From Vibrio bathopelagicus (GTDB lineage Bacteria; Pseudomonadota; Gammaproteobacteria; Enterobacterales; Vibrionaceae): a stretch of DNA of 64,000 bases. Under the pieces are notes generated by a model. The model was given only the letters and a program-made list of their open reading frames with translations, made no database searches and was not told where the DNA came from. A program made the translations under genes and the position numbers. Every line of letters starts with the position of its first letter. The stretch's first letter is position 1. Positions 1-64,000 of this stretch are shown here, piece by piece. Location: NCBI RefSeq assembly GCF_014879975.1, contig NZ_CP062501.1, positions 1,488,001 through 1,552,000 of the forward strand. The letters run 5' to 3'.

Positions 1-181
1 TCCCTTTCTTGTTAGTTCATCATAAGTGCTTAAAATAATTGGGGTGTACCAAAAAACCCATCTTGCTAGCTAACTGCCCCACTTCGTTTATACTAGGCAC
101 AACTTATCTATAGGCTGTGATTTCAAAAAACTCATTGGTACACCTATAGTACACCTCATCCGATTGGAACCCTTACATCAC
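1..181. promoter_or_regulatory. Leader region of yaeQ with repeated GTACACCT boxes
   Basis: No gene is visible before the yaeQ start. The box GTACACCT occurs twice in direct orientation at 138-145 and 149-156, one helical turn (11 bp) apart, and a near-complete inverted copy (GGTGTACC) lies at 43-50. The position just upstream of the start codon fits an operator, but no regulator is known to me for this motif. Confidence 0.3.
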
Positions 182-721
182 ATGGCTCTAAAACCCACAA
201 TCTACAAGTTTCGTATCTCTCTAACCGATATGAATCGCGACTATTACGACTCTTTTAATCTAACGGTTGCACAACACCCTTCTGAAACAGAACAGCGTAT
301 GATGGCTCGAATCATGGCTTTCTGTATCAATGCATCACCTGAACTTGAGTTCACTAAAGGATTGTCTAGCATTGAAGAACCAGATTTGTGGCAGAAGTCG
401 TTAGATGACCAAATCCTAGACTGGATTGACGTCGGCGAACCTGATCCAGAGCGCGTTAAAAAAGCGACTCGCTTATCTAAGTCTGTGCGCGTATTCAGCT
501 TCAACACCAAATCGAACGTTTGGTGGGAACAAAACAAAGGTAAGTTTGGTTATCTGAAAGCTCAAATCGTCCGTCTGGATAATGCCGGTATCGAACAACT
601 CTCTGAAATGACACAGCGCACTATGGATCTTTCCGTAATGCTGTCGGGTAACTCTGCTTTCGTTAACAGCGACACGCAATCTGCCGAAGTAACTTGGGAA
701 GAGCTACAGAGTAATGACTGA
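182..721 (+). CDS. yaeQ: YaeQ family protein
   Basis: The 179-residue product matches the YaeQ family, which is about 180 residues long in enterobacteria. Visible family features are the N-terminal MALKPTIYK, the segment HPSETEQRMMARI near residue 30, the segment EPDLWQKS, and the later WWEQNK and RTMDLS motifs. YaeQ proteins have a fold related to PD-(D/E)XK nucleases. Their role is unclear; old reports link YaeQ to suppression of hemolysin expression defects in rfaH mutants. The in-frame TTG at 164 would add six residues, but the ATG at 182 gives the family's normal N-terminus. The end overlaps the next gene by 8 bp, so the two are probably co-translated. Confidence 0.85.
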   Translation: MALKPTIYKFRISLTDMNRDYYDSFNLTVAQHPSETEQRMMARIMAFCINASPELEFTKGLSSIEEPDLWQKSLDDQILDWIDVGEPDPERVKKATRLSKSVRVFSFNTKSNVWWEQNKGKFGYLKAQIVRLDNAGIEQLSEMTQRTMDLSVMLSGNSAFVNSDTQSAEVTWEELQSND

Positions 722-1295
722 GATCCAAACTCAGACTGAATCTCAGCGCCAAACTAAGCTCGAAGCTTGTTTGCAGCTCGCTGGTCTCGATTCAGTGAAA
801 GCGCTGACGACTGGCTATGAAAAAGAGTTAAAGTCATTCACTGGCGAAAACCACGCTCTTTTTAAACATGCCAGTGAGAATAAGCCTGACAATTCAGAGC
901 GACAAACCTTACTTGGGCTGTTAACAAAAGTGCATATCGATGTGAGCTATCGCTTTGAAAGTAATAAAGAAGCCAGCGAAGCGATGCAAAGCGTTTTCGA
1001 TAGTACGGTAGGCAGTGAACACGGCGACAAATTTCAAAACTCCAATTCTCAGCAATTGAAGTTAGTAACGCATTTATGGTTATTCATTCAAGGACGACTC
1101 GGAATGGATTACAGCCTAGCCAATGATCATGCTGCTGCAACCGCAACATTGTTGTCTCGCCTTTCGAGAAGTACTGATGACGAGATTCGAGTCGAGTTCA
1201 TGGGCAGCTTTTATGATGGTTTGAACCTCTATCAAGCCGAGAACAAACCATCAGGCTTTGTTCATCGCTTTAAGCGTTTGTTTAATCTTACTTAA
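714..1295 (+). CDS. Hypothetical protein translationally coupled to yaeQ
   Basis: The product is a 193-residue soluble protein with no signal peptide and no membrane segment. It looks mainly helical, is rich in Gln, Glu and Ser at the N-terminus, and ends in a short basic tail (FVHRFKRLFNLT). I do not recognise a domain. Its ATG overlaps the yaeQ stop region by 8 bp, so it probably depends on yaeQ translation and may work with YaeQ. A 10-bp inverted repeat at 1322-1348 follows it. Confidence 0.75.
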   Translation: MTEIQTQTESQRQTKLEACLQLAGLDSVKALTTGYEKELKSFTGENHALFKHASENKPDNSERQTLLGLLTKVHIDVSYRFESNKEASEAMQSVFDSTVGSEHGDKFQNSNSQQLKLVTHLWLFIQGRLGMDYSLANDHAAATATLLSRLSRSTDDEIRVEFMGSFYDGLNLYQAENKPSGFVHRFKRLFNLT

Positions 1296-1370
1296 GCATT
1301 CCACCAGCAGTTGTTTCTAGTTACGCTCTATATTTTCGATAGAGCGTACTTATCCTCTTCAGCCCCAAAA

Positions 1371-1570
1371 GATTCCCTATTACGCTCGTTCCTCGCTTTC
1401 GGGAATGACGAATATGACTGAGTCGCTCACTCTGCAAGATCGGCAGCGCGTGCTTCTAAAAAGCTGACAATAGAATACAAACTGAACCTCAACCCTCGTA
1501 TTTTCCCTTATGAGCAAACCGATCTTCTCCGTCATCCCTGAGAAGGAGGAACAACTGAGTCGGGGCTCTC
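1371..1570. repeat. Inverted pair of a dispersed Vibrio intergenic repeat
   Basis: The segment 1371-1410 (GATTCCCTATTACG... ending GGGAATGACG) is, when reverse complemented, clearly similar to 1530-1570 (starting CGTCATCCCTGAGAAGGAGG). Both share the pattern CGTCAT-CC-GA, AGGAAC and a closing GGG-TC. About 120 bp of unrelated sequence lies between them. Repeats of this style (GTCATTCCCGA..GAGGAACGAGCG) are common between Vibrio genes. The spaced inverted arrangement could fold as a long hairpin or be the remnant of a miniature mobile element. Confidence 0.55.
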
Positions 1571-1604
1571 CTATCCACGCTCCTGAAAACTCATATTACA
1601 GATA

Positions 1605-1632
1605 CAAAAAAGCCTCGCAGAGTGCGAGGCTT
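1605..1632 (-). terminator. Rho-independent terminator of folE
   Basis: GCCTCGCA and TGCGAGGC form an 8-bp stem with a 3-nt loop. Read on the minus strand it is followed by a run of T. It lies about 60 bp beyond the folE stop. Confidence 0.8.
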
Positions 1633-1690
1633 AGAATCTTGGTTGCCGATTTGCTGAGGCTAAATCGTACTCATCGAATCACGAAGCGAA

Positions 1691-2344
1691 TTAACGCAGG
1701 CCGTGTAAGAATTCGTGGCGCGTTGCTGGGTTTGATCTGAAGATACCACCCAATGCTGTCGTTGTTGTTTCGCTGGTTGCGTCCATTACACCACGTGATT
1801 TCACGCAGTAATGAACCGCATCCATGGTTACAGCAACGTCATCGGTTTCTAATAGCGTTTGCAATGCAACAAGGATCTGCTGTGTCATACGCTCTTGCAC
1901 TTGCGGACGCTGAGCAAAGAATCGAACAATACGGTTAATCTTTGAAAGGCCGATGATTTTCCCACGAGGGATATAGGCTACCGCTGTCTTACCATCAATC
2001 GTCACTAAGTGGTGTTCACAAGTACTGGTCACGGTAATGTCTTTTACACGTACCATCTCACGAACACCCATCTTATTTTCGATTACGGTAATTTTAGGGA
2101 AATTGGCGTAATCCAAACCAGAGAAAATTTCATCCACGTACATTTTAGCAATACGTTGCGGTGTCTCTTCCAAACTGTCGTCCGTAAGATCAAGTTCAAG
2201 GAGAGTTAGAATCTCACGCATATGGTGTTCGATTCGTTCCTTTTTCTCTTCTCGGCTAACCTGGTTAGGACTCATTGGTGTCTCTAATCCGCGGCTTGCT
2301 AGCGCATCTTTAACCAACTTCGCTGATTCGCTAAGACCTGACAT
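1691..2344 (-). CDS. folE: GTP cyclohydrolase I
   Basis: The enzyme converts GTP to 7,8-dihydroneopterin triphosphate, the first step of tetrahydrofolate synthesis. The 217-residue product has the family's zinc-binding motif TCEHHLV, the segment [14 protein letters not shown], and the C-terminal HYCVKSRGV with the second zinc cysteine. E. coli FolE has 222 residues. The start at 2344 is chosen because it is preceded by AGAGGAAG and gives the expected N-terminus; a start at 2416 would add 24 residues without homology. It is divergent from moeA, which also supports a GTP-derived pterin pathway. Confidence 0.95.
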
Positions 2345-2560
2345 TGAACTTCCTCTTTTATTACCCCTTCTGGATGGCAAACAAGGATACTCGGAATTTT
2401 GAATAAATACACCCATATTTTAAGGGAGGTCATTATTTACGGGGCTTAAACTATGCTAAAGTGGCTGCAATTTCGTTGGCGAGCCATCATGATTTGATAA
2501 TTATTGAATCCTTATTGCCAACCACCAAATCAAAATAATAACGACCAAAGGATTTCAATT

Positions 2561-3796
2561 ATGGGCTGTTGCGACGCTCCGGGCTTGATGCCAATTGAAG
2601 AAGCACTAGATAAGCTGCTATCACCAATTAAACCTATTCAAACGACCTTATCACTGCCATTGGCTGAAGCACTGGGTTACGTACTTGCTGAAGATATTCT
2701 ATCCCCTATTTTCGTACCTCCTTTTGATAACTCAGCAATGGACGGCTATGCACTGCGCTTGGCAGACCTAGAGAACGGTAAGGTGCTGCCTTTAGCGGGT
2801 AAGTCCTTTGCAGGTCAACCTTTTGAAGGTGAATGGCCAGCAAACACATGTATTCGCATTATGACTGGCGCGAAGATCCCGGAAGGGTGCGATGCGGTCA
2901 TCATGCAAGAAAATACGGCTGAAACTGACGCTGGTATCGAGATTCAACAAGACGACATCAAGCTGAACAATAACATTCGTCCTACCGGTGATGACATCAA
3001 ACAAGGCGATATTGTGCTTAACCGTGGCGAACGTTTAACACCTCGTGATATCCCAATGATTGCTTCACTCGGTGTAAGCCATGTAACTGTGGCACACAAA
3101 CCTAAAGTCGCTTTCTTCTCTACTGGTGATGAACTAAAACCATTAGGCCAGCCCCTTGAAGACGGTCAGATCTACGACAGCAACCGCTACGGCATTAAAC
3201 CGCTGATTGAAGCCTTTGGTTGCGAAGCGATTGATCTAGGCATAATCCCTGACTGTCCAGCGACACTGAAAGAAACGTTCGAGAAAGCTCAACAATTAGC
3301 AGACGTTGTCGTGACTTCTGGTGGCGTAAGTGTTGGTGAAGCGGATTACACCAAAGATATTTTGGAAGAGCTCGGGCAAATCGGCTTCTGGAAACTAGCT
3401 ATCAAACCGGGTAAGCCATTCGCATTCGGAGAATTGGATAATGCGTGGTTCTGTGGCCTACCGGGTAACCCAGTATCAGCGATGATGACTATGTATGTTT
3501 TGGTTCAACCTATGCTTGCTAAACTTGCAGGTCACACAGCATGGACAGCACCAGAATCTATTCCTGCTATCACTAAGTCTGCCTTCAAAAAAGGCCCAGG
3601 GCGTACCGACTACCAGCGTGGTATCTACTCGATTGAAAACGGCCAGTTTGTGGTAGAGACAACTGGTAACCAAAGTTCAGGTGCTTTCCGCTCAATGAGC
3701 CTGGCAAACTGCTTTGTAGTACTAGAACGCGAACGTGGCCGCGTGGAAGTCGGCGAAACAGTTCAGATTCAACTGTTTAACTCGACGCTTTACTAA
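2561..3796 (+). CDS. moeA: Molybdopterin molybdotransferase MoeA
   Basis: MoeA inserts molybdate into adenylated molybdopterin, the last step of molybdenum cofactor synthesis. The 411-residue product is the same length as E. coli MoeA and carries PPFDNSAMDGYA near the N-terminus, the segment RIMTGAKIPEGCDAV, the MoCF-domain motif TSGGVSVGEADYTK, and GLPGNPVSA. The ATG at 2561 has AAAGG upstream; the in-frame ATG at 2504 would add 19 residues unlike the family. The moeB start follows 12 bp after the stop, so the pair forms an operon. Confidence 0.95.
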   Translation: MGCCDAPGLMPIEEALDKLLSPIKPIQTTLSLPLAEALGYVLAEDILSPIFVPPFDNSAMDGYALRLADLENGKVLPLAGKSFAGQPFEGEWPANTCIRIMTGAKIPEGCDAVIMQENTAETDAGIEIQQDDIKLNNNIRPTGDDIKQGDIVLNRGERLTPRDIPMIASLGVSHVTVAHKPKVAFFSTGDELKPLGQPLEDGQIYDSNRYGIKPLIEAFGCEAIDLGIIPDCPATLKETFEKAQQLADVVVTSGGVSVGEADYTKDILEELGQIGFWKLAIKPGKPFAFGELDNAWFCGLPGNPVSAMMTMYVLVQPMLAKLAGHTAWTAPESIPAITKSAFKKGPGRTDYQRGIYSIENGQFVVETTGNQSSGAFRSMSLANCFVVLERERGRVEVGETVQIQLFNSTLY

Positions 3797-3808
3797 CGAG
3801 GTTTGCTG

Positions 3809-4558
3809 ATGGAAATACTGTCTGACGCAGAAATGCTTCGCTATAACCGCCAAATCATCCTTAAACAGTTTGATTTTGAAGGCCAAGAAGCACTAAAACA
3901 GAGTTCGATCTTGGTGTTGGGTGCTGGAGGTTTAGGTTGTGCTTCTGCTCAATACTTAGCGACTGCCGGCATCGGCAAGCTGACAATTATTGACGATGAT
4001 GTTGTCGAGCTCTCTAACTTACAGCGACAAGTGCTTCACACCGATGCCGACATTGGCAAGAAAAAGGTCGATTCGGCAGCAGAATCACTGCAGGTATTGA
4101 ACCCTCATCTGATAATTGAAACCGTCGATAACAGGCTTGATGACGAAGCGCTTGCTAAATTAATCGAAGTACACTCGTTAGTGCTTGACGCCAGCGACAA
4201 TGTGGAAACGCGCAATCAACTTAACCGCTTATGTTACGCATCAAAAACGCCTCTGGTTTCTGGCGCTGCGATTCGTATGGAAGGTCAGATTAGCGTGTTC
4301 ACTTACCAAGATGAAAACGCACCTTGCTACCAATGTTTGAGCGCTCTATTCGGCAATGCAGCCCTGAGTTGTGTTGAAGCAGGTGTGATGGCGCCTGTTG
4401 TCGGCATGGTCGGCGCCGCTCAAGCTCTAGAAGCAATTAAGGTGATTGCTCAGTTTGGACAACCAAAGCAAGGCAAGCTTCTGATTCTCGACGCTATGTC
4501 ACACAGCTGGCGTGAGATGAACTTAATGAAGATACCGAATTGTTCGGTGTGTGGTTAG
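3809..4558 (+). CDS. moeB: Molybdopterin-synthase adenylyltransferase MoeB
   Basis: MoeB adenylates the C-terminal glycine of MoaD so that sulfur can be loaded for molybdopterin synthesis. The product has 249 residues, as in E. coli. It shows the nucleotide-binding GAGGLGCASAQYLA near residue 40, the catalytic-region segment LSNLQRQVLH, and two CxxC zinc pairs (CYQC and CSVC, the latter at the extreme C-terminus). The ATG at 3809 is preferred over the upstream TTG at 3803 because it has an ACGAGG ribosome site. It is the second gene of the moeAB operon and ends at a terminator. Confidence 0.95.
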   Translation: MEILSDAEMLRYNRQIILKQFDFEGQEALKQSSILVLGAGGLGCASAQYLATAGIGKLTIIDDDVVELSNLQRQVLHTDADIGKKKVDSAAESLQVLNPHLIIETVDNRLDDEALAKLIEVHSLVLDASDNVETRNQLNRLCYASKTPLVSGAAIRMEGQISVFTYQDENAPCYQCLSALFGNAALSCVEAGVMAPVVGMVGAAQALEAIKVIAQFGQPKQGKLLILDAMSHSWREMNLMKIPNCSVCG

Positions 4559-4591
4559 ACTAATTCATATCCCGTCTTATCGAAAACCTAA

Positions 4592-4618
4592 GCCTTGACT
4601 AAAAGTCAGGGCTTTTTT
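4592..4618 (+). terminator. Rho-independent terminator of moeAB
   Basis: GCCTTGACT and AGTCAGGGC form a stem with an AAA loop, followed by six T residues. It lies about 35 bp after the moeB stop. Confidence 0.85.
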
Positions 4619-4814
4619 AGATCTCAACGTCAGTTTCTCAAATCGCTTTATCAATTTGAAATATTCTATGAGAGATTAGTTTCATTTGAGTTCTCATTTT
4701 GAGAAAACAGTAAAAACTCGAACCACTTAAAACAAAAGTAACTAAAAATCAACCATTTAAAAATGGCATGTAACTTGATTAAGTATCTATACCTTCCACG
4801 ACAAGGATGTAGAT

Positions 4815-6947
4815 ATGAGAATTACAACGTTATGTTTGCTATTAAGTGCGCCATTGGTCGCCAACGCAGCGCCATTCGATACCTGCCCTAGTAAGGCTTA
4901 CCTATTTCAGTCTAAACCCGTCGAGGTTTGGGGGGTCAACCTAGTTACAGGTTCAACTACCCTTCTTGAAGACGATACGGGTATGAACGCCAATATCAAC
5001 GGGGTTGGGTTTGATTTCGATGACAGATATATCTATGGCTATGACACAACCAACAAACGCTTAGTACGCCTTGGACAAGATTTTCAGGCGGAAGTCGTCA
5101 ATACTTCAGGCCTACCAACCGAGCATACCTTCTATGTTGGTGATGTTTATAATCACGTTTATTACCTATACCGCAAAGGCAAAGGGCTATTCACAGTGGA
5201 CCTTTCACCCTTAGATTCCGATTCAAGCGCTACTGTCACCGTCAACAAAATAACAGGAAGTCCAGCAACCGTTAATTTGACCGACTTTGCCTTTCACCCT
5301 AGTGATGGTTCTCTTTATGGTATCGATAATAACTCTGGTGGCTTGTACCAATTTGATCCAGCGACTGGTGCCGAAACCTATATAGGCGACACCGGTGAAC
5401 TCGGTACGTTTGGTGCTGGCTATTTTGATGTAAACGGTTACTACTACGTTTCTCGAAATCAAGATGGGAAAATCTATCGTATTAACTTAGCGCCGAGCAA
5501 CTCCGCAAATATCGCTGCGGGAATCGTCCCTGCTGTAGAGTTTGTTTCGAATGGCCCTCAGTCAGGCCAAAATGATGGTGCACGTTGTGCTAACGCACCT
5601 GTGGTGGATGAAGATTCAAGTATTGATTTCGGTGACGCTCCGGACACTTACAAAACCACACTCGCAAGTAACGGCCCTCGTCACGAACTGGATGGAATTA
5701 CTTGGTTAGGTACTGATGCGCCAGATGCAGATTTAGATGGTTATACATCTCCACAGTCTGATGAAACGGTTGGTATCGACGATGAGTGGACCAACGGCGG
5801 TATCGGTTTTGTAACAGGACTAGAGGCGGGACTCGACTCGAAAGTCATCATTGAAGCCTCAACGACTGGTTACCTTTCAGCCTGGATCGATTGGGATCAA
5901 GATGGCACCTTTGATGGCGCCAACGAACAAGTCTTCACAGACTATGCGCTATCCGCAGGAGAAAATGAACTGTTCTTAAACGTTGATATAGACGCGTTAA
6001 CAGGAACAACTTGGGCTCGATTTAGATTCAGTAAACAAACGGGGTTAGATTACTTTGGCGGTTCAACTTCCGGTGAGGTGGTGGATATTCAGGTTGATGT
6101 TCTAAACGATGGTGCGACAGCTCGTTACTTCCCTGCATCTGGCTACGCGACGATCGCCTACGAAGATAATTGGCCTTATAAAGCCGATTACGATATGAAC
6201 GACGCCGTCATTTTCTATCGTATAACCGAAATACTAAAAGACGGTAAAGTGGTGAAATCGACTATTGATGGCCGACTTGCCGCGGTTGGCGCTAGCTATC
6301 TCAACGGGTTTGCTGTTCGCTTACCAGATCTGGCTCCGTCATCGGTCAATACCGGTAACTCATATATGAAACACAATGGGGTATACACTGATTTAAGCTT
6401 AGAAGATGGGCGCAGTGAAGCTATCTTTATTGTCGCTGAGAATCTAACAGAAAAAATTGATTCTTCATGTGATTTCTATCGAACCAATAGTTCATGTAAA
6501 GAAGATGAACAGTTCTCTTTCCAAATTGGTATCACCCTTGCTGATAATGGAATAGACACGAGCAGTTGGACCGACATGCCTTATGACCCATTTATTTTCG
6601 CTACACCAGGTCATTATCATGGCGAGAACTTACCTCTACACCCAGGTCGTAGTTGGGAAGTGCATCTGGCAGACCAATCACCAACAGAAGCCTTCGATAC
6701 TGATAACTTATTCGGAACGGGCTTAGGGGTGGATGACAGTAACCCGGCTACCGGCAAGTATTTCAAAACCGCAGAAAACCACCCTTGGGCGCTAATCATA
6801 ACATCGGTAAGCGATTGGGAGTGGCCGTTAGAGACTGTCGACATTGTTACCGCTTACCCAGAATTCAAGCTGTATGCAGAATCAGGAGGTGAAAACAATA
6901 AGACCTGGTACGACTCCCCTCAAACTAACCAATGCTACGTACCGTAA
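4815..6947 (+). CDS. Secreted protein with GEVED and LruC domains
   Basis: The 710-residue product starts with a clear signal peptide (MRITTLCLLLSAPLVANA). Residues of roughly 25-255 look like a repeated beta structure of the DUF6923/propeller type (DYRYIYGYD-like and FHPSDGSLYGIDNN blocks). A GEVED-type domain follows (FGDAPDTY near residue 272, then SGEVVDIQVDV). The C-terminal 270 residues carry an LruC-type domain with the signature DYDMNDAVIFY. LruC domains occur in surface or secreted proteins of many bacteria, and the function here is unknown. The start has AAGGATG eight bases upstream. A lipoprotein gene follows 11 bp after the stop, suggesting the two act together at the cell surface. 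Confidence 0.75.
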   Translation: MRITTLCLLLSAPLVANAAPFDTCPSKAYLFQSKPVEVWGVNLVTGSTTLLEDDTGMNANINGVGFDFDDRYIYGYDTTNKRLVRLGQDFQAEVVNTSGLPTEHTFYVGDVYNHVYYLYRKGKGLFTVDLSPLDSDSSATVTVNKITGSPATVNLTDFAFHPSDGSLYGIDNNSGGLYQFDPATGAETYIGDTGELGTFGAGYFDVNGYYYVSRNQDGKIYRINLAPSNSANIAAGIVPAVEFVSNGPQSGQNDGARCANAPVVDEDSSIDFGDAPDTYKTTLASNGPRHELDGITWLGTDAPDADLDGYTSPQSDETVGIDDEWTNGGIGFVTGLEAGLDSKVIIEASTTGYLSAWIDWDQDGTFDGANEQVFTDYALSAGENELFLNVDIDALTGTTWARFRFSKQTGLDYFGGSTSGEVVDIQVDVLNDGATARYFPASGYATIAYEDNWPYKADYDMNDAVIFYRITEILKDGKVVKSTIDGRLAAVGASYLNGFAVRLPDLAPSSVNTGNSYMKHNGVYTDLSLEDGRSEAIFIVAENLTEKIDSSCDFYRTNSSCKEDEQFSFQIGITLADNGIDTSSWTDMPYDPFIFATPGHYHGENLPLHPGRSWEVHLADQSPTEAFDTDNLFGTGLGVDDSNPATGKYFKTAENHPWALIITSVSDWEWPLETVDIVTAYPEFKLYAESGGENNKTWYDSPQTNQCYVP

Positions 6948-6958
6948 GGAGAATGGAT

Positions 6959-7554
6959 ATGAATACACACAATAAACAATCTCAAGAAGATAATTGCGTT
7001 AATTCAAATAGCACTCTCTCTAAGGATGAAACTATGGTTACTAACAAAACTTGGAACATTGGAAAAGCACTTACCGTTGCTCTGATCTCAGCCCGATTGT
7101 ACTCGTTGGTTGTGGTGGAGGCGGCGGTGGAGGCGGTGGTGGCAGCTCATCCACACCATCGCCAGCAGCACCTTCGACTCCAGTGGTTTCGCCTCCATCA
7201 ACGACGGTAACTCCAGTTGCTACGCAAAGTTATACAATGAACGATCTTGTGGTGCCTGATGGATTCGATTACAACCCTGTTGAAAATTTTGACCTAGATA
7301 TCGACATCAGCAGTATCTCAACCGATCGCTCTTTTGTGACCGTCTACAGTCGTTATACAACGAGAGATGACTCCTCTTTCAAACCGGACTATTCCAGTAA
7401 AGTAATTGCAGGTTCGTTGAGTAACGGACAATTTGCCTCAAACTTTGTTGCCCCGATAAGTGAAGATAATCTGCTCATCGAGATTTGGTTCTACGATGGC
7501 CAATCACCTTTGCAGCAAGTGGTCTCGAGCAGCAATTCACAAATTATCTGGTAG
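6959..7554 (+). CDS. Gly-rich lipoprotein, frameshifted as given
   Basis: Two overlapping frames together form one lipoprotein. The first frame starts at 6959 (AAGGAG seven bases upstream) or at 7034 (TAAGGATG upstream) and gives MVTNKTWNIGKALTVALIS. The second frame gives PIVLVGCGGGG and continues to the stop at 7554. Adding one C to the CCC run near 7092 joins them into a normal signal peptide with lipobox LVGC followed by ten glycines, then a Ser/Pro-rich linker and about 110 residues of beta-rich sequence. The gene directly follows the LruC-domain gene. The break is either a real null mutation or a base-calling deletion. Confidence 0.65.
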
Positions 7555-7574
7555 TAAATTAAGTATATCGATCC

Positions 7575-7602
7575 AAAAAGTGAGCAACAATGCTCACTTT
7601 TT
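7575..7602 (+). terminator. Rho-independent terminator after the lipoprotein gene
   Basis: AAAAAGTGAGCA and TGCTCACTTTTT form a perfect 12-bp stem with an ACAA loop and end in a T run. It closes the LruC/lipoprotein unit. Confidence 0.85.
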
Positions 7603-7695
7603 CTTGTTCAGCTAACCAAAACCTCAGTTTCTTTTTAATTACATTCACTTTGCAAACTACCTAACTTATATTTTAAGTACTGGCTTTTAAGGCGT

Positions 7696-8016
7696 ATGCG
7701 GATGAAATCGTTGAAATTTGGTTTGTTAATACTAGTTTGTGGGGCCGTCTTGCTCTGGCTTCTCAGTTCCTTTCCTATAACGTCAAGTTCCGGAGAGCAG
7801 TTAAATGCGAAGGTTATAGCCAACACTCTCACCCAATCTCTTGACGGGCATAGACGTTATCTAACATTACAAACGAATGACCAGGAAATATTTCGTGTAT
7901 CTGTCGCTCCTGCCACAGACTGTCCTATTGATTCTATGGTGACGCTTGATACATTACGTAATCAAATAACCGGACAAAGCAGCTATCAGTTCATTGACTG
8001 TCGAGCTGCACAGTAG
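7696..8016 (+). CDS. Small membrane-anchored hypothetical protein
   Basis: The 106-residue product has one N-terminal hydrophobic segment (FGLLILVCGAVLLWLLS) and a periplasmic tail of about 75 residues with two cysteines (DCPID and DCRAA) that could form a disulfide. No known domain is recognised. AAGG lies just upstream; the ATG at 7702 has better spacing to it, so the protein may be two residues shorter. It precedes the sulfurtransferase gene by about 70 bp and may share its transcript. Confidence 0.6.
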   Translation: MRMKSLKFGLLILVCGAVLLWLLSSFPITSSSGEQLNAKVIANTLTQSLDGHRRYLTLQTNDQEIFRVSVAPATDCPIDSMVTLDTLRNQITGQSSYQFIDCRAAQ

Positions 8017-8087
8017 CCGTCGATATAACAGCAGTATTCGATTTAAACAAAGTATTCGATATAACAACAAGAATGGATATAAGAAGA

Positions 8088-8936
8088 ATGAATCAGCCAC
8101 TCATCTCACCAGAACAACTTCAACAACGTTTGCTAGAAAAAGACAACATCATCATCCTCGACGCCAGTATCGAGTTTCAAATTCCAAGCGAGTCAGAAAA
8201 GATCAAAGGACAAATGATTCCTGGTGCGATTCGTTTTGATTACGACAAAGACTTTTGTAATAAGCACACCTTACTTCCTCACATGTTCCCGACCGAAAAA
8301 CATTTCAACACACGTGCACAAGAAATTGGCATCAACCAAGACAGCACCATTGTGGTTTACGATAACTCCGGAACCTTCGCTTCACCCCGTGCGTGGTGGA
8401 TGTTTATGGCAATGGGACACAACAACGTTTACATCTTAGATGGTGGTTTACCTGCATGGATAGAGGCAGGTTACGCAACAGACACCGACTACAAAACAGC
8501 AATGAAGCCGGGTGACTTTGAAGGCAAAATTCAAGACAACTACTTTGTAAATGCTCAGCAAATCCAAAGCTACTCCGATGACAAAAGCGCAAATATTTTG
8601 GATGCACGTTCACAAGCTCGTTTCGATTCTGAAGTACCTGAGCCACGTGAGGGCTTACGCAGTGGTCATATTCCGAACTCGATTTGCTTACCGTTTGCAC
8701 ATGTATTAAATGCAGGTAAATTGAAACCTCAAGAAGAGTTAGTCGAGCTCTTTTCGACGCTAAACTTAACCCCCTCTCAACCGATGTTCTTTAGCTGTGG
8801 TTCTGGTGTGACGGCTTGCATCATTTTATTGGCCGCTAAACTGGCCGGATATTCAGATGAAATGGGCGTTTATGATGGCTCATGGACTGAATGGGGTGCT
8901 AACGAGAAACTACCTATCGCCGTAACCAAAAATTAA
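8088..8936 (+). CDS. sseA: 3-mercaptopyruvate sulfurtransferase (two rhodanese domains)
   Basis: The enzyme moves sulfur from 3-mercaptopyruvate to thiol or cyanide acceptors. The 282-residue product is collinear with E. coli SseA (281 residues). It has an N-terminal inactive rhodanese domain (VVYDNSGTFASPRAWWM) and a C-terminal active one with the loop CGSGVTAC, the catalytic Cys being about residue 237. EPREGLRSGHIPNS and the closing YDGSWTEWGA are also family hallmarks. A start at 8073 would add five residues; 8088 matches the family N-terminus better. Neither has a strong ribosome site. Confidence 0.88.
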   Translation: MNQPLISPEQLQQRLLEKDNIIILDASIEFQIPSESEKIKGQMIPGAIRFDYDKDFCNKHTLLPHMFPTEKHFNTRAQEIGINQDSTIVVYDNSGTFASPRAWWMFMAMGHNNVYILDGGLPAWIEAGYATDTDYKTAMKPGDFEGKIQDNYFVNAQQIQSYSDDKSANILDARSQARFDSEVPEPREGLRSGHIPNSICLPFAHVLNAGKLKPQEELVELFSTLNLTPSQPMFFSCGSGVTACIILLAAKLAGYSDEMGVYDGSWTEWGANEKLPIAVTKN

Positions 8937-9319
8937 TTCAACTTAGTTTAATGCTACTGTTAGAATAGACTGCGCATGCATAAAGAGCTTACTCGTAGTG
9001 ATGATTTAACGTCTCACACAGTAAGCTCTTTGCTTTGCGGTAATGCTACGTCGGTTGAAAACAAATCGGAATTTACTCGGTTGCTTTTTAAGCTATAACG
9101 ATTTACTGACCATAAACCGTGGTTAACCATGGAAAATCGTTATCAATGTGATGAATAATAATATTTCACTCAAGAATCTCTGCTCGTAGTCGTTACACTA
9201 TTTAATCACTGATACTTTCATCATTGATGTTTGTATCTTTCGTTACATGAATCACGCTGACGACCCAATAGTTTGTCGCTTGCACTCTGTTAAAAGTAGT
9301 AACCAACAAAAGGCATCAC
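8937..9319. other. Intergenic region with hairpin and palindrome
   Basis: A 12-bp inverted repeat AAAGAGCTTACT (8982-8993) and AGTAAGCTCTTT (9020-9031) surrounds a 26-nt loop and may end the sulfurtransferase transcript, although only TTT follows. A near-perfect 16-bp palindrome CCGTGGTTAACCATGG sits at 9117-9132, about 190 bp before the GGDEF-EAL gene, and could be an operator. No ORF is convincing here. Confidence 0.4.
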
Positions 9320-11623
9320 ATGGCTCTATTTAAGAAAAATATCTGGTCGCTGTACGCTCTGATCGTACTGCTGACCGTGATACTTTTCGCCGTGTTGGGC
9401 GTAACCAAGTGGCAAGCCAACAGAGCTGACTTCATTGAGCAACAGCATATCCAAGTCGAGCTATTTTCTAGTTCGGTAAACTCGCTATTGACGAGCCAAG
9501 AAGCACTGCTTGAAGTGGTTGGGCACCAGTTAGCTCAACAGTCTGACTTTACCCGCACTGCTTCTATTCAGATTCGTCCAATATTAGATAAGCTACTTGA
9601 TACTCACCCAGCTATTGCTGCATTTGGGTTACTTAACCCTCAAGGTGACTACCTTGCAATCAGCTCGAATCTACAACTGTCTGATCAACATAATTTACTG
9701 AACTACCCACACACCAGAGACTCATTTCTAGAGGCTATGTCTAGCGAAAAAATGGTGTTAGGGCGAACTTATTTTCAAGAATCGCTTAACAGCCTAGTGA
9801 TTCCGTTAAGAAAGTCGATTTCAATCGATGGCAAGAATGTTGATGCCGTCATGACTGCGGGCTTGCGCTTGGACAGTACGATAGTATTTGAAAGCAACGC
9901 GCACGCAGGTAGTTACAACACATTAACCTTGCTCAGAACGGACAATTATCGTCAGTTCTTTTCTAGCGATATAGAGTCCCTTGATGCCTATTTAAAACCT
10001 ATTGCTAACGACCTGATGAAACGCATTACCAATAGCTTTGCAGAACAGGTGAGTGTCAGCGTCAAAGAAGCGAAAACCGGCAAAGACACGTACTCTTTCA
10101 GTATCAATGACAACGCATATCAATCGTTAGTCAGCGCTAAATACATTCCTAATTACAAGCTTTGGGTTGTCGGCCGTACAGATCTAGAGCATGTCGATGG
10201 CATATTCGTAAAAGAGTTCGGCATTCTTTTTTTTGCCTTTATCTTTCTACAGTTTGGCTTCTATACATTGGTTAAGTCGATCGCTAAGAACGAGCAAAGA
10301 ACTCGAAGTCAGTTGATTTACCAAGCCAATCACGACCCATTAACCTCTCTACCAAACCGCTTATACATGCGCCGAAATATTGGTAAATGGATTGAGGATG
10401 AGTCAGAGCAATTCTCGTTGTTATTTATAGATATCGATAACTTTAAATGTGTCAATGATACCCACGGACATGACTTCGGTGACAAGGTACTCAAACAGAT
10501 CGCATTGCGCTTGATGCGATTCCACTCTCGACTCAGCTTATTGGTGCGCGAGTCTAGTGATGAGTTTTTGTTTTTAACGCCGATGACGAGTGAAACCGAG
10601 ATTAAACGACTGGCAGAACGCCTTATCGAAGTTCTTTCCCAACCTTATGAAGTTGAAGATTCTCAGTTTTTGCTAGGTTGTAGCATTGGTATTGCGCGTT
10701 TCCCAGAACACGGAAAAGATCTAGATAGCCTACTCCGCTCTGCCGATATTTCGATGTATAAAGCGAAGCAGCAGCAAAACTCGTACAGCATTTTCACCAC
10801 AGCCATGCAAGACGCTCACCTCTACAAAATGAAAGTAGAACAACGGCTACGTATTGCTATTGAGAAACAAACGCTATTCATGACTTTCCAGCCTCTGGTT
10901 CGCGCTGATGAGAGTATTCATGGCGTCGAAGCACTGGTTCGTTGGATTGATGACGAGCTAGGGTTTGTTCCGCCCGATGTGTTTATACCGGTCGCGGAGA
11001 GCACTGGTTTAATGCAAAAACTCGGTACCTTTATTATTGAGTCCAGCATTATGCAAATTGCTCATTTACACCGAACGACAGAACAAAAGATCGGTCTTTC
11101 GATCAATATATCCGTACGTCAGTTTTCACATAAGTCGTTCTCAGAACACCTATTCGCTACGCTTGAGAAATATCAGTTCTCTCCAAGCTGTTTAACCCTC
11201 GAGATTACTGAAAGCTTGTTCATTGAAGATGTAGCTATAGTGAAACCACTGTTTGAAGCCCTCAAAGAAAACGATATTAAGATCTCTCTGGATGACTTCG
11301 GTACGGGCTACTCATCATTGAGCATGTTAAAAGCACTCCCTATCGACGAACTTAAGATCGATAAGAGTTTCATTGAAAACATTGCTGTAGACCAGCAGTC
11401 ACTCACCATGGTGCAAAACATTATCGCAATCGGCAAAAACTTCGGCATGGTAGTGTTAGCAGAAGGCGTAGAATCAAACGAGCACTTCGCAATTCTAAAG
11501 GCCTGTGGATGTGATTTAATGCAAGGCTATTACTTCTCTCGCCCTATACCTTACGATGAGCTGTGTGAGTATCTAACGCCGACTCAGGTTGAGAAAGAAG
11601 AACTACCTGAACCAACGGTGTAG
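9320..11623 (+). CDS. Membrane GGDEF-EAL protein, probable c-di-GMP phosphodiesterase
   Basis: The 767-residue protein has an N-terminal membrane segment (SLYALIVLLTVILFAVLGV), a periplasmic sensor region of about residues 35-305 that looks like a double-Cache domain, and a second membrane segment near 305-330. The GGDEF domain follows (HDPLTSLPNR near 340) but its active site reads SSDEF at about 412, so it is probably not a cyclase. The EAL domain is intact: EALVRW at about 537, LEITES, DDFGTGYSSLS, IDKSFI and LAEGVE. The likely activity is hydrolysis of c-di-GMP, with the degenerate GGDEF as a regulatory domain. AAAGG lies upstream of the ATG and a strong terminator follows. Confidence 0.88.
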   Translation: MALFKKNIWSLYALIVLLTVILFAVLGVTKWQANRADFIEQQHIQVELFSSSVNSLLTSQEALLEVVGHQLAQQSDFTRTASIQIRPILDKLLDTHPAIAAFGLLNPQGDYLAISSNLQLSDQHNLLNYPHTRDSFLEAMSSEKMVLGRTYFQESLNSLVIPLRKSISIDGKNVDAVMTAGLRLDSTIVFESNAHAGSYNTLTLLRTDNYRQFFSSDIESLDAYLKPIANDLMKRITNSFAEQVSVSVKEAKTGKDTYSFSINDNAYQSLVSAKYIPNYKLWVVGRTDLEHVDGIFVKEFGILFFAFIFLQFGFYTLVKSIAKNEQRTRSQLIYQANHDPLTSLPNRLYMRRNIGKWIEDESEQFSLLFIDIDNFKCVNDTHGHDFGDKVLKQIALRLMRFHSRLSLLVRESSDEFLFLTPMTSETEIKRLAERLIEVLSQPYEVEDSQFLLGCSIGIARFPEHGKDLDSLLRSADISMYKAKQQQNSYSIFTTAMQDAHLYKMKVEQRLRIAIEKQTLFMTFQPLVRADESIHGVEALVRWIDDELGFVPPDVFIPVAESTGLMQKLGTFIIESSIMQIAHLHRTTEQKIGLSINISVRQFSHKSFSEHLFATLEKYQFSPSCLTLEITESLFIEDVAIVKPLFEALKENDIKISLDDFGTGYSSLSMLKALPIDELKIDKSFIENIAVDQQSLTMVQNIIAIGKNFGMVVLAEGVESNEHFAILKACGCDLMQGYYFSRPIPYDELCEYLTPTQVEKEELPEPTV

Positions 11624-11669
11624 GTGGTTGGTTATCTTCTCTAGTTATCAAATAACGCGATGAATCAAA

Positions 11670-11695
11670 AAAGGGAGCCCAAACGGGCTCCCTTT
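11670..11695 (+). terminator. Rho-independent terminator
   Basis: AAAGGGAGCCC and GGGCTCCCTTT form an 11-bp stem with an AAAC loop. It lies between the convergent GGDEF-EAL gene and the Tad operon and may serve both strands. Confidence 0.8.
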
Positions 11696-11759
11696 CTTTA
11701 TACACCGCTTAACATCGCGGCCCAAAAAATAAAAATACAGACAACGAACACCAAGCCCA

Positions 11760-12326
11760 TTACGACTTAACAGTGATCACAACTCGTCGGTTACAACCTG
11801 TTTCCTTGTTGTCTTCAACCTTACAAATTGGCGCGCTTTCACCATATGCATATTCAACAATGCGACTTCCTTGATGAAGATCTTTTTTCAAGTAGCTCGC
11901 CACTTGCCCAGCACGGCGAGATGACAGGGCTTTGTTGTAGCCTTTACTGCCTACACTATCTGCGTGACCCTCTATATAAATCTTGGACTTATCACTCACT
12001 AAGCTAAGGTACTGACCTAATACTTGCTTATGGCTTTCATCCAATTGGTACACATTAGTTGGGTAAGTAAGCACCAGGGATTGCGTCGCTTTATCATAGA
12101 AACACACATCATCTTGAGCTCCGATTTGAATCACTTCACTCTCTCTATTGATCACCTCATTTTGAGGTTTCTCATTTAGCTCTACCAGCTTCCCAGTCAC
12201 TTGTGTCGTAACAGTATGAGAAGACACCAACATTTTCGAAGTGACGTATTCGCCAACATCACCCAAGCAGTTTGCATAGCCCAATGGAGACATTAGCATC
12301 GTAGATAAAATCACTAGGTATCTCAT
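11760..12326 (-). CDS. OmpA-family protein at the end of the Tad operon
   Basis: The 188-residue product has a signal peptide (MRYLVILSTMLMSPLGYA) and an OmpA-like peptidoglycan-binding domain from about residue 85, with IYIEGHADSVGSKGYN, LSSRRAGQVASYL and the closing NRRVVITVK. It should sit in the periplasm or outer membrane and bind the cell wall. The gene begins one base after the tadG stop with AAAGGAT upstream, so it belongs to the Tad operon. An OmpA-like protein as the last gene could anchor the pilus machine or the TadG surface protein to peptidoglycan. Confidence 0.85.
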   Translation of the reverse strand: MRYLVILSTMLMSPLGYANCLGDVGEYVTSKMLVSSHTVTTQVTGKLVELNEKPQNEVINRESEVIQIGAQDDVCFYDKATQSLVLTYPTNVYQLDESHKQVLGQYLSLVSDKSKIYIEGHADSVGSKGYNKALSSRRAGQVASYLKKDLHQGSRIVEYAYGESAPICKVEDNKETGCNRRVVITVKS

Positions 12327-12327
12327 G

Positions 12328-13644
12328 TTAATCCTTTAGTTTTCCGGTTTCTTCATTAATCAAATTCAAAATGTACTTGTACACATCTTCACCATCTTTG
12401 GCGTGATAGATATTTTTCTTACCAAAGCAATCTCCAAAGCCATCGGTTTCTGCCACTTTATAATTAATACCAATGACGCCCATCGTGACTTTGGTTTTCT
12501 CAGCTTCAGTTGGTGCATTACTTTGGAAACGATTTCGTTTCGATGAAATGGTTGAGCGCAGCTTTTTACATAGCCCCTGATCCACTAATTTCTGTAAATA
12601 AGTTTCGTCATTGTCGCTACCATCGGATAACACAATAAACACTTGTTCAGGGTTAAGGTTGGTCGCCTTATTGGCTTCTTGCGCAGCGGCAATGATCCCG
12701 TTCCAAGAAGAGGTGCCTCCACCAGCTTTCAACTGAGCGCTCATCAACTGAGCTCGAAAGTTGTCATAGTCTTCAGTCAGTGGAATATCATAAAATTTGT
12801 AGTCATCATCAAAATCATTATTTCGCTTATAAAGTCTCTCTACTTGATATCTACTCATTCCATACGATGGTTCAATGATCTCATTATACAAAGTTGGTTT
12901 ATCAAACATTCGTCTAACCGTTGTCGCAGGAGAGTTCCGAGCGTAATCATAAGCATATTTCTTTCGCCATGAAGCACGATAACCATAAGCATTAAGTCTT
13001 ACTATCTCATCAGATTGTTTTACATGGAGCGGGTTGTACCCGAGCAAAGCAACTCGGCTCTTTTCTTCCGTATTAAACTCTTCAATGTCATCGACGACTC
13101 GTTTAATGGTTTCCTTTACAACATCGAGTTTCATTTTTCCGTTCTTCCACGAGTAAGTCATAGAGCCACTAAAGTCACCGATAAAATAGACATCAACAGG
13201 CTGAGGGAGATACTTGCGCGTAACAGCTCGCCCACTCACCGAAAACTCAGGCTTTAAGTTCATCTCTTCGTACGCGATCCAAGACGTATATTTGGCAGTC
13301 GCACTCACCACAAAGTCACTAAACGGAGCAAGTTCACCACTAGCTTGAACACAGCCATCTTTGTACTCACAACGGCTTGTAAACACCGCGACATCAACGT
13401 CATCCGTATTATCAACAACGTATCTATCAACTAAATAGCGTGCATACTTTACGTTCTTTTCTTCGTCCTCTTTAGGGCTCGCAATAAGTGCTAGACTGGC
13501 AACCTCTGCGGCTTCCAATAACCTTGTATGCGCCAGCATCTGTTGAGACATTTGCATCGAAAATGCCATAAAAATAACCATCATAGGCAAAAGGCCAACG
13601 AATAAAATACCTGCGACACCTCGGTTTTTCTTTATCGATTTCAC
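12328..13644 (-). CDS. tadG: TadG-like pilus protein with von Willebrand A domain
   Basis: The product begins with a short basic segment and a TadE/TadG-type membrane helix (RGVAGILFVGLLPMMVIFMA). From about residue 150 it has a von Willebrand A domain with the metal-site motif DFSGSM and a later VLSDGSDND. TadG proteins are Tad components of unclear role; vWA domains suggest metal-dependent adhesion or assembly contacts. A GTG start at 13644 has GAGGG six bases upstream; a TTG at 13659, overlapping tadF, is the alternative. The next gene, OmpA-like, follows after one base. Confidence 0.8.
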   Translation of the reverse strand: MKSIKKNRGVAGILFVGLLPMMVIFMAFSMQMSQQMLAHTRLLEAAEVASLALIASPKEDEEKNVKYARYLVDRYVVDNTDDVDVAVFTSRCEYKDGCVQASGELAPFSDFVVSATAKYTSWIAYEEMNLKPEFSVSGRAVTRKYLPQPVDVYFIGDFSGSMTYSWKNGKMKLDVVKETIKRVVDDIEEFNTEEKSRVALLGYNPLHVKQSDEIVRLNAYGYRASWRKKYAYDYARNSPATTVRRMFDKPTLYNEIIEPSYGMSRYQVERLYKRNNDFDDDYKFYDIPLTEDYDNFRAQLMSAQLKAGGGTSSWNGIIAAAQEANKATNLNPEQVFIVLSDGSDNDETYLQKLVDQGLCKKLRSTISSKRNRFQSNAPTEAEKTKVTMGVIGINYKVAETDGFGDCFGKKNIYHAKDGEDVYKYILNLINEETGKLKD

Positions 13645-13645
13645 C

Positions 13646-14269
13646 TTAAACCCTCGCAAATGAATAAGATGTACTCACAAGGCGAAAAACCTCTCCGTTA
13701 GCGATACCAATCAAATTAGTCGGGATTTCATAACAGAGAGAAACCTGATACATAGGTAACCTGCGGCCTCGTGATGTGATAGGAAGTATTTCTATCGCTT
13801 TTTCTTTGGTGATATCACTCATGTCTGGAAAGTCACATCCGTGTATGCTCCCTTTGGTCAGAGTCTTTTGAACCCTTCGGTAATTTACTTTACCTCCAGA
13901 TAAAGCCGTTTCTTCAAGTCTTATCTCGTCGATACGCATCCCAAATTTGGTTTTATCAAAGTTTGGAATCATTCGTTTCATCGAAGCAGAAGCAATCACA
14001 AACGCGTTGTGTTCTGTTTTCCGACAATCGCCCGCACAGATATCCATATTGGCATTAAACAATTGTTTTCGTTCAGCAAAGATTGTGGTCAATGAATAGG
14101 AAGCTCTGTCGAGTTGTCCTTTTTTATTGATGGCCAACATATGGTTTACTACGACGACAAAAATGCCTGACGCAAAGACCAATACCATCGCCAACTCAAC
14201 TGCAAATGCACCTTTTTGTTTAGCTTGCACAACCCGCTCCCTGACCAATTTTGAAAGAGCATCTTTCAT
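13646..14269 (-). CDS. tadF: TadF-like minor pseudopilin
   Basis: The protein of about 207 residues carries a prepilin-like N-terminus KQKGAFAVELAMVLVF, with Glu five residues after the Gly, as in TadE/TadF pseudopilins processed by TadV. Cysteines (DICAGDC, GCDF, LCYE) suggest a disulfide-bonded periplasmic part. The ATG at 14269 is chosen because it puts the pseudopilin motif near the N-terminus; an in-frame ATG further upstream would read through tadE. The start overlaps tadE by 50 bp and the stop adjoins tadG. Confidence 0.75.
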   Translation of the reverse strand: MKDALSKLVRERVVQAKQKGAFAVELAMVLVFASGIFVVVVNHMLAINKKGQLDRASYSLTTIFAERKQLFNANMDICAGDCRKTEHNAFVIASASMKRMIPNFDKTKFGMRIDEIRLEETALSGGKVNYRRVQKTLTKGSIHGCDFPDMSDITKEKAIEILPITSRGRRLPMYQVSLCYEIPTNLIGIANGEVFRLVSTSYSFARV

Positions 14270-14756
14270 ATTCTTGAATAGTGATAATTTCCCGCTTGAT
14301 AGGCATATCTGGGAACCATATGGAGACAATCGGATCATAGGTGTATTCCAAAGCGTAAACAGCCAATGCCATGTCTTCCGGTTCATCTTTCTTATCTGGA
14401 CACTTATCTGCAGAAGCATAAGTATCCGTGCATTTCAGAAAGCCTTCGTAATCTCGAAAATAGTTAACATGGACGATCACACTCCCTTCTTTGACTACGT
14501 TGCTCCACAAAGAGCCGCCCGCTTTGTCCAACTCGTCTTTGATCATTTGGCTGTAGTTAATGGAGTTGCTACTGCTCGAGTCACCCGCTTTTTTAGTTCG
14601 CATCACTGCTGTCGTTAATGCGTGATCAGTCATGCTCATTGAGAAGGTCAAAATACAGATCTCAACCCATCCGAAGACAATAGCCAGAAAGATCGGAATA
14701 CCCATAGCAACTTCAACCGTCAACGACCCCTTTTGCTTTCGTTTCAACGGTCTCAT
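14220..14756 (-). CDS. tadE: TadE-like minor pseudopilin
   Basis: The 178-residue product starts MRPLKRKQKGSLTVEVAMG, a TadE-type leader with Gly followed by SLTVE (Glu at +5) and a hydrophobic helix. TadE is a pseudopilin of the Flp pilus and is processed by the prepilin peptidase TadV. Two cysteines (CTDTYASADKC) flank a short loop. The start codon overlaps the tadD stop (ATGA), showing tight coupling. Confidence 0.82.
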   Translation of the reverse strand: MRPLKRKQKGSLTVEVAMGIPIFLAIVFGWVEICILTFSMSMTDHALTTAVMRTKKAGDSSSSNSINYSQMIKDELDKAGGSLWSNVVKEGSVIVHVNYFRDYEGFLKCTDTYASADKCPDKKDEPEDMALAVYALEYTYDPIVSIWFPDMPIKREIITIQEYERCSFKIGQGAGCAS

Positions 14757-15883
14757 AGTCGGACATACCTTTTCTTGGTGTAATCAACAACGAATGCTCC
14801 CTTAATATCGATACTGTTTAAGAACGCTTTCGCTTCATCTAAGTCATTAAAATCACCAATGCAATAGCGCTTCCACAGTCCATGTGTATACGAATAAACA
14901 GAGCCATAATTTGTTTTTAAGTAGTTCAAGAAATCAGAAGGAATCGCCGTATACGTCGCCAACACTTGTACTCGATAAATAGGTTTTGCACCGGGTTTAA
15001 GTTTTCTTGGGTCAAGCACAGAGCCATCGACACTGTGTCTAGAAGCTTGAAGCTCTGCGGTCGTATCCAATTTACTGACTCGTGATGTCGGTGCTACAAA
15101 GCCACCTGAATTAACTTGAGAACCAATAAGCTGCTGTTCCATTTCTATCGTTGACTGTGTCACGGCCTTCTTCCCTTTGCTTTTAGATATTGACCTCATT
15201 AATGCAGATAGCTGCTTGTGGGCCTGCTCATCACTATTCGAGTGTTTTAAAACTTCCAGTGCGATATCCGGTCGCTGAGACTTAACCGAAGATAGAATCA
15301 AGTTAGAGCTAACTCTTTGGTCGTTTGGATTCGACAGGTAAAGGTCATATAAAATGTCCGTCGCACCTAAATAATCAGACTGCATTATTTTTACAACAGC
15401 GATATTGTTTCCGGCTTCTCTGTCTGAGGCTCCTTGCTTTCGACTTTCCTCAAAATGCTCAATAGCTTCGGTAAATCGCTTTTGTTGCGCTAATATTTTT
15501 CCGGTTAAAAGTTGGTATTCATATTCTGCTCCACCTTCATCCCGATACTTTTTTAGCTCTTCTAATGCGTACTCAAAGTTTTTTTTCTGATAGTAGATTC
15601 GAGCATCGGTTAGAATAAACTCAGGATCATCAAGGTCACTTTCGCTATAGGTGCTTCGATATAATTCAGCCGACTTGATATCTTTAAGATCTAGATACAA
15701 ATTAACGAGTTTGACTTTATATACCGAGTCAAATTGGATATTCGCCTTATAAAACTCTATGAGCTTTTGTGAATCACCCGACCCAATAAGCAATTGTTCT
15801 TTGGTATCAAGTTGATTATTAACCGTTGTACAACCAGAGATTAAAACCAACATAATTACGGTTAATATATACTTTCTTATCAC
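14753..15883 (-). CDS. tadD: TadD lipoprotein with TPR repeats and a SPOR-like C-terminus
   Basis: The 376-residue product has a lipoprotein signal ending in LISGC and helical tetratricopeptide-type repeats over about residues 30-225 (YYQKKNFEYALEELKKY, AQQKRFTEAIEHFEES and similar). The last 75 residues, beginning PIYRVQVLATYTAI, resemble a SPOR peptidoglycan-binding domain (Q-V at the first strand, a G-WKRY-IG-F core, and a DEAKAFL helix). TadD normally acts as an outer-membrane-associated pilotin-like factor and usually lacks such a tail. The start overlaps the tadC stop (ATGA). Confidence 0.8.
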   Translation of the reverse strand: MIRKYILTVIMLVLISGCTTVNNQLDTKEQLLIGSGDSQKLIEFYKANIQFDSVYKVKLVNLYLDLKDIKSAELYRSTYSESDLDDPEFILTDARIYYQKKNFEYALEELKKYRDEGGAEYEYQLLTGKILAQQKRFTEAIEHFEESRKQGASDREAGNNIAVVKIMQSDYLGATDILYDLYLSNPNDQRVSSNLILSSVKSQRPDIALEVLKHSNSDEQAHKQLSALMRSISKSKGKKAVTQSTIEMEQQLIGSQVNSGGFVAPTSRVSKLDTTAELQASRHSVDGSVLDPRKLKPGAKPIYRVQVLATYTAIPSDFLNYLKTNYGSVYSYTHGLWKRYCIGDFNDLDEAKAFLNSIDIKGAFVVDYTKKRYVRL

Positions 15884-16745
15884 ATCAACATCCTCAAAAT
15901 ACCAGGGGCAGCAATTAGCACAACAATAGGAACCATGATAAAAGCGATAAGCGGGATTGACATTTTTGCCCCCATCTTTCCAATTCGTTCTTCTAAATCC
16001 ATCATGTTTAGCTCTCGAATATCAGTAGCTAAGGTCGATAATACGGGACCAACAGATGAGCCAATTGGAGGCTCTGCACCATGGTCATTACGAAACTTTG
16101 TGACTCACTGGTTGGTACGAGTTCGTAAAATTCTTCTAATGCCTTTTCAAGGCCCACCAGGCGCGAGCGTTCGACAGTTACTCTCACGACATGAGCAAGG
16201 TTACCGTCTACTGAGTGAAGTTCTTTCGCCAAGTACTCTAAGCTAGACTCAATAGTCATGCCGGTATGGACACAAACATTCATAAGGTCGAGTAAAAAAG
16301 GTAACCTTGAACTGATGTGCTTTATATTGGCTTTGCCTCGAGCAGACACATAGGAATCCGGCGCGATGACAAACGCTAATAAGGCCCCCAATAAATACAG
16401 TAAAGCAAATATTACTTCGGTTTTACCGTTAAAGAAGTCAAGACCAATTAATACTAGGCAAATACTAAAAGGGATTATTTTCAATAAATAGTAAGCATCA
16501 GCAAGGAAGTCATTGTAAAAACCAGCTGCGACTAACTTCCGCTTAGTTTCATGCTTATTGAAACTAAGCCGAGACAAAACAGCCTTAAATAAATCCGTTC
16601 GTTTTTTTTCTTCGCGTGTTGAACCAATTATTTTTCGAGTTTCTATATTTGCTCTCGTGTTATCCCAAAAACGCAAGCAATACGTTGCTAGAACCATAGA
16701 GATAATAAATATGACACTCCAAACAATGGCAGTTTCAAAGTCCAT
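15880..16745 (-). CDS. tadC: TadC inner-membrane platform protein, frameshifted as given
   Basis: TadC is one of the two GspF-type inner-membrane proteins of the Flp pilus machine. The first frame, from the ATG at 16745, runs through SFVMTMVQSLQL and then stops at 16029. Downstream sequence in another frame continues the family without a gap: GSSVGPVLSTLATDIRELN, then ERIGKMGAKMSIPLIAF and a last hydrophobic helix, ending at 15880 and overlapping the tadD ATG. Restoring one G to a GG pair near 16070 joins the halves into a normal product of about 288 residues. The tadB stop and tadC start overlap as TGATG. Confidence 0.75.
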
Positions 16746-17659
16746 CAATTTACACCTCGCAAAATCAGCCAGATGCAAAAGAAACCTAATAATTCGCTCA
16801 CTAGAACGTAATAAAAAATAGGTTGTCCCGCTTCCTCAAACATAACAAAGCTGTAGTTCTCAGGGCTTGTAAACTTCAGGATGATAAGAAAAATCACGGG
16901 CAAACAGGCGATAATTTTGGCAGAAGCTCGCGCTTCTGAGGTCAATGCATTTTTCTTTTTTTCAACGGCTCGAGAATCAAACATAAGTCGATTAATTTTG
17001 TTGATCACATCTTTGAGCTGACCACCCCGAGCTAGGTTAATTCTTATCGTTGAAGCGAAAAAGAAATACTCTAAATAAGGAAAAGTATTGCTGCTACGCT
17101 CAAGAACATCATCAGGATCTTCACCAATAAGTAATCGCTCAGCCATAAGCTTGAACTCTTTGCCCACATCATTATCAAGCTGCTTACCTACGTACTCGAA
17201 CGCATGAATGATGCTTTGACCAGAAGAAATAGCGCCGCTCAAAATGTTCAAAGCGTCTGGAAAGTTAGTTTTGAAACGATCCATTTGTCTTTGCTTTAAC
17301 TTTGTGTAAAAAACAAAGAACAAGATTGGTTCAGCAAGGAGTAAGCAAACGAAATAATCCTGACGCAAGAAGAACTCATTGACCGCATAGACTGCCGATG
17401 CTGTCACAGATGCAAATAGAATTAACTTCAAAGACATATTAGGTTGAAATACTTTGATGGTCTTCTTGTAACTTTTCCTCAACCGGGCTTTGTAGCTCTC
17501 TTCAAACTGTTGTGAATCAATAACAGAACGAACACCTTTAACCCCTTCAAATTCAGCTTCCATCTCAATTAAGCTGCTCAATTTTTTGCTTTGACGAGAG
17601 CGATGGATAAGGAAGTAAAGTAACAAAGCGCTCCATGAAGCAATCAGTATTAAGGTCAT
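16745..17659 (-). CDS. tadB: TadB inner-membrane platform protein
   Basis: The 304-residue product has an N-terminal membrane helix, two central helices (LILFASVTASAVYAV and YFVCLLLAEPILFFVFY), a cytoplasmic GspF-type domain with DALNILSGAISSGQSIIHA, and a C-terminal membrane pair. This is the arrangement of TadB, which pairs with TadC to couple the ATPase TadA to pilus growth. It overlaps tadA by 4 bp (ATGA) and tadC by one base. Confidence 0.85.
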   Translation of the reverse strand: MTLILIASWSALLLYFLIHRSRQSKKLSSLIEMEAEFEGVKGVRSVIDSQQFEESYKARLRKSYKKTIKVFQPNMSLKLILFASVTASAVYAVNEFFLRQDYFVCLLLAEPILFFVFYTKLKQRQMDRFKTNFPDALNILSGAISSGQSIIHAFEYVGKQLDNDVGKEFKLMAERLLIGEDPDDVLERSSNTFPYLEYFFFASTIRINLARGGQLKDVINKINRLMFDSRAVEKKKNALTSEARASAKIIACLPVIFLIILKFTSPENYSFVMFEEAGQPIFYYVLVSELLGFFCIWLILRGVN

Positions 17660-18921
17660 GTAAATATCTCCTTCACTGCTTGTTCTAAACCAAAGAATTT
17701 TGCGCGTTCATAAATCACAGAACGAGTCGATAAACCGGGTGTTCTGAACTCACCTTCCATCTTTCCATCTTTGAAATTTGAAGTAGCTTCATAACGAAAA
17801 ATGTCTTCCATCACCACGCTATCCCCTTCCATCCCGATAATTTCAGAAATGTACATCACCTTGCGGCTACCATCGTGGAGGCGCTTTACTTGAACGATAA
17901 GGTCTACTGCACTAACGATGGTTCTACGTATTGCTGATATCGGCAGACTGGCTGTTGCCATCATTACCATGCTCTCAGTACGAGCAATGGCATCACGAGG
18001 TGTGTTAGCGTGCAATGTTGACATAGATCCGTCATGGCCAGTATTCATGGCTTGAAGCATCTCAAAGGCTTCACCACCACGACACTCACCTACAATGATT
18101 CTGTCGGGACGCATACGAAGGGCATTAATCACAAGGTCACGCGCGGTGATCTCTCCCGTCCCTTCAACGCTGGCTTGTCGAGTTTCAAGCCTAACGATGT
18201 GAGGCTTTTGAAGCTGTAGCTCAGCCGCATCTTCAATGGTAACAATACGTTCCGTGTCACCAATGAACCCAGACAACGCATTCAACAATGTCGTTTTGCC
18301 TGAGCCCGTACCACCAGAGATCAATATGTTGCACTTACAGTGACTGGCTATAGACAATAGCTTTGCCATTTCCACAGACATGGCACCAAACTCAGCTAGA
18401 TTCTCAAGCCTAATTTTTTGTTCTTTGAACTTACGAATAGAGATAGATGTGCCATCTATTGCAAGCGGTGGAATCACAATATTTACACGACTGCCATCCA
18501 TCAAACGAGCATCACAAAGAGGTTTCGATTCATCAATACGACGACCTACATTCGAAGCGATTCGTTTAGCGATGGTGTTCAGTTGCTTTTCATTAACAAA
18601 TTGAATGGGTGACTGTTCGACTTTGCCATTGATTTCGATGAAGATATCGGAAGGCCCATTTATCATAATGTCCGATATGTCATCGTTATCGACCAAAGCT
18701 TGCAGCGGCCCAAGACCTTTCAACTCATCGAGTAATGCTTTGACTAGATCAACGCGCTTAAGAGAGCTGACTTGCAATTGCTTCTTGTCGATCAATATAT
18801 TGACTGAATCTTTAAGCTGTTCTTCTAGCTCTTGATTACTGATTTCAACAAGCGTCGCGGCGTCCAAAGCATCGAAGATTTCATCTCGAAGCTGGATGTA
18901 AATTTCTTTTAATTGATTCAT
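17656..18921 (-). CDS. tadA: TadA/CpaF pilus assembly ATPase
   Basis: The 421-residue product is a type II/IV secretion ATPase. The Walker A sequence [16 protein letters not shown] is at about residues 200-214, followed by the Asp-box segment [10 protein letters not shown], the Walker B region [16 protein letters not shown] and the His-box [11 protein letters not shown]. The N-terminal domain has the CpaF signature [10 protein letters not shown]. TadA powers Flp pilus assembly, and in some species retraction. It overlaps both its neighbours by 4 bp (ATGA), so the tad genes are tightly coupled. Confidence 0.92.
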
Positions 18922-20111
18922 TTTCTAAACAAACTGAAACGTGATTTGGTTTTAATTTTCTTGCCTGTTAACGTGGCAACCATACTCAAAACGGCAGTCG
19001 AGGACTTAGATTTAAGCAACTCATTAATACCCTGCTGCACCACTATTTTTTCAAGTGACGGCTCATACATAAAATCAATGCTATCTTTGGCTTTGATCCT
19101 CTCTTTTGCGCTTGCGAGCGTTACCATGAAGTCTTTCGCTGGTCTATTCAGGTTGAAAATAACCTGGTGTTCAGACTTACCGATCTTCTTCTTCAACGAG
19201 TTGTATGAACGCAATGAAGAAACCGAAGGTTCGCAAACAATAAAGATGCGGTGATACTTATCAGATAACTCCTGATCGTGCATCTCTTCGTAGCAAGACA
19301 GCGGCGCTGAATCGATAATAAAGTTATACTGATCAATTAGTTGACTCGAAAGGTTGTACAGCGTAGACGCGTGATCAGAAAGACAGGCAACATTCTTCTC
19401 TAGAACCAAATAATCAAGTTTCTCTTTAACGCCATGCACATAGGTTTTTGCTATCGCACTGTCGATATCGATCTGATTTAAGTCGATACTGTTGTGCTTG
19501 GCTTTCAAACCTTTTACACCAATATAAATGTCGCTGTTTAGCGCTCCTGAATCATGATCCACCAGGAGTGTCTTTAGGTTTGCTTGCTCTGCTAAGGAAT
19601 GTGCTAAAACAGAACTTACGCAAGATACTCCAATGCCGCCTTTGGTTCCTAACACTAATATACGTTTAGCTACTCGCGTTTTTTTAACGGTGCTTTCACC
19701 TTCTTGCGTCGCTTTTAATGCCGCGAGTAACGCATCAAGTTCAGAATCCCACAAGACATAAGTAGCACCCAGAGAATGCACTTGGTTACGCAGTTTTATA
19801 GAATCAACATCGCAGAGAACAAGCAAAGATATGTTCACATCTAGGCGAATCGAAATCTCGGATACTTGCTCAATAACGTTGGACGCGCTGCGAAGATCAA
19901 GTACAACATGATTAAGCTTGATGTTTGACTGATTCCAAACACCATCTAAATCAATATCAGTCACTTCAAGTGGTTTAGGAAAGCCTTCAATCGCGTATAG
20001 ATCATTAATCGATTCAGTTAAGGCGCTATCGTCTGAAACAATGAGATCGGTAGCCTCAACTGTCGACTTCATTTTCGAAGACGAATTACGAAACAAGATA
20101 TCCAAGTCCAT
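18918..20111 (-). CDS. tadZ: TadZ/CpaE-like localization ATPase with degenerate Walker A
   Basis: The 397-residue product has an N-terminal receiver-like domain of about 130 residues (LLVLCDVDSIKLRNQVHSLGA) and a C-terminal MinD/ParA-type domain starting near residue 140. The deviant Walker A reads GTKGGIGVSCVSS, so the usual KGGxGKT lysine and threonine after the glycine are missing, which is frequent in TadZ proteins. TadZ places the Tad machine at the cell pole. The gene starts 2 bp after the lipoprotein gene's stop and overlaps tadA. Confidence 0.82.
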   Translation of the reverse strand: MDLDILFRNSSSKMKSTVEATDLIVSDDSALTESINDLYAIEGFPKPLEVTDIDLDGVWNQSNIKLNHVVLDLRSASNVIEQVSEISIRLDVNISLLVLCDVDSIKLRNQVHSLGATYVLWDSELDALLAALKATQEGESTVKKTRVAKRILVLGTKGGIGVSCVSSVLAHSLAEQANLKTLLVDHDSGALNSDIYIGVKGLKAKHNSIDLNQIDIDSAIAKTYVHGVKEKLDYLVLEKNVACLSDHASTLYNLSSQLIDQYNFIIDSAPLSCYEEMHDQELSDKYHRIFIVCEPSVSSLRSYNSLKKKIGKSEHQVIFNLNRPAKDFMVTLASAKERIKAKDSIDFMYEPSLEKIVVQQGINELLKSKSSTAVLSMVATLTGKKIKTKSRFSLFRK

Positions 20112-20113
20112 AG

Positions 20114-20575
20114 CTATTTCGCCTTCTTAATTGGATTGACCAAGCTAATATTACGATTGTGCTCGACACTACAGCCAAATTGATAATCTTCTCTTTTAGA
20201 GAACACCATCACTCCACAGTCACTGCTTTTAATTCGGACATATCGACCTATGATTAGGATGTTTTTTTCTTGGTCATGATCGGCAAGCTCGACTTTATAT
20301 CTGTCTTTAGAGATAGACTCTAACTTAAATCGATCGCTTAACTTCGCGACAAATTCACTCGCATCAGGCTTATATCTAACCAAAAACGTCGCCTTTGCCT
20401 CTCTTACGTTGAGATCTCGAATAAAAGCCACAGAACGAGGCATCGAATCTTCATCAGTCGTCATGTCAAATTCAAAGCGTTCCTCTAATTGTTCAATAAC
20501 ACTAGAGTTACTGGTATCAAGATGAGTACAAGCAGAAGTGAAAAAAGCTATTAAAGTAATAACGAGCCATCTCAT
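20114..20575 (-). CDS. Tad-operon lipoprotein at the rcpB/cpaD position
   Basis: The 153-residue product has a lipoprotein signal peptide ending FFTSAC. The mature part is a small mixed domain with two further cysteines (DCGVMVFSKREDYQFGC). It lies between the secretin rcpA and tadZ, where other Tad loci encode RcpB or CpaD, but I do not see enough sequence similarity to name it. Its start overlaps the rcpA stop by one base (TAATG). It probably helps the RcpA secretin in the outer membrane. Confidence 0.7.
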   Translation of the reverse strand: MRWLVITLIAFFTSACTHLDTSNSSVIEQLEERFEFDMTTDEDSMPRSVAFIRDLNVREAKATFLVRYKPDASEFVAKLSDRFKLESISKDRYKVELADHDQEKNILIIGRYVRIKSSDCGVMVFSKREDYQFGCSVEHNRNISLVNPIKKAK

Positions 20576-21900
20576 TAGTTGAACCCTCCTTGGTTAATCG
20601 TGTCTTCCAACTCAGGTTCATCGAGATCTGAGAGGTCTATTCTTAGCAATCGTTCTAGGTCACTGGTACGTCTAAAGCTTGGTAACTTAACTTGTTCTTG
20701 CTCGACGGGATCAACGAGATTGACAGTCGCAACAATGATTAATTCCGTTTTAGAGCGATTCGTAGAAGTGTGGCTAAATAGAGCTCCAAGGATTGGGATA
20801 TCCCCCAGAATTGGTATCTTGGTTAACGATTCACGCTCTTCTGACGTAAGTAGCCCCGCCAGTACAAAGCTTTGCCCATCTTTTAAATGAACTGTTGTTT
20901 GAGCTCGTCGAGTCCGCAAAGAAGGCACAGAAATTAGACCTGTCGTAGTTTTGTTTGATTCATCAATCGAACTGACTTCAGGAATAAGAGTCAACCGAAT
21001 GTTCTCTGTATCCGTGACCTTCGCAACCATGGCCAACTTAACTCCATACTCTTTGTAAGAAATGGTAATCCCGTCTTCATCTCGAACAGCGATTGGTATC
21101 TCGCCACCTGCTAGGAAACTGGCCTGCTCACCCGAAATAACAGAAAGGTTGGGCTCGGCCAATACCCGCCCGATTTTGTCATCACCACTTGCGGAGATAA
21201 CAGAAACGATATCTTGAGCCGTAAAATCAAGGAGCTTATTCACAAAAGTCCCTGGCTCCCCACTGTCACTGTAAGTCACACCTAATTCGGTAAGGAAAGA
21301 GCTCGACACTTCCGCCACAGTCAGCTTTACGTTGATCTGTTCGGTGGTCAAAACTTTCAGGTTATTAATAACTTGGTCATAGTTGTACTGTGCCGTGTAC
21401 TCTAGCTCGTCTAAAGCTTCACCATCAGCATCCTTTAGCTCGTAAGCCGTTCTACGGCGATCTTTCTTCAACATTTCGCCGACAAGTCGATTGATCTTTT
21501 GTTTAATTTCTTCGCTACCGACAATACCGTCTAAGACCACTTGGTCACCGACATTGGAAACCATAACGCTTTCATCAGGGAATCGAGCGATGAGCGTTTG
21601 CTTAAGAAGTCTTAAGCTTTGATTGACAACCAATTCCGCATTGTAAATTTCATTTCCACCGCGATCATAAACAATCACAGAGGTAGTACCCTGGCCAACG
21701 CCGTAAACTACAACCTTGTTTTCATCGATAATTTTGTAGTCAGCTATTTCTTGATTCGCCACAAATACCGTTGATATCTGTCGCTTCAAATTAATGGTTT
21801 TCGCAGCGCCTTGATCCAAGTTCATTAATTCTGATGCGAGTAATGGACAAGAAAGAATCCCGCACAATAGCAAGGCTATATTTTTCTTCTTCAAAGTCAT
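20575..21900 (-). CDS. rcpA: RcpA/CpaC outer-membrane secretin
   Basis: The 441-residue product has a signal peptide (NIALLLCGILSCPLLA), an N-terminal pilus/BON-type domain (VFVANQEIADYKIIDENKVV; VLDGIVGSEE), and a C-terminal secretin domain with LAEPNLSVISGEQASFLAGG, VPSLRTRRAQTTVHLKDGQ and ILGDIPILGALFS. It forms the outer-membrane channel of the Flp pilus. The ATG at 21900 is chosen for its AAGGA site; it lies one base beyond the rcpC stop. Confidence 0.9.
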   Translation of the reverse strand: MTLKKKNIALLLCGILSCPLLASELMNLDQGAAKTINLKRQISTVFVANQEIADYKIIDENKVVVYGVGQGTTSVIVYDRGGNEIYNAELVVNQSLRLLKQTLIARFPDESVMVSNVGDQVVLDGIVGSEEIKQKINRLVGEMLKKDRRRTAYELKDADGEALDELEYTAQYNYDQVINNLKVLTTEQINVKLTVAEVSSSFLTELGVTYSDSGEPGTFVNKLLDFTAQDIVSVISASGDDKIGRVLAEPNLSVISGEQASFLAGGEIPIAVRDEDGITISYKEYGVKLAMVAKVTDTENIRLTLIPEVSSIDESNKTTTGLISVPSLRTRRAQTTVHLKDGQSFVLAGLLTSEERESLTKIPILGDIPILGALFSHTSTNRSKTELIIVATVNLVDPVEQEQVKLPSFRRTSDLERLLRIDLSDLDEPELEDTINQGGFN

Positions 21901-21901
21901 G

Positions 21902-22678
21902 TTATTCCTTACCACGTAATTCTCTGACACCGAACTGAGTTTCTAAAAGGTCACTACTGCGGATAGATAAATAGCGATTCTCGATTTCAGATGGAATGAT
22001 ATTCACATCACCGATTTTTTGAGCCATTTCAAGTTTCAAAACGCTGCGCATATTTAATGCAATAACTAAACTGTATTTTTTATCTTCGGCATCCTCTGAA
22101 TCAGTATCTTCACTGCCTTTTATTACCTGCAGCACGCGAGCTCCACTAATAATCACTCGGCTAACGAGATCACCGATGTCACCATATCCATTCTCAACTA
22201 GATTTGATTTTGATGAGGTTGTGGAAACGAAGCTCACTTTATCACCAGGGGTAAGCGTTGCGGTTTGTACGACTCCGATACCAGTTACTTCATAAAAATA
22301 AGGTAATTCACCGTCATTTAATGACAGGTACATATAATCTCGGTCACCCGGGTTAGAGATCATATCTTGTGTTATATAGGTACCTGCGCTGATGTCGTCT
22401 TTAAAAAGAGCACCAGGTTCAACAATAAGATCGTCTTCTAACGTGTAGTAGTAACCATCTAAATCAGATATATGGACAAACTTCTTATCATAAAAATTAG
22501 GAGTTAACGGTTGAGAACGTTTTATCGCTTTCTGAGTGACTAAAATACTAACCTTAGGTTCTTCTTTCTGCTGAACTTCCTGTGGTTCTTCATCAGATGA
22601 CATATAGTTCATATTGATATAAATCAATGTAGAGAAAATAGAAAAAGCGACAAGAAGGAGAATGATAATTCTGTTCAT
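21902..22678 (-). CDS. rcpC: RcpC/CpaB pilus assembly protein
   Basis: The 258-residue product has one N-terminal membrane anchor (IIILLLVAFSIFSTLIYI) and an SAF-type domain (VTQKAIKRSQPLTPNFYD, then AGTYITQDMI) typical of CpaB/RcpC. Such proteins help or modulate the secretin in the periplasm. It is separated from flp by a hairpin that may reduce read-through. Confidence 0.85.
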   Translation of the reverse strand: MNRIIILLLVAFSIFSTLIYINMNYMSSDEEPQEVQQKEEPKVSILVTQKAIKRSQPLTPNFYDKKFVHISDLDGYYYTLEDDLIVEPGALFKDDISAGTYITQDMISNPGDRDYMYLSLNDGELPYFYEVTGIGVVQTATLTPGDKVSFVSTTSSKSNLVENGYGDIGDLVSRVIISGARVLQVIKGSEDTDSEDAEDKKYSLVIALNMRSVLKLEMAQKIGDVNIIPSEIENRYLSIRSSDLLETQFGVRELRGKE

Positions 22679-22692
22679 ATTAAGCCTAAAAC

Positions 22693-22714
22693 AGGGGCAA
22701 AAGCCCCTTTATAT
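22693..22714 (-). terminator. Hairpin between flp and rcpC (partial terminator)
   Basis: AGGGGC and GCCCCT form a 6-bp GC-rich stem with an AAAA loop; on the minus strand it is followed by TGTTTTAG. It lies between the major pilin gene and rcpC. A weak terminator here would let flp be made in excess over the machine, as is common in pilus operons. Confidence 0.5.
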
Positions 22715-22732
22715 ATTATTCTTAGTGGCTGA

Positions 22733-22945
22733 TTATTTGCCTGTAGTAGCTGTAGTCAAATTGGTGGTCACTTTAGTTAATGCACCAGTGATAGCATTTT
22801 TAAGCGCATCAGTTTGAAATGCCGCTAATACTAGAGCCGACATTACAACAGCAATAATTGCATATTCCACAGCAGTAACACCGCGTACATCATCTTCGAA
22901 CTTCATTTTTAGTTCAGCTAGTTTTGCTAAAGTTTTGTAATACAT
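22733..22945 (-). CDS. flp: Flp major prepilin
   Basis: The 70-residue product is a Flp/Fap-type pilin: a basic leader ending in RG at residues 21-22, then VTAVEYAIIAVVMSALVLA, where cleavage after Gly-22 gives Glu at +5 and Tyr at +6, the Flp signature. The tail is Thr-rich. AGGATTATT precedes the ATG. It is the first gene of the long minus-strand Tad operon. Confidence 0.93.
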   Translation of the reverse strand: MYYKTLAKLAELKMKFEDDVRGVTAVEYAIIAVVMSALVLAAFQTDALKNAITGALTKVTTNLTTATTGK

Positions 22946-23154
22946 AATAATCCTATAAAAAGTATATTGACCATTGGTCTAATTGAAATTGCGAGTAAAA
23001 TTTACCCGATACAAAAACATACATCCAATTAATAGTTATTATGATCGCATAACATAAACTTATTACAGTCCACATTAGTATTTTTTATAGCTCTATAATA
23101 ATTGAAAATGTGGTTTACATTGATACAGCTAACGATTACCTATACTCTATATTT
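22946..23154. promoter_or_regulatory. Divergent promoter region between flp and tadV
   Basis: This AT-rich gap separates the flp operon from tadV. A perfect palindrome GACCATTGGTC is at 22969-22979, 24 bp before the flp start. TATAAT at 23094-23099 is a good -10 box for tadV, but no matching -35 is clear. Its position argues for the ATG at 23155 and against a GTG at 23110 as the tadV start. Confidence 0.4.
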
Positions 23155-23613
23155 ATGAATGTAGATATATTATTTTATGCCACTTTAATTTTTGTAAACT
23201 TTTTAATCTTAGTATGTGTGTGTTTTTTCGATGGAAAGTATAGAAAAATACCAAACAATCTCAGTAAGACTGCTTTAATATTTAGCATTTTCGTCGCACT
23301 GTATAACGGTTATTTAATGACTTCGCTTTCCATTGCTATTTTATGCTTCTTTGTATTTTTTATTCTTTGGTATGTAAAGGTTATAGGTGCTGGAGATGTG
23401 AAGTTAATCAGTGCCCTAATCATTAGCATACAACCCGACTTTGCAATAATAACACTGATTTTTATAGGTTTTTGGGGGGGGGTGTTAGTCTCTATTATGT
23501 ACATAATAGGAAAAGCAGCAGGTTTTGATAGCTACAAAAAAGGCATTCCTTACGGAATACCTATTGCTTTGAGTTGCTTTATCTTTAGCACAATATCAAT
23601 ATTGTCAAACTGA
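23155..23613 (+). CDS. tadV: TadV/CpaA prepilin peptidase with a nine-G tract
   Basis: The 152-residue membrane protein is an A24-family aspartic prepilin peptidase. It has the two catalytic-Asp regions FFDGKYRKIPN and GAGDVKL and about four to five membrane helices. It should cut Flp, TadE and TadF leaders. It is divergent from the flp operon rather than inside it, and its stop directly abuts the LysR gene's end. At 23474-23482 the coding sequence contains an unbroken run of nine G residues (codons for Trp-Gly-Gly-Val). This is striking in an AT-rich gene because GGG glycine codons are rare in Vibrio. Confidence 0.85.
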   Translation: MNVDILFYATLIFVNFLILVCVCFFDGKYRKIPNNLSKTALIFSIFVALYNGYLMTSLSIAILCFFVFFILWYVKVIGAGDVKLISALIISIQPDFAIITLIFIGFWGGVLVSIMYIIGKAAGFDSYKKGIPYGIPIALSCFIFSTISILSN

Positions 23614-24498
23614 TTACATAATATTATGATTCAACACAGGTGTTGAAATGTCACTAATTTGAAATAGCTGTTGGATCTTATCTTTAATGCCTAACGTCTC
23701 TAATTCTTGTGAAATCTCATCGCTACACCAGACATACATATTCACTTTTTGACGTAATGGTATTGTTTTACAATTATGGTGGCATATCGACCACTCAGGA
23801 AATATTAGAATAGTTCCGTTGGTTTCCAATTCATTTTTTAGTAACTGACATGAGCTTGTTTTCACCCAACTTGTCACATGTGAAGAATCAATATTATAGT
23901 CGTTAAGCAACTCCTGAACATAAGACTTAGGCAAAGAACTACAGTAAACAACTCTCTGTGGGTAACACTCGTGCGGATCAAGTGAATTAGAATGTGCGAT
24001 CACATAATTCACTGTTTTTAACTGATAGGATTTTCCATTCTCTTGTGAAATTCTATCCATCGTGAATATTAAGTCGTAGCGAGACGAGTCCAGTAGAGAA
24101 GACTTAGTAAAACTGTTTATGGACAAGTCTATATTGTTCAACATTCTAAATTCATTGATTACCCGTTCAACCATATCGAAGCAAAAAGATTCAGCAATCG
24201 CTATATTGAATTGATCTCGTAACTCCACTTTTTCTAGATCTTCAAACAACCTTTCGTACATAGACATTGTTTGATCTGCGTAATCGAGTAGTACTTTTCC
24301 GTGTTTAGTGAGTAAAAATCCTTCCTTTCTATCAAAAATACTCGCCCCAATCGTATTCTCTATCTTTTTAATATGTTGAGAAACCGCAGGCTGTGTCATA
24401 AATAGAGACTCAGCTGCAGCTGTAAAACTTTTGTGTTTAGCAACGTGTGAAAATGTTCTTAAATATTTGACGTCGATAGACCTGTTGACGTTTTTCAT
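23614..24498 (-). CDS. LysR-family transcriptional regulator
   Basis: The 294-residue protein has a LysR winged-helix domain at the N-terminus (YLRTFSHVAKHKSFTAAAES, then MTQPAVSQHIKKIE) and a weakly conserved substrate-binding domain. Its effector is not apparent. It is convergent with tadV with no gap between stop codons. Its position beside the Tad island makes the pilus genes possible targets, but this is inference. Confidence 0.88.
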   Translation of the reverse strand: MKNVNRSIDVKYLRTFSHVAKHKSFTAAAESLFMTQPAVSQHIKKIENTIGASIFDRKEGFLLTKHGKVLLDYADQTMSMYERLFEDLEKVELRDQFNIAIAESFCFDMVERVINEFRMLNNIDLSINSFTKSSLLDSSRYDLIFTMDRISQENGKSYQLKTVNYVIAHSNSLDPHECYPQRVVYCSSLPKSYVQELLNDYNIDSSHVTSWVKTSSCQLLKNELETNGTILIFPEWSICHHNCKTIPLRQKVNMYVWCSDEISQELETLGIKDKIQQLFQISDISTPVLNHNIM

Positions 24499-24589
24499 GG
24501 TGCAAACTACCCCGATGTTGCGTTATTTTATTAATTATTCTTATTAAAAATCAGCGTAAAAGTAACAATAGTGTCATTCAGATACAAAA

Positions 24590-24621
24590 AAACATTATTT
24601 ATATAGTCATAAATAATGTTT
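24590..24621 (-). terminator. Terminator-like hairpin upstream of the LysR gene
   Basis: This is a perfect 13-bp stem with loop ATAGTC, followed by TTTTTT on the minus strand. It would end a minus-strand transcript that starts further right, or attenuate the LysR mRNA. Confidence 0.45.
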
Positions 24622-25004
24622 ATATCCATCTAAATAAACAAATAAATTTTCCGCACCAACAACTGATTCACAAATCCTTATGTGCTTTTACAAACAACAT
24701 ATTTCGCTTGTCATTCGTGTTCCAGAGTCCTTACACAACACCCTCTCCAAGCAAATGACAATCAACACAATTATAACCAAAACTTATGCACTCACCACCT
24801 TAATGGCACGTGAAAGCTTTGAAATTTATGTAAATAATCGACATTTATAAGGCTAAAGTTCAAAAGTCACTCAAACTGAGCATTGTTCGTTTTTGTGATC
24901 AAGATTGCACGCAAATGAAACTAAACACCTATAAACGTCGCTCTTGATTCAGAAATGCGACAGATAACTTCATTTTTTGAGTTAAAATTTAGAAATGGAA
25001 AAAG

Positions 25005-25034
25005 AAAAGAGCTAATCAAATTAGCTCTCTTTTG
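25005..25034 (-). terminator. Rho-independent terminator of the M6 protease gene
   Basis: GAGCTAAT and ATTAGCTC form an 8-bp stem with a 3-nt loop; on the minus strand it is followed by a T-rich run. It lies about 15 bp beyond the stop. Confidence 0.7.
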
Positions 25035-25044
25035 TTATTTTATT

Positions 25045-28000
25045 CTATCGCTGAACTCTCAATCGGAAGAGTAAACAAAGTATAATAAGAACCGACAAGG
25101 AAGAACTTCCTCCTGATGAATCGCTCTGAGTTATTGGCATAGAGGCTTCATTTGAAACATTTGGTAAAACTTCTATGTCAAACGAACCAACCCATTCACC
25201 ACCATCGGCCGATAAAGCCTTATATTTAATCGTGTCATATAACGCTAACTTACGTTGAGTAGGCGCATTATAAATGATCTTACTATCGACAATTTTTGCA
25301 ATTCCATTACGTGGAGATTCCAATATATATAACGAGTGAACACCACCGTTAATATTAGGAACCAAATTGATTTCATCTCCATATTTTACTTGCAGAGATT
25401 TAGTACCCAAGAGTGATGCTTGCTTTCTTCGCACATCAACCACTACAGACTGCTTTGTATACCCTCCTGACGAGTCCTGTACCAGAATAGAAAATCTGTA
25501 TTTCTCACCTTCCAAAGCATCACTAGGTACCGTCACCTTAAGGGCTTTAGACTGTGTACCACTTAACAGCAATCTTGGTCCTTGTACTTGAGACCACGTG
25601 ATTTGATGCTCCGAAGAATCGATATCGATAATATTAGTTACAGTGAATATTACGGTTTCACCAGGCTCAGGCTTTGCGTCTAGCCGATCTAGAGTGAACT
25701 TCGGGGCGTCATTCACTGGATTTATTTCAACGTCCACATGAGCAAAGTCCGTCTTATCACCAAGCCGACCTACCAAACGGTATGTAAAATTGTCACGACC
25801 AAACTGGTCAGACAGCGGAAAGTAAGTTCCATCTTTTATCACCCCTTTGGTCGGCTTCTTCCCGAGTTCTACAACATAGTTATTAGGCTTAGGTAAATTG
25901 ATATCATTCGCCAACAGATCGAGCATAAAAGGGATGTCTTCATCGGTCGATATCCTATCGTCGACGGCAATAGGTTTCTCTTGTGTCGGCAGTTCAAAAA
26001 GTACTGCAAAAGGAAAGTTCTGACCAAACCCACGGCTCAAACCTCGAGTTTTGTAATCAGAAATGGTCCCCGAAAACTGTCTTTTTCTTTGTCCGTCTCC
26101 TAAATACGCATCTAAAAACTGTGTTGAATATTCAGGAGTACCATTTTCAATCTCTAGGACAATTAACTTAGAGCCCAAGCCAAGCTTAATTTTCTCATCA
26201 AAAATGATTTGTCCGCCACCTTGCTGAGCAACGCCTCGGTGTAACAATCGAGCGGCGTTCTCGTCAATAACTGCATTGCCGAATCTTGGTTGATATGGAT
26301 ATTCCACCAAACGATAGAACATAGGCATCGCTATGCTCGTTGCTTTCGCGTAAAAATGAATCCCTGCTATGTCTTGTTTGCCGTTAACCACATCAATGGA
26401 AAAACCTAAAACATTACTATCCAAGTTGTAACGTGGGTAAGTCCTTCCGAATGAGGTTACCCAAGACGTTTTATTATTTGAGTTAGGCACTAATAAAGAG
26501 AAAGTCGCTTTGGTATCATCGCTGACAATGTTGGTTATCGATATATCCGTCTTTCTTCCTGCAGTAATCGCCGTTAAGGAAGGTTCAGAGTCATCTGAGA
26601 GATTGGTAACCGATTCTCTACCAGGGAAAACATCACCATCATCTCCAGACGAAAATCCACTCTCAAGCAGCCCCTGCCCATCAGCTTGGAATACCTGCAC
26701 TTGCATGGGACCCGAACTGTTGAATTGGTTATCTATATTCACTGCTGTTATTAATAAGCCCTCTCCACGAAGCGCTTGGTCGTAATTGTTTTTGCGCCTA
26801 TTTTCAATGTAAGCACGGGGCCCAAATTGCTTGAGATAAGGATCGAGATGAATAACGCTTTCGCCTTTGATTGTGTTTATGTCGACACTGCCGTTATTTG
26901 AGAGCAATTTTGGCTTTAAAAAACCTGATGCCTCTTTGCTCCACGCCAACATGTTAACCGGCGTTTCTCCAGCATACTGGTCACTGGGTTTACTGCCCCA
27001 ACTACCACCTCCCATTAGTCCCCAATGCCCAATCGAACCATCATGTTTATAAGAATATAGATCAGGCAGCCCTAACATCAGGTGTCCAAGTTCGTGAGCA
27101 ATAACACCCATGGTTGATTGGTGGTCATCTTGATAATCTGCGAATAGGCAGTACGCGCTAATACGCTTCCCGTCTATCTCTACAGTTCGGTGAGCAAACT
27201 TGTGCGGCCAAATAGTGGGCGTTTTACGTGTACCACTAGATTTGTCATTACCAGCAAACACAAACATAACGGACAGTTCTTGTGGGGAGATACTATCGTC
27301 ATTGTTGTAGTCATATTGAGAGAGGTTAAAGTCAACATCTAACGCTTCATACGCCTTGGTGAACACATTATTAAGTTTACTTTGGCAATTACTTTCAGAC
27401 TTAGAGTGGCAATTGGGATGATCTATATCCAACGTGACATTAATAACGCCATCATTTTTTGTTCCTTCGTTTTCTTTGGCCGGAACGACTTTATAATTCC
27501 CATAACTATTTTTAAGAAAATAATCTTGAACACTTTGTTGGTTTTCACCAAATATCGTCGACTGAAAGTCATTTTCTATCTGTTCGTTTGAAAAGCTAAC
27601 TTGTACTACCAACAAAGCTTGCTCAGTGATTCTTTTTTTCGAAGGACTTTTTAGAAGTGAGAGTTGATTTTCTATTGGGGTAAATCTTTTAAGATTTGCA
27701 GCAGGTGAGTCAAAATATTCATTGATGTGTATTGGATCGATTTTCAGATTTTTTATGTTTGATTCTATTGGCACTTCAGCTTCACTCGAAGCCAGTACTC
27801 CAGTAGAAACAACTCTGCCTGTACCATCATCATTTGTTTCGTATTTGGCAAAATACCATTGATTATCAGTATTCTGAACGTATATGTGACCATCATGGTC
27901 TTGATACCAAAACATATGCTGGGAGCCCATTAACCGCAGTTCTTTTGTACTGCCATCAATAAAGGTCATCGTGTGCCAGGTCGGCGCAGGTAAAGTAGTC

Positions 28001-28062
28001 GCTTGTACAGAGTAAACAGCAATGAGCGCTGTAATAAATGTACAAATTAATGTTGTCCTCAT
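25045..28062 (-). CDS. Secreted M6-family metalloprotease with GlyGly-CTERM-like tail
   Basis: The product of about 1005 residues has a signal peptide (LICTFITALIAVYSVQA), a propeptide, and an M6 peptidase domain with the zinc motif HELGHLMLGLPDLY at about residue 323, followed by GLMGGGSWG. Later parts include cadherin-like or Ig-like segments (STDEDIPFMLDLLANDI; NPVNDAPKF). The end reads SSGGSSSLSVLIILCLLF and then a basic RLRVQR, the layout of a GlyGly-CTERM sorting tail handled by rhombosortase. The ATG at 28062 is preferred because it starts directly at the signal peptide; 28107 would add 15 residues. It is probably exported by type II secretion and held at the surface or released after tail cleavage. 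Confidence 0.85.
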   Translation of the reverse strand: MRTTLICTFITALIAVYSVQATTLPAPTWHTMTFIDGSTKELRLMGSQHMFWYQDHDGHIYVQNTDNQWYFAKYETNDDGTGRVVSTGVLASSEAEVPIESNIKNLKIDPIHINEYFDSPAANLKRFTPIENQLSLLKSPSKKRITEQALLVVQVSFSNEQIENDFQSTIFGENQQSVQDYFLKNSYGNYKVVPAKENEGTKNDGVINVTLDIDHPNCHSKSESNCQSKLNNVFTKAYEALDVDFNLSQYDYNNDDSISPQELSVMFVFAGNDKSSGTRKTPTIWPHKFAHRTVEIDGKRISAYCLFADYQDDHQSTMGVIAHELGHLMLGLPDLYSYKHDGSIGHWGLMGGGSWGSKPSDQYAGETPVNMLAWSKEASGFLKPKLLSNNGSVDINTIKGESVIHLDPYLKQFGPRAYIENRRKNNYDQALRGEGLLITAVNIDNQFNSSGPMQVQVFQADGQGLLESGFSSGDDGDVFPGRESVTNLSDDSEPSLTAITAGRKTDISITNIVSDDTKATFSLLVPNSNNKTSWVTSFGRTYPRYNLDSNVLGFSIDVVNGKQDIAGIHFYAKATSIAMPMFYRLVEYPYQPRFGNAVIDENAARLLHRGVAQQGGGQIIFDEKIKLGLGSKLIVLEIENGTPEYSTQFLDAYLGDGQRKRQFSGTISDYKTRGLSRGFGQNFPFAVLFELPTQEKPIAVDDRISTDEDIPFMLDLLANDINLPKPNNYVVELGKKPTKGVIKDGTYFPLSDQFGRDNFTYRLVGRLGDKTDFAHVDVEINPVNDAPKFTLDRLDAKPEPGETVIFTVTNIIDIDSSEHQITWSQVQGPRLLLSGTQSKALKVTVPSDALEGEKYRFSILVQDSSGGYTKQSVVVDVRRKQASLLGTKSLQVKYGDEINLVPNINGGVHSLYILESPRNGIAKIVDSKIIYNAPTQRKLALYDTIKYKALSADGGEWVGSFDIEVLPNVSNEASMPITQSDSSGGSSSLSVLIILCLLFRLRVQR

Positions 28063-28330
28063 TAGGATAATCTCGTTAGTAGAATTTCTCAGAAAGAGAT
28101 AATTCATTTATTAAATGAAACGAGACCTTATCAATGAGGCATTATATTAACCAATTAACTTTCTAACTAAACCTATAAGTAATATTTATAAGTTTAAGAA
28201 TATAAAATTACTTATAGGCGAATAAATTATTATAAATAACAAAAGATAGGTAATAGGTAACTCTATCTTTTATTCGAGTAACTTTTAATTAATCCGCGCA
28301 CCTATTAAACGATGAATCTTTCCACAAAAA

Positions 28331-29318
28331 CTATTGAGATGCTTGTTTCATCTGCTCATCTAAGTTAAGCACCGTCAAAGCATTGCTTACGCTGGTTGCA
28401 ATCACGTCAACCACACCCGTTCTTAGTGCACCTAACAGAGCTAATGGCTTACTGTTCTCGGCAGCGATGGCAATTACCTCGGCGATAGGACGGAACTCTT
28501 CCAAGCCTAAGCCGATGACTCGGTCACTCATTACTGTGTTTGCCGCTTTACCGTGCACGTCGAAAAGTCATAACCAGCAAAGTCACCGACTACACCTTGT
28601 AGTAAACGAGATTGAACAACCTCTCCCGCCGTAAACCAACCTAGGTCGACCATATAGCTGTTTTCACTCATATCACCAATACCCACTAAAGCAACATCCG
28701 CCTTACGGGCAAGATCAGTGTTTGCTTAACGGTGCTGTTTTCCATAAAAGCGGTTTTTGTGCTTTGTTCTCTGCATAAGCAGGCGCATATAAAGTTTCTG
28801 ATGAACCGCCGTACTTCTTAGCTAGCTGTCTACATATATGGTCGGCATTAAACATACCCCTCTTGGGTGTATACCACCGATGCCACATACAAACTTACAG
28901 TCACGTGGCGTGATCACACCAGTATGGTGAGCAACCGACGATACGTTTCGACCTTGGCCGACCGTCACTACCATTCCGTTTTTAAGGTACTCGTTAGATA
29001 GTTCGACACCAGGCCTGCAACCTGTAAACGCTGCTTATCTTCATTTGGCTGATCAAGAGCGACTAATGCTCGCTTCACACCAAACCTTTCAATAAGACGC
29101 TGTTCAATTTTGGCACTGAACACAGGGTGGTATTTCACGGTGATCTCAACAATCCCTTCATCACGGGCTTGTTTGAGCATTCGACCAACCTTTGCACGAG
29201 AGATAGAGAACTTTTTGGAGATCTCTTCTTGAGTCGCACCATCTTGATAGTAAGCAACGGCGACTTCGGTTAGGAGATCAGTGTTTTCTTCGGAAACATC
29301 TTGGATATTGTTACTCAT
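28331..29318 (-). pseudogene. SorC-type sugar-binding transcriptional regulator, multiply frameshifted
   Basis: The N-terminal part (29318 to about 29000) has a helix-turn-helix of the SorC/DeoR-like sugar regulators (EEISKKFSISRAKVGRMLKQA). The sugar-binding domain is spread over several frames: VVTVGQGRNVSSVAHHTGVI, GGSSETLYAPAYAE, ALVGIGDMSENSYMVDLGW and a last open part HGKAANTVMSDRVIGLGLEE ending at 28331. At least five single-base additions are needed to join them, near 29000, 28860, 28750, 28720 and 28565. The gene lies upstream of tal and tkt, so its natural job was probably control by a phosphorylated sugar. As given it cannot make the full protein. Confidence 0.75.
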
Positions 29319-29777
29319 ATACCACTCAACCAATATTTAACAATTATTTTACCTGCTGTGCTTCCTAATATAGGAGAACTCAGTAAGTGATACATAAGCT
29401 TACACCCTGAACATATGTAACAACAAGGAACATTTGCTCACTATGATAACCTTGATTTAGCTGTTGATTAATTAGACTCAATTGAACCGTTAAACGTTTG
29501 CTTGTATACCCCATGATTACTAGAGCGAAATATATTTGACTGAAGTCACCATACAGCACTATTTACCGTTGACTTTGGGGCTGAATCGGATAAATATGGC
29601 TACATCATTTACTCATCGAGCAGACAAATGTTCTGTGCAAATGTTCGTTCGGAGAAAAATTTAAATTAATGTAAGTTTGACTCACTGGTACAACCATGAG
29701 GAACTTCATTAGTTCGCTTGCAAATGCCCACACCTCTCCCATTAAAGGGGTGTTCTGCGATACATAGGATGATCAAA
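29319..29777. promoter_or_regulatory. Region between the SorC-type regulator and tal
   Basis: This divergent gap of about 460 bp should hold the promoters of both the regulator and tal. A short inverted repeat (ACACC with GGTGT, about 29730-29753) lies 25 bp before the tal start. I see no clear operator or ORF. Confidence 0.35.
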
Positions 29778-30727
29778 ATGAGCAATAAATTAGAGCAACT
29801 TCGTAAACTAACAACTGTTGTAGCTGACACTGGCGATATCGAAGCTATCAGCAAGTACACTCCTGAAGATGCAACAACTAACCCATCTCTAATTCTTAAA
29901 GCTGCTCAAATTGCTGAGTACGCACCTCTAATCGATGCTTCTATCGAATACGCTAAAGCGCAAAGTGGTGACAAAGCACAACAAGTTCAAGACACTTGTG
30001 ACATGCTTAACGTGAACATCGGTAAAGAAATCCTTAATGTTGTACCTGGCCGCATCTCTACTGAAGTAGATGCTCGTCTTTCTTACGACATGGAAGGCAG
30101 CGTTGCTAAAGCTCGTCAACTTATCAAAATGTACAACGACGCTGGCATCACTAACGACCGCATCCTTATCAAACTGGCTTCTACTTGGGAAGGTATCCGT
30201 GCTGCTGAAATCCTGAGAAAGAAGGCATCAACTGTAACCTAACGCTTCTATTCTCTTTCGCTCAAGCACGTGCTTGTGCTGAAGCTGGCGTATTCCTTAT
30301 CTCTCCTTTCGTTGGTCGCATCATGGACTGGTACAAAGCGAAAGAAGGTCGCGATTTCGAAGCTTCAGAAGATCCAGGCGTAATCTCTGTTTCAGACATC
30401 TACAACTACTACAAAGAGCACGGTTACAAGACTGTTGTTATGGGCGCAAGCTTCCGTAACATCGGCGAGATCCTTGAACTTGCAGGCTGTGACCGTCTAA
30501 CTATCGCTCCTCAACTTCTAGCAGACCTAGAAGCAGCTGAAGGCGAAGTAGTAGAGAAGCTAATCGACTCTAACGGTACTAAAGAGCGTCCTGCTGCAAT
30601 GACTCACGCTGAGTTCCTATGGGATCACAACCAAGACCCAATGGCTGTAGAGAAGCTAGCTGAAGGCATCCGCAACTTCGCCGTTGACCAAGGCAAACTA
30701 GAAGACATGATCGCAGCTAAGCTGTAA
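29778..30727 (+). CDS. tal: Transaldolase, frameshifted as given
   Basis: Transaldolase moves a dihydroxyacetone unit between sedoheptulose 7-phosphate and glyceraldehyde 3-phosphate in the pentose phosphate pathway. The first frame starts at 29778 ([20 protein letters not shown]) and includes the active-site lysine in [12 protein letters not shown], then leaves frame at about 30214. The rest ([20 protein letters not shown] to the stop at 30727) is in another frame. One added G (CTGAG to CTGGAG) restores [20 protein letters not shown] and a protein of about 316 residues, the usual TalB length. All other family motifs are intact. Confidence 0.85.
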
Positions 30728-30743
30728 TCACTACCTAATAAAT

Positions 30744-30770
30744 AAGAGGAACGAATTTCGTTCCTCTTTT
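30744..30770 (+). terminator. Rho-independent terminator after tal
   Basis: AAGAGGAACGAA and TTCGTTCCTCTT form a near-palindromic stem followed by T residues. It separates tal from tkt, which therefore may have its own promoter. Confidence 0.8.
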
Positions 30771-30817
30771 ACATCTATCCACGAATTTTTAATTTCGAAT
30801 CAATTTTGGAAGCAATT

Positions 30818-32808
30818 ATGAACCGCAAACATTTAGCTAACGCTATTCGTGCTCTAAGCATGGACGGTGTACAACAAGCAAACTCTGGTCACCCAGGCGC
30901 TCCTATGGGCATGGCTGATATCGCTGAAGTACTTTGGCGCTCTCACCTGAACCATAACCCATCAAATCCAGAGTGGGCTGACCGCGACCGTTTTATCCTG
31001 TCTAACGGCCACGGCTCTATGCTGATTTACTCTCTGCTTCACCTAGCAGGTTACGAGCTTTCAATTGAAGATCTTAAGAACTTCCGTCAACTGCACTCTA
31101 AGACTCCAGGTCACCCAGAGTACGGCTACGCACCTGGTATCGAGACGACGACTGGTCCTCTAGGTCAAGGCATCACCAACGCTGTTGGTATGGCGATGGC
31201 TGAGAAAGCTCTTGCGGCACAGTTCAACAAAGAAGGCCACGACATCGTAGACCACTACACTTATGCATTCATGGGTGATGGCTGTCTGATGGAAGGTATT
31301 TCTCACGAAGCATGTTCTCTAGCAGGTACGCTAGGTCTTGGTAAGCTGGTTGCTTTCTGGGATGACAACGGCATCTCTATCGATGGCGAAGTTGAAGGTT
31401 GGTTCTCTGACGATACACCTAAGCGTTTTGAAGCTTACGGCTGGCACGTAATTCCAGCTGTTGATGGTCACGATGCTGATGCTATCAATGCGGCTATCGA
31501 AGCAGCTAAAGCGGATCCTCGTCCGACTCTAATCTGTACTAAAACGGTAATCGGCTTTGGCTCTCCAAACAAAGCAGGTACGCACGACTGTCACGGTGCA
31601 CCATTAGGCGCTGACGAAATCGCAGCAACTCGTAAGCAACTAGGTTGGGAGCACGGTCCTTTTGAAATTCCGTCGGAAGTTTACTCAGAGTGGGATGCGA
31701 AAGAAGCAGGCGCAGCTAAGGAAGCAGCGTGGAACGAGAAACTTGCAGCTTATGAAGCAGCATACCCTGAGCTGGCAGCTGAATTCAAACGCCGCGTAAA
31801 CGGTGATCTTCCTGCTGAATGGGAAGAGAAAGCATCGGCAATCATCGCTGATCTTCAAGCTAACCCAGCAAACATCGCATCACGTAAAGCATCTCAAAAT
31901 GCTCTAGAAGCGTTTGGTGCTATGCTACCTGAATTCATGGGCGGCTCTGCTGACCTTGCGCCTTCTAACCTGACTATGTGGTCTGGTTCTAAGTCGCTTG
32001 AAGCGAACGACTTCTCAGGTAACTACATCCATTACGGTGTACGTGAATTCGGTATGACGGCAATCATGAACGGTATCGCTCTGCACGGTGGTTTCGTACC
32101 ATACGGCGCAACGTTCCTAATGTTCATGGAATACGCTCGTAACGCTATGCGTATGGCTGCTCTGATGAAAACTCAGAACATCCAAGTTTACACGCACGAT
32201 TCTATTGGTCTTGGCGAAGATGGTCCTACTCACCAACCGGTTGAGCAGATCGCTTCTCTACGTCTGACTCCAAACATGAGCACATGGCGTCCATGTGACC
32301 AAGTTGAGTCTGCTGTTGCTTGAAACTGGCAATCGAACGCAAAGATGGTCCTTCTGCGCTTATCTTCTCTCGTCAGAACCTTGCACAACAAGATCGTGAC
32401 GCTGAGCAAGTGGCAAACATCGCTAAGGGTGGTTACATCCTGAAAGATTGTGAAGGCAAACCAGAGCTTATCCTTATCGCGACTGGTTCTGAAGTTGAGC
32501 TAGCGGTTAGCGCTGCTGCTGAACTAACAGCTGAAGGCAAGAAAGTACGCGTAGTATCTATGCCTGCAACTGACGCATTCGACAAGCAAGACGCTGAATA
32601 CCGTGAGTCTGTACTTCCATCTGACGTTACAGCACGTATCGCAGTAGAAGCTGGCATCGCTGACTTCTGGTACAAGTACGTTGGTTTCGGTGGCAAGATC
32701 ATCGGTATGACAACGTTCGGCGAATCTGCACCAGCAGGCGAGCTGTTCAAGATGTTCGGTTTCACTACTGAAAACGTAGTAAACACAGCAAAAGAACTTC
32801 TAGCTTAA
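30818..32808 (+). CDS. tkt: Transketolase, frameshifted as given
   Basis: Transketolase moves two-carbon units in the non-oxidative pentose phosphate pathway and uses thiamine diphosphate. The first frame (ATG at 30818) shows [23 protein letters not shown] and the thiamine-binding [13 protein letters not shown] motif, and runs to a stop at 32321. The second frame ([18 protein letters not shown] onward) continues at once to 32808. One G missing from a TGG Trp codon at about 32322 explains the break. The repaired product is about 663 residues, equal to E. coli TktA. Codon use is strongly biased, as expected for a highly expressed gene. Confidence 0.87.
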
Positions 32809-32848
32809 TCTGCTAATCAGTTAGCTGTTTTCTAAGCACATAATAAAA

Positions 32849-32877
32849 AGCCCTACTCTTTTGAGTAGGGCTTTTTT
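32849..32877 (+). terminator. Rho-independent terminator after tkt
   Basis: AGCCCTACTC and GAGTAGGGCT form a 10-bp stem with a TTTT loop followed by a T run. It lies between convergent tkt and the outer-membrane protein gene and may act on both strands. Confidence 0.85.
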
Positions 32878-32897
32878 GTATCTGTAAACTTTTACCG

Positions 32898-33551
32898 TTA
32901 GAACGAAAACCGCGCTCCCACTCGAATCGTATTCTGTCTTAAGTTCTTGCTATACGTATGATCATACCCTGCATCGATAGCGAGCCATGAGGTCACCTCA
33001 ACTGAGCTAACAACCCCCAAGCTATTTAAACCATGTTCATAGGTATCTGTATAACTGTAAAACGGTTGTAGCGACCAACGTTCGTTAATAGAAATCACAG
33101 CGCCAGCTTCACCAATAAAACCCTCATCGTAATTTTTATTGGTCTCGCGATCACACGGATCCCAAATGGTGTCATTACGGCACGAAGAGCGTCTTTCCGG
33201 TCTTACCCAATTCACACCACCAGAGGCATACAATTCAACTTGTTGGCTGACTGAGTGGTAAAGACCTAAGTGAATAGATAGGTCAGACAATGTCGTTGAA
33301 GAGCGTGTCGTCGCGGACGAATCAAAACCTAAGAAAAAAGCATCGTTTAATGCATAGTTTCCACCGAAATAACCACCGTAAAGTTGCTTACTTCCTGAAT
33401 TGTTGTAGGCTCCGCCAAAGTAATCTTGGAAACCGTCATCACTGACTCTCGTATTCTGATAGCCCGTATAGAGATAATTAGAGCCTTTTGACGCTAAGCA
33501 GGAGAAGCTCGTTAAGCTCAAAACAATGGCGGTAACAATAAGGGGACGCAT
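32898..33551 (-). CDS. Outer-membrane beta-barrel protein
   Basis: The 217-residue product has a signal peptide (MRPLIVTAIVLSLTSFSCLA) and alternating aromatic/polar strands (GGYFGGNYALNDAFFLGFD, ASGGVNWVRP) ending in a terminal Phe (TIRVGARFSF), the usual sign of an outer-membrane barrel. A pair of cysteines (SCRNDTIWDPC) marks an extracellular loop. Its specific role is not apparent; it resembles small opacity-type barrels. Confidence 0.78.
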   Translation of the reverse strand: MRPLIVTAIVLSLTSFSCLASKGSNYLYTGYQNTRVSDDGFQDYFGGAYNNSGSKQLYGGYFGGNYALNDAFFLGFDSSATTRSSTTLSDLSIHLGLYHSVSQQVELYASGGVNWVRPERRSSCRNDTIWDPCDRETNKNYDEGFIGEAGAVISINERWSLQPFYSYTDTYEHGLNSLGVVSSVEVTSWLAIDAGYDHTYSKNLRQNTIRVGARFSF

Positions 33552-33658
33552 GTTGGTAACTCTGTTATTAACGTGGGATATGGGAAGTGTAACTTAATCA
33601 CAATTGAACGATGTTTTATTTTTGTTTCAAAGCTTTTCTAACCATCACCTTTCACCTA

Positions 33659-33691
33659 TGAAAAAGCCCTGCACAATACGCAAGGCTTTCT
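33659..33691 (-). terminator. Terminator-like hairpin after the chemoreceptor gene
   Basis: GCCTTGCGTATTGTGCAGGGC pairs imperfectly and is followed by T residues when read on the minus strand. It lies just beyond the chemoreceptor stop. Confidence 0.55.
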
Positions 33692-33721
33692 ATTAAATCT
33701 GACTCAGATTAGCTGCGGCAG

Positions 33722-35284
33722 CTATTTTTCTTCGAAGCGCTTCGCCAATTGATAGAATTCATTCACTTGCTCTTTGAGCTCCTTCGAATGATCTTTGACT
33801 GAATGTGTCGCCACTAGATTTTGCTCAGCGGTTGACGCGATAGACTGCATATGAAGGTTTACATCACTCGATAACTGACGTTGCTTATGCGCAGAACTTT
33901 CAACCGACTGCATTAACTCGTTCATCGATTGCATTAAGGTTTCAACTTCAGACAATCGTTCAGCACTCACTTTTGCCACATCACCACAAGCGTCCGTTTG
34001 CTCTCTGTTAGCCAAAATATCTTTCTGCCAACCTTCAATCGTCGTCAGCATAGTATCAATGCTCTCTTTGATTTGAACCGTCGCCTTAGATGTGCGACCG
34101 GATAACGCACGCACTTCATCAGCAACCACCGCAAAGCCACGTCCTTGCTCACCCGCTCTCGCCGCTTCAATCGCTGCGTTCAAGGCTAAAAGGTTTGTTT
34201 GCTCGGCAATGCCACCGATCTCTTCCATTATCTTGCTGACACTTTGCGCTTGGTCGCTCAGTTGGTAAGTCGTGTGCGTTGCTTTCTCGGCCTGTGAAGC
34301 CAAGCTTTCGAGGTTGCGATGTGTTTGGTTAATACTCTCTTTCGCGCCCGCACAAGTTTGCAGGGTAACATCGACAATTTGATGGGCTTCTTCAGTACGA
34401 GATGACACTTCATTCGCTGTCACCTCCACTTCTTCCGTTGCTTCACGGACTTGAAGTATGTCCTTCGTCTGTTGATCTAAGGCATCTGAAACTTGGTAAG
34501 ACGTCGCGTTAAGATTGTCGGCTAAATCTTGTAACGGCTTGGCTGAATCAGTCATACGGCCTAACACTGTTTTGATTCGCGCAGACAACAGCTTTAAATG
34601 GAAATCGGCGATAGAGAACTTACTATTCCCTGAGTAGACAAGACGACTCACACTGTCGAATTTCGACTGCAATTTTTTAAGCTGCAAAGGCGTATCAATA
34701 AGCTCTTGTCTGAATAAGAGTGCCAATGCAGAAACTGGAAGCAAGCTCAGAAGCCATTGCGACACTTGCCCTACTTCGACTAGGTTTGAAACCAGAGGCG
34801 CGGCCAAAGAACCCAACAACACGGCATAGCGAACACTGTCACTGATCTGTAGCGACCATTGACGCCCCGACTTTTCAGCCTTCAATAAGCCTTGGTAAGC
34901 TTTATCTGCGATCTGCACCCATTCATTTTTGGGTTTAACACGAACAGACTGATAGCCACTCACCTTACCATTATCGTAAATTGGCGTGACATAGGCGTCG
35001 ACCCAATAAAAGCCACCGGACTTCGTTTTGTTTTTTACAATTCCACGCCACGCTTTACCTTGCTTGAGGTTAACCCACATATCCGCAAACGCGGCTTTGG
35101 GCATATCAGAATGCCTGACAATATTGTGGTGTTGCCCTTGCAACTCTTGCTGGCTGTATTCTGCAATACGGCAAAAAGCATCATTACTGTAAGTAATCAC
35201 GCCTTTGAGATCGGTGGTTGATACAAGCTGTTCGCTTTCGTTTAAAAGCGTTTCACGTGTTAGAGAAGCTGAGCTGACGTTCAT
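33722..35284 (-). CDS. PAS-domain methyl-accepting chemotaxis protein (Aer-like)
   Basis: The 520-residue product begins with a PAS domain at about residues 10-115 ([29 protein letters not shown]) like that of the aerotaxis receptor Aer. A hydrophobic pair of segments follows near 155-195 ([31 protein letters not shown]). The signalling domain contains the highly conserved hairpin [19 protein letters not shown] and [12 protein letters not shown]. It probably senses redox or oxygen through a bound flavin and signals to CheA/CheW. No large periplasmic domain is present. Confidence 0.9.
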
Positions 35285-35433
35285 TTTATTAACTTTTGTA
35301 TTTATACGTTATAGCAGGCGAATATATACAATAATTTAAATTATGACAAAATATGAACGTCACAATTTTTGTAAATGACTGCTTTTTATACAAATATGAG
35401 CGGGTACGTCACAGAGATAACAAAACACCAGGA

Positions 35434-35895
35434 TCATTCCAAGTTAACAGCAGTACTGAATTTTACTGTTCGCATCGAAATTGAAGTGTGGAACTTACGA
35501 ATGTTTAAGTCTTTACGAAGCACTCGCTCAACAAAGTTTTCATACGCTTGGATGTCTTTAACCGTAACAATCAGCATGAAGTCATAGCTGCCTGAGATTT
35601 GGTAACACTGAGTCACCTCTGGAGCTTTGACAATAGATCCGCGGAATATCTGATAAATGTCCGCCCGATCACGCTCCATCTCCACAGACACCAGTAAAGT
35701 CATCTTGTTACCGGTCAGTTCGGGGTTAATGATGGATACGTCACCGACAATCACCCCCTCTTCCCTCAGGCGTTTCACTCGCTTTAAACAAGCTGGAGGC
35801 GACAACCCGACAAGCTCAGCCAGTGTCAGATTGGGAATTCGATTATTCTTTTGAAGCTCCACGAGAATACTTCTATCAATGCGGTCAATTTCCAT
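35434..35895 (-). CDS. Lrp/AsnC-family transcriptional regulator
   Basis: The 153-residue product has the Lrp helix-turn-helix (DRIDRSILVELQKNNRI; LAELVGLSPPACLKRVKRL) and the C-terminal RAM ligand domain with CYQISGSYDFMLIV. Such regulators sense amino acids or related metabolites. It is divergent from the membrane protein gene at 36037 and likely controls it. Confidence 0.9.
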   Translation of the reverse strand: MEIDRIDRSILVELQKNNRIPNLTLAELVGLSPPACLKRVKRLREEGVIVGDVSIINPELTGNKMTLLVSVEMERDRADIYQIFRGSIVKAPEVTQCYQISGSYDFMLIVTVKDIQAYENFVERVLRKDLNIRKFHTSISMRTVKFSTAVNLE

Positions 35896-36036
35896 AATTT
35901 CTTACAAAGCCAATTTATGAGTTAATAATTTCCAATATTACAACAAATAAAAAATCTTAACTGACTATGAAACACTATTTTGAAATTATCATTACAACAA
36001 TCACGGTAAGATCTTCTCATACCCCATAATCGAACC

Positions 36037-37014
36037 ATGGTCGTAACAATGAAATCAACCTATCAATTTTTTAAAGAACTCTTCAAAGAGATTTTTGATG
36101 TCACCTCGACACTTTTCCGAATCATGATACCAATCATCATCGTGATAAAAGTCATCGAAGAGCTTGGAGGTATCGTTATTCTTAGCGAATGGTTGAGCCC
36201 GATAATGGAAAGCGTCGGGTTACCGAAAGAGATGGGGTTGGTATGGGCAACCACCATACTCACCAACATCTATGCCGGGATAATTATTTTAATCAATTCC
36301 GATGTTCCTCTCACTATCGCTCAAGCCTCCGTGCTAGGCAGCATGATGTTGCTCGCCCATTCACTGCCAATTGAAGGCGCTATCGCAAAAAAGGCAGGCG
36401 TAAGCTGGTTGGCGACCTTGTCAGTGAGAGTGGGAGGAAGTTTAGTCTTAGCATGGTTGCTGAATGTCACTTATCAATTTGGAGACTTACTCAACTACCC
36501 AGCAACCGTGCTTTGGCAGCCAGAATCGTCAGAAAACACAAGCTATATAAGTTGGGGAATTGATCAGCTCATGAACTTCGCCGTTATCTTCATGGTGATC
36601 TCTACGCTATTGCTCTTATTGAAGGTATTAAAGCTGTTAGGCATTGAAAAGTTAATGGCTATTTTATTACGCCCTTTCTTACGTTTATTGGGTATCAGCA
36701 AAGACGCGACTAATTTGACCATCATTGGTATCACGCTTGGGCTTTCATTCGGTGGTGGGTTATTGATCAATGAAGCGAAACGAGGACATATCTCTGCTAG
36801 AGATGTATTCACCGCAATCATGCTGCTCAACCTTCTCCACAGCCTGATTGAAGACACATTACTGATCCTATTAGTTGGTGCGGACTTCTACACGATATTT
36901 TGGGGAAGACTCGTGTTCTCTGTATTAGTTGTCGCTTTGATATCAAACGCCATCAAACGCTTTAATCCAAGTACTTGTGAGCGTTATTTTTATCGCGATG
37001 TGTCTCAGTCATAG
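36037..37014 (+). CDS. Gate-domain (nucleoside-recognition-like) membrane protein
   Basis: The protein of about 325 residues has eight or so hydrophobic segments. Two similar halves (SEWLSPIMESVGLPKEMG with TNIYAGIII; LRPFLRLLGISKDATNLT with GGGLLINEA) resemble the Gate or nucleoside-recognition family of the YjiH/spore-maturation type. The substrate is unknown. An ATG at 36049 is an alternative start; neither has a clear ribosome site. The divergent Lrp-type gene is a likely regulator. A Fur-box-like sequence shared with 42.3 kb lies about 40 bp upstream. Confidence 0.75.
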   Translation: MVVTMKSTYQFFKELFKEIFDVTSTLFRIMIPIIIVIKVIEELGGIVILSEWLSPIMESVGLPKEMGLVWATTILTNIYAGIIILINSDVPLTIAQASVLGSMMLLAHSLPIEGAIAKKAGVSWLATLSVRVGGSLVLAWLLNVTYQFGDLLNYPATVLWQPESSENTSYISWGIDQLMNFAVIFMVISTLLLLLKVLKLLGIEKLMAILLRPFLRLLGISKDATNLTIIGITLGLSFGGGLLINEAKRGHISARDVFTAIMLLNLLHSLIEDTLLILLVGADFYTIFWGRLVFSVLVVALISNAIKRFNPSTCERYFYRDVSQS

Positions 37015-37557
37015 CACGTCAGCATTGTTTGCCGCTGAACGTTAGACCGGTCCATCGCTAAAAGTAAGAATAGTCTGTTACTGAAAGAGCCCAAACACGG
37101 GCTCTTTTGCCATCTGAATAACCCCTCTTCATTGAACTATTGTGAAATCAGTTCTCTTGAAGCACTTTAAATCATGCTTAATAGCCTAATTATTGATATT
37201 TCGAGTGAAAATAATTTGAGGATGGATATTTACTAAACACTCAATTATTACATGCATTTTTTTAACACCGACAATAAAATATTTGTTTGATTAATTATAA
37301 CGTCACACCTTGCATAAAGCGCTCTGAAGCAGAATAACCACTTACCTAGCCATGTTATTAAATATTAAAAATATCAGCTATTAATGCGCCCAACCTTACT
37401 AAATAACTGACAATAAAATAAATAACCCTCCTTATTTGATATTAACTCTTAATGTTGAAACCTGAACGAATAATGATTTGTAATAATTATTCATTTGATT
37501 GACTAATTTTATAAATATATTTTGTTACATAATCATAACTGATGGCTTGATATAAAA
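37015..37557. other. AT-rich intergenic region before the prtV locus
   Basis: Apart from the terminator at 37084-37108 the gap is very AT-rich and has no ORF or strong inverted repeat. It probably holds the promoter of the small secreted protein and prtV. Confidence 0.5.
37084..37108 (+). terminator. Rho-independent terminator
   Basis: AAAGAGCCC and GGGCTCTTT form a 9-bp stem with an AAACAC loop, followed by further T. It ends the gate-domain protein gene. Confidence 0.8.
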
Positions 37558-37902
37558 ATGTCACACAAAACAATGGCTTCAATGGTTCTAATTTTTTCCT
37601 CACTGTCACAGGCTTCCACCATTGAGAATGATGAACTGTTACTCAACTCATTGATTGAAAGAGGCGTTATTTGTCCGGGCTTAACCTACGAGGACAATCA
37701 AGAAGCTTTGCGTCTCTATCTCAACGCGAAACAAGTAAAGAGCATTCCGTTTGATTCAAAAAAAAGACAAGAAACAGAAAATACAAATGAGATAGCGAAT
37801 ACAAGCAAGTTAGTTAATACAAACAAATCAACTAATAAACGTCAGATATCTAAAACACCAAAAGAGTGTATTAAACCGAACTCGGACAACCGTTCAGAAT
37901 AA
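37558..37902 (+). CDS. Small secreted protein resembling the PrtV propeptide
   Basis: The 114-residue product has a short signal-like N-terminus (MASMVLIFSSLSQAS). A 28-residue stretch (SLIERGVICPGLTYEDN..., about residues 31-58) aligns without gaps to the N-terminal pro-region of the following PrtV protein (MLVRQGLVEQDATDVAK...), with 9 identities including Leu, Gly, Thr, Gln-x-Ala-Leu and Tyr-Leu. The rest is a polar Asn/Thr/Lys-rich tail with one Cys. No ribosome site is obvious. prtV starts 48 bp after the stop. It may be a stand-alone propeptide or inhibitor of PrtV, but that is inference. Confidence 0.6.
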   Translation: MSHKTMASMVLIFSSLSQASTIENDELLLNSLIERGVICPGLTYEDNQEALRLYLNAKQVKSIPFDSKKRQETENTNEIANTSKLVNTNKSTNKRQISKTPKECIKPNSDNRSE

Positions 37903-37950
37903 GGAAAGTTGATTCTGACATCGACATGGAAATACAAAAAAGGAAATGTA

Positions 37951-40707
37951 ATGAAGATAATGAGAAAAACATTGTTGGCCTCAGCAATGCTTACTCTATT
38001 TAGCGTCAGTAGTTATGCTAAAACACCGATTGATTTAGGTGTTGTTAATGAAGACAAACTGATTGAAATGCTAGTAAGACAAGGCTTAGTCGAGCAAGAT
38101 GCAACTGATGTGGCAAAACAGGATGCACTTGACCGTTACTTGAAAAATAAGATTAATTCCGGCTTTAAAGGCGATGCTCAATTCGGTAAAAAAGCGTTAG
38201 AACAACGAGCAAAAATACTCAAAGCCATCGAAAAAGGGTCTGGCGTTAAAAAAGCGAGTGTCTTTGCTTTGGAAGTCAGCACCAAGCGTACCGATAAAGT
38301 ACTCGCTCTATTGGTCGATTTCCCTGATTTGAACTGGGATGACAACAAGCTGACCGAAGAGCACACGCAAATGCTCTACGAGAGCTACAACCCTGAACAT
38401 TATCAAGAGTTGCTGTTTTCAAACTCTGGCTACACAGGGCCAAACGGCGAAAACCTAATCTCGATGCGTCAGTATTATCAAAGCGAATCAGGGGATAGTT
38501 ACAGCGTTGCAGGTCAAGCTGCTGGTTGGTATCGCGCCTCTAAACCTGCGTCATTCTATGGTGGTAACTCCCCGACGACCGACAACGATCTCAACGCACA
38601 AGAACTGGTTCGCGAAGCGCTGAATCAATTGGCTCAAGATCCTAGTATCAACCTAGCCGATTACGACATCGAAGATCGTTACGATTACGACGGTGACGGG
38701 AACTTCCGTGAACCGGATGGTGTAATTGATCACCTAATGGTGTTCCACGCATCTGTTGGCGAAGAAGCAGGTGGTGGCGTATTAGGCCCAGATGCTATCT
38801 GGTCTCACCGATTCAACCTTGGTCGCACACATGTGCTTGAAGGTACCTCTAGCTCTCTTCCTGACCGCTTTGGTGGACAATACGCGGCATTCGATTACAC
38901 CATTCAACCTATTGATGCCGCAGCTGGGGTATGTGCTCACGAGTATGGCCACGATTTAGGTCTGCCAGACGAATACGACACACAATACACAGGTAAAGGT
39001 GAGCCTGTTTCTTATTGGTCGATCATGTCTTCAGGTAGCTGGGCTGGTCAAATTGGTGGCACACAACCAACGGCATTCAGCTCTTGGGCAAAACACTTCC
39101 TACAAAAATCGATTGGCGGTCGTTGGATTAACGATGATCAAATCTCGATTAATGACCTAGAAGACAACCCACAAGTTTACACGCTGTTCCAAACGACGGA
39201 TAACAGCCGTCCGAACATGATTAAAGTGGATCTTCCAGAAAAACAGATCGAAGGTTTAAAACCATTTGCTGGTGAGTATTCATTCCACTCCCAAAAAGGC
39301 GATGACCTGAAAAACAGTATGACACGCAAGTTGGTGATTCCAGCGGGTGATTCTGCACTGCTTTCGTTCAAAACTTGGTACCAGATTGAGAAAGACTACG
39401 ACTTTGCGCGCGTACTCGTGAATGGACAAGCTATTGCAGGCAACATCACCTCAATGGATGACCCATACAATACTGGCCTCGTTCCTGCTATTGGCGGCGA
39501 ATCTGACGGGTGGATTGACGCCGAGTTTGACGTTTCACAATGGGTAGGCCAAGAAATAGAGCTTTCGTTTGAGTACATCACCGATGGTGGCTTGGCGATG
39601 GAAGGCTTCTATCTAGATAATCTCAGTGTGATCGTTGATGGTGAAGCAACCTCAATAGACGATGGTGAAAGCAACTCCACCTTCGCCCTAAATGGCTACA
39701 AGCTGAGTAATGGATTCCACCAAGCGCAACACTACTACCTGCTGCAATGGCGTAGCCACATGGACGTTGATGAAGGTCTAGCCAACATCAAACGCATGGG
39801 TCAACTGATCTCATTCGATCCGGGTTTAATCATTTGGTACGTAGATGAGTCGCTGACTGATAACTGGGTAGGCAAACACCCAGGTGAAGGTTGGTTAGGT
39901 GTGGTCGATGCCGACCAGAATGCCATGACCTGGGAAAAATCCGGTGAAGTCGCTCAAACTCGTTACCAAGTTCGTGATGCTGCGTTTTCACTCAAAGATC
40001 ATACTCCAATGCGTCTTGTAAACAGCGACAATGATGTACTTGAAGATACTAGTTTGCTTGGCAATGCTAGTTTCTCTGACGACCAAGATTACACGTCTCC
40101 ACAGGCGCCTGATTCAGGACGTATCCTAACGGAGTTTGGCTTAGCCGTTGATATTTTGAATCAGAGTAACGACAACGAATACGGTGTGGTGCGCTTATCT
40201 AAAGTAAGCCAACATAACGTCGCCCCTACTGCGAGCTTCGAGCTCAATGTTACTGACCTGAACGTTTCTTCACGTAACTTCAGCTCAGATCAAGACGGCG
40301 AGATCACCAGTTATCTATGGGACTTTGGCAACGGCACAACAAGCAACGAAGTGGCACCAACTTGGTCTTACGAGCAAGCTGGTGAATACACGGTGAGCTT
40401 GACTGTTGTTGACGACAAAGGCACTACCGATTCATTTAGCTCCGTAGTGAGTGTTGAATCTCCAAACGCTCTTCCAGAAGCGAGTGCTAAGTACATCCAC
40501 TTAGGTCGTTGGGTAACCATGTGGTCAACAAGTTCAGACAGTGATGGTCGTATTGTTGATACCGAGTGGACACTTCCAAACGGTAAGGTGAAACGAGGTC
40601 GTACATTCACTTCAATCTTCCCTTCATACGGAAAGCACGAAGTGACACTGAAGATAATCGATGATCAAGGCGGGATTACGACCAAGACAATTTTGGTCGA
40701 CCTGTAA
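37951..40707 (+). CDS. prtV: PrtV-like M6 metalloprotease with PKD domains
   Basis: The 918-residue product has the same length as V. cholerae PrtV as I recall it. It has a signal peptide (TLLASAMLTLFSVSSYA), a pro-region, an M6 peptidase domain with the zinc motif HEYGHDLGLPDEYD at about residue 330, a middle MAM-like carbohydrate/structural region, and two PKD domains near the C-terminus (EITSYLWDFGNGTTS; DGRIVDTEWTLPNG). PrtV is secreted by the type II pathway and acts on host or grazer proteins. AAAGGAA lies upstream of the ATG at 37951. Cleavage of the PKD domains is known in V. cholerae; it cannot be seen here. Confidence 0.9.
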   Translation: MKIMRKTLLASAMLTLFSVSSYAKTPIDLGVVNEDKLIEMLVRQGLVEQDATDVAKQDALDRYLKNKINSGFKGDAQFGKKALEQRAKILKAIEKGSGVKKASVFALEVSTKRTDKVLALLVDFPDLNWDDNKLTEEHTQMLYESYNPEHYQELLFSNSGYTGPNGENLISMRQYYQSESGDSYSVAGQAAGWYRASKPASFYGGNSPTTDNDLNAQELVREALNQLAQDPSINLADYDIEDRYDYDGDGNFREPDGVIDHLMVFHASVGEEAGGGVLGPDAIWSHRFNLGRTHVLEGTSSSLPDRFGGQYAAFDYTIQPIDAAAGVCAHEYGHDLGLPDEYDTQYTGKGEPVSYWSIMSSGSWAGQIGGTQPTAFSSWAKHFLQKSIGGRWINDDQISINDLEDNPQVYTLFQTTDNSRPNMIKVDLPEKQIEGLKPFAGEYSFHSQKGDDLKNSMTRKLVIPAGDSALLSFKTWYQIEKDYDFARVLVNGQAIAGNITSMDDPYNTGLVPAIGGESDGWIDAEFDVSQWVGQEIELSFEYITDGGLAMEGFYLDNLSVIVDGEATSIDDGESNSTFALNGYKLSNGFHQAQHYYLLQWRSHMDVDEGLANIKRMGQLISFDPGLIIWYVDESLTDNWVGKHPGEGWLGVVDADQNAMTWEKSGEVAQTRYQVRDAAFSLKDHTPMRLVNSDNDVLEDTSLLGNASFSDDQDYTSPQAPDSGRILTEFGLAVDILNQSNDNEYGVVRLSKVSQHNVAPTASFELNVTDLNVSSRNFSSDQDGEITSYLWDFGNGTTSNEVAPTWSYEQAGEYTVSLTVVDDKGTTDSFSSVVSVESPNALPEASAKYIHLGRWVTMWSTSSDSDGRIVDTEWTLPNGKVKRGRTFTSIFPSYGKHEVTLKIIDDQGGITTKTILVDL

Positions 40708-40886
40708 ATCATCCTAGGTCTAAGGTCTAAAACAATAGACCAAAGACCATTGCTCATAAACATAGACCATCAAAATAAGTACGCGGCGTTATCACGCGTA
40801 CTTACAAGCAAGCTTAAGCACTGTTGTCATCAGATTTCACCCCACGACAGCAGTTTTAAGAAAACGTTATTATTTAAGCCGTAAGC

Positions 40887-40915
40887 AAAAGCCCTACCGA
40901 TTTGGTAGGGCTTTT
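40887..40915. terminator. Bidirectional terminator between prtV and the MFS gene
   Basis: AAAAGCCCTACC and GGTAGGGCTTTT form a 12-bp stem with a GATTT loop. It lies between convergent genes and can end either transcript. Confidence 0.8.
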
Positions 40916-40987
40916 TATTTGTCGCAATTCGAGATACTAAGGTTCTAATCACAGTAACGAACTACTGAACCACCATTCCACCAACCA

Positions 40988-42163
40988 TTACACCGGTTGC
41001 TTTTGAATGCGTGACTTACGAGCACTGAATGCAAACAATAAAATAACCGCCAAAACAAACGGTAGAACATAAACATTGAGATTTTGCCAACCCACTGTTG
41101 ATTCCAACCAACCAGACAGTAGCGCCGTGACGGTCACACAACCAAACACAACAAATTCATTAAACGCTTGTGCCTTGGCTTTATTTTGTGATTGATAAGA
41201 CTGGCTAAACAAGCCTGTTGCAGCGATGAACATAAAATTCCAACCCACACCAAGCACAACCAAAGCGGCTCTGAAGTGCCAAATTGATACCCCATGGATA
41301 TTGATGGCAATACTCACAACAAATAACACACCACCCGCAAGGATCATCATTCTTGAGCCGAACTTCTCGATGAGAGAACCCGTAAAGAATGCAGGCACAA
41401 ACATGCCCAAGACGTGCCACTCAATGACACCAGCAGCCTTAGTAAAATCGAATCCGCAGCCAATCATCGCCAGTGGCGTTGCAGTCATCAAAATGTTCAT
41501 CACAGCGTAAGCAACCATGGCTGCAAACACCGCACCAATAAAGTTCGGCGCTTTAACTATCACACTTAAAGGATCGGCTTTGGGTGCCTGACTATTAAGA
41601 GAGACCTTAGGGAATTGAATTGTTTGTAACAACGCTAAAGCTAATATGTTTAGGCCGATCAGCGAAGCAAAAGCACCGATGTACAAACCATCTGCTGACC
41701 ATTGTTGAGACATGATCGCTAAGTTAGGCCCGAGTACCGCCGCCAATACTCCACCAGCCATAGAGATAGAGATCGCACGGTGTCGCGCATTTTCATCACA
41801 CACTTCGATAGCAGCGAAACGATAAAGTGTACCAAAACCGATACCTATCCCAAGCAAAAATGTGGCGAAGCAAAACAGATAGAAATGTTGCTGAGATAAC
41901 GCGTAAGTTGCGAGACTCGCTCCGGTAATGCCAACCACATTACCGATACTAAACCCTCGTTTTCGCCCTAATTTACCTGAAATTAGAGACGCAGGAATGG
42001 TGGCTGCCATTAAGCCCAAAAACTGTAAGGCGACTGGCAAAGTAATCATACTGACACTGGGTGCAATCTGTTTGCCTATCAAGCCAATCACCGAGATCAG
42101 TAATATATTCCCTGTCATCAATAAGGCCTGACACAGTGAGAGCAGCCAAACATTTCTATTCAT
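40988..42163 (-). CDS. MFS transporter
   Basis: The 391-residue product has about twelve hydrophobic segments and the MFS loop motif SGKLGRKRGFSIGN between helices 2 and 3. Its substrate is not apparent; the size and shape fit a drug or metabolite exporter. The ATG at 42163 has AGGAAAGAAG upstream; the frame upstream extends 17 residues without homology. It is divergent from a LysR gene, a common regulator-transporter pair. Confidence 0.85.
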   Translation of the reverse strand: MNRNVWLLSLCQALLMTGNILLISVIGLIGKQIAPSVSMITLPVALQFLGLMAATIPASLISGKLGRKRGFSIGNVVGITGASLATYALSQQHFYLFCFATFLLGIGIGFGTLYRFAAIEVCDENARHRAISISMAGGVLAAVLGPNLAIMSQQWSADGLYIGAFASLIGLNILALALLQTIQFPKVSLNSQAPKADPLSVIVKAPNFIGAVFAAMVAYAVMNILMTATPLAMIGCGFDFTKAAGVIEWHVLGMFVPAFFTGSLIEKFGSRMMILAGGVLFVVSIAINIHGVSIWHFRAALVVLGVGWNFMFIAATGLFSQSYQSQNKAKAQAFNEFVVFGCVTVTALLSGWLESTVGWQNLNVYVLPFVLAVILLFAFSARKSRIQKQPV

Positions 42164-42326
42164 CTTCTTTCCTAAATATGAGCACAGTTGATCACTAGAC
42201 CAAAAATCCAACAAAGTCGCAACACTTTGTTACGTGTGATTAATTCAAGTGAATGACCACTCTCTTAATACCTCGAACAATATTCCACCAAAGGTGCTCT
42301 GATCTTCGCTGATTTACGCTATAGAG

Positions 42327-42357
42327 TTGAAATTATCATTACTTAAGATAATAATAA
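42327..42357. promoter_or_regulatory. Fur-box-like sequence between the MFS and LysR genes
   Basis: TTGAAATTATCATTAC (42327-42342) is identical over 16 bases to 35980-35995 upstream of the gate-domain gene. Its reverse complement contains TAATGATAAT, the core of the Fur consensus. GATAATAATAATTT follows directly. This is a candidate iron-responsive site in the divergent promoter. Confidence 0.4.
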
Positions 42358-42412
42358 TTTTTTGTTATTTATAAGCCTTGTTATCCATAGGCTTTAGCAT
42401 TTAGAGGTGAGT

Positions 42413-43303
42413 ATGATCAATCCACTTTGGCTCAATACATTTAAGACTCTGGTTGAAGTCGGACATTTCACCCAAACGGCTGAAAAGTTGTACATGACAC
42501 AACCTGGAGTCAGCCAGCATATCAAGAAGCTTGAACAAGCTTGTCATTGTGACTTGCTCTCTCGGGAAAATAAGAGCTTCGAGCTGACTGAACAGGGGCG
42601 GATTATGTATCGCTATGCGCTCAAGCTAGAGAAAGACCAAGAAGATCTCTTTGAATCGCTCAGCTTTGATAATCCCTATTCAGGCCAGTGCCACCTATCG
42701 TGTTCAGGTTCACTCTCATTACGCTTATACCCCAAGCTTCTTGAGCTTCAGCAGCAACACCAAGAGCTCAGCATTAACTTAGAAGCAGCTCCAAATAAAA
42801 AGATATTGAATGACCTAATCGAAGGGACTACCGATATCGGCATTGTTAGGCATTCCCCGAACGACAGCTACTACCAAAGCCAAGTCATCGGCAAAGAAGC
42901 ATTGTGTCTTATCGTCCACCACAGCCTTGCTGATTTAGAAATCACACCGCAAGTATTGAATGACATTGGGCTGATTGCGCACCCAGATTCTGCACACTAT
43001 CTGTCTTTGTATTTCGACCTGTGTGGAGATAAAGACTTAGCGAACATCAATGTTAATGAGATACCAAGGTCTGGCTACATCAATCAGCTTCACCAAATCT
43101 TGCTGCCAGTTTCAAAAGGGTTAGGTTTTACTGTATTACCGGCTGGCGCGGTTGAGCACTTCCCTGAAAGAGACAAGCTACACGTTGTGCCGCCAAAGGT
43201 AGAAGTTGAGGAAACGCTGTATTTGGTTCAGAAGCGAAACCGAAAACTGCCGCACAGATACAACACAGTTATCGAGCTAATCAAACAAAACGTCAGCAAT
43301 TAG
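42413..43303 (+). CDS. LysR-family transcriptional regulator
   Basis: The 296-residue product has a LysR helix-turn-helix (FKTLVEVGHFTQTAEKLYMT; QPGVSQHIKKLEQA) and a substrate-binding domain. The ATG at 42413 has AGAGGTG upstream; a GTG at 42407 is possible. It is divergent from the MFS transporter and likely regulates it. Confidence 0.9.
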   Translation: MINPLWLNTFKTLVEVGHFTQTAEKLYMTQPGVSQHIKKLEQACHCDLLSRENKSFELTEQGRIMYRYALKLEKDQEDLFESLSFDNPYSGQCHLSCSGSLSLRLYPKLLELQQQHQELSINLEAAPNKKILNDLIEGTTDIGIVRHSPNDSYYQSQVIGKEALCLIVHHSLADLEITPQVLNDIGLIAHPDSAHYLSLYFDLCGDKDLANINVNEIPRSGYINQLHQILLPVSKGLGFTVLPAGAVEHFPERDKLHVVPPKVEVEETLYLVQKRNRKLPHRYNTVIELIKQNVSN

Positions 43304-43320
43304 TTCGGTACAAATAGACT

Positions 43321-43353
43321 TAAAACCTTTAGCGACAAGAGCTAAAGGTTTTA
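43321..43353. terminator. Bidirectional terminator between LysR and the hybrid kinase gene
   Basis: TAAAACCTTTAGC and GCTAAAGGTTTTA form a perfect 13-bp stem with a 7-nt loop. It lies between convergent genes. Confidence 0.75.
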
Positions 43354-43380
43354 ATGTTGGAGTAAATATGTAAAAGACAG

Positions 43381-46300
43381 CTACTCAGAAGCGCCAAGCC
43401 CCTCTTTAGCTCCTTCAAAGTCGTAGTTATCTAACGCACTTCGAACATCTTTAAGAACAACAGAATGCGGGTACTGTGCCAGTAACTCAGTCACATATTG
43501 AGTTGCATCGTTATCATAAGCCTCGAGCAGTGATAACAATTTAGTACGCTGCTCTTGCGTGATAAGAGGTGAATCCAATGCTTCATCACTACTTAGCTCG
43601 GTTTCTTGAGTACACGCCGCATCAGCTTCTTCAGCGCAAGGCATATCAAAGCTGCTCTCGAGCTCTTTAATCAGCTCAATTAGCTCAAATTCACCTTGTT
43701 TAAGATCCTGCTCATTACACGCCTTGTTATGGGCTTTGTTTTCTAAATCAATGAGTAGTTCAGCTAATTTCAACCCACCAATTGAAGCCGCCATACTTTT
43801 TAGGGTATGTAAATTCCGCTCTAACGCCACCCATTCACCTTGTACTAAGCTCTCGAGCGTTTCCAACATAATGCCAGGCGCACCTTGGCAGAACCTATCG
43901 AGCATCTTGGCCTGCAGTTTCACATCATTATAGGTCAGTTGCTCAAATCTAGGCTGCGAGAAAACGGGCAGAACCGTTGGAGCATCCGAGATTAGTTTTG
44001 AACTGTTGGGGTCACTGGCCTGTATTGTGTTCGAAGACGACTCCGGTGACGTTTGCCCTTCAATCAACACTTCTGGCACTATGTACTTACAGATCAACGA
44101 AGTCGCCTTATCAATAATAATCGGCTTATCTAAGAAATCGGTTACACCCGCTTCCCTTGCTCGTTGTTTCGCATCGGAAAACACATTGGCCGACATCGCA
44201 ATAATAGGAACGTCTTGATCAAACTCACGAATCAACTGAGTCGCTTCAAATCCATCCATAATTGGCATTTGAAGATCCATAAAGATCATCTCGTAATCAT
44301 TATTTTGAGCTAACGCGAGCGCTTCTATTCCGTTCTCAGCAAGGTCGGCATCCAGATTAGAGCGACTGAAGAATGCCAAGGCAAGATCTTGGTTTAACTC
44401 ATTATCTTCAACCAACAACACTTTTTGGCCTTTGAACTCTATTTGGTAATCCAATTGCAGTTCTTGAGACTTGAAGTGCGATAATTCCTCTTCGTTTGAT
44501 CTAGGTAAAGTGAGTGGAAAGGAGAACTCACTCCCTTTACCCAGCACACTAGCCACTGATATTTCACTTCCCATTGCATGAACCAGTTTTTGGCTGATAT
44601 TCAGACCTAAACCAGTACCACCAAATCTTCGTGTCGTGGTGCTATCCGCTTGACTAAATGCTTGGAACAGCTTGTGTCGATTCTCTTCTGATATGCCGAT
44701 TCCTGTGTCAGACACACGGATCTTCATACTTACACTGTTATCATCAGATTCAACGAGAGTAACGGTTAATGCCACATGTCCATGTTCAGTGAATTTAATG
44801 GCATTACCAATAAGGTTGAGAATGACTTGAAACAACCTTAACGGATCGCCCCTCATCGGACTATCTAACTCAGGGTCAACAGACATCGATAAGTCGAGTT
44901 GTTTTTCAGACGCTTTGGATTCCATCAGCTCGATGACATCATTAAAGGTCGCCATAGGGCTAAATGGAATGTTATCAATGAAAAGCTGCCCCGCTTCTAT
45001 CTTCGAAAAATCAAGAATGTCGTTAATAATGCTTAAGAGTGAGTGACCAGAACGGTGAACCTTCTCAATATAATTACGAGCTACTGGGTTTGAGATTTCT
45101 CCAATCGCGAGATAAGACAGACCAATAATGGCATTCATTGGCGTTCTGATTTCGTGACTCATATTCGCTAAGAATTCAGACTTCGCTTGGCTTGCAAGAT
45201 CCGCTCTCTCTTTCTCTTCTTCCAACTGTTCGTTCAGGCGCTTCATCTCAGAGATGTCGAATGCCCAGAACAGCGTGGCTACTTCACCATCTAACTCAAA
45301 CAAATAGTAACTGACTAATGCAACAAAGCGGGTTCCATCAGACTTCCTAAGTACCAACTCTCGGTTTTCAACCTTGCCATTGAGGCCAAGCTCATTATGG
45401 ATTTCATCACGAACATCTAAAGAGTCGTGAATAGAAACCACGTCGATAGAGGACAGTTCTCGGTCTTCAACTCCGAATAAGCGCTTCGCTGTGTCGTTGG
45501 CATAACGAACCCTCTCTTCAAATACGACAGCAGCAGCAATTGGGGAGCTATTGAGCATGTTATAAAGCTGCTCCTGAGCTTTCTTAAGCGCGTCTGTGGC
45601 ATCATTGGCGATGCTAATCTGCTTAGCGAGTTTTCGATTCCAGAAAACAATAAGTAACACAATGATCAAAGAAAAAGCGGAGATGGTGTAAACCAATTCA
45701 TAATCGACTCTCTCTATCGCTTTTGGCGCTGCCCACTTCGCTGATATCTGTTGATGCTCTTCTGCAGAAATACCCTCAATCGCCTTATTCACAATGGAAA
45801 AAAGCAAAGGTTGAGATTTGAGAACATGTAAGGTCGGTGAGAGGAAGAAATCAAGTCGACCAATAATCCCGACCCCTCGATGACCAAATGAATCAATAAG
45901 ATAGTTGAGGACATCAACGGTATCGATCATGCCGTCTAAGGTATTATCATCAAGTCTATTAAGACCTTCTGCCGTTGAATCGACATACACCCATTCAACG
46001 TTTGGGTATTTATCTACAATAGCGTTAGTGTTTGCCCCATACTTCGAAATACCAATTTTCCAAGCCGTTGCTTCTTCAAGCACCAAACTACTAACATCTC
46101 TTCTCGATGCGATGGCCAAGCGACTTGAAAACAAGCTTTTAGCTGCCTTGACATTTTCTCCCAAAGAGCGATTTTCTTGAGCAGCAGAGACCAGTTCTAC
46201 CTCATGATGATCAACCAAACTTCTCGTCTCTGACCAACTATCAACGTCAACATGGTTAATACTTAACCCTGTTTTTTGCTCAATAAGCGTTAAATAGTCA

Positions 46301-48351
46301 TCAATCATCCCGATATACTCTCCGGTATTTGAGACCGCCTCATAAGGGAGAGAGTTGGGGTCAATGCCTATCCTCACATCAGGGTTATCTTTGATCCATT
46401 GTCTTTCTTGTTGGCTTAAATTTAAAATCTCACCAATCAAATTGTTTGCTTGATACACATCTGCAATATAACGTTTGGCCGACTCACCAAACGAATCAAA
46501 CTGTTCAACCGCAGGAAAATAAGCGTGGTTTCGTTCTAGTGATTTAGTATCAAAATAGAAAGTCATGGAACCAGAGTTGATCGTTCCTCCCTTAGTTCGA
46601 TAATTTGCTATTTTTGTTACCGACGCAAAGTGAGAGGTGTTTTTTTTCTCGCCATGATCATCAACTAAGTTACCGATGTTCCAAGACTTAATAGGGCGAT
46701 TACTATTATCAGCTTGAGCGGTGATCACTTGGAATGAACTGTCAGTATCAAAAACTTCAAAGATCTCTGACAATTCTTCAAAGCGGTCATTTACGATAAA
46801 ATAGGCCGATATCTGAGCGATAATACTCGCTTTCTTAAGAACTTGGCTTAAATCATTCTGGACATTGGTCTCAATGATTTGACTTAAGCCGTCATCAGTT
46901 TGCTTAAGGTTTGTTATCGCTACATTGAAGCTATCCCTAAGCTCTTCACTCTTAAAATCTACGTAGATTGGATACGTGACTTTGTAGTTTTCATGCAGTT
47001 CTAGCTCTGCCATTTCAATAAAGCGGGTGTTGGTGATAAACCATTTCAATACTCGTTTCTCTACCATTAGCAGATCAACGTTTTGAGCTCTCAGCTGTGA
47101 GAATGCCGATTCAAGACTTTCATAATCTTCGATATGCTCGATGTCTAAATTACCATTCAGTACTTCAACTGAGTTTTTAATTGGTGAGCTGTCATCATAC
47201 AAGAGAGCACCTAATGACAGTTCTTTCTGGGATTGGAGATTGAGTTTTCGTCGAGCGAGTGAAACCGGAACAAACTCAACATCAAGGACACTATCACTCA
47301 AGAAATGGGCATTCGGGTCGTCAAACTGAACACCTGAAACAAAAGCAATCGAGTTATTGTTATCAATGGCTTTTCTAGCTGCACTTGGAGGAAGAGTGAC
47401 AACGTCACCTATCTTGTATCCCATATCGTTGAGAGCACGCTGAAGAATGTCGTGCTCTAGGCCTACTGCGGTGCTGTCTGGGTACATATACGGAGGGTTA
47501 CCAAAGCCGAATACGCCCTTTAATGGCACTCGATAAGGAGAACTGTCTAACCACTTTGATAGAATCTGGTTCTTATTGCCCACATCGAAGGTTTCAATCT
47601 GCTTGTTTATTAGCGTCAGCAGCTCTGTTTCATCGGTTCGAACCACCATTGATGCTTCTAACCTTTTCCAATGCTCCAGAACATAATTGACCGCTAAATC
47701 ATGAACACCAATCTTTTTTGCAAGATCCATGGTGGTAATTGGCTCACCTACAATGCCTTCAACATCGCCTTCCCCTAAAGCTCGTACCGCATCAATAACA
47801 TTTTCAAAATCGACTCTCTCAACAGAGCTCAATCTCACTCCTGCGCGCTCCAAGTCAATGTTTTCATTAACCATAGCAATACGACGCTTATAATTTTGAT
47901 CCAAGTTAGTATCAATCTTATTGTCGATAGGAACAATCACAGCTACCTGATAAGGAATATACGGCTCACTCGCAAGAAACCGCCCACCCTCACTGGGATC
48001 AAACTGTTGAAATGGGAAGATATCGCCTCGTCCATCTAACAAGGCTTCTTTCGCCTCAACACGTGAGCCCACGCTGATAAATCGAGCATGAACACCAAAT
48101 CTATTTTCAAGATCTAATGCCCAATCTTTTATTATCCCAGACACCTTTCCGTCATCATCTATAAAGGAATAAGGGTAATGGTCTGTAAGGGCGATAAAGG
48201 TTACGGTTGGCTTGTTTTCTAACCACTGATTTAACTGAGCCTCCGTCACTTCAGCGGCATTCGTACTGCGAATGATCAACGGCCACGCTAACAACACGAT
48301 CATAATAGAAACCACAAAATGATATAGCGTCAACGTTAAGCGATTACTCAT
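43381..48351 (-). CDS. Giant hybrid histidine kinase with three periplasmic binding domains
   Basis: The 1656-residue protein has a signal/anchor helix, then three SBP_bac_3-like periplasmic segments: about 50-270 (TFIALTDHYPYSFIDDDGKV), 275-500 (FGFGNPPYMYPDSTAVGLE) and 655-885 (VRIGIDPNSLPYEAVSNTGE). A membrane helix follows near 895-915, then a PAS domain (about 935-1045). The kinase has His-1066 in ANMSHEIRTP, the N-box NLIGNAIKFTEHG and GGTGLGL; a receiver has Asp-1359 in FMDLQMPIMDG; the Hpt domain has His-1515 in NLHTLKSMAAS. This is the EvgS/BvgS-type phosphorelay layout. It overlaps the upstream HD-GYP regulator by 8 bp, its probable partner. Ligands are unknown. Confidence 0.92.
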   Translation of the reverse strand: MSNRLTLTLYHFVVSIMIVLLAWPLIIRSTNAAEVTEAQLNQWLENKPTVTFIALTDHYPYSFIDDDGKVSGIIKDWALDLENRFGVHARFISVGSRVEAKEALLDGRGDIFPFQQFDPSEGGRFLASEPYIPYQVAVIVPIDNKIDTNLDQNYKRRIAMVNENIDLERAGVRLSSVERVDFENVIDAVRALGEGDVEGIVGEPITTMDLAKKIGVHDLAVNYVLEHWKRLEASMVVRTDETELLTLINKQIETFDVGNKNQILSKWLDSSPYRVPLKGVFGFGNPPYMYPDSTAVGLEHDILQRALNDMGYKIGDVVTLPPSAARKAIDNNNSIAFVSGVQFDDPNAHFLSDSVLDVEFVPVSLARRKLNLQSQKELSLGALLYDDSSPIKNSVEVLNGNLDIEHIEDYESLESAFSQLRAQNVDLLMVEKRVLKWFITNTRFIEMAELELHENYKVTYPIYVDFKSEELRDSFNVAITNLKQTDDGLSQIIETNVQNDLSQVLKKASIIAQISAYFIVNDRFEELSEIFEVFDTDSSFQVITAQADNSNRPIKSWNIGNLVDDHGEKKNTSHFASVTKIANYRTKGGTINSGSMTFYFDTKSLERNHAYFPAVEQFDSFGESAKRYIADVYQANNLIGEILNLSQQERQWIKDNPDVRIGIDPNSLPYEAVSNTGEYIGMIDDYLTLIEQKTGLSINHVDVDSWSETRSLVDHHEVELVSAAQENRSLGENVKAAKSLFSSRLAIASRRDVSSLVLEEATAWKIGISKYGANTNAIVDKYPNVEWVYVDSTAEGLNRLDDNTLDGMIDTVDVLNYLIDSFGHRGVGIIGRLDFFLSPTLHVLKSQPLLFSIVNKAIEGISAEEHQQISAKWAAPKAIERVDYELVYTISAFSLIIVLLIVFWNRKLAKQISIANDATDALKKAQEQLYNMLNSSPIAAAVVFEERVRYANDTAKRLFGVEDRELSSIDVVSIHDSLDVRDEIHNELGLNGKVENRELVLRKSDGTRFVALVSYYLFELDGEVATLFWAFDISEMKRLNEQLEEEKERADLASQAKSEFLANMSHEIRTPMNAIIGLSYLAIGEISNPVARNYIEKVHRSGHSLLSIINDILDFSKIEAGQLFIDNIPFSPMATFNDVIELMESKASEKQLDLSMSVDPELDSPMRGDPLRLFQVILNLIGNAIKFTEHGHVALTVTLVESDDNSVSMKIRVSDTGIGISEENRHKLFQAFSQADSTTTRRFGGTGLGLNISQKLVHAMGSEISVASVLGKGSEFSFPLTLPRSNEEELSHFKSQELQLDYQIEFKGQKVLLVEDNELNQDLALAFFSRSNLDADLAENGIEALALAQNNDYEMIFMDLQMPIMDGFEATQLIREFDQDVPIIAMSANVFSDAKQRAREAGVTDFLDKPIIIDKATSLICKYIVPEVLIEGQTSPESSSNTIQASDPNSSKLISDAPTVLPVFSQPRFEQLTYNDVKLQAKMLDRFCQGAPGIMLETLESLVQGEWVALERNLHTLKSMAASIGGLKLAELLIDLENKAHNKACNEQDLKQGEFELIELIKELESSFDMPCAEEADAACTQETELSSDEALDSPLITQEQRTKLLSLLEAYDNDATQYVTELLAQYPHSVVLKDVRSALDNYDFEGAKEGLGASE

Positions 48352-49369
48352 CTTTAAATTGCTCTTTGATGCTTAATATTTGAGGTAGGTTTTCGAACAG
48401 TAAATCGACAATTCGAGGGTCAAAGTGTTTACCTTTTTGCTCTTCAAACAAGGCGAGTGCTTCATCGACGCTCCACGCTTTTTTATAGGGTCTTTCTGCT
48501 GTTAAGGCATCAAACACATCAGCGACCGCTGCAATACGCCCAACTAAAGGGATCTCTTCACCCGCGATCTGGTTTGGATAACCACTGCCATCCCATTTTT
48601 CATGATGATATTGTGCTACCTGAATCGCCATGCGCATCAGCTTGGAGTCACTCTGTCTTCCAAGGATCTCAACACCATACTCGACATGCTTCTGCATAAT
48701 GGTCCACTCGTCGGCGTCTAATTTACCCGGCTTGAGTAACACACTATCTGGAATACCAATCTTGCCAATATCATGCATCGGAGCGGCATCACGTAAAGTT
48801 TCTGCATCTTCGTCTGTCATACCTAAAGCTTTGGCTAAGATCTCGCAATAGTGACTCATACGCATTACGTGCATACCGGTTTCATTATCTTTAAATTCAG
48901 CCGCCCTACCCAATATGTTAAGGGTCTCTAGCTTACCCAGATTGATCTCTTGAGTTTTCTCTTTCACCTGACTGAACAACGCGCGTTGCTGGTCATAAAG
49001 AGTAATGTGAGTTTTCACACGCTGCAGCGCGATTTCAGGTGTAATTGGCTTCGTCAGGTAGTCAACAGCACCTAGAGATAACCCTTTCACTTCGGCTTCT
49101 GGACCAATCTTAGCGGTAACGAATATGACGGGTATATGTGCCGTATTTGGCTGAGCTTTCAGCTGACGACATACCTCGTAACCATCTATGTCAGGCATCA
49201 TGATATCGAGGAGAATAAGATCAGGCTGCGGCACCATCTTGGCAATTTTAATACCGATGGTACCGTTAATTGCGACCTTTACTTGATAGGTATCTTTGAG
49301 TATTGCTGTTAACACATCCAAGTTGCTCGGGGTGTCATCCACGACTAACACTATAGGTTTACGACTCAT
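48344..49369 (-). CDS. Response regulator with HD-GYP phosphodiesterase domain
   Basis: The 341-residue product has an N-terminal receiver (LVVDDTPSNLDVL; LILLDIMMPDIDGYEV with the phosphorylated Asp) and a C-terminal HD-GYP domain (HDIGKIGIPDSVLLKPG; then YHHEKWDGSGYP). All HD-GYP motifs are intact, so it should degrade c-di-GMP when phosphorylated. It is the first gene of a two-gene operon with the hybrid kinase, overlapping it by 8 bp. Confidence 0.92.
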   Translation of the reverse strand: MSRKPIVLVVDDTPSNLDVLTAILKDTYQVKVAINGTIGIKIAKMVPQPDLILLDIMMPDIDGYEVCRQLKAQPNTAHIPVIFVTAKIGPEAEVKGLSLGAVDYLTKPITPEIALQRVKTHITLYDQQRALFSQVKEKTQEINLGKLETLNILGRAAEFKDNETGMHVMRMSHYCEILAKALGMTDEDAETLRDAAPMHDIGKIGIPDSVLLKPGKLDADEWTIMQKHVEYGVEILGRQSDSKLMRMAIQVAQYHHEKWDGSGYPNQIAGEEIPLVGRIAAVADVFDALTAERPYKKAWSVDEALALFEEQKGKHFDPRIVDLLFENLPQILSIKEQFKDE

Positions 49370-49636
49370 TGATACCTCGTATAAAAATCAAACAGTTATA
49401 ATCATAGTGTAGATGGCTTTTCTTACCTCTCAACATGAAAATGACAAATGATTGTTAAAAATGGAGGGTAGATCTTCGAGTGACATCAAACTAACGCTGA
49501 GTTGATATGCATGTCAGAAACTCGTCGTACAAACTTCATACAATTCATCGAGTAACTCACCTTACTGTTAATTTTGGTCGCTAGATGGATGCCCATATCG
49601 GCATTAGAAACTAGAACAATCTATCGACTCAGGAAC

Positions 49637-50401
49637 CTAACGACCTGAGTAATACATGCAGATTCGAACACCATCAAACTCACGAATCTCAAATGGAATC
49701 TCGTAGATCGACTCCATCACTGACTTTTCAACCACTTCAGAAACCTTACCCGACTTAACCACTTTGCCTTTCTTCATCGCGACAATGTTATCTGAATAGC
49801 AAGAAGCGAAGTTGATGTCGTGAATTACGATAACGACCGCTTTATTAAACTCATGGGCCAAACGATGCAGCGTCTGCATGATTTCCACAGAGTGTTTAAT
49901 ATCTAGGTTGTTCAGTGGCTCATCCAAGAACACATAGTCGGTATCTTGCGCCACAACCATCGCAATAAACGCCATTTGACGCTGACCGCCACTGAGCTCA
50001 TCAAGGTATTTGTTTTGAATATCGGTAATACCAAGATGTTCTAACGCCGTATCGACGACTTTATGATCTTCGTCTTTCAAGCGACCTTGAGAGTGTGGGA
50101 AGCGGCCAAAACAGACCAATTCACGAATCGTAAATCGCATATTGATGTTATTTGACTGTCTTAGTACAGCAAGGTGCTTCGCTAGCTCTTTGGTATCCCA
50201 CTCAGCCAGTAATTTATCGCCAATAACGACCTCGCCCGCATCACTTTCGGTCAAGCGACTCGCCATAGAAAGCAGCGTACTTTTACCCGCACCATTTGGG
50301 CCAATGATAGAAGTCACTTCTCCTTTCGGGAACATAGCACTGGCATCATCCACCACGAGTGACTTGCCATACTTCTTACTTAAACCTGTTAATTTAATCA
50401 C
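49637..50401 (-). CDS. vctC: Iron-siderophore ABC transporter ATP-binding protein (VctC-like)
   Basis: The 254-residue product has Walker A GPNGAGKSTLL, the signature LSGGQRQMAFIAM and Walker B YVFLDEP, and belongs to the FecE/FepC type of siderophore importers. It starts with GTG; AAAGG lies nine bases upstream. It is the last gene of the binding protein-permease-permease-ATPase operon, the gene order of the V. cholerae vctPDGC locus for catecholate siderophores. The assignment to vct rests on order and general likeness. Confidence 0.78.
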   Translation of the reverse strand: MIKLTGLSKKYGKSLVVDDASAMFPKGEVTSIIGPNGAGKSTLLSMASRLTESDAGEVVIGDKLLAEWDTKELAKHLAVLRQSNNINMRFTIRELVCFGRFPHSQGRLKDEDHKVVDTALEHLGITDIQNKYLDELSGGQRQMAFIAMVVAQDTDYVFLDEPLNNLDIKHSVEIMQTLHRLAHEFNKAVVIVIHDINFASCYSDNIVAMKKGKVVKSGKVSEVVEKSVMESIYEIPFEIREFDGVRICMYYSGR

Positions 50402-50413
50402 TACTTACTACCT

Positions 50414-51364
50414 TTACTGAATTCTGGTGCGTAACAACAAGAACATAAAATACAAACCACCGACCAAGTTAATGATCACGCTCACTGTGGTTTCAAACGC
50501 CATTACTTTTTCGATGAACCATTGGCCAGAAACCAATAGCACTATCGCTAACAAGCTGCTTGCGATGATAAGCACACGATGCTGATAAGATCTGAATATC
50601 TGGCGAGCTAAACTCACGGTGATCAAGCCAAAGAACAGCACAGGGCCAACTAGAGCCGTAGATACCGCAACCATCACTGACACAATCACCAAGGTAATCT
50701 GAGTCAGTCGCTTGGTGTTCACGCCCAAGCTTGTCGCGTTATCAACACCAAGCCAAAGTACATCAAGCTTAGGAGCCAACAGCCACAGGCCAGTCAAGCT
50801 CAAACCCAATGGAATAAGGCTGAGATAAACCAGTTCTCCTTTCACGTTATTGAAGCTTGCGAACATCACATTCTGCAGCACCGCAAATTCGTTCGGATCA
50901 ATCAACATCGCAAGGAAGTTCGCTAAGCTCGAGAATACGCTGCCACACACGATGCCAATCAGAAGCAATGTGAACACGTTGTTTCGCTTACTCTTAAAGT
51001 AGAAATGGAACAGAGCAAACGAGAACAAGATCATCACAGTCACAGACATCGAAAAGTTTGCGATTGAATCAATTACCCAGAAGCTGGTACTGCCAAACAC
51101 AAATAGAAGTACCGTTTGAACCAGCATATACAAGCTGTCAAAGCCCAAGATGGATGGGGTTAGAATTCGATTATTAGTGATGGTTTGAAAAACCAGTGAC
51201 GACGCCGAAATCGCTACCGCCGCCAATACAATCGACAGCAGTTTTGGTAGTCGCAGAGACAAAAAGAACTCGTAGTTATCCCACGTAAGGCCCTGCCCGA
51301 TGAATAACGCTGTCATACCCAAAGACGCGATAGCCAGAATCGCAATTTTTACTGAATCACGCAT
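50414..51364 (-). CDS. vctG: Iron-siderophore ABC transporter permease (VctG-like)
   Basis: The 316-residue membrane protein is a FecCD-family permease with about nine to ten helices, including the conserved LRLPKLLSIVLAAVAISASS near the N-terminus and GPVLFFGLITVSLARQI. It overlaps the upstream permease by 8 bp and is followed 12 bp later by the ATPase gene. The two permeases form the inner-membrane channel for the ferric siderophore. Confidence 0.78.
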   Translation of the reverse strand: MRDSVKIAILAIASLGMTALFIGQGLTWDNYEFFLSLRLPKLLSIVLAAVAISASSLVFQTITNNRILTPSILGFDSLYMLVQTVLLFVFGSTSFWVIDSIANFSMSVTVMILFSFALFHFYFKSKRNNVFTLLLIGIVCGSVFSSLANFLAMLIDPNEFAVLQNVMFASFNNVKGELVYLSLIPLGLSLTGLWLLAPKLDVLWLGVDNATSLGVNTKRLTQITLVIVSVMVAVSTALVGPVLFFGLITVSLARQIFRSYQHRVLIIASSLLAIVLLVSGQWFIEKVMAFETTVSVIINLVGGLYFMFLLLRTRIQ

Positions 51365-52310
51365 TCGACTTGTCTCTCATGATTAGGTAGATAAAAATCA
51401 ATCCACCAAAGATGCTGATTACCATAGAGATTGGAATCTCGTAAGGGAAAATGACGATTCGAGCTAACAAGTCACAAGCTAGTACCAAGATCACGCCCCA
51501 GTAGGCTGTCCAAGGCAGAATCTTCTTCATGTTATCGCCCATCATCAGTGAAACGATATTTGGCACGATAAGGCCAAGGAATGGGATGACACCGACAATC
51601 ATCACCACAGAAGAAGCACAGATAGCCACAAGAGCAACACCAATGAAGACGATCTTCTGGTAATTCAAGCCGATGTTTTTCGCGAAGCTTTCACCAATGC
51701 TCGCCGCACTAAACTGGCTTGCAAAGTAGTAAGCCAACATACAAGCAGGCACTGCTAGATAAAGGATTTCATAGCTGCCCTGCAACACGCTCGCAAAGTT
51801 CGCCATCGTCCATGCAGACATGGTTTGTACCAAGTCATACTTGTAAGCAATAAATGTCGTCAGCGCCGAAACCACGTTGCCATACATGATGCCTATCAAA
51901 GGCACTAAGACTGCGTTTTTAAACTTGAGGTGCTGTAGAAAACGAACCAATAACATGGTGCCGAACACCGCAAACGCGAAGATAAAGCCTAAGTAGCTCC
52001 ATTGTGCGGCGTTACCCAACACTAGAATACCGACGATATAACCCAACATCGCACAGTCAATGGTGCCCATCGTCGAAGGCGCAGCAAACTTGTTCTGTAC
52101 GATCTGCTGCATGATCAAGCCAGACACACTCAACCCCGCACCAGCAAGCACAATCGCGAACAGTCGAGGAATTCGACTAACAATATAAATAGAGTTGGCG
52201 TGTTGGTTGCCATTAAAGAAGTCACTAAAACTGATTTCAGCGACCCCAATCATCAATGACGCAATGCATAACACAACAAGAAATACAGCAGCTGCAATAG
52301 GTTTCAGCAT
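51357..52310 (-). CDS. vctD: Iron-siderophore ABC transporter permease (VctD-like)
   Basis: The 317-residue product is a FecCD permease with SRIPRLFAIVLAGAGLSVSG and GVIPFLGLIVPNIVSLM, both family hallmarks. It lies after the hairpin that follows the binding protein gene, so it is probably expressed at a lower level than the binding protein. It pairs with the next permease. Confidence 0.78.
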   Translation of the reverse strand: MLKPIAAAVFLVVLCIASLMIGVAEISFSDFFNGNQHANSIYIVSRIPRLFAIVLAGAGLSVSGLIMQQIVQNKFAAPSTMGTIDCAMLGYIVGILVLGNAAQWSYLGFIFAFAVFGTMLLVRFLQHLKFKNAVLVPLIGIMYGNVVSALTTFIAYKYDLVQTMSAWTMANFASVLQGSYEILYLAVPACMLAYYFASQFSAASIGESFAKNIGLNYQKIVFIGVALVAICASSVVMIVGVIPFLGLIVPNIVSLMMGDNMKKILPWTAYWGVILVLACDLLARIVIFPYEIPISMVISIFGGLIFIYLIMRDKSNA

Positions 52311-52360
52311 AGAAATAATACTAAGGTAGGTCTCTTGGAGTCCGTATGAAAAGTGAAAAA

Positions 52361-52388
52361 GGGCTTATAAGAACACTCTTATAAGCCC
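52361..52388 (-). terminator. Hairpin between the binding protein and permease genes
   Basis: GGGCTTATAAGA and TCTTATAAGCCC form a perfect 12-bp stem with a 4-nt loop, followed on the minus strand by TTTTT. It probably ends most transcripts after the binding protein gene or protects its mRNA, giving more binding protein than permease. Confidence 0.75.
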
Positions 52389-52408
52389 GAAAATCTGATC
52401 AGTGGTTA

Positions 52409-53341
52409 CTATTGAATCGTACGTTCAATGTCACCCAGCATTCTGTGAATCGCTGTCACACCGCCACCCGCCAGATACCAAGCACTTGAATCAAGGTAAA
52501 CGATGTTGCCTTGTTGCGCTGCTGGTGTTGCTGCTACTAGTGGGTTATCGAACAGTTGTGGTGCACGGCCTTCTGACTTACCAATTGCTTTCTCACGATC
52601 TAGGATGTACAGCACTTCAGGTTTTGCATCTGCAATGTATTCGAAAGAGATAAGGTTGCCGTGAGTACCTTTAATTGGCGCTACTTTCGCACTCTTAGAT
52701 TCGACGTAACCGAAGTCATCAAAGATAATCGAGAAACGGCTGCCTTTGTTGAACATCGCAATGTTGTTGCCGTTATTCATTAGCATCATAGCTGAGGTTT
52801 CGTTAGCGGCTACTTTGTCATTTACCGCTGAAATCGAAGCTTGAGTCTCGTCGATGAGCGCTTCAACTTCTGCTTGCTTACCAAAGATGTCGCCTAGCGC
52901 GCGCCAGTTTTGTTGTGCATCAGCCCAATACTTGTCACCTTCAATAGAGAACATGATAGTTGGGGCGATTTGTGCCAACTTGTCGTAAACCTTAAGCATG
53001 CGGTTTTCTGCGATGATCACATCAGGCTTCAACATGTAGATAGCTTCAAAATCAGGTTCGCTCAATGAACCAGTATTCGCCGTCGTTTCTTTGTATGAGG
53101 TAAGGTAGTCAGGCATTAAGCTGTGAGGCGCGCCTACTGGTTCCACACCAATTTTATCCAGCACATCCAAGCTACCAAAGCCCAGAACCACCACACGTTG
53201 TGGCACTTCATCAAACTGCGCTGTGCCCTTTACGTGCTCAATGGTGATGGTTTCCGCTTGAGCGGTCATCATCAAAGACGATGCAAGAACGATGGCAAGT
53301 CCGCTCAACAACTGGCGAACTGAATTAATAGTTTTCTTCAT
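52409..53341 (-). CDS. vctP: Siderophore-binding periplasmic protein (VctP-like)
   Basis: The 310-residue product has a signal peptide (LSGLAIVLASSLMMTAQA) and the FecB/BtuF-type fold of siderophore-binding proteins: VPQRVVVLGFGSLDVLDKIG, then PDFEAIYMLKPDVIIAENRM. It captures ferric siderophore in the periplasm and gives it to the permeases. AAGGAAGAAAC lies before the ATG. A Fur-box-like sequence about 145 bp upstream suggests iron control. Confidence 0.82.
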   Translation of the reverse strand: MKKTINSVRQLLSGLAIVLASSLMMTAQAETITIEHVKGTAQFDEVPQRVVVLGFGSLDVLDKIGVEPVGAPHSLMPDYLTSYKETTANTGSLSEPDFEAIYMLKPDVIIAENRMLKVYDKLAQIAPTIMFSIEGDKYWADAQQNWRALGDIFGKQAEVEALIDETQASISAVNDKVAANETSAMMLMNNGNNIAMFNKGSRFSIIFDDFGYVESKSAKVAPIKGTHGNLISFEYIADAKPEVLYILDREKAIGKSEGRAPQLFDNPLVAATPAAQQGNIVYLDSSAWYLAGGGVTAIHRMLGDIERTIQ

Positions 53342-54214
53342 GTTTCTTCCTTTGCCATTGAGTTAAACCACCACTCATGACAATAAAAGTCATACTACTC
53401 ATAGATGAGCATGGGGAGTACACAACTGCTAAATAACGATAATTTAAAGTTTGCCAGTGAATTGACAACAAACTTGTAACGCAAGTGATAATTATTATTA
53501 ATTATATTTGCGATAAAATTAAGGCACAACTACTTTGTTATTCAGAAACGTAAAAGTGATTATTCATATTTTGCGAGGCTTCGCTTCGAAGTATTGAGAT
53601 AGTCAACGACATAGAGGGTATAGACAGAGAAAGTGAACGGTTGGACAAATAAAAATACGGCTAAGATGTCTATCGGTCTGAAGCTGAAAGAAGCGATCTA
53701 TTCCTGTAAACGCAATCCTTACGTATAGTTTCCACTTGTGATTTACAATGTAAAGATATTATATAACAGTCACTTAATTTAGAAAAACAATAACAAAGAC
53801 ACGAAAACGTGTTGAACACATTATGAGTTCAACAAGCATCATCAATAACACGCTTATGAAAGAGTCACCACCCCACCAATACGCTCGCTAAATCCTCATC
53901 AAACGCTGATAAATCATTCAATTTTATTTTGAGATTAAATTAAAAATAGGGTTGTAATTTAAAAAACTAGGCGTATAGTTCGCCACTTGGCTCTAATTTA
54001 TAGAGTTGTTAATGCTAAAGTAAGTCCAAGTTCCACATAGACAGTTCTCGATTCCCTCGTTACACCATCTCTGCGTCAGCTTTCACCTAGATAGTCATTC
54101 AATAGCTTTTAAATTCGATCCTACTACCGCTCTATTCGTCATTTGCTTTCTTTTTAGCGAATTCAAAATAGATCGCCTACTTAAATATAAATGTAATAAA
54201 CACAAGGCACAGTT
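53342..54214. other. Long intergenic region upstream of the siderophore operon
   Basis: The gap of about 870 bp holds a Fur-box-like sequence near 53487-53505 and, at 53799-53833, two inverted repeats in tandem: ACACG with CGTGT (AAAA loop) and GTTGAAC with GTTCAAC. No ORF is convincing. The right-hand part, from about 53900, is AT-rich and may hold the promoter of the small ORF pair at 54215. Confidence 0.5.
53487..53505 (-). promoter_or_regulatory. Fur-box-like sequence upstream of the siderophore operon
   Basis: GATAATTATTATTAATTAT agrees with the 19-base Fur consensus at 12 positions, including the first six. It lies about 145 bp before the binding protein start. Iron repression of such operons is established for Vibrio; use of this exact site is inference. 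Confidence 0.45.
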
Positions 54215-54313
54215 ATGTCACGCAGAACAACACGACAAACCCATTGGTACCAACTATCACGCGAAAAAACAGTCCATAAACTAAAAGGTAATAAATGCTC
54301 AAGATTAAAATAG
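54215..54313 (+). CDS. Possible 32-residue basic small protein
   Basis: This short ORF encodes MSRRTTRQTHWYQLSREKTV and twelve more residues (HKLKGNKCSRLK). AAGG lies seven bases before the ATG. It is very basic and has no homology I recognise. Its end overlaps the next small ORF by 19 bp, so it could be a leader peptide controlling that gene's translation or a small protein itself. Confidence 0.4.
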   Translation: MSRRTTRQTHWYQLSREKTVHKLKGNKCSRLK

Positions 54314-54504
54314 ACTTACATAAAGAAGAAATTTCATGGGTCACCGAGATTCGACAGCTCAATAGCGATATACTCCACCGCCACATATTGCCCAAGCTAC
54401 AACATCACAGTTATCTCATCGACTTTGAATTTAATGAACGAGAAAGCATCGGAACTATCGTTTCAGGCAACGGAAACACCCTAGGACATTTCACACTCCT
54501 ATAG
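54295..54504 (+). CDS. Possible 69-residue small protein
   Basis: The ORF starts with AAAAGG seven bases upstream, a good ribosome site. The product has a charged N-terminus (MLKIKIDLHKEEISWVTEI) and a beta-like C-terminus, without signal peptide or membrane segment. I do not recognise a family. It overlaps the preceding short ORF, which suggests coupling. Confidence 0.5.
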   Translation: MLKIKIDLHKEEISWVTEIRQLNSDILHRHILPKLQHHSYLIDFEFNERESIGTIVSGNGNTLGHFTLL

Positions 54505-54718
54505 CATTTCCCAAAGGCTGAAAAAAGAAACATCACCGAGTTCCAAAGATATAAAAGATGTCACCCTCAATTCGCTCTAGCAGAACAAAATAGAGTAGAA
54601 GTAAAACAGATCAGAAACCTAGCCCTTTTTGCATTTCACACGCGGCTAACGCTAGCTAGGTTATCGTGCTTCTATTGAAACCAACTTATATCGAACTCTA
54701 ATCACCAATGAGTCATTA

Positions 54719-55312
54719 TCATTGCGTTAACGGCATCGACCTTAACTTTTGATCAAGAGTATATAAGTGTTCTGCAGCTTGCATGTGTTGAGGGTAATCA
54801 CTGAATTTCTCACGATTCTCCTCATTCATCTTACATGTCTCATCCACCAGCATTAACTTCCAATACAGCTTTGTTGTATGCAGCATCGCCAGTAAAGGTT
54901 TGAACACCTCTTTCTCATAAGCTTGAATCAACTCTTCAATCAATTCGTCACGCTCGTCTTCACTTGCGATTGAACCATTGGCTGCCGACAACACCTTTTG
55001 ATATTTCAGATTGAGTTGCAGCTTATCCATCACCGTTTGGTTATCTTCCGCCAGTTCGATGAGCTTTGACTTAATGATGCTCAACCAATTCGCTTGACTA
55101 AGAACCACATCATCAACACTCTCAATATCTTCACGTATTTGACGTTCTACGTCTTTTTGAGCTTTCTTTAAAACACCACGCACCTTTTGGAAAGGCAGTT
55201 GAAATTCCTTACTTAGCTCGATAATCAGTTTATGAAAACCACCATTTGGAAGGTGTAAGTTTTCTTTAAACGTAGCCATTGCAGCTTCTTGCTGATCGGT
55301 AAGGTTGGTCAT
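54719..55312 (-). CDS. Hypothetical helical cytoplasmic protein
   Basis: The 197-residue product is almost wholly helical and charged, with likely coiled-coil parts (KVRGVLKKAQKDVERQIRED; ELIQAYEKEVFKPL). It has no signal peptide or membrane segment and no domain I know. It stands alone, with AAATAAAATG and no strong ribosome site upstream. Its function is unknown. Confidence 0.7.
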   Translation of the reverse strand: MTNLTDQQEAAMATFKENLHLPNGGFHKLIIELSKEFQLPFQKVRGVLKKAQKDVERQIREDIESVDDVVLSQANWLSIIKSKLIELAEDNQTVMDKLQLNLKYQKVLSAANGSIASEDERDELIEELIQAYEKEVFKPLLAMLHTTKLYWKLMLVDETCKMNEENREKFSDYPQHMQAAEHLYTLDQKLRSMPLTQ

Positions 55313-55458
55313 TTTATTTCCTATGCTTGATAACTCACGGTGCTGAGCCCTTGATCATACCACTATTAACCGTGATTTCTCCGTAACTTCATGAGTTACA
55401 CCTAGCTATGTACTCAAATTATCTCAAGGCCTTCTCATTCGGCTAGCTTTTAATCCAT

Positions 55459-55578
55459 ATGGCATTAAATGGTAAGTCTCTCTCGACGAATATTCGTACA
55501 TTAGTCGCACAGGGTATACAGCCAGACAGGAGTCATGACTTACATATGAAAGATAACCGTGAGAATTGAGAGAACAAC
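55459..55578 (+). repeat. MALNGK-type leader repeat, copy A
   Basis: ATGGCATTAAATGGTAA (55459-55475) starts a short frame (MALNGKSLSTN...) upstream of a 53-residue ORF. A nearly identical sequence begins at 55898 upstream of the DUF3332 lipoprotein. Both are followed by CTCGA/ATCGA-like bases. They could be related leader peptides or a shared RNA element. Confidence 0.4.
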
Positions 55579-55740
55579 ATGACCTATTCAGAATACAAAG
55601 ACTCCGATTTACATAAGTGCGTGAGCATTGCAGCAGAAGCAATGATTTCAATCGCCAAGTTTACCTTTAAAGCCACAACTCTTTTATTCCGATTTTTCCG
55701 CTGGCTTGCAGTGAAGACTTATACCTATGTTATGAAGTAG
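55579..55740 (+). CDS. Possible 53-residue small protein
   Basis: The ORF MTYSEYKDSDLHKCVSIAAE continues through a helix rich in aromatic and basic residues (TTLLFRFFRWLAVKTYTYV) that may be amphipathic or membrane-associated. GAGAG lies upstream of the ATG and a good terminator follows 40 bp after the stop, which supports a real gene. No family is recognised. Confidence 0.5.
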   Translation: MTYSEYKDSDLHKCVSIAAEAMISIAKFTFKATTLLFRFFRWLAVKTYTYVMK

Positions 55741-55778
55741 TCGTTGTCATTAACACGACTCTCCCTTTCAAAACATCA

Positions 55779-55808
55779 AGCGCGCCCAATTAGGTCGCGC
55801 TTTTTTTA
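55779..55808 (+). terminator. Rho-independent terminator after the 53-residue ORF
   Basis: AGCGCG-CC and GG-CGCGCT pair around an AATTA loop and are followed by eight T residues. Confidence 0.75.
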
Positions 55809-55897
55809 TGCCCAGATTTTTATAACTCGATTTTTTAGGCCTAGCTTTTGATAACTAACCCTTTATACCGAAAGTACGTGAGCATTTTATATCACCG

Positions 55898-55987
55898 ATG
55901 GCGTTAAATGGTAAAACTGGCCATCGAATAAAAACCATACTACACCTGTTCCAACAAAACAGACTTCTAACTTATACAGGTACTAAA
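55898..55987 (+). repeat. MALNGK-type leader repeat, copy B
   Basis: ATGGCGTTAAATGGTAA at 55898-55914 matches copy A at 55459 in all but one base. It begins a frame that runs in phase into the DUF3332 lipoprotein (MALNGKTGHRIKTIL...), but the lipoprotein signal peptide starts later at 55988. Confidence 0.4.
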
Positions 55988-56527
55988 ATGAAAAAGATTG
56001 CACTTAAAATTGTAGGACTAACGGTTTTGGCTTCTGCGCTAACTGGTTGTATCGGCAGTAACGCCGTAACAGGGAAAGTGATGAAATTTAACGTTGAAGT
56101 TGTCGATAACCGCTATGCTCGTGCAGGTGTAAACTTCCTATTAGCGCCTGTATACGGTATTACAACCGCAGCCGACTACGTAGTATTCAACTCACTTGAA
56201 TTCTGGACGGGTAAAAACCCAATCAGTGGCGCGCCGCATGTATTCGATACGAAGACAGACACGCACTTCAAAGTGAACGATGAGCTAGATCCAAGCCTTA
56301 AAGAAGCGCCTGTTGGCCCAATTTCAAACAATCGCACCATCGAGACCGGTGAGATGATTAAGATCGACGAAAACACGGTTCAAATGGACATCGTCTATAC
56401 GTCTGGTGAAACGGCGACTCTGACGGGTATCAAAGACGGTCAAAACGTTAGCTATTACATGGATGGTCAGCTTGTATCGCAGACGACTATCGCTGAATTA
56501 GAGAAGATTCAAGGTACTGAGGCGTAA
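55988..56527 (+). CDS. DUF3332 family lipoprotein
   Basis: The 179-residue product has a lipoprotein signal peptide (KIVGLTVLASALTGC) and the DUF3332 pattern VVDNRYARAGVNFLLAPVYG followed by FNSLEFWTGKNPI. This family is common in Vibrio and related marine bacteria; its function is unknown. The ATG at 55988 is preferred over 55898 because it starts the signal peptide. A bidirectional terminator follows. Confidence 0.82.
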   Translation: MKKIALKIVGLTVLASALTGCIGSNAVTGKVMKFNVEVVDNRYARAGVNFLLAPVYGITTAADYVVFNSLEFWTGKNPISGAPHVFDTKTDTHFKVNDELDPSLKEAPVGPISNNRTIETGEMIKIDENTVQMDIVYTSGETATLTGIKDGQNVSYYMDGQLVSQTTIAELEKIQGTEA

Positions 56528-56590
56528 GGTCCATAGCTCACACAGAGTTCAAGTTCAAAGCTCATATAGGCTTCGAAACTGATAAAATAG

Positions 56591-56618
56591 AAGAAGCCCG
56601 GCAGTTGCCGGGCTTCTT
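56591..56618. terminator. Bidirectional terminator
   Basis: GAAGCCCGGCA and TGCCGGGCTTC form an 11-bp stem with a short loop between the convergent DUF3332 and potassium-channel genes. Confidence 0.8.
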
Positions 56619-56628
56619 CGCATAAGCT

Positions 56629-57288
56629 CTATTGGGATTGAGACTGTGCAAGCCGAATGCTCACCAAACTCGCTACCATGATAGCCAAATAAAAGCTGCC
56701 GATAATGGACTCCATAAACACGAAGAACTGAGCAATAGGCAAAGCCGGTGAAATATCACCATAGCCAACCGTGGTCAACGTGATAAAGCTAAAGTACATC
56801 GCATTAAACAAGTTCGTCAGCCAGATTTGCTCTTCCAACCCGTTAAAGGCATTAGGGAAAATTTCTAAAATTAACAAATAGATAGTCGACCAAGCAAACC
56901 CTAACAACAAGTAAATACAGATTGACCCGATGATATGATTAGGGGTTACCGTTTTTGCTTTCATCACCTGCTTTAACGCCGAGTAAATGTGCGAAAACAA
57001 GAACACAGCCAACGCCGATAGCGTCACTATCGACAGGTTATAGCCTTCCAAAAACGAAAACACGCCAGACACTGACGCCGTAATCAATAACAGTCCATAC
57101 CAAGAGCGATACAAGGCTCGCTCTTTATGAATACCGACAATTGAACTCGCCAATGTAATGATGATGAGAAATAGTATCGTTTTCTGGCCTTGCGGATAAA
57201 ACTGCTGCATCACCGCGCAACCAAAAAACAACACCAACAGTGCATAGAATAAGAAGTAGAAGTTATCGTCTTTAGAGACTGGCTTCAT
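56629..57288 (-). CDS. Two-pore-domain-type potassium channel protein
   Basis: The 219-residue membrane protein has about six hydrophobic segments. Between the last two is the potassium-selectivity filter TLTTVGYGDISP, and a glycine-bearing last helix follows. It should form a K+ channel. Its ATG abuts the preceding stop (AAATAGATG) with AGGAG upstream, so it is the last gene of the HlyD/DUF2955/AI-2E operon. Confidence 0.88.
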   Translation of the reverse strand: MKPVSKDDNFYFLFYALLVLFFGCAVMQQFYPQGQKTILFLIIITLASSIVGIHKERALYRSWYGLLLITASVSGVFSFLEGYNLSIVTLSALAVFLFSHIYSALKQVMKAKTVTPNHIIGSICIYLLLGFAWSTIYLLILEIFPNAFNGLEEQIWLTNLFNAMYFSFITLTTVGYGDISPALPIAQFFVFMESIIGSFYLAIMVASLVSIRLAQSQSQ

Positions 57289-58389
57289 CTATTTCTCCTC
57301 GGCCTCTGCTGGCTTTTTCTCTGTTTCTTCCTGGTTTTTCTCTTCAAGCCCAAGCCATGCCATCATCAGCTCATAACTTAAACTCAGTATCACAGCACCA
57401 ACGAACAGACCAACGATTCCTGACATCGCCATTCCGCCCAGCGCACCAAGCAAAATAACCAACATTGGAATATGAGAGCCACGGCTGAGTAATACAGGCT
57501 TCAAGATAGCGTCACTGCCGCTCACCAAAATACACCACACTAAGAACAAGCTCGCGGCCAACGTTGATTCAACGCTGAACATGTAAATAGTTGCAGGTAA
57601 TAGAGCAAGAATCGGTGGCAGTTGGATGATTGCAATGAGCAGCACAGCCAGCGCCCAAAACGCAGCAGCAGGAACGCCAGCGATAACCAAACCAATTGCC
57701 GACATCATGGATTGAATCACAGCCACACCAATAACACCTTGCACAACACTGCGCACGGTCGATTTAGAGAGCTGTACCAACTCTTCACCTTTGCCGTCTG
57801 TTAAACGCGCCACTAAATGTGTCATACCGGTTTGGCATTTATCGGCATTACTCATGAACGCACCAGCAATGATGGTCGAGATAATAAACTGAATGAAACC
57901 ACCACCCAATGAACCTAAAATCGAGGCAGCTTTGCTCGCGAATATCTTGAGCTCTTCGGCATACTTAATGAACACGCTTTCTATATTGGACGAAGCATGA
58001 ACCAAGGCCGCATAAACTTTCTCGCCGATTAACGGGATATCTTGCAAAGATTCTTTCGGCTTAGGCAGGGTTAAGGTTCCATCTTGCACACCCGTCATCA
58101 GATCTGAAGCGCTGGTGTAGATACCAGAAGAGAGTGCAACCAATGGAATCAGTAGTAATAACACACCAATAAAGCTCAGTAATGCACTGGCTTTGCCTTT
58201 CGACATCCCTGTTTTATTTGAAATCGCCACTGCAACTGGGTACAACGCAGTCGCAATAATTGCACCCCACACTACCAACAGAATGAACGGGCGTAGAATT
58301 GAAAAACACCAATAGACGAGCATGGCAATGGCTGCAATTTTAATTGCGGCATCAATTGCCTGTTTTGAAAAATCATCGGTTAACTTCAT
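57289..58389 (-). CDS. AI-2E family transporter (PerM/YdiK-like)
   Basis: The 366-residue product has a long N-terminal hydrophobic pair, a large central soluble part (about residues 100-180), and four to five C-terminal helices, as in AI-2E/PerM membrane proteins. The family name comes from a report on autoinducer-2 export, but most members have no known substrate. AAGGACG lies upstream of the ATG at 58389; an upstream frame to 58440 overlaps the previous gene. The Lys/Glu-rich tail is cytoplasmic. Confidence 0.82.
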   Translation of the reverse strand: MKLTDDFSKQAIDAAIKIAAIAMLVYWCFSILRPFILLVVWGAIIATALYPVAVAISNKTGMSKGKASALLSFIGVLLLLIPLVALSSGIYTSASDLMTGVQDGTLTLPKPKESLQDIPLIGEKVYAALVHASSNIESVFIKYAEELKIFASKAASILGSLGGGFIQFIISTIIAGAFMSNADKCQTGMTHLVARLTDGKGEELVQLSKSTVRSVVQGVIGVAVIQSMMSAIGLVIAGVPAAAFWALAVLLIAIIQLPPILALLPATIYMFSVESTLAASLFLVWCILVSGSDAILKPVLLSRGSHIPMLVILLGALGGMAMSGIVGLFVGAVILSLSYELMMAWLGLEEKNQEETEKKPAEAEEK

Positions 58390-58412
58390 GAGACGTCCTT
58401 GTAAGGGCAAAA

Positions 58413-59432
58413 TTAAGGCTGATTCTGTAAGAACTTCCAATTCCTAGTTTCAAGGAAGAGAGAAGCCAAAATCATATAAATTCCAATCAACATTAACTGG
58501 AATATGCGAATGAACGTATTGCTATCAATATCGCCAGAACTCATCAATGTGCTGCCCACAAGTACCAATAAGGTGCTAAATGCAGTGGCAAAAATGGGTG
58601 CTTTTTCTGGAACGGTATAGATCTTGGTAGCCATAAGAATGGCGATAAGTCCTATAAATAAAGAATAGAAGACAATATTGGGAACAATAGAAAGGATTGA
58701 AAAAGCAGCAATCGCTAGCAAGCCTCCAATACCATTACTGATCACTAAAAATGCGCTCAGTTTTACGGATTTTTCTGAGGTGATCATTAACGACAGCAAA
58801 GCGATAAACATCATGGTAAGTAGTGCTTCAGATATCTGAAAGATAAAGAAAAAGCACACCACGGGATAAGAGATGATCATTGCGCGAAAAGCCGCGTACC
58901 AACGTTGTTTCTTTTCTAGCGGCGCTGTAGCGAAGCCTGAAAACTCCGATTTGGGCTCTGGAAAAAAGATATGCACCAGAGCAAAAATCATCACCGAAAC
59001 AACACCAGAAGTCGCCAAGCCTGATGCCAACAGTACTGACATCCCAGGATTTGAGATAGCCATGAAAGGCAGCATCAATACAGCAATCAATAGAATGGTC
59101 GCAAACAGATTCCATTTGGGGTCAACAAACAAGTAGTAACCCCAAAGCATCATCAAGCCGACCAAAATCAACAAAGGAGCTGGGTAATGTGTGATACCTC
59201 GAGACAGTAACAAGCCTAGCCCCATAGTCACCACAACCGCCAGCAATAACTCATAGACGGTTTCTTTGTGCAGATCTGGCTTATCGATTAAAAACTTGGC
59301 CGTGAATACCGGAGCCACAAATGCCAGCGGCCAATTGATCCACGCCGCCAAAAATACAGCCAACGTGACCCCTACGGTATATCGCAGGATCCGTTGCTGT
59401 GTTTGTTGGTCGAGTATCGGCTTATCGGACAT
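58413..59432 (-). CDS. DUF2955 membrane protein, FUSC-like
   Basis: The 339-residue protein has about ten hydrophobic segments in two blocks separated by a cytoplasmic stretch (FFPEPKSEFSGFATAPLEKK). This layout fits the DUF2955/FUSC family, which pairs with HlyD-type adaptors in aromatic-acid or drug efflux. Its start overlaps the HlyD gene's end by 11 bp. It probably forms the inner-membrane part of a two- or three-component pump. Confidence 0.8.
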   Translation of the reverse strand: MSDKPILDQQTQQRILRYTVGVTLAVFLAAWINWPLAFVAPVFTAKFLIDKPDLHKETVYELLLAVVVTMGLGLLLSRGITHYPAPLLILVGLMMLWGYYLFVDPKWNLFATILLIAVLMLPFMAISNPGMSVLLASGLATSGVVSVMIFALVHIFFPEPKSEFSGFATAPLEKKQRWYAAFRAMIISYPVVCFFFIFQISEALLTMMFIALLSLMITSEKSVKLSAFLVISNGIGGLLAIAAFSILSIVPNIVFYSLFIGLIAILMATKIYTVPEKAPIFATAFSTLLVLVGSTLMSSGDIDSNTFIRIFQLMLIGIYMILASLFLETRNWKFLQNQP

Positions 59433-60543
59433 AAGACAATACGCTGATAAATCGAATCCACAGTTTGCCTATCGCATTGAAAACAAAGTTATCACCGCTA
59501 TAAACAATCACGTCCGCTTGACCACCAACTCTCAACATACCTTTCATATCATCACGTTCAAATTCAATCATGATAGGAAGCATCTGAGTTTGACGTAACC
59601 AACCCGTTTGTTGACTCGCTTGTGCAAGTTTACCCGCTTGATCATTTTGTCCCCAGTCAACACCCCAATCGATGCTACTCACACGGCCTTTAACGATTTG
59701 ACCGGGTGCGAAATCCAAAGCCACTTCCACTTCATCACCCACAGTGACGTTACCTAAGCTGTTTTCACGATAGTAAGCTTCAATCCAAATATCTTCGGTT
59801 GAAACAAACGTCATAATCGCTTGCCCTGCCGATGCGTAAAAGCCTTCCGATAAGCTAAAGTTAGACACGCCACCTTGGGTTGGCGCTTTGATAACTGTGC
59901 GTTCAAGGTTCAGCTGCGCTTGTTCAAGTGCCAGCAATGCCGCTTTCACTTGGCTGTTTTCTTGTCCCTCTTTACCCATTTGTTGCTTAGCACCTTCAAG
60001 ATCTGCCTCTGCATTAACAACAGCCGCTCGAGAAGTCGCCAACGATGCACGCACTTTATCGGCATCTGATTTAGAAACGACACCTTTATCAGCCATCTCT
60101 AAAACACGCTTGGCTTGCAGCTTGGTGTTTTGTCTTTCAACAATGGCAGAAGTAAGTTTCGCTTGTGCTGAAGCAATACTCGCCGTTTGAGCGCCGACAT
60201 TTTGCCCTGCAATTTCGAGGTTTTGCTCTGCTTGTTGTACGGCAATTCGATAATCGGACTCATCCAGAATCGCGAGCGTATCGCCTTGATTAACCAACTG
60301 ATTGGGCTGAACCAGAATATCCAATACTTTGCCTGACACTTCCGGTTTAATGGGAACAATGTAGCCTTTTACACGCGCGTTATCCGTAATGGGAATGATG
60401 CGATCGGCGATAACACTGAATAAAAGCATGAATGCAACAAAGAAAAGAAGGTAGTTGGTAACCTTCCTCACTTTGTCTTTACCGTTTTCTGGTTGAGTAA
60501 CTTCTTCACTGTCGTCTTGCTTGTTCCCTGTGACTTCTGACAT
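59422..60543 (-). CDS. HlyD-family membrane-fusion protein (EmrA/AaeA-like)
   Basis: The 373-residue product has one N-terminal membrane helix (LLFFVAFMLLFSVIA), a lipoyl half (VKGYIVPIKPEVSGKVLDIL; LVNQGDTLAILDES), a coiled-coil hairpin over about residues 90-215, and the second lipoyl half and barrel (TVIKAPTQGGVSNFSL). GGGAG lies before the ATG. It is the first gene of the operon and is divergent from an AraC gene, a common layout for efflux operons. Confidence 0.87.
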   Translation of the reverse strand: MSEVTGNKQDDSEEVTQPENGKDKVRKVTNYLLFFVAFMLLFSVIADRIIPITDNARVKGYIVPIKPEVSGKVLDILVQPNQLVNQGDTLAILDESDYRIAVQQAEQNLEIAGQNVGAQTASIASAQAKLTSAIVERQNTKLQAKRVLEMADKGVVSKSDADKVRASLATSRAAVVNAEADLEGAKQQMGKEGQENSQVKAALLALEQAQLNLERTVIKAPTQGGVSNFSLSEGFYASAGQAIMTFVSTEDIWIEAYYRENSLGNVTVGDEVEVALDFAPGQIVKGRVSSIDWGVDWGQNDQAGKLAQASQQTGWLRQTQMLPIMIEFERDDMKGMLRVGGQADVIVYSGDNFVFNAIGKLWIRFISVLSYVR

Positions 60544-60701
60544 GGGACTCCCTTCTAAATAACTAACATCAACAAAATTAATACCTTAAAAATAAACCCG
60601 ACCATGGAAAACTCAAGTAAATAGGGTTAGATTTACTAAACAAAGCGTCGCAAATGATATGCACGTCCAATAATGCAACGATGAACAAGGATTGTTTGCT
60701 C

Positions 60702-61697
60702 ATGGCTCCTAGCCCTTACCAAGTCCCTGTAATACAAACCAGCTATGCCAAGATCTTAGTTCAAATCTTCACTGACTATGGACTCAACTTGCATGAATTG
60801 CTTAAAGACTCCGGCTTACCACCCGATCTTATCGAGTCGGAAAGCGACTTTGTGCCGTCAGAATCCATCAAACGACTGATTTATCTAACCTCTGCACAAC
60901 TTGGCGTCTCTCGGTTTACCGATGTCCTTGGTCTCGCATTTAGACGTCGAATCATCCCACATGTATTGCATCAATTTACCGATTTTGAAACTATTGGCGA
61001 TTCGCTCAAACATATCGATAAGATTTTTTCCTACGACTCTCCGGGGAGTAAAGTTGAGTTCATTCAAGAGCATGGTCAAAGCTGGTTTTGCCGAACTGCA
61101 CCAGAAGATTCGTCACCAATGTTCCAATGGGGCGAAGTCTTTGCTGTAATGTATATCATTGAATTAATGTCGATTTTAACTCAATCACCTTGGCAGCCCA
61201 GTAAAGTACGCTTGCAAGGTCACGACATCGATGTAATCAAAACGCTACTTCCAAGCAACTGCCAACTGTTCATCGACCAACCGTCCACTGCCGTACTTAT
61301 TCCCGAAGAGGTTTTGCAACAACCAATACGCTTATCTTCTAAAGATCTAAGCGCAAAACCTGCTCTTATTGAATGGCACACCAGCTTTACTGATAGCGTC
61401 TACGAGTTACTCAAGCCCTATATGAAAGAGCAAGACCTCTCACTTGAAGAAGCGGCTGAGCTGCTTAACTTTTCAGTGAGAACCTTTCAACGCAAACTCA
61501 AAGGCGAAAATACCACCTACCGAAAAATAAAAGAAAACCTGATGTTTTCCGTTGCGTGTGAGTTGATGGAAGAAGGCCATACGCTGACTTACATCTCGAG
61601 TCAATTGGGTTACACCAATATCTCTCACTTCTCACGCGCTTTTAAGCGAGTGTCCGGCCTTACACCTAAGATTTACCAACGTTCAATTTCCGCTTAG
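60702..61697 (+). CDS. AraC-family transcriptional regulator
   Basis: The 331-residue product has an N-terminal ligand domain of the OruR/arabinose-binding type and a C-terminal AraC DNA-binding domain with EEAAELLNFSVRTFQRKLKG and YTNISHFSRAFKRVSGLTP. The ATG at 60702 is chosen because AAGGA lies upstream, though the spacing is long; ATG at 60681 is possible. It is divergent from the HlyD operon and probably regulates it. Confidence 0.88.
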   Translation: MAPSPYQVPVIQTSYAKILVQIFTDYGLNLHELLKDSGLPPDLIESESDFVPSESIKRLIYLTSAQLGVSRFTDVLGLAFRRRIIPHVLHQFTDFETIGDSLKHIDKIFSYDSPGSKVEFIQEHGQSWFCRTAPEDSSPMFQWGEVFAVMYIIELMSILTQSPWQPSKVRLQGHDIDVIKTLLPSNCQLFIDQPSTAVLIPEEVLQQPIRLSSKDLSAKPALIEWHTSFTDSVYELLKPYMKEQDLSLEEAAELLNFSVRTFQRKLKGENTTYRKIKENLMFSVACELMEEGHTLTYISSQLGYTNISHFSRAFKRVSGLTPKIYQRSISA

Positions 61698-61780
61698 ATA
61701 CAAGTTTAAACGATTAGATACAGGCCTAAGCGATTAACCAAGCTTGAAACCTAACCAATAGGCATCTAGCCAATAGAGAC

Positions 61781-62842
61781 CTAGCCAAGAGCGATAGGCG
61801 TCGGATAACCGGAACTGGTGCTGCACACTCTGTTCCGGCCATTGCCTTTGGCACGATATAACGCCCTATCCGCGCTGCGATAGGTCGTTTCAGCTTGCGC
61901 CTGTATTTCAGACACGCCACTGCTCACCGTGAGATTCAACGTTGTGCCGTTGGCAATCACTTCTTTCAATCGATACATGGCCTCAAACGCTTCTGACAAA
62001 TTGGTTTCTGGCATCAAAATAGCGAACTCTTCACCCCCGATTCGAGCCACAATGTCGGTATCTCGGCTGTTGTTTCTCAGTAATTCAGCCACCTCTTTAA
62101 GGGCAATATCACCTTGGTCATGGCCATGGTTATCATTGATTGCTTTGAAATGGTCCAAATCGATCAAGGCCAAACAAGAATGCGTGTAACCGTAGCGCTC
62201 GGCTAGGTTTGAGTAATGACTTAAATCTTTATCAAAACGGCGGCGGTTCCAACAACCAGTGAGAGAATCCGTTTCAACCAGTATTCTTAATCGTCGTTCT
62301 AACACCTTGCGTCGACTAATATCGGTAAAGGTCACAACGTACTTTTCGTTATTTGGCAGTATTTCAGCTAACTTTTCGACAACCACATTCACAGTAAAGT
62401 GTTCGCCAAGTCGACTGACACCACTCAGTTCCCCCTTCCATCTGTGGTTTTGCTTAAGTGAGGCGCGAATGGTTGATACCAAGCCGTTGTTGTTCATGAA
62501 ACAAAGGTCAGAAATTGGGCGAGATTCGACTTGCTCAAAGGCATAGCCTGAAACTCGAGAAAACTGCTGATTGACTTGTATGACTCTCAATTGGCTATCG
62601 AGAATGATAAAACCGGCGACGCCATCAATGATCGCCTCAGACAAGCTGTTCTTGCTTTGAGTCATTTCATGGCGATAAAGACGTCCGGTAAGGAGAGTGC
62701 TGATCAAGAACAGCGTACATACAGAAAAAACCATGGCCGCCGTAGAAGCAATGCTCAACAACCACAAGCTAACGGCCATATTCAGGACAAGTGCAGATAC
62801 CACGTATAGCGGCACTTTTCGGTCAAAACTTAACTTGTTCAT
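61781..62842 (-). CDS. Membrane PAS-GGDEF diguanylate cyclase
   Basis: The 353-residue product has two N-terminal membrane helices (VPLYVVSALVLNMAVSLWLL; FSVCTLFLISTLLTG), a PAS domain (about 85-190) and a GGDEF domain with intact GGEEF at about residues 269-273. The inhibitory I-site RxxD (RDTD) is at about 260. It should make c-di-GMP and be subject to product inhibition. Thus it opposes the EAL and HD-GYP enzymes of this window. Confidence 0.9.
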   Translation of the reverse strand: MNKLSFDRKVPLYVVSALVLNMAVSLWLLSIASTAAMVFSVCTLFLISTLLTGRLYRHEMTQSKNSLSEAIIDGVAGFIILDSQLRVIQVNQQFSRVSGYAFEQVESRPISDLCFMNNNGLVSTIRASLKQNHRWKGELSGVSRLGEHFTVNVVVEKLAEILPNNEKYVVTFTDISRRKVLERRLRILVETDSLTGCWNRRRFDKDLSHYSNLAERYGYTHSCLALIDLDHFKAINDNHGHDQGDIALKEVAELLRNNSRDTDIVARIGGEEFAILMPETNLSEAFEAMYRLKEVIANGTTLNLTVSSGVSEIQAQAETTYRSADRALYRAKGNGRNRVCSTSSGYPTPIALG

Positions 62843-62960
62843 AGTTTGCTCAGGTGATGGGCGGATCGCTATGATGGCTAAGTTTTAACGATGATATTTA
62901 CCATTTTACGACACATATAAATTCAAATTGTATGCGTACTTTTGAGAGCAACAACTTATG

Positions 62961-63965
62961 CTAGTTATTGAGTAAGAAGAGCAAACTACCACCACTGAGT
63001 GAACTACCGTAATTGAAGTTAATCCCGACACCGAAGTTATCAAAGAAGTAAGAGTCGTAAGGCACATCAAACACCAAGCCTGCACCAAATTCATAGTAAT
63101 AGTGTGTATCTAGAGGATCAGTCAAATCACCTGCCACATCGATTCTTCTAACATTATAGTGAATCTGAGGGTTCTTTAACGACCAAGCATCAAATGCAAC
63201 ATTTTGTCTAAATTCCAGCTCATTGATAAATCGCAATCCTTCTGGATTACCGATGTCGCCATCATTCGCTTCGCCCCAACCTGTTCCATAGAAATAACGG
63301 ACTCGTGAGGAGACATTCCAACTACCCCACTCTTGTTTCTGTAAATATCTGAGTTTGACCGAAGGTTCGCCAACTAATGCCCATGCGGAAGTATTCAGCG
63401 CGTAACCGTCGAGCTGAGATTGAAAAGCTTGAGAGTAGCTGTTTTTGTATTCGTATTTGTTGCGGTAATAGAGCAAGTGAGTGCCTAAACCGTAAGCGAT
63501 AGACCAATGTGGGTTTAAATGGTTTTGAACCCCGAAAAAGCCATACAAACCCAATACCGAGTCCTCATTTGGGTTAACACGACGGTCAGTTGTTACGTCT
63601 GATGAAATCTCTATATCTTGTTCAGAAAGCGCATAAGATCCTCGCACAGACCAAATCAGGTCAAGGTCAGGATCGTCGGTTTTGATCACTGAAGAATAAG
63701 GAATGGAACCAACACTCACTTGGCTTCGAGTGTCGATGGTTTTATCAGAGCCAAAACCACTGTCGTTTAAGTTGATAAATGAGTTAGGGTCGAAATCAAC
63801 AAAACCTATTGAGACGGCATCGCTGTCTGTAAGCGCAATGGAAACAGCAAATATCTTCTCCAAGCGATGCTGAATCGCTTCATTAGAAGCATAGGCTGAG
63901 GAAGAAATCAGGCTTGTTAAAAGTAAAGCAATAGAAGGGGGATATGGTGATTGGGGTGAAAGCAT
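62961..63965 (-). CDS. Outer-membrane beta-barrel protein (solitary autotransporter-barrel type)
   Basis: The 334-residue product has a signal peptide (SIALLLTSLISSSAYA) and alternating strands of aromatic residues throughout, such as SRVRYFYGTGWG and HYYYEFGAGLVFDV. It resembles the solitary outer-membrane autotransporter-type barrels of Vibrio, but it does not end in Phe or Trp. The ATG at 63965 has GGAG upstream; a TTG at 63983 is the alternative. Its function is unknown. Confidence 0.7.
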   Translation of the reverse strand: MLSPQSPYPPSIALLLTSLISSSAYASNEAIQHRLEKIFAVSIALTDSDAVSIGFVDFDPNSFINLNDSGFGSDKTIDTRSQVSVGSIPYSSVIKTDDPDLDLIWSVRGSYALSEQDIEISSDVTTDRRVNPNEDSVLGLYGFFGVQNHLNPHWSIAYGLGTHLLYYRNKYEYKNSYSQAFQSQLDGYALNTSAWALVGEPSVKLRYLQKQEWGSWNVSSRVRYFYGTGWGEANDGDIGNPEGLRFINELEFRQNVAFDAWSLKNPQIHYNVRRIDVAGDLTDPLDTHYYYEFGAGLVFDVPYDSYFFDNFGVGINFNYGSSLSGGSLLFLLNN

Positions 63966-64000
63966 TAAGTTGACTCCATTCAAACTTATGCTTCAAGTGT

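Follow-up and report, generated by a model that had tools for sequence, protein, structure and literature searches.

The tadV gene of Vibrio bathopelagicus carries nine consecutive G residues, and this tract is most likely an ordinary, private and mildly slippage-prone run. The tract had initially been annotated, within a window of 64,000 nucleotides (NZ_CP062501.1, positions 1,488,001 to 1,552,000), as a slipped-strand contingency locus that could phase-vary the Tad pilus. Comparison with relatives, genome-wide counts of homopolymers and computed frameshift products suggest instead that it is probably a lineage-private homopolymer built up through ordinary substitutions at a conserved Gly-Gly pair, and not an evolved phase-variation switch.

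The nine-G tract and its gene

The tract is located on the forward strand within a gene for a prepilin peptidase, with the following features:

23155..23613, + strand: A24 prepilin peptidase of the tadV type; 152 aa, full length in this sequence
23386..23397, + strand: GxGD (GAGD) codons, residues 78-81, upstream of the tract; G78, G80 and D81 invariant
23474..23482, + strand: nine-G homopolymer, tadV codons 107-110, from TGG through the first G of GTG
23539..23568, + strand: conserved C-terminal KGIPYGIPIA, residues 129-138; G130, P132 and P136 invariant

A longer, GTG-started form of tadV from 23110 is possible. The product matched Pfam family PF01478 (Peptidase_A24) with an E value of 1.6e-12 and 48.2 bits (gathering cut-off 26.5). 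In an alignment with 25 homologues, D26 was nearly invariant and G78-x-G80-D81 invariant; we take D26 and the GxGD aspartate to be the catalytic pair of TadV, and GxGD to be its active site. The family score, the two aspartates including GxGD, and the adjacency of the gene to a Flp pilin gene (PF04964) and the Tad machine all place the product within TadV, the other Tad names being our own assumption. Solved structures gave no sequence match to profile A1. In its family match, its GxGD motif and its position beside flp, the gene resembles those of ordinary TadV/CpaA peptidases of PF01478. The peptidase is thus ordinary, and the private G run alone distinguishes the gene in the window.

The frame at the tract reads TTT TGG GGG GGG GTG (F106 W107 G108 G109 V110), which directly confirms nine G residues inside tadV, in frame and after the GxGD codons. 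The tract therefore has the length expected of a homopolymeric contingency locus (about 8 or more G or C in coding sequence). The gene is also AT-rich, as first noted, with a GC content of 31.8% vs 42.6% for the window. GGG had been described as a rare glycine codon in Vibrio. Its share of glycine codons was 11.6% in the ORFs of the window and 9.7% across 400 kb of the other contig, so that it is uncommon here, yet not extremely rare.

Consequences of a one-base slip

A change of one unit breaks both frame and product. Computed frames gave 110 aa after loss of one G and 124 aa after gain of one G, compared to 152 aa normally, in agreement with the predicted truncation. Both products lack the KGIPYGIPIA motif together with the invariant residues G130, P132, P136 and S140, and a hydropathy scan indicated that either frameshift costs the protein its final membrane segment as well as part of the segment bearing the tract. 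Loss of tadV function after such a slip is very likely.

An effect on piliation is less sure. The gene cluster around tadV contains:

22733..22945, - strand: flp pilin, divergent from tadV, likely substrate; PF04964, E 6.8e-11
16745..21930, - strand: presumably tadB, tadA, tadZ, a small lipoprotein gene and rcpA-like genes, judged by sequence and order
15883..16778, - strand: presumably tadC, judged by position; frameshifted near 16065, within 16029-16778, as given, with its C-terminal part lost; intact 299-aa counterpart in V. apostichopi

A pilus-off phenotype is less certain than loss of tadV function because a second complete-looking Tad locus (C1:9647-21174; its gene names are likewise presumed) contains a flp-like gene and a tadV of its own, the latter 31% identical to tadV of the window. 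Given the second tadV, the proposal that a slip would stop the processing of Flp and the other substrates is an inference. The sequence had also been described as being in the on phase. This holds for tadV, which is open, but cannot be claimed for the whole pilus because the neighbouring tadC carries a frameshift in the given sequence.

The tract in relatives

A protein search of 227 genomes of the genus yielded 151 with a match at an E value of 0.001 or better, the own genome included and many of the matches distant. The DNA at the site was compared for 39 loci, with one genome per species. The site motif did not fit two loci (L037 and L042, not tabulated) and was misplaced onto the GxGD site in L046, and the site is perhaps misplaced too in L003, a distant paralogue. 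The resulting codon table consisted of 23 rows of 456 bases, other lengths being excluded; subtraction of the window's row and six same-record rows left 16 non-redundant full-length orthologues (63-93% identity). An internal TGA interrupts the aligned frame of the tadV orthologue at locus L035 (G212), which has only 128 open codons and is perhaps a broken copy.

The tract is not kept by selection in these relatives. The longest G run at the site was 2-6 in 16/16 orthologues, six G residues being present in V. splendidus MOR1 and SWAT-3. Codon 107 was never TGG and codon 108 was GGA or GGT, never GGG, while codon 109 was GGG, GGA, GGT or GGC and codon 110 took nine forms. The two nearest species, presumably V. 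lentus 10N.261.46.F8 (G014) and V. apostichopi (G015), with 93% protein identity, read TTT TTT GGT GGA GGG at the site and carried no G run longer than three in the gene. The nearest protein (P0001, 98% identity) reads GFFGGV, with F at position 107, which would allow a run of at most 7 G. A DNA counterpart of this protein at 98% was not found among 7 loci from a contig scan, nor was there a match to a plasmid or viral contig. Interruption in close relatives, which the initial annotation itself had named as evidence against a contingency locus, is what these comparisons found. In the alignment with 25 homologues, G108 and G109 were invariant, W107 occurred in none of the homologues and in the window alone, and Val110 was common to the window and P0001.

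These patterns are consistent with an origin of the tract by substitution. The conserved Gly-Gly pair predisposes the site and drift accounts for the rest. Invariance of the pair would impose GGN GGN at codons 108 and 109, and the third positions together with codons 107 and 110 would drift, so that G runs of 2-6 would form and be lost again; variation at the third positions and in the flanking codons lets such runs lengthen and shorten. In the lineage of the window, Val110, GGG GGG and a TGG at codon 107 would then have joined into nine G. Once formed, the run would be expected to slip more than its surroundings and, as a by-product, to generate tadV-null cells at a modestly elevated rate.

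One observation at the site counts against this explanation. Between V. apostichopi and the window, tadV differed at 23 positions, five of them within ten bases at the tract, and the densest 12 bases gave permutation p values of 0.023 vs V. apostichopi and 0.040 vs V. lentus (26 differences). The tract site has therefore changed faster than its gene. The cluster of differences may have arisen by local slippage, or in a complex mutation of the T/G junction.

Homopolymeric runs across the genome

The observed GGGGGGGG count of the window was matched or exceeded in 2 of 100 dinucleotide shuffles, so that within this stretch taken by itself the count is above chance. The genome (5.67 Mb, two contigs) contains seven G/C runs of at least 8, namely one of 13, four of 9 and two of 8. 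Markov models of orders 2-4 predicted 7.6-9.5 runs of at least 8, and order 5 predicted 20.2; for runs of at least 9, five were seen vs 1.25-1.63 (orders 2-4) and 4.65 (order 5), all of these expectations being rough, as they were extrapolated from 864 kb that were in part chosen for carrying runs. The total of runs of at least 8 fits composition, and runs of at least 9 are somewhat in excess. A tendency of long runs to lengthen could account for this excess. The excess weighs against an origin by substitution, as does the length distribution, with four runs of 9 vs two of 8, the pattern that growth by slippage would yield.

At least one G9 was present in 202/223 genomes of the genus, the own genome included. 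A G9 somewhere in a Vibrio genome is thus expected, and only in hindsight does its position within a pilus gene stand out. Inspected by eye, 4/7 runs lay outside likely genes, one was in tadV and two were in AraC-type ORFs, one run at the very start of its ORF and the other, of 8 C, within. With seven runs of at least 8 in 5.67 Mb, the genome is not enriched in tracts in surface genes. The 8-C run is interrupted in V. apostichopi and was the sole one of the other six runs with a covering alignment.

The remaining nine-base runs occupy possible promoter or leader positions: L004 (C1:248935) between WecA-like and GpmI-like ORFs, L013 (C2:320101) between two EAL-like ORFs, and L015 (C2:398896) where an AraC-type ORF begins, these ORF names being our assumption. 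The longest run of the genome, 13 G (L007, C2:308240-308252), is likely intergenic, about 840 bases before a LysR-like ORF as judged by eye, and had no match in the V. apostichopi DNA compared. Runs of eight T occur in tadD and tadC coding DNA (15579-15586 and 16602-16609). The cluster of V. apostichopi has two A8 runs with a spacing of 1024 vs 1023, so that the T8 runs seem shared, unlike the G9; with 42 in 864 kb, A/T runs of this length are frequent in the genome. A mutator explanation was dropped: the mutS and mutL frames are open (864 and 749 codons), and the strain is therefore not obviously a mutator.

Comparison with known phase-variable tracts

It is unlikely that the tract is a genuine contingency locus, in which reversible slippage of the G run toggles tadV, Flp processing and Tad piliation in this lineage. 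The nine G residues are in frame, both shifted frames stop early (110 and 124 aa) and the invariant C-terminal residues are lost on a slip, all of which speaks for such a locus. The genus also offers precedents. Passages of PMC5854121 describe G/C tracts of 7-11 bases in tcpC, tcpH, mshQ and other genes, found particularly in mutS-deleted lines, and give 1e-4 as the frequency of tcpH frameshifts in rabbits (Carroll et al. 1997). Slippage at the tadV tract is plausible because such tracts do slip in Vibrio according to these passages, and the tract may be slippage-prone in this strain; documented slippage of G/C runs in pilus-related Vibrio genes in the same passages is a further point against an origin by substitution. 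Like the tadV tract, the poly-G of V. cholerae tcpH is a coding G/C run in a pilus-related system in which a slip shifts the frame (PMC5854121, in part). An animal model yielded variants of tcpH at a frequency of 1e-4, whereas the tadV tract lies in a prepilin peptidase gene and is absent in the relatives examined.

A second likeness concerns the poly-A tracts of V. cholerae O1 wbeL and manA, O-antigen genes with A8 and A9 tracts which, as described in sections of PMC3441752, are coding homopolymers of 8-9 bases in which a slip truncates the product. There, the wbeL tract was kept in 37/37 O1 strains and that of manA in all but two, which had a shortened tract, and the variants were selected by phage. 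The tadV tract, in contrast, is not conserved and no variant of it is known. Tad pili aid attachment and biofilm formation of V. vulnificus, as stated in parts of PMC5913241, which also counts in favour of a contingency locus.

Several findings argue against a contingency locus. The tract is absent from the nearest species and from the nearest protein. Apart from it, no G/C run of at least 7 was found in either of the two Tad loci, in the cluster of V. apostichopi or in 29 loci of relatives (with flanks of about 1.5 kb on each side of the match). Neither a slip-type truncated tadV nor a length variant appeared among the 25 homologues, a weak negative since the database was clustered at 90%. 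Finally, the second Tad locus has its own tadV.

Reliability of the sequence

Another reading, to which we give little credence, is that sequencing or assembly went wrong at a T/G homopolymer junction and produced either the length of nine G or the change from T to G in codon 107. The nearest protein has F107, as would be expected if the tryptophan were an artefact, and one-base deletions relative to V. apostichopi in four window genes suggest that local quality may be poor. A split test flagged 4/44 V. apostichopi genes in the window: one-base deletions split tadC, transaldolase and transketolase, and the fourth case was an upstream extension of flp. A regulator gene, presumably of the SorC/DeoR type, had five one-base deletions by alignment, was unflagged by the split test and is intact in V. 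apostichopi as a 335-aa ORF. Together, regulator, transaldolase and transketolase occupy 28326-32808, where seven one-base deletions fall within about 4 kb, all of them losses in the window vs V. apostichopi.

The reverse test flagged 1/45 ORFs of the window, a mechanical ORF that runs antisense to the regulator. In controls, none of 207 genes on C1 (400 kb) and none of 57 on C2 (240 kb) was split in the own genome (G000), and 1/56 of its genes in the C2 stretch was split in V. apostichopi. In 224 kb around the window, 5/133 genes were flagged, namely the same four and a fifth, an overlapping match that lies beyond the window. The cluster of breaks reflects either real decay or a poor patch of sequence. 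A genome-wide indel error was dropped as an explanation, given that 0/207 C1 genes were split.

Against an error at the tract itself, the run is in frame, tadV aligned to that of V. apostichopi without gaps, and no coding indel was found between 16066 and 28200 in this comparison. In addition, Val110 is shared with the nearest protein, so that some of the difference from V. apostichopi is real.

Remaining alternatives and implications

A recently gained tract might represent a new and still unfixed phase switch, that is, an emerging contingency locus near its birth and confined to this lineage, in which a conserved Gly-Gly motif in the membrane would have become a site of slippage; we regard this as decidedly improbable. 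RNA polymerase might also slip within the nine G, so that unchanged DNA would yield full and truncated TadV side by side, but this is very improbable. A nine-base run is long enough in principle, but the run is missing from the 16 orthologues.

Titles and abstract openings in the literature revealed no phase variation of Tad or tadV and no tract switch in a prepilin peptidase; if length variants of the tadV tract existed in reads, they would constitute the first Tad peptidase switch known to us. G runs in coding sequence are easily spotted and tempting as switches. A private run on a constrained Gly-Gly pair, which is how the tadV tract is best explained, is a useful null model for such switch calls.
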